From a bacterium (GTDB lineage: Bacteria; RBG-13-66-14), in contig DATKYS010000049.1 in assembly GCA_035528375.1 (NCBI GenBank), positions 1 to 12,664 on the forward strand: a stretch of 12,664 nucleotides of DNA. Reading direction: 5' to 3'. Positions 1 through 12,664 of the stretch are shown here, piece by piece (positions within the stretch are counted from its first letter, which is position 1; the number at the start of each line of letters is the position of its first letter). The notes under the pieces were generated by a model. The model had not been told where the DNA came from, made no database searches, and saw nothing but the letters and a program-made list of their open reading frames with translations. The translations under genes were made by a program, and so were the position numbers.

Positions 1-211
1 CCCTGTGGGAGAGGGATTAAGGGTGAGGGCTACCTTAAAAAAATCCCCTCCCCCTTATAGGGAGAGGATCGCCTACGGGCCGGAGTGCGGGTTGACGCGG
101 TCGGAATCCCGTTACGGACCTGATCAGCCGGGGGCGGTCGCATCCGCCGCGAGGCGCCTAGGCCGCTGAACCCCTTAAAAAAAGACCCAACGATAAGCCC
201 CGGGAGACAAG
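1..211. other. Repeat-rich intergenic region upstream of the first gene
   Basis: I see no convincing gene here. The stretch opens with GC-rich repeat sequence (CCCTGTGGGAGAGGG, then AAGGGTGAGGG), followed by an imperfect palindrome at 43-69. The remainder is unremarkable GC-rich DNA ending in an A-rich run at 176-183. A GGGAG Shine-Dalgarno sequence at 202-206 sits 5 bases before the ATG at 212. I could not find a -35/-10 pair with proper spacing, so the promoter of the first gene is unassigned and may lie upstream of the window. Confidence 0.6.
43..69. repeat. Imperfect intergenic palindrome, CCCTCTCCC type
   Basis: The arms are ATCCCCTCCC (43-52) and GGGAGAGGAT (60-69). They pair with one mismatch that could be a G-U pair, around a 7-base centre. 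It resembles the CCCCTCTCCC-type sequence at the right end of the window (12603-12639), which suggests a dispersed intergenic repeat family in this genome. No T-run follows, so it is not an obvious rho-independent terminator. Confidence 0.45.
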
Positions 212-724
212 ATGAACTTCCTCGGCGCGAACAAGGTCTGGCAGGTGATCGTCCTCGTCGTACTCCTCGCCGGTCTGGCGGTCGGCGATTACCTCTGGAT
301 CACGGCGGTGGAGAAGCCGATTCTGGTTCCCCTGGGCGGGGAAAATTTCTTCGCCCAGATGAACTACCGGCGCATCTACGTGGACCGCTACGGCGACCAG
401 ACGGTCTACGACCGGATTTTAGCGGAGAAGGCCCGCCTCCAGGCGGCGTACGAGGAGGAGCTGGCCGCGGCCCAGGCCCGCATCGCCGCCAAGGAGAAGG
501 GCGTGGTGCTCCCCACGGGACCGGCCCCGGTTCCCGAGGAGTGGATTCTGAGCGAGGCCGCCGCCCTGGGGAAGGGCGAGGTGATAGCCACGGTGGAGCT
601 GAACGTCGTCGAGGCGATAATTTTCGGCACCGCCGTGACCATCCTCGTGCTCTACCTTTTCAACGTGCTGTTCCTGAGCCGCGGTCGCTCCGTGGTGGAG
701 AGCGCCCCGGATCACTCCGACTAG
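212..724 (+). CDS. Small two-helix membrane protein with extracytoplasmic coiled-coil region, unknown function
   Basis: I do not recognise this 170-residue protein. The sequence shows a hydrophobic segment at about residues 9-30. A hydrophilic middle follows, containing an Ala/Glu/Lys-rich helical, coiled-coil-like stretch (about 68-95, ILAEKARLQAAYEEELAAAQ) and a Pro-rich linker (about 99-108). A second hydrophobic segment lies at about 133-155, and the tail is short and polar. By the positive-inside rule the first helix follows a short N-terminus, so the middle is probably outside the cytoplasm. The ATG at 212 has GGGAG 5 bases upstream. The next gene begins shortly after the stop, so the two are probably co-transcribed, which hints at an envelope role. 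No catalytic motif is visible. Confidence 0.8.
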   Translation: MNFLGANKVWQVIVLVVLLAGLAVGDYLWITAVEKPILVPLGGENFFAQMNYRRIYVDRYGDQTVYDRILAEKARLQAAYEEELAAAQARIAAKEKGVVLPTGPAPVPEEWILSEAAALGKGEVIATVELNVVEAIIFGTAVTILVLYLFNVLFLSRGRSVVESAPDHSD

Positions 725-766
725 GGGGCGGTGATAACGCCGGACTCCGACAGGCGTGAACCGACG

Positions 767-1810
767 ATGAGGCGGGCCCGGAGGCTCGCCCTTTTTGGAC
801 TCGCCCTGGGCATATCGTTATCCGGTTGCGCCCGCGCGCCGCGACCGGTCGGACCCGAACCGGTCAAGGTTGAGGCGGACATCGCCATCGCCCTCCCGCT
901 CCACCTGGACCAACGGCCCGTCGGCCCGCCCAACCGCCTCCCCGCCACCGAGCTCAGGGTCACCGCCGCGGACTCAGGCGAGGCCGAGCTTCTGGCCCAG
1001 TCCGCCGCCGGACGAGCCGCTGAGCTGGGCGCCGCGGTCCTTTCCCACGAAGTCCGGGAACTGCCCGGACGCCGCGAGCTGACCATGCGCTTCGGTCCCG
1101 AGGGCGGCCCAGAGCGCTTCCGACTGGTGATAACCTGGCCCGTGGAGCTCCCCCGCGGGCCGCGCCTGGCCATAATCATAGACGACTGCGGCGGGCGCGA
1201 CCCCCGCGTAACGGGCATCCTCGACCTGCCGGTGACCCCGTCGGTGCTGCCGTACCGGACGTACTCGCGGGCGGTGACGGAGGCCGCCCGGGAGGCCGGA
1301 CGCGAGGTCATGCTCCACCTCCCCTGCGAGCCGCTGGGAAGTGAGAACCCCGGTCCCGGCGCGCTCTACACATACATGACCGACGCCGAGCTCCGCCGCC
1401 TCGTCGGCCAGGCCCTCCAGGATGTGGGCCCCGTGGACGGCGTCAACAACCACATGGGCTCGAAGCTGACCTCCGACCGCCGCTGCATGGCCGCCGTTTT
1501 AGCCGAAATCGCCGACCGCAACCTGTGGTTCGTGGACTCGGTGACGTACCACACGTCGGTGGCGGCCACCCTGGCCGCGGAGTGCGGCCTGCCCCACGCC
1601 CGCCGGGACATTTTTCTGGACAACGACCCCGCCCGCCGCGCCGTGGTCAAAGAATTAAAGCGCGCCGTGGACCTCGCCCGCGAGCGCGACGGGCCCGTCG
1701 TCGTCATCGGCCACGACCGCGACGCCACCCTCGACGCGATCCGCGAGGTGATTACATACGCCCGGGAGGCCGGCGTCGCCCTGGTCGGGGTCTCGCAGTG
1801 CCTGGAGTAG
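767..1810 (+). CDS. Divergent polysaccharide deacetylase family lipoprotein (YibQ-like)
   Basis: This 347-residue protein belongs to the divergent polysaccharide deacetylase family (YibQ type), in the NodB-like beta/alpha-barrel superfamily. Residues 1-21 form a lipoprotein signal ending in the lipobox LSGC (Cys21). The residue after the cysteine is Ala, which under the usual +2 rule favours the outer membrane. The catalytic-type domain spans about 132-345: IIIDD (136-140) with the Asp pair, HLP (184-186), GVNNHMGS (225-232), FVDS (255-258) and IGHDR (314-318). A GTG at 731 would add 12 polar residues ahead of the signal peptide, so I chose the ATG at 767, although its Shine-Dalgarno sequence is weak. 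Residues 22-131 are a poorly conserved spacer domain. The true substrate of the family is not settled. Neighbouring LysM and membrane genes suggest envelope or peptidoglycan work. Confidence 0.85.
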   Translation: MRRARRLALFGLALGISLSGCARAPRPVGPEPVKVEADIAIALPLHLDQRPVGPPNRLPATELRVTAADSGEAELLAQSAAGRAAELGAAVLSHEVRELPGRRELTMRFGPEGGPERFRLVITWPVELPRGPRLAIIIDDCGGRDPRVTGILDLPVTPSVLPYRTYSRAVTEAAREAGREVMLHLPCEPLGSENPGPGALYTYMTDAELRRLVGQALQDVGPVDGVNNHMGSKLTSDRRCMAAVLAEIADRNLWFVDSVTYHTSVAATLAAECGLPHARRDIFLDNDPARRAVVKELKRAVDLARERDGPVVVIGHDRDATLDAIREVITYAREAGVALVGVSQCLE

Positions 1811-1816
1811 CTCCGC

Positions 1817-1845
1817 TTGACCCGGCCCCGCGGGGGGGCTAAACT
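1817..1845 (+). promoter_or_regulatory. Sigma70-like promoter of the LysM gene
   Basis: TTGACC (1817-1822) and TAAACT (1840-1845) are separated by exactly 17 bases and lie 28 bases before the ATG at 1874. The spacer contains the palindrome CCCCGCGGGG (1826-1835), which might form a hairpin or simply reflect base composition. The gene is therefore probably transcribed independently of the deacetylase gene that ends 7 bases upstream. Confidence 0.6.
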
Positions 1846-1873
1846 TTACTCGGAAACTCCCCCGGGAGAAGCC

Positions 1874-2926
1874 ATGCGCCGCCAGACACCCGTTCTCGTC
1901 GTCGCCCTGGTGCTCCTGACCGCCCTGGCCGCCGGCGGGGGCCAACTGGACCCCGACCGCGTCTACACCGTCCAGCGCGGCGACACCCTCTGGGACCTGG
2001 CCGAGGAGTTCCTGGGCAGCCCCTGGCTCTGGCCACTCATCTGGCAGGCCAACCCCGCCATCGTGGAGCACCCGCACTGGATTTACCCCGGCGAGGAAAT
2101 CTACATCCCGCCCAACGTCCCCCCCGAGCTCCCCACGCGCATCCAGGTCCGCATCCGCGACGACGAGCCCATCGTGGCCTTGACGCGGGAGCAGCTCGTC
2201 GCCCTCTGGCGGCGGCTTCTCGAGTACGGCGGCATGGTGGTGCCCGACATTGACGAGTACTGGGAGCTGGCCCACATCGTGGCCTCCGCCGACGAAGACC
2301 GAACCATGATCGCGCTCTACGACGAGGTGTACATCTCCGGCGGCGACGACGAGGGCTTCTACCCCGGCGCCCAGTTCCTCGTCTACCGCGACAAGGGCCT
2401 CGTCGTCGTCCCCGACTCCCGCATAGACGTGGGCCGCCTCATCCAGAACGTGGGCGTCATCGAGGTCACCGACGTCTTCCCCGAAGTCAGCCGCGCCAAG
2501 ATAATCGCCTGCAACGAGGCCGTCTTCGTCGGCGACAAGATTCGTTTCCGCGAGGATATTGACTCGGAGTTCCTCCGCTTCCGCACGGGGGTCGAGCCGC
2601 CGGTGTGGGAATCCGAGGAGGAGGCGCTCGCCGAGCGCGGGTACGTCTGCTGGGAGCGCGACGGCCGCAGCTACGCCGCCCAGGGCCACGTGGTCTACAT
2701 CAACTGGGGGACCGACCAGGGCCTCGAGCCCGGCTCCAGGGTCATCGTCTGGCGCTCCGGGCGCACCGTGGACGACCCGGTCGGTCTCGAGGCGGTCAGG
2801 CTCCCCGACGAAAAGATAGGTACGCTGGGGGTGTTGAAGGTCACCGATTCCACGGCCACCTGCCTGGTCCTGGGCAACACCACCCGCATCGAAATCGGCG
2901 ACTACGTGGACTACGTGCGGAGATAA
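1874..2926 (+). CDS. Secreted LysM domain protein
   Basis: This is a 350-residue exported protein. Residues 1-23 are a Sec-type signal peptide (MRR, then a hydrophobic run, then Ala/Gly). A LysM domain occupies about 30-79. It has the usual YTVQRGDTLWDLA start and the IYPGEEIYIPP end, with a longer aromatic middle (GSPWLWPLIWQANP) typical of a bacterial LysM subgroup. LysM binds GlcNAc-containing glycans, so this is probably peptidoglycan-associated. Residues 80-350 are acidic and probably beta-rich, with no enzyme motif that I recognise. The start at 1874 is chosen because GGGAG (1864-1868) lies 5 bases upstream and the signal peptide begins there; an upstream in-frame TTG at 1817 falls inside the -35 element. 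The stop at 2926 is followed directly by AT-rich foreign DNA. Confidence 0.85.
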   Translation: MRRQTPVLVVALVLLTALAAGGGQLDPDRVYTVQRGDTLWDLAEEFLGSPWLWPLIWQANPAIVEHPHWIYPGEEIYIPPNVPPELPTRIQVRIRDDEPIVALTREQLVALWRRLLEYGGMVVPDIDEYWELAHIVASADEDRTMIALYDEVYISGGDDEGFYPGAQFLVYRDKGLVVVPDSRIDVGRLIQNVGVIEVTDVFPEVSRAKIIACNEAVFVGDKIRFREDIDSEFLRFRTGVEPPVWESEEEALAERGYVCWERDGRSYAAQGHVVYINWGTDQGLEPGSRVIVWRSGRTVDDPVGLEAVRLPDEKIGTLGVLKVTDSTATCLVLGNTTRIEIGDYVDYVRR

Positions 2927-2931
2927 AACTT

Positions 2932-2942
2932 GACTTATAGTC
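2932..2942. promoter_or_regulatory. C-box operator for the C-protein-type regulator
   Basis: GACTTATAGTC is an exact GACTnnnAGTC palindrome, the known recognition core of controller (C) proteins of type II restriction-modification systems. From memory, it equals the strong left operator of the Esp1396I system including the preceding T (TGACTTATAGTC). A degenerate second half-site may begin at 2947 (GGACATGTTAGG), at the same centre-to-centre phase as in known tandem C-boxes. The palindrome is centred about 43 bases upstream of the start codon at 2980, a typical activator position if the mRNA is leaderless. Confidence 0.75.
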
Positions 2943-2944
2943 TA

Positions 2945-2973
2945 TGGACATGTTAGGGTAATCGAGTAACAAT
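2945..2973 (+). promoter_or_regulatory. Probable leaderless promoter of the restriction-modification operon
   Basis: TGGACA (2945-2950, one mismatch to TTGACA) and AACAAT (2968-2973, two mismatches to TATAAT) are separated by 17 bases. Transcription would begin at or next to the ATG at 2980. No Shine-Dalgarno sequence precedes that ATG (AACAATTCCCCT), which fits a leaderless transcript as known for several C-protein genes. An alternative promoter would be TTGACT (2930-2935) with TAGGGT (2954-2959). That one has an 18-base spacer, but its -35 overlaps the C-box. Confidence 0.5.
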
Positions 2974-2979
2974 TCCCCT

Positions 2980-3732
2980 ATGGGGAAGTTATTAACAATA
3001 CTCGGCTCAAACATCAGGCGTTTAAGAAAACGTCTCAATCTAACCCAAGAAGAACTAGCGTCCAGAGTTCGAAGGCACCCAACTTACATAAGCGGTATCG
3101 AAAGGGGAGTCAGAAACATAACCATTAATGTACTAGAAGACATCTCAACTGCTTTAGAAGTTGAACCAACCGAAATAATTCAAATAGAAATAAGCCAATT
3201 AGAGAAAAACCTAAACTGCTCGAAAAATGACATAATAAAAGCGGTCGAAGCCGGCTTCAGAGCACAGGTTGATGTAAAGGGCAAACTGGCTGAGTTATTT
3301 CTGTCGCGATGTTTGACCGACTTGGAACATGAGGGGGTAATTGAGGGCTATAAATGGCATGACGAAGATAAACTTCCCGATTTCTCAATTAAATACAGAG
3401 GGAGAGACTACACGTTAGAATGTAAGAATGTACGTAGCGGTGAGAAAATGATAGTAAAGGACGGTTATCGCATAGAGGTAGAAAAAACGAGAAATTCAAA
3501 AGATGGTTCAAACACGAGATCATACGGCATAGACGAATTCGACCTACTAGCCGCTTGTACGTTTAATCAGACAAATGAATGGACCTATTTGTATGCAGCC
3601 ACATTTAAGCTGAAAAGGAAAAAAGGCGAAGAAACGCTGTTAAAAATTATGCAGCCCGTTCCCTTTAAACCCGGCCCAACTTGGCGTTCATCGCTAGAAG
3701 AAGCGATACGAGATATACCCGATGAAGCTTGA
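2980..3732 (+). CDS. Fused controller protein and type II restriction endonuclease (C-R fusion)
   Basis: This 250-residue protein joins two modules. Residues 1-70 are an XRE-family helix-turn-helix of the controller-protein kind: [10 protein letters not shown] (21-30), then [17 protein letters not shown] (33-49), closely matching C-protein recognition helices ([12 protein letters not shown]). Residues 71-95 look like a helical linker. The rest is a nuclease domain with a PD-ExK signature: Pro133-Asp134, then Glu147-Cys-Lys149 on the next strand, and Glu105 as a possible helix glutamate. The cognate C-box lies just upstream, so autoregulation of a restriction enzyme is the likely design. The gene overlaps the methyltransferase gene by 11 bases. 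Composition is strongly AT-rich against its neighbours, indicating horizontal transfer. The target sequence cannot be read from the protein, and the nuclease half is not one I can place in a named subfamily. Confidence 0.85.
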
Positions 3733-4690
3733 AAATAATAACAACCTCAACCCATTTTATAAGACCTCGCTAGGTTCTGCCTACCTGGGTGACACCTTCT
3801 CTTTAATAAAACAAACACCGGACGAGAGTATTGACCTCATATTTACATCACCACCATACGCGCTCCATTTTAAAAAGGAGTATGGAAATGAAAACCAGGA
3901 CGAATACGTCGAATGGTTTATATCGTTGGGAGAGGATTTAAAAAGGGTATTAAAGCCAACAGGCAGTTTTGTGCTGAACATCGGGGGCAGTTGGGAGCCG
4001 GGAAGACCGACCAGGTCTTTGTGCCATTTCGAAGTATTAATTAAGCTTGTAAAAGATATAGGTTTCTATTTAGCTCAGGAGTTTTACTGGTACAACCCCG
4101 CCAAGTTGCCCGTTCCTGCTGAGTGGGTAACAGTCCGCAAATTGAGGGTAAAAGACTCTGTCGAATGTTTGTGGTGGCTTTCAAAGACACCTGAGCCCAA
4201 AGCAAGTAACGAAAAGGTGCTTCGTGAGTACAGCGAGGACATGAAACGTCTTATTAAAAGGGGGTATAGAACAAAAAGACGTCCGTCGGGTCATAATATT
4301 ACACACAAGTTCCAAAATGATAGAGGAGGTTCTATACCCGACAACATCTTAATATTCGGTAATAACGACAGCACGGGGTACTATTTGAAAAGGTGCAAGG
4401 AATCCGGGCTGAAGGTTCACCCCGCACGTTTTCCGATTCAACTACCTACGTTTTTCATTAAATTTCTGACTGAGCCGGGAGATATTGTGTTTGACCCTTT
4501 CGCCGGCAGTAATACGACTGGTGAAGCCGCTGAGAGGTTGGGCAGGAAGTGGTTATCCTTTGAAAGAGAAGAAGAATATTTAATTGCCAGTTCTTTCCGT
4601 TTTGAAGGATTATCAAACATTGTTACTGAGGTAGAATCTATTGAAAATAATATATATACACCCAATCAGTTAGACATTAATCTCAAGTAA
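3722..4690 (+). CDS. Type II N4-cytosine DNA methyltransferase, PvuII-like
   Basis: This is the modification enzyme of the island, 322 residues. Motif order is the beta class: catalytic motif IV TSPPY (42-46) comes first and the AdoMet-binding motif [12 protein letters not shown] (257-267) comes near the C-terminus. TSPPY is characteristic of amino-methyltransferases, usually N4-cytosine. Long stretches recall M.PvuII as I remember it: [47 protein letters not shown] and the SNTTG region. The predicted product is therefore m4C, perhaps at a PvuII-related site, but specificity is unproven. It protects the host from the endonuclease encoded upstream. The start ATG overlaps the end of that gene by 11 bases, so translation may be coupled. 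It is AT-rich like its partner. Confidence 0.88.
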
Positions 4691-4718
4691 GTTTCCCTAC
4701 AAGTAAAAGTAACTTCAA

Positions 4719-4739
4719 GCGGCCCGGGGCCGCGTTTTT
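4719..4739 (+). terminator. Rho-independent terminator-like hairpin downstream of the restriction-modification genes
   Basis: A GCGGCC stem (4719-4724), CGG loop and GGCCGC stem (4728-4733) are followed by G and TTTTT (4735-4739). Its high GC content matches the host chromosome rather than the AT-rich island, so it may originally have terminated the LysM gene before the island was inserted. The T-run is only 13 bases from the next start codon. Confidence 0.6.
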
Positions 4740-4752
4740 AGCTGGAAATACG

Positions 4753-6150
4753 ATGATGACGACGCGTAGGGGCATCCTCGCGTTACTCGAAGACCGGCGG
4801 GCGGCGTGGGTCATACTCCTCCTGGCGGTCGTGCTGCGCCTCGGCATCCTCTTCCTCGTCGCCGACGAGCCCCTGGTCTCGGACGCCGCGGGCTACTTCA
4901 AAGAAGCCCGGTACCTCGCCGAGGGTACGAGCTACACCCCCCGGTGGCCCCCGGGCCTGCCCATCTACCTGTCCGTTTTCCAGCACCTGAATTCCGGCGA
5001 GTTCCTCGCCCGGGCCTCGATGCTTCTGTGGTTCCTGGCGCTGGCCCTGTTGGGGTACCGGCTCGTTTTAGACGCGTCCCAAGAGGCGAAGTGGACCCCG
5101 GAGGGCGCGGCCTCGGCCCGCTTCGGCGCCAACCTCCTCCTCCTCGCCTTCGCCCTCTACCCGTGTTACGTCCTCAACTCGGTGGACACGCTCACCCAGC
5201 TCCCGGCGGCGGTGGGGGTGACCGCGGCGGCCCTGCTGACGCTGCGTGTCGCCCGCGGGGCGGGGGTCGGGACGGCGGTGGTGCTGGGGTGCGTGCTGGG
5301 GGCGACGGTGCTCATCCGGCCCACGAGCCTCGTCCTCCTCGCGGGGGTGCCGGTCTACCTGGCGGTGAAGTTGAAGAAGCCGCTGCCGCCCCTGGCGGTC
5401 TTTTTGCCGGCGGCCGGCGTCGTCGGTCTCTGGCTCCTGGTCGCGCAACACATGACCGGCCACTTCGTCTTCATCAACGAGGCCAACACCTGGAACCTCT
5501 TTTTGGGGAACAACCCGTACACGCCGCTTTACAGGACGTGGTGGCTGGGGTCGCACTCGGGCGTCGAATCCGGGTGGCCCGCCGGCTTCAGACGCCTGGT
5601 GACCGAGATAAACGCGCTGCCGGCGCACCTGCGGAGCGGACGGTACGCGGCGGTGGCCTGGGTGGAGATAGCCGGACGACCGGATCTCTTCCTCGTGCGC
5701 AGCCTGAGCCGCGTGCGGACATACCTCGCCACCGACAGCTTCACCGGCTCGTACCTCGTGAAAATCTTCGGCCTGCCGCTGTGGGTGGGGCTGGCGGCCA
5801 TCGCGGCCGACGGCGCGTTCTACGTGGGCATCGCCGGGGCGGTCGTCGCGGCGCTCTTCGCGGGGGGTAGGGTGCTTCCCGAAAGGGACGCCCTGACGGT
5901 GCTCCTGGGAATCTCATTGCTCTACGCGCTGCCCTACTTCGTCAGCTTCTCCCACCCCGTGTACCACATCCCCACCACGCCGCTGTTGGCGGTCGTGGCG
6001 GCGGTGTTCGTCGGCCGTCTCCGGCGGGGGGGCGACGTGTGGGAAAAGCTGAAAAAATCCAAAAAAAGGCGGATCGGACTGTGGGTCGTCGCCGCCATTT
6101 TTGTGGCGATACAGATAGAGTGGCTCGTCGTCATGGCCGGCGTGATGTGA
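4753..6150 (+). CDS. Polytopic membrane glycosyltransferase of the GT-C type (GT39/ArnT-like)
   Basis: This is a 465-residue integral membrane protein. The first hydrophobic helix (about 18-36) is followed by an acidic loop, PLVSDAAGYFKEARYLAEG (about 40-58). It carries the Asp expected of GT-C enzymes in their first extracytoplasmic loop, then RWPPGLPIY (64-72), a common motif in GT39/PMT-type families. Roughly ten further hydrophobic segments follow, interrupted by a large soluble loop at about 230-320, and the last helix lies near 440-463. Such enzymes transfer sugars from polyprenyl-phosphate donors onto lipids, glycans or proteins outside the cytoplasm. Acceptor and donor cannot be told from sequence. 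ATG codons at 4753 and 4756 are both possible and neither has a strong Shine-Dalgarno sequence. Ten bases separate it from the next gene. Confidence 0.8.
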   Translation: MMTTRRGILALLEDRRAAWVILLLAVVLRLGILFLVADEPLVSDAAGYFKEARYLAEGTSYTPRWPPGLPIYLSVFQHLNSGEFLARASMLLWFLALALLGYRLVLDASQEAKWTPEGAASARFGANLLLLAFALYPCYVLNSVDTLTQLPAAVGVTAAALLTLRVARGAGVGTAVVLGCVLGATVLIRPTSLVLLAGVPVYLAVKLKKPLPPLAVFLPAAGVVGLWLLVAQHMTGHFVFINEANTWNLFLGNNPYTPLYRTWWLGSHSGVESGWPAGFRRLVTEINALPAHLRSGRYAAVAWVEIAGRPDLFLVRSLSRVRTYLATDSFTGSYLVKIFGLPLWVGLAAIAADGAFYVGIAGAVVAALFAGGRVLPERDALTVLLGISLLYALPYFVSFSHPVYHIPTTPLLAVVAAVFVGRLRRGGDVWEKLKKSKKRRIGLWVVAAIFVAIQIEWLVVMAGVM

Positions 6151-6160
6151 GGGGGGGACG

Positions 6161-6865
6161 TTGACCTGCGCGGAGGTCGTCGCCAGGCTCGAATCCCTGG
6201 CCTCGGACAGAAATCGCGAGGGCATGGGCCGCTTCGGCATCGCCGTGGACCGGGCGCTGGGGGTCCCCATGCCCGAGCTGCGCCGCCTGGCCAAGGAAAT
6301 CGGCTCTGACCACGACCTGGCCGGGGAGCTGTGGGAGACCGGCATCCACGAGGCGCGCCTTCTGGCCTGCCTCGTCGCCCTGCCGGGAAAGCTGACCGAG
6401 GAGCAATTGGAGCGCTGGGCCGCCGGGTTCGACTCCTGGGACCTGGTGGACCAGTGCTGCTCGAACCTGGTGGACCGGACCCCCTTCGCCTGGGCCAAGG
6501 TGCGGGAGTGGGCGGGGCGGGAGGAGGAGTTCGTCCGGCGGGCCGCCTTCGCCCTCCTGGCCGCCCTGGCGGTCCACGACAAGAAGTCCCCCGACGGGCG
6601 GTTCCTCGACCTCCTGCCGTTGATTGAAGGTGCGTCGGACGACGGGCGCAACTACGTCAAGAAAGCCGTCAACTGGGCACTCCGGCAGATCGGCAAGCGC
6701 AACCTCTCGCTGAACGCGGCGGCGGTGAAAACGGCGGAGGAAATTTCAAAAAGGGACTCGAAGGCGGCGCGCTGGATCGCCGCCGACGCCCTGCGCGAGC
6801 TTTCTAGCGCGAAGCTCCTCGACCGGCTGCGTGACAAGGCCCGGCGCGCCGGGCGGTCCCGATAG
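6161..6865 (+). CDS. AlkD-like DNA alkylation repair glycosylase
   Basis: This 234-residue alpha-helical HEAT-like repeat protein is of the AlkD family, which removes alkylated bases such as 3-methyladenine and N7-alkylguanine from DNA in the cytoplasm. Family features visible are FGIAVDRALGVPMPELRRLA (25-44), SWDLVDQCC (92-100) with Trp93 and Asp97, and KKAVNWALRQIGKRN (167-181) with Trp172. These three residues match the W-x3-D plus distant W set known to be needed in Bacillus cereus AlkD, at nearly the same spacing. The start is a TTG at 6161 behind a GGGGGGGA run. An ATG at 6224 would cut off part of the first helices. It follows the glycosyltransferase by 10 bases and is probably co-transcribed with it, with no obvious functional link. 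Confidence 0.85.
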   Translation: MTCAEVVARLESLASDRNREGMGRFGIAVDRALGVPMPELRRLAKEIGSDHDLAGELWETGIHEARLLACLVALPGKLTEEQLERWAAGFDSWDLVDQCCSNLVDRTPFAWAKVREWAGREEEFVRRAAFALLAALAVHDKKSPDGRFLDLLPLIEGASDDGRNYVKKAVNWALRQIGKRNLSLNAAAVKTAEEISKRDSKAARWIAADALRELSSAKLLDRLRDKARRAGRSR

Positions 6866-6886
6866 CCCCCGCCCCGACCTTTCTGC

Positions 6887-6892
6887 TACAAT
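6887..6892 (+). promoter_or_regulatory. Candidate -10 element upstream of the left gene-start copy
   Basis: TACAAT lies 24 bases before the ATG at 6917 and is preceded by CCGACCT. No good -35 is visible. A matching CCGACCT...TACAAT arrangement precedes the second copy of the same gene start, which supports it being the ancestral promoter of the heptose operon. It would now transcribe the 33-codon remnant and perhaps mrr. Confidence 0.4.
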
Positions 6893-6916
6893 CACCGTGA
6901 CCCGCCCGGTAAAAAA

Positions 6917-6970
6917 ATGAGCCGTCATCCCGAGATAGACCTGACGCGGATAACGCCGCAGCCCGTGGCG
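6917..6970 (+). repeat. Left copy of 54-bp exact direct repeat (duplicated gene start)
   Basis: The 54 bases from ATGAGCCGTC to CCCGTGGCG are identical to 8115-8168, the first 18 codons of the conserved heptose-operon gene. Identity begins exactly at the A of the ATG and ends at codon 18. The two copies flank the mrr-bearing segment, which is why I read them as the footprint of an insertion. Confidence 0.95.
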
Positions 6971-6986
6971 CGGGTTGAGTTAGGAC
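6971..6986. repeat. Left arm of a possible terminal inverted repeat of the mrr segment
   Basis: CGGGTTGA at 6971-6978, directly after the left 54-bp copy, is the exact reverse complement of TCAACCCG at 8099-8106. After a 3-base insertion (GTT), AGGAC (6982-6986) also matches the complement of GTCCT (8094-8098). This gives 13 paired positions close to both ends of the inserted segment. The right arm stops 8 bases short of the right 54-bp copy, so the ends are not perfectly symmetric. Confidence 0.4.
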
Positions 6987-7018
6987 TCGTGAGCCGCACC
7001 TTGGACGCCCGCGCCTGA

Positions 7019-7119
7019 ACCGCCTGTCAGTAAAATTGGTACCATGCGGGTGTGCAGGGTCACCAGGTCCACACCGCTCGGTAGTTGGCGACTAGGTGGC
7101 TTGAGTAGGGGAGTAAACG
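7019..7119. other. Leader region of mrr
   Basis: This short non-coding stretch has intermediate base composition. TAAAAT at 7031-7036 might be a -10 element, but no -35 stands at the right distance. An imperfect inverted pair, GCGGGTGTG (7046-7054) and CACACCGC, could fold with one bulge. GGGGAG (7108-7113) is a good Shine-Dalgarno sequence 6 bases before the mrr ATG. Confidence 0.4.
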
Positions 7120-8034
7120 ATGGCCATTCCGGATTTCCAGTCGTTGTTCGTTCCTGTCTTGCACTCTTTGGAGGATGGGGGAGACCATTCCGTGAGAGAG
7201 ACTATCGAATACGTTGAAAAGAAGTTCCATCTTACTGAAAAAGACATGAGCGCCACTTTGAAGGGAGGCGCACAAACGGTAGTCTACAATCGTGTTACGT
7301 GGACCATCAGTTACCTGAGGCACGCGCTGCTTCTCGAAAATGTCAAGCGTGGCGTGTTTCATATAACCGATCGTGGACGCAAAGTGTTGGCGGATAATCC
7401 GGCAAGGCTGAGCATCAAAGATCTAATGCAGTTTCCCGAGTTTGCCGCATGGCTGGCGAGTACGAAGGTCGGGAAACGATCCGCGGCAGCGGAATCATCC
7501 CTGGTTGACGACACACAAACGCCCGAGGAGCTGATCGAGGAGAACTTCAACGTCCTGGAGCGGCAACTGGCAGACGAGCTGCTGAACCAGGTCAAGTCAA
7601 ACTCACCGGGTTTCTTCGAGCGGCTGGTAGTCGAGCTTTTAGTGAAAATGGGCTACGGCGGTTCCTTCGAGGACGCGGGGAGGGCCATCGGACGCTCGGG
7701 GGACGAGGGGATAGATGGGGTTATCAATGAAGATCGTCTTGGACTCGATGTTATCTACATCCAGGCGAAGCGGTGGGAAAGAAGCGTCGGTCGGCCGGAG
7801 ATACAGTCATTCGTGGGGGCTCTGGCCGGGCAGAAGGCGCACAAAGGCGTTTTCATCACAACCTCCGATTTCAGCGAAAGCGCCCGAAGGTACGCCAAAT
7901 CACTTGAAAATAAAGTCGTCCTGATAGACGGGAGCCAGCTGGCTCATTTCATGATAGAACACGATATAGGCGTCTCGACGGTGAACACCTACAGGATAAA
8001 AAAGATAGATTCCGATTACTTTGAAATCAGTTAA
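7120..8034 (+). CDS. mrr: Mrr-type modification-dependent restriction endonuclease (type IV)
   Basis: The product has 304 residues, the same length as Escherichia coli Mrr as I remember it. Residues 1-95 form the winged-helix Mrr N-terminal DNA-binding domain (IPDFQSLFVPVLHSLEDG at 3-20, HITDRGRKVL at 81-90). Residues about 163-285 form the Mrr catalytic PD-(D/E)xK domain: FFERLVVELLVKMGYG (165-180), GDEGIDG (194-200) with Asp199, and YIQAKRW (213-219) with the variant Gln215-x-Lys217. Enzymes of this family cut DNA carrying foreign methylation and act in defence. It is the only gene in a segment bounded by two exact copies of the next gene's start. Composition is less GC-rich than the surrounding genes, consistent with transfer. 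Confidence 0.92.
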   Translation: MAIPDFQSLFVPVLHSLEDGGDHSVRETIEYVEKKFHLTEKDMSATLKGGAQTVVYNRVTWTISYLRHALLLENVKRGVFHITDRGRKVLADNPARLSIKDLMQFPEFAAWLASTKVGKRSAAAESSLVDDTQTPEELIEENFNVLERQLADELLNQVKSNSPGFFERLVVELLVKMGYGGSFEDAGRAIGRSGDEGIDGVINEDRLGLDVIYIQAKRWERSVGRPEIQSFVGALAGQKAHKGVFITTSDFSESARRYAKSLENKVVLIDGSQLAHFMIEHDIGVSTVNTYRIKKIDSDYFEIS

Positions 8035-8080
8035 TTGTTGTCTATATAGATTACATTAACGTTATAGGACCGACCTCGGG

Positions 8081-8086
8081 TACAAT
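8081..8086 (+). promoter_or_regulatory. Candidate -10 element now driving the heptose operon
   Basis: TACAAT lies 28 bases before the ATG at 8115. It is preceded by CCGACCT and followed by CCCGG exactly 7 bases before the ATG. The left copy has the same three landmarks (CCGACCT, TACAAT, CCCGG-N7-ATG) but different intervening bases. This is probably the promoter brought or regenerated by the insertion. The -35 is weak or absent, and no Shine-Dalgarno sequence is visible before the ATG. Confidence 0.4.
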
Positions 8087-8093
8087 TCAAGAT

Positions 8094-8106
8094 GTCCTTC
8101 AACCCG
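8094..8106. repeat. Right arm of a possible terminal inverted repeat of the mrr segment
   Basis: GTCCTTCAACCCG pairs with 6971-6986 as described for the left arm. Eight bases (GAACGCCG, counting from 8107) separate it from the right 54-bp copy. It overlaps the presumed leader of the downstream gene, so chance or leader conservation is an alternative explanation. Confidence 0.4.
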
Positions 8107-8114
8107 GAACGCCG

Positions 8115-8168
8115 ATGAGCCGTCATCCCGAGATAGACCTGACGCGGATAACGCCGCAGCCCGTGGCG
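8115..8168 (+). repeat. Right copy of 54-bp exact direct repeat (functional gene start)
   Basis: These 54 bases are identical to 6917-6970. This copy continues in frame into the complete gene, so it is the functional 5' end. Immediately outside the repeat, the sequences diverge on both sides. Confidence 0.95.
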
Positions 8169-9068
8169 GAGCGGCCGAGCAAGGTCACGCTGGCCGACCT
8201 GTGCTCCGTGCCCACGGCGGCGGACGCGGCGCTCCTGGACCGCCTGCCGGACCTGCTGACCGCGCGGGACCTGCGCTTCGTCGTGGGCCGGACGGTGGAG
8301 GCGGCGCGGGGGGGCTATCCGGTGATTTTCGGCGCCGGGGCCCACCTGGTGAAGGCCGGCGTGGGGCCGCTCATCGTCGCCCTGGCCGAGCGGAATCTAT
8401 TGACCTGCCTGGCGGTGAACGGGGCCTTCGCCATCCACGACCTCGAATTGGCGCACTTCGCAAAAACCTCGGAGGACGTGGCGGCGCAGTTACCGCTGGG
8501 GCGCTTCGGCATGGCGCGGGAGACGGCGGCGCTGGTCAACGGGGCCTACTCCCGGGCGGCGCGGGAGGGCCTGGGGGCCGGCGAGGCGCTGGGGCTCGCC
8601 GCCTCCGACGGTGAGAATAAAAAAGCGAGCGTCCTGGCAAGGCTGCACGACCTGGGCGTCCCCGTCACCGTCCACGTGGCCCTGGGCACCGACATCAACC
8701 ACATGCACCCGGACTGCGACGGCGCGGCGGTGGGCGAGGCCAGCCTGCGCGACTTCCGCATCCTGGCGCACCAGGCGGCGCGCCTGGGCGGCTCCGGCGG
8801 CGCCCTCGGCGGGTGCTACCTGAATTGGGGCTCGGCGGTGCTGTTGCCCGAGGTGTTTTTGAAGGCGGTCTCCGCGGCCCGCAACCTCGGGATGACCGGG
8901 CGGTTCACCACGGCGGCCTTCGATTTCAACGTGGCCTACAGGGTGAGCGAGAACGTGGTGAACCGGCCCAGCCCCGGCGACGGCCGCTACCTGGTCGGCC
9001 CGCACGAGATCCTGCTGCCGCTCTTCTACGCCGCCTGCCTGCGGGAGTTGGAGGGACATGGGGCCTGA
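8115..9068 (+). CDS. Conserved protein of the heptose operon, possibly deoxyhypusine-synthase-like fold
   Basis: This 317-residue soluble protein belongs to a conserved bacterial family that I recall only as a hypothetical protein. Conserved-looking blocks are ITPQPVAERPSKVTLADL (12-29), FGAGAHLVKAGVGPLIVAL (72-90), a block at 118-136 (KTSEDVAAQ...GRFGMARET), GTDINHMHPDCDGAAVGEAS (191-210) and GSAVLLPEVFLKAVSAARNL (239-258). The alternating beta/alpha pattern with Gly-rich turns suggests a Rossmann-like nucleotide-binding fold. A relation to the deoxyhypusine synthase superfamily is possible but unproven. It overlaps gmhA by 11 bases, so it is probably translationally coupled to heptose synthesis, and an LPS-precursor role is the natural hypothesis. 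Its 5' end is duplicated upstream of mrr. The function is unknown. Confidence 0.8.
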   Translation: MSRHPEIDLTRITPQPVAERPSKVTLADLCSVPTAADAALLDRLPDLLTARDLRFVVGRTVEAARGGYPVIFGAGAHLVKAGVGPLIVALAERNLLTCLAVNGAFAIHDLELAHFAKTSEDVAAQLPLGRFGMARETAALVNGAYSRAAREGLGAGEALGLAASDGENKKASVLARLHDLGVPVTVHVALGTDINHMHPDCDGAAVGEASLRDFRILAHQAARLGGSGGALGGCYLNWGSAVLLPEVFLKAVSAARNLGMTGRFTTAAFDFNVAYRVSENVVNRPSPGDGRYLVGPHEILLPLFYAACLRELEGHGA

Positions 9069-9633
9069 CGAACTGGCCGCCCACGAGCTCCGCCTCGCCA
9101 CGGAGAACCTGGCGAAGGTCGCCGACGAGCTGGCCGGCCCGGTGACCCGCGCGGCGGAGATCATCATCGGGGCGCTCAAGGCCGGGGGGAAGGTCCTTTT
9201 ATGCGGCAACGGGGGCTCGGCCGCCGACGCCCAGCACTTCGCCGCCGAGCTCGTCGGGCGTTTCGAGACCGAGCGCCGGCCCCTCCCCGCCGTCGCCCTC
9301 TCCACCAACACCAGCAACCTCACCGCCATCGGCAACGACTACGGCTTCGCGGAGGTGTTCGCCCGGCAGGTCCGCGCCCTTGGCCGCGAGGGGGACGTGC
9401 TGGTCGCCATCTCCACCAGCGGAGGCTCGCCCAACGTCCTGGCGGCCGTGGCCGCCGCCCGGGAAAAAATGATGCGGGTCGTGGCCCTGGCCGGTCGCGA
9501 GGGGGGGAAACTGGCGCCGGTGGCCGACGCGGCCGTGGTCGTCCCGGGCCCGCGCACCTGCCGCATCCAGGAGGGCCACATCACCTGCATCCACGTCATC
9601 TGCCGCCTCGTGGACGAGGCGATGACCGGATGA
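9058..9633 (+). CDS. gmhA: Phosphoheptose isomerase GmhA
   Basis: The product converts sedoheptulose 7-phosphate to D-glycero-D-manno-heptose 7-phosphate, the first step toward ADP-heptose for the LPS inner core. It is a cytosolic SIS-domain enzyme of 191 residues, normal for the family. Visible features are GNGGSAADAQHFAAEL (50-65) with His60 and Glu64, a Ser/Thr-rich phosphate loop ISTSGGSPNV, and C-terminal IQEGHITCIHVICRLVDE with Gln171 and His179. These correspond to the residues that bind zinc and catalyse isomerisation in Escherichia coli GmhA. GGAGG (9050-9054) stands close to the ATG, within the end of the preceding gene. The kinase for the next pathway step lies two genes downstream. 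Confidence 0.95.
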   Translation: MGPDELAAHELRLATENLAKVADELAGPVTRAAEIIIGALKAGGKVLLCGNGGSAADAQHFAAELVGRFETERRPLPAVALSTNTSNLTAIGNDYGFAEVFARQVRALGREGDVLVAISTSGGSPNVLAAVAAAREKMMRVVALAGREGGKLAPVADAAVVVPGPRTCRIQEGHITCIHVICRLVDEAMTG

Positions 9634-9691
9634 GTGAGGACCGATCCCTTCCGCCGTCCGGCGCGGGCCCCATTCAGACCGTGAGGGTGAG

Positions 9692-10081
9692 GTGTCCGAG
9701 AAAAGACTGATCGCCGTTTCCGCCGAGGGGGACCGCGGTCTGGATTCGCCCGTCTGCGGCCGTTTCGGCCGCGCCCCGTACTTCTGCTTCGTGGAGGAGG
9801 AGGCGGGCGAGCTGGGTGAGTGCCGCTGCCTGGCCAACCCCTACTTCGAGGACCACCGGCCGGGGCGGGTCCCGCTCTTCATCAAGAAGCAGGGGGCGGA
9901 CGTGATCATTTCCGGCAGAATGGGCCCCAGCGCGGCGAAAATATTCGACCACCACGGCATCGAGGTGGCCACCGGCGCCTCCGGCACGGTCCGCGAGGCG
10001 GTCGCGGCCTTCCTCACGGGCGGGATGAAGGGCCGGCGGCTCCACGGCCGCCGCGGAGACGGCGCGCGCCGGCATTATTAG
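9692..10081 (+). CDS. NifX/NifB-type iron-molybdenum cofactor-binding domain protein
   Basis: This 129-residue protein consists of one dinitrogenase iron-molybdenum cofactor biosynthesis domain. GRFGRAPYFCFVEEE (about 24-38) and the block GADVIISGRMGPSAAKIFDH (about 69-88), followed by GTVREAVAAFLTGG, are the family hallmarks. The C-terminal tail is Arg/Gly/His-rich. Members bind iron-sulfur or Mo-Fe clusters in nitrogenase assembly, but most single-domain copies in non-diazotrophs have no known role. The GTG start at 9692 has a GAGGGTGAGG stretch just upstream. It sits between gmhA (58-base gap) and the heptose kinase, which is unexpected for a metal-cluster protein. No other nitrogenase-like gene is visible in the window. 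Confidence 0.85.
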   Translation: MSEKRLIAVSAEGDRGLDSPVCGRFGRAPYFCFVEEEAGELGECRCLANPYFEDHRPGRVPLFIKKQGADVIISGRMGPSAAKIFDHHGIEVATGASGTVREAVAAFLTGGMKGRRLHGRRGDGARRHY

Positions 10082-10091
10082 AGGAGGCCCG

Positions 10092-11087
10092 CTGAAGGAA
10101 ACCCTGTCCAAGAAACGCCTCGAGGAGCTGCTGGCCTCGCTTCCCGGTCGGCGGGTGCTCGTCGTGGGTGACCTGATGCTGGACCGCTACGTCTGGGGCC
10201 GGGTGGAGCGCATCAGCCCCGAGGCGCCGGTTCCGGTGGTCGAGGTGGAGCGGGAGACGTCGCTGGCGGGCGGCGCGGCCAACGTGACCCGCACCGTCGC
10301 CGCCCTGGGGGGCGTTCCGCTCCTTTTAGGCGTGGTCGGAGCCGACGAGGACGCCGCGGAGCTGCGCGCCCGGCTCACCGCCGACGGGATAGACCACGGG
10401 TACGTCCTCACCGTGCGCGACCGGCCGACCACCCTCAAGACCCGCGTCATGGCCGATCGGCAACAGGTCTGCCGCGTGGACCACGAGATGCGCACCCCGG
10501 TGGACGAGGCCGCCCGGGCGAACCTCGCCGCCCGCGGGCGGGAGCTCTTAGCCGGGGCCGACGCCCTCCTCCTCTCCGACTACGGCAAGGGGCTCCTCTC
10601 CCCGGGCCTCATCCGCGACCTGGTGGACGCCGCCGGGGGGAAGCCCAGCGCCGTGGACCCCAAGCAGGACCACTTCGCCGCCTACGCCGGGGTGACGGTG
10701 GCCACGCCGAACAACCACGAGGCGGGTGGCGCGGTGGGCCGGCGCGGGCGCTACGAGGAGCTGGACGACGTCGCCGCCAGGCTCTTCGAGCTCACCGGCC
10801 TTGAGAACCTTCTCATCACCTGCGGCGAGCGGGGGATGCGCCTGTACGAGGGTCCCGGGGCCCGTGCCGAGGTCATCCAGACCGTGGCCCGGGAGGTTTT
10901 CGACGTCACCGGGGCCGGCGACACGGTCACCGGAGTGCTCACCCTGGCCCTGGCCGCCGGGGCGTCCATGTCCGAGGGGGCGCACCTGGCGAACCTGGCC
11001 GCCGGGGTGGTCATCGCCAAGGTCGGTGTGGCCACCGCCTCGCCGGCTGAAATCCTCCGCCAGTACGACCTCGTCGCGGGTGTGTAA
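10092..11087 (+). CDS. hldE: D-glycero-beta-D-manno-heptose-7-phosphate kinase (HldE kinase domain, stand-alone)
   Basis: This PfkB/ribokinase-family enzyme phosphorylates heptose 7-phosphate at C1 in ADP-heptose synthesis. Features are VVGDLMLDRYVWGRVERISP near the N-terminus, GGAANV (59-64), ATPNNHEA, and the PfkB signature DVTGAGDT (271-278) with catalytic base Asp277. With 331 residues it contains only the kinase half; the nucleotidyltransferase half of bifunctional HldE is absent, so it must be encoded elsewhere. The first GTG (10155) lies inside the conserved first beta strand, which is too late. In frame upstream, a CTG at 10092 follows GAGGAGG (10081-10087) by 4 bases and restores the usual N-terminal helix (LSKKRLEELLASLPGRR). 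I therefore chose CTG, but the exact start is uncertain. Confidence 0.88.
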   Translation: MKETLSKKRLEELLASLPGRRVLVVGDLMLDRYVWGRVERISPEAPVPVVEVERETSLAGGAANVTRTVAALGGVPLLLGVVGADEDAAELRARLTADGIDHGYVLTVRDRPTTLKTRVMADRQQVCRVDHEMRTPVDEAARANLAARGRELLAGADALLLSDYGKGLLSPGLIRDLVDAAGGKPSAVDPKQDHFAAYAGVTVATPNNHEAGGAVGRRGRYEELDDVAARLFELTGLENLLITCGERGMRLYEGPGARAEVIQTVAREVFDVTGAGDTVTGVLTLALAAGASMSEGAHLANLAAGVVIAKVGVATASPAEILRQYDLVAGV

Positions 11088-11115
11088 AAAACGTTGCCAA
11101 AGGGGGCCGGTTGAT

Positions 11116-11124
11116 TGGTATAAT
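11116..11124 (+). promoter_or_regulatory. Extended -10 promoter of the terminal membrane-protein gene
   Basis: TGGTATAAT is a perfect extended -10 (TGnTATAAT). A TTGCCA at 11094-11099 could serve as a -35 with a long 19-base spacer. The promoter lies 58 bases upstream of the ATG at 11183, so this gene can be transcribed separately from the heptose operon. Confidence 0.65.
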
Positions 11125-11182
11125 GATGGCCGGTCGTATGCTTAAGGGCTTGAAAAAAGCGCGTAGCTGAAGGGGTCTAGCG

Positions 11183-12478
11183 ATGTTACGTAAGCTGTAT
11201 TTCGATTTCCGTGACGTGCTGCGGGCGCCGCGCCTGGGCTTCTCCGCAAAGAAGATCTGGGTGCAGTTCACCGGCCTCCTCATCGGTCTGGCGGGGTACG
11301 CCGTCCTGGCCTACACCTCGCTCCTGGTCGCCGGCGCCTCCTTCGCCGAAATCTGGTTCAACTACGGCGCCCTGCCCATCCCCCTGGCCTTCGGCCCGGG
11401 CGGCGACGTGGCGAACTACTTCGTGGGCGTCCCCTGGTACTCGTGGCTCATCTGGGCCGTGGGAGTCCTGTGGGCGCTGGTGATCGCCCTGTTGGCCGGG
11501 ACCGCCACCGCCAAGCTCACCTACGAGCAGCTCCGCGGGAACGATTTCTACTCGAAGAAGGAGGCGTGGCGGTTCGCGCGCAAGAACGCCGCCGCCGTCA
11601 TCCTCTCCCCCGTGGGCCTGGCGATTCTCGCCGCGGGACTCGTCTTCGGCGGCCTCGTCATCGGCTGGTTCGCCAGTTGGGGCGCCGTATCCGCCTGGAT
11701 TACCGCCGCCTTCTTCCCCGTCATCATCGGCGTCACCATCTTCACCCTCTACCTCGCGGTGATAATCGTCGTGGGGGTGGTCATCGCGCCCGCCGTCGTC
11801 GCCACCACCAAGAACGACACCTTCGAGACCATCTTCGAGCTCTTCTCCACCGTGGCCGCCCAGCCCTGGAGGCTCTTCATCTACGAGTTCCTCCTGTTCC
11901 TGGCCACCCTCATCGCCTTCGGTGTGTTCCTCGTATTCATCCTGTTCGCCCTGAAGCTGATGAAGATGGTCTTCGGGGTCTGGTGGGGGACGGATTTCAC
12001 CCAGTACGTCCTGCCCCAGGCGCAGCACTACACCCACAGTTTCCTGCGGGTGCCGGTGGACGCGGCCCAGGTTTACTTCAACCGGTTCCTCCTCTGCTGC
12101 CAGCAACAGGGGTTCGCGCCCTGGTTCCTCGTGGGCAACATCCCGGGCATCTACTGGCTCCTGGCGCCGCAGACTTACAGCTTCATCCCGATTCAGCCCG
12201 CCGCCGGGCTCCACGTCGCCTCCATCATCCTCGCCGTGGGGCTCATCGGCCTCATCGGCATCCTGGCCAGTTACCTCCTGGCCACCTGCCAGGCGGGGCA
12301 GACGCTCATCTACGTGGCCCTCAGAAAGAAGAAGGACGACGAGAACATCCTCGAGCGCCGCGACTACGACGAGGAGTTCCCCGAGTTCGAGGTCCCCGAG
12401 GACCTGGATGAGGGTGAAAAGCCCGCCGAGGCCGGGGAGAAGCCCGAGGACGAGGGCAAGAAAGAGGAGAAGGAGTAG
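11183..12478 (+). CDS. Polytopic membrane protein with charged C-terminal tail, unknown function
   Basis: I do not recognise this 431-residue protein. It has a cationic N-terminal segment and about six to eight hydrophobic segments: near 27-52, 84-108, 138-165, 168-202 (long, probably two), 227-258 and 340-370. A soluble stretch between 258 and 338 contains aromatic and Gln/Cys-rich sequence (NRFLLCCQQQGFAPWF). Residues 372-431 form a highly charged Glu/Lys/Asp-rich tail, probably disordered and cytoplasmic, ending in KKEEKE. AGGGG (11171-11175) is a good Shine-Dalgarno sequence 7 bases before the ATG. It has its own promoter and terminator, so it appears to be a single-gene unit. No transporter or enzyme signature is evident. 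Confidence 0.8.
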   Translation: MLRKLYFDFRDVLRAPRLGFSAKKIWVQFTGLLIGLAGYAVLAYTSLLVAGASFAEIWFNYGALPIPLAFGPGGDVANYFVGVPWYSWLIWAVGVLWALVIALLAGTATAKLTYEQLRGNDFYSKKEAWRFARKNAAAVILSPVGLAILAAGLVFGGLVIGWFASWGAVSAWITAAFFPVIIGVTIFTLYLAVIIVVGVVIAPAVVATTKNDTFETIFELFSTVAAQPWRLFIYEFLLFLATLIAFGVFLVFILFALKLMKMVFGVWWGTDFTQYVLPQAQHYTHSFLRVPVDAAQVYFNRFLLCCQQQGFAPWFLVGNIPGIYWLLAPQTYSFIPIQPAAGLHVASIILAVGLIGLIGILASYLLATCQAGQTLIYVALRKKKDDENILERRDYDEEFPEFEVPEDLDEGEKPAEAGEKPEDEGKKEEKE

Positions 12479-12506
12479 CCTTCCCTCGACGTGCGCCTGA
12501 ACGTAG

Positions 12507-12534
12507 GGCGGGGATTTTGATCCCCGCCTTTTTT
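12507..12534 (+). terminator. Rho-independent terminator of the membrane-protein gene
   Basis: The perfect 9-base arms GGCGGGGAT (12507-12515) and ATCCCCGCC (12520-12528) enclose TTTG and are followed by TTTTTT (12529-12534). It lies 28 bases after the stop codon. This is the strongest terminator in the window. Confidence 0.9.
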
Positions 12535-12579
12535 ACATCCGACCCACGCCCCGGCCCGTGCCTCGCTGCGATGACGTAG

Positions 12580-12601
12580 GGGCGGGTGTCCACACCCGCC
12601 C
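12580..12601. repeat. Perfect intergenic palindrome GGGCGGGTGT/ACACCCGCCC
   Basis: Ten-base arms (12580-12589 and 12592-12601) flank a CC centre. No T-run follows, so it is unlikely to be a terminator. It has the look of a dispersed palindromic repeat of the GTAGGGGCGGGTGTCC type, but only one copy is inside the window. Confidence 0.55.
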
Positions 12602-12615
12602 GCCCCTCTCCCTAG

Positions 12616-12638
12616 CCCTCCCCCCAAAGGGGGGAGGG
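12616..12638. repeat. Perfect intergenic palindrome CCCTCCCCCC/GGGGGGAGGG
   Basis: Ten-base arms (12616-12625 and 12629-12638) surround an AAA loop. Together with the adjacent CCCCTCTCCC it resembles the repeat material at 1-69. The rest of 12535-12664 shows no coding sequence. Confidence 0.55.
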
Positions 12639-12664
12639 GACTCGATGCAACCCCCACCCCGGCC

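Follow-up and report, generated by a model that had tools for sequence, protein, structure and literature searches.

Natural fusions of a controller (C) protein to a restriction endonuclease (REase or R) have been known since 2013 from five PvuII-orthologous restriction-modification (R-M) systems (Liang and Blumenthal, PMC3850674). The preliminary description of the DNA studied here called such fusions known and rare. One of the five, CR.NsoJS138I, is an intact fusion which cuts like PvuII and activates its own promoter 23-fold, and a competition between C and R dimerisation within one chain has been proposed for it (PMC3850674). In excerpts of a review from 2025 and a paper from 2015, C-REase fusions are mentioned only via one cited work. 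In studied C systems, the operon of C includes R and excludes the methylase (M) gene (PMC5282649). HsdC of Mycoplasma gallisepticum resembles the system described here in being a C-like protein that heads and acts on an operon containing M genes, but it is a separate C protein of a Type I system, has an unrelated operator and is apparently a repressor only (PMC5282649).

Our subject is a C-R fusion gene in a 12,664-nucleotide stretch of bacterial DNA (contig DATKYS010000049.1), which we call the window. The host is a Candidatus Coatesbacteria, and its nearest relative is Ca. Coatesbacteria RBG_13_66_14, which belongs to the same genus and has a protein 84% identical. Like CR.NsoJS138I and the four other published fusions, the window fusion belongs to a PvuII-type system, carries C at the N-terminus of a Type II REase and has a C-box upstream. 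However, the published nucleases are R.PvuII orthologues (50–69% identity) and their M genes are divergent or oppositely oriented, whereas the window nuclease has no sequence relation to R.PvuII and the window M and fusion genes overlap within one operon. R.PvuII orthology of the REase half, which all five published fusions have although a C-REase fusion need not have it by definition, is thus absent in the window. The PvuII R-M system itself (pPvu1, NC_002632) shares with the window an M that is 52% identical, a C-type regulator and a C-box type operator, but its C and R are separate, its M is divergent and its R is unrelated in sequence.

Judged by sequence, the window fusion differs from the published C-R fusions in its nuclease family, in having M in the operon and in an operator conserved in distant relatives. 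C-R fusion therefore does not appear peculiar to PvuII orthologues, as here a C domain is joined to an unrelated nuclease. We consider it probable that the locus is a mobile Type II R-M operon headed by an autoregulatory C-R fusion, with a single promoter and M downstream; within this best explanation, operator binding, activation and repression, cleavage and specificity are predictions.

The fusion gene and its operon

The features of the locus, all on the forward (+) strand and in window coordinates, are:

2932–2942, +, left C-box operator O_L, GACTTATAGTC; exact match, genome-unique, conserved position
2945–2973, +, operon promoter from a promoter scan; −35 TGGACA (2945–2950), 17 nt, −10 AACAAT (2968–2973)
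2947–2957, +, probable right operator O_R, GACATGTTAGG, degenerate; from sequence and analogy to PvuII-type C boxes
2980–3732, +, complete C-R fusion gene; from the ORF and dN/dS against the related locus L001
2980–3195, +, C-protein (controller) domain, residues 1–72; from PDB, PADLOC and Pfam HTH_3 matches
3196–3729, +, REase domain, residues 73–250, PD-(D/E)XK type, PDDEXK_5/I-Ssp6803I-like; from a 14-member alignment and profiles
3292–3294, +, codon of E105, the glutamate of helix 'GKLAE'; invariant (14/14)
3379–3381, +, codon of catalytic D134; invariant (14/14)
3418–3426, +, codons of E147 (3418–3420), C148 and K149 (3424–3426), the E/QxK motif; K149 14/14
3722–4690, +, M gene, N4-cytosine methyltransferase of M.PvuII type; from a 1boo match and PF01555
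4719–4740, +, intrinsic terminator after M, the operon end; GCGGCCCGGGGCCGC then T5

That a restriction enzyme is fused to its own C regulator, as the preliminary description claimed, is borne out by a single ORF (ATG to TGA, 250 aa in the ORF list) and by the identities of both domains. The C and REase domains share one uninterrupted polypeptide in the window and in three other loci (L001, L114 and L115). Codons 55–110 of the window fusion contain no in-frame ATG, GTG or TTG, so ordinary internal initiation cannot yield free R. Between the window and L001, dS is far lower in the C half (0.36, positions 2980–3195) than in the R half (1.06, positions 3196–3726), which perhaps reflects RNA or regulatory constraint, or noise only.

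The M gene product matches M.PvuII (1boo) with E=3e-108 over residues 9–320, i.e., with full-length similarity, and its translation contains the motifs TSPPY and DPFAGS; its specificity is probably CAGCTG or a close relative. M and the fusion gene run in the same direction and overlap by 11 nt in the window and L001 and by 4 nt in L114 and L115. A terminator element similar to that of the window follows M in L001. The operon region (2930–4700) is AT-rich, with about 41–45% GC, while the flanks on both sides have 67–70%. Among loci of the R family with a readable neighbourhood, R adjoins an M.PvuII-like methylase in most, and M.PvuII-type methylases occur next to nucleases of at least three kinds, namely R.PvuII, an HNH enzyme (Thiothrix and Roseivivax plasmids) and the window R family.

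Operator, promoter and the order of expression

The preliminary description placed an exact C-protein operator 38 bases before the start codon, and we find O_L there, its end separated from the ATG by 37 nt. GACTTATAGTC occurs once in the 2.63-Mb genome, a single match that is near chance by itself, and the expectation for GACTNNNAGTC is 0.13 per shuffled window. The significance of O_L therefore comes from position and conservation, not genome uniqueness: each of the five C-bearing loci in the R family has ACTTATnnTC 37–38 nt ahead of its start codon, and within 300 nt upstream of C-less R-family genes (some with approximate starts) the motif is found at 0/14. The distances to the start codon are 37 nt in L001 (GACTTATAGTC), L114 (GACTTATCGTC) and L106 (TACTTATAGTC), and 38 nt in L115 (GACTTATAATC). 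A second sequence, with its dyad centre 15 bp from O_L, is the probable right operator by analogy; GAC at this offset is kept in the window, L001, L114 and L115 and is weaker in L106. The term 'perfect C-box' thus suits the left operator, which is exact, but not the degenerate right one.

The scan, which used the sigma-70 consensus only, gives the promoter at 2945–2973 nine of 12 matches and makes it the sole forward-strand candidate upstream of M. Its −35 box is overlapped by O_R. An O_L upstream of the −35 box and an O_R over it are the usual geometry of C-regulated promoters, and by analogy the window has this layout, with C-protein binding predicted. In such promoters, O_L activates and O_R represses (PMC12707154). 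A promoter at this position would start transcription near A2980, the A of the ATG, so the operon mRNA would be leaderless, as is the C-dependent pvuIIC transcript (PMC2997769).

We propose that the C domain dimerises on O_L and activates this promoter, and that at a higher level it would also fill O_R and repress it. The transcript, beginning at or near the ATG, would carry the fusion and the overlapping M gene, and the C-terminal PD-(D/E)XK domain, probably as a dimer, would cut the site methylated by M. As M overlaps the fusion gene on the same strand and, from 2973 to 3722, the scan detects nothing that resembles a forward promoter, the C-box probably drives regulator, nuclease and methylase together.

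In studied C systems, M is expressed first, from a separate promoter. With a shared C-box promoter, the textbook timer, in which methylation comes before cutting, does not hold as it stands, and the delay of the endonuclease until methylation is done, which the preliminary description took as the normal role of C proteins, is not supported in that form: M lies downstream, overlapping and on the same strand, in the window and in its fused relatives. Since R and M share the promoter, any head start for M is probably not transcriptional. The likeliest source, in which we have moderate confidence by analogy with CR.NsoJS138I, is that M would act as a monomer at once, while R would dimerise only in competition with the C half of the same chain. 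The full proposal, in which a single C-box promoter serves all three functions and protein assembly sets the order of methylation before cutting, is one we put forward tentatively.

Alternatively, the standard C timer could operate: a promoter of M within the fusion gene would supply M early, and the C loop would delay the fusion alone. Promoters for M inside R are known in the R-then-M operons EcoRI and Eco29kI (PMC3874152), and one that departs from the sigma-70 consensus would fall outside our scan. However, the scan result for 2973–3722 is joined by two further points against such a promoter: M overlaps the fusion gene in every fused locus, and the final 200 nt of the fusion gene, in which such a promoter would be expected, are its least conserved part relative to L001 (42–46/60, versus 56/60 for 2911–2970). 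We therefore regard an internal M promoter as possible but rather unlikely.

How R-M systems establish themselves without killing the host is a long-standing question. The locus makes this question testable in a conserved operon whose C-box probably governs the methylase as well, and where transcription may not by itself put M ahead of R.

Nuclease and controller halves

The R family brings together sequences from a Methanothrix plasmid, from a Dolichospermum phage and from genomes that span several phyla. E105, D134, K149, R171, R180 and Y182 are invariant in its 14-member alignment, and the position of E147 holds E in 10 members and Q in four, so that a D...(D/E/Q)xK catalytic core is conserved across the family. 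The residue numbers given earlier for the nuclease site (Asp134, Glu147 and Lys149) are correct, as the codons listed above confirm; conservation of all three in homologues holds for D134 and K149 but not strictly for E147.

The PDDEXK_5 model (PF11645) is matched by 5/14 members with E up to 0.1, the best at 2.5e-7 and above the curated cut-off. Searched against the PDB, the family profile finds 2ost (E=0.003), which we take to be the PD-(D/E)XK homing endonuclease I-Ssp6803I, with D, QxK, RTR and Y..FD aligned. The similarity is one of catalytic-core profiles, and I-Ssp6803I and PF11645 differ from the window fusion in being of a homing endonuclease without C domain or methylase. The window R domain alone has no match in the PDB or NCBIfam and only one chance-level model in Pfam, and the R domains of the window, L106 and L114, each searched alone, have no significant Pfam match. 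The nuclease identity of the window R, which the preliminary description had read from the C-terminal half itself, is therefore carried by the family alignment and profiles. An AlphaFold model made from the window, L001 and L098 fragment sequences has a pLDDT of 39, too low to confirm the fold. No relation to R.PvuII is detected, with hhalign giving the family profile a probability of 0.2% against it. By these profiles, the R domain is no R.PvuII orthologue and appears to be a separate REase branch near PDDEXK_5/I-Ssp6803I, and the window fusion is predicted to cleave DNA.

Could the R half have decayed, leaving an inactive protein that only regulates an effectively solitary methylase? Its divergence exceeds that of M (80% versus 96% identity between two Coatesbacteria), and the Q found in place of E147 in four homologues would fit such a loss. 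However, D134, E147 and K149 are intact in the window, and QxK occupies the aligned position in the solved homing nuclease 2ost. The R half is also under purifying selection (dN/dS against L001 of 0.10, with 0.13 for the C half and 0.04 for M). We therefore consider decay improbable, and an active nuclease remains our preferred reading.

For the N-terminal half, residues 5–74 match C.Esp1396I (3e-9), C.AhdI (4e-8) and C.BclI (2e-7) in the PDB, whereas the first well-known non-C regulators appear near 2e-4; the oddly named PDB entry 9xz9 scores 1e-8. The top PADLOC model is Control_protein (5.7e-17), which also ranks first for the N-halves of two other fusions, L114 and L115, and for the free-standing C of L106, and Pfam HTH_3 matches the C domain at 8e-14. 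C proteins thus outscore the generic XRE regulators that the preliminary description had named as the competing match. These scores point to a C-protein-like HTH domain of ~70–80 aa, for which C-box binding and activation/repression are predicted.

Some nucleases do recognise DNA through HTH domains, but that the N-half is a generic XRE-type domain for target recognition, below an accidental upstream motif, is very improbable, because C proteins score far above generic XRE in both the PDB and PADLOC, the same domain is a free C gene of the same operon in genome G162, the operator co-occurs only with C, and R homologues are also found in R-M pairs without any HTH.

Relatives and history of the fusion

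Fusions of 249–250 aa are present in G000, G002 (L001), G386 (L114) and G388 (L115), with those of L114 and L115 being only 45–46% identical to the window fusion; the fusion is thus real and old. In G162 (L106), the three genes are unfused and arranged C-R-M. A 73-aa C begins with a GTG at 4482, the TGA that ends it overlaps the GTG that starts R at 4700 (GTGA), and M follows about 45 nt after R. This overlapping layout is likely the arrangement of the unfused ancestor. The fusions have only about five residues between the C tail and the R start, so both halves are nearly complete.

The four fusion loci group together in the methylase tree (87/86), and in the nuclease tree the fusions group with L106 and the Methanothrix enzyme (88/90). 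These groupings are compatible with a single fusion event without proving it, and the methylase tree leaves room for more than one; the sample is four loci from few, mostly uncultured, genomes. In Pseudomonadota, 0/398 genomes gave a match, a search that had no positive control, so its empty result shows little. Scans of viral contigs gave one distant relative, L098, whose copy of the nuclease domain (locus positions 4308–5579) has its second half in another frame, probably a broken copy or a sequencing error.

Two candidates were rejected. L004, which first matched over residues 8–180, is not a fusion, as its HTH gene stands apart and the gene after it is unrelated, and L110 is an AAA protein that was a false match to the R family.

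A distant second fusion of a C-like domain to a PD-(D/E)XK domain (271 aa) lies at 1285–2100 of L141 (G1267), which came up when the search was focused on the phylum of L051 (Muricauda). It is convergent with a different, DPPY-motif methylase and has no obvious C-box upstream. This second type suggests that C-nuclease fusion arose more than once.

The nuclease domain also occurs in other settings. In L119 (1489–2736, −) and L125 (1495–2637, −), it is fused C-terminally to MTaX1 (methylase-associated X1, PF20296; tested in these two loci) and has no C domain, and similar ORFs are present in L118, L120, L124 and L126. The same R/M pair, divergent and without C, is found in the Dolichospermum phage Dfl-JY14 (L090, 3582–5582) and on the plasmid of the archaeon Methanothrix harundinacea (L089, 6–1831), with both R genes annotated as hypothetical.

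In genomes G001 (L145) and G003 (L152), from sibling species, a different R-M system is found within a few bases of the same LysM/FlgT-like gene. There, another methylase (TSPPYNIGKEYE) precedes a probable nuclease gene, and the C-R/M operon is absent from this position. Because different R-M systems follow the same LysM gene, window 2926–4753 looks like a place where R-M cassettes are exchanged. A gene for an Mrr-type restriction enzyme, probably methyl-directed (Type IV), is found at 7120–8034 of the window, 2.4 kb downstream, where the GC content drops a second time.
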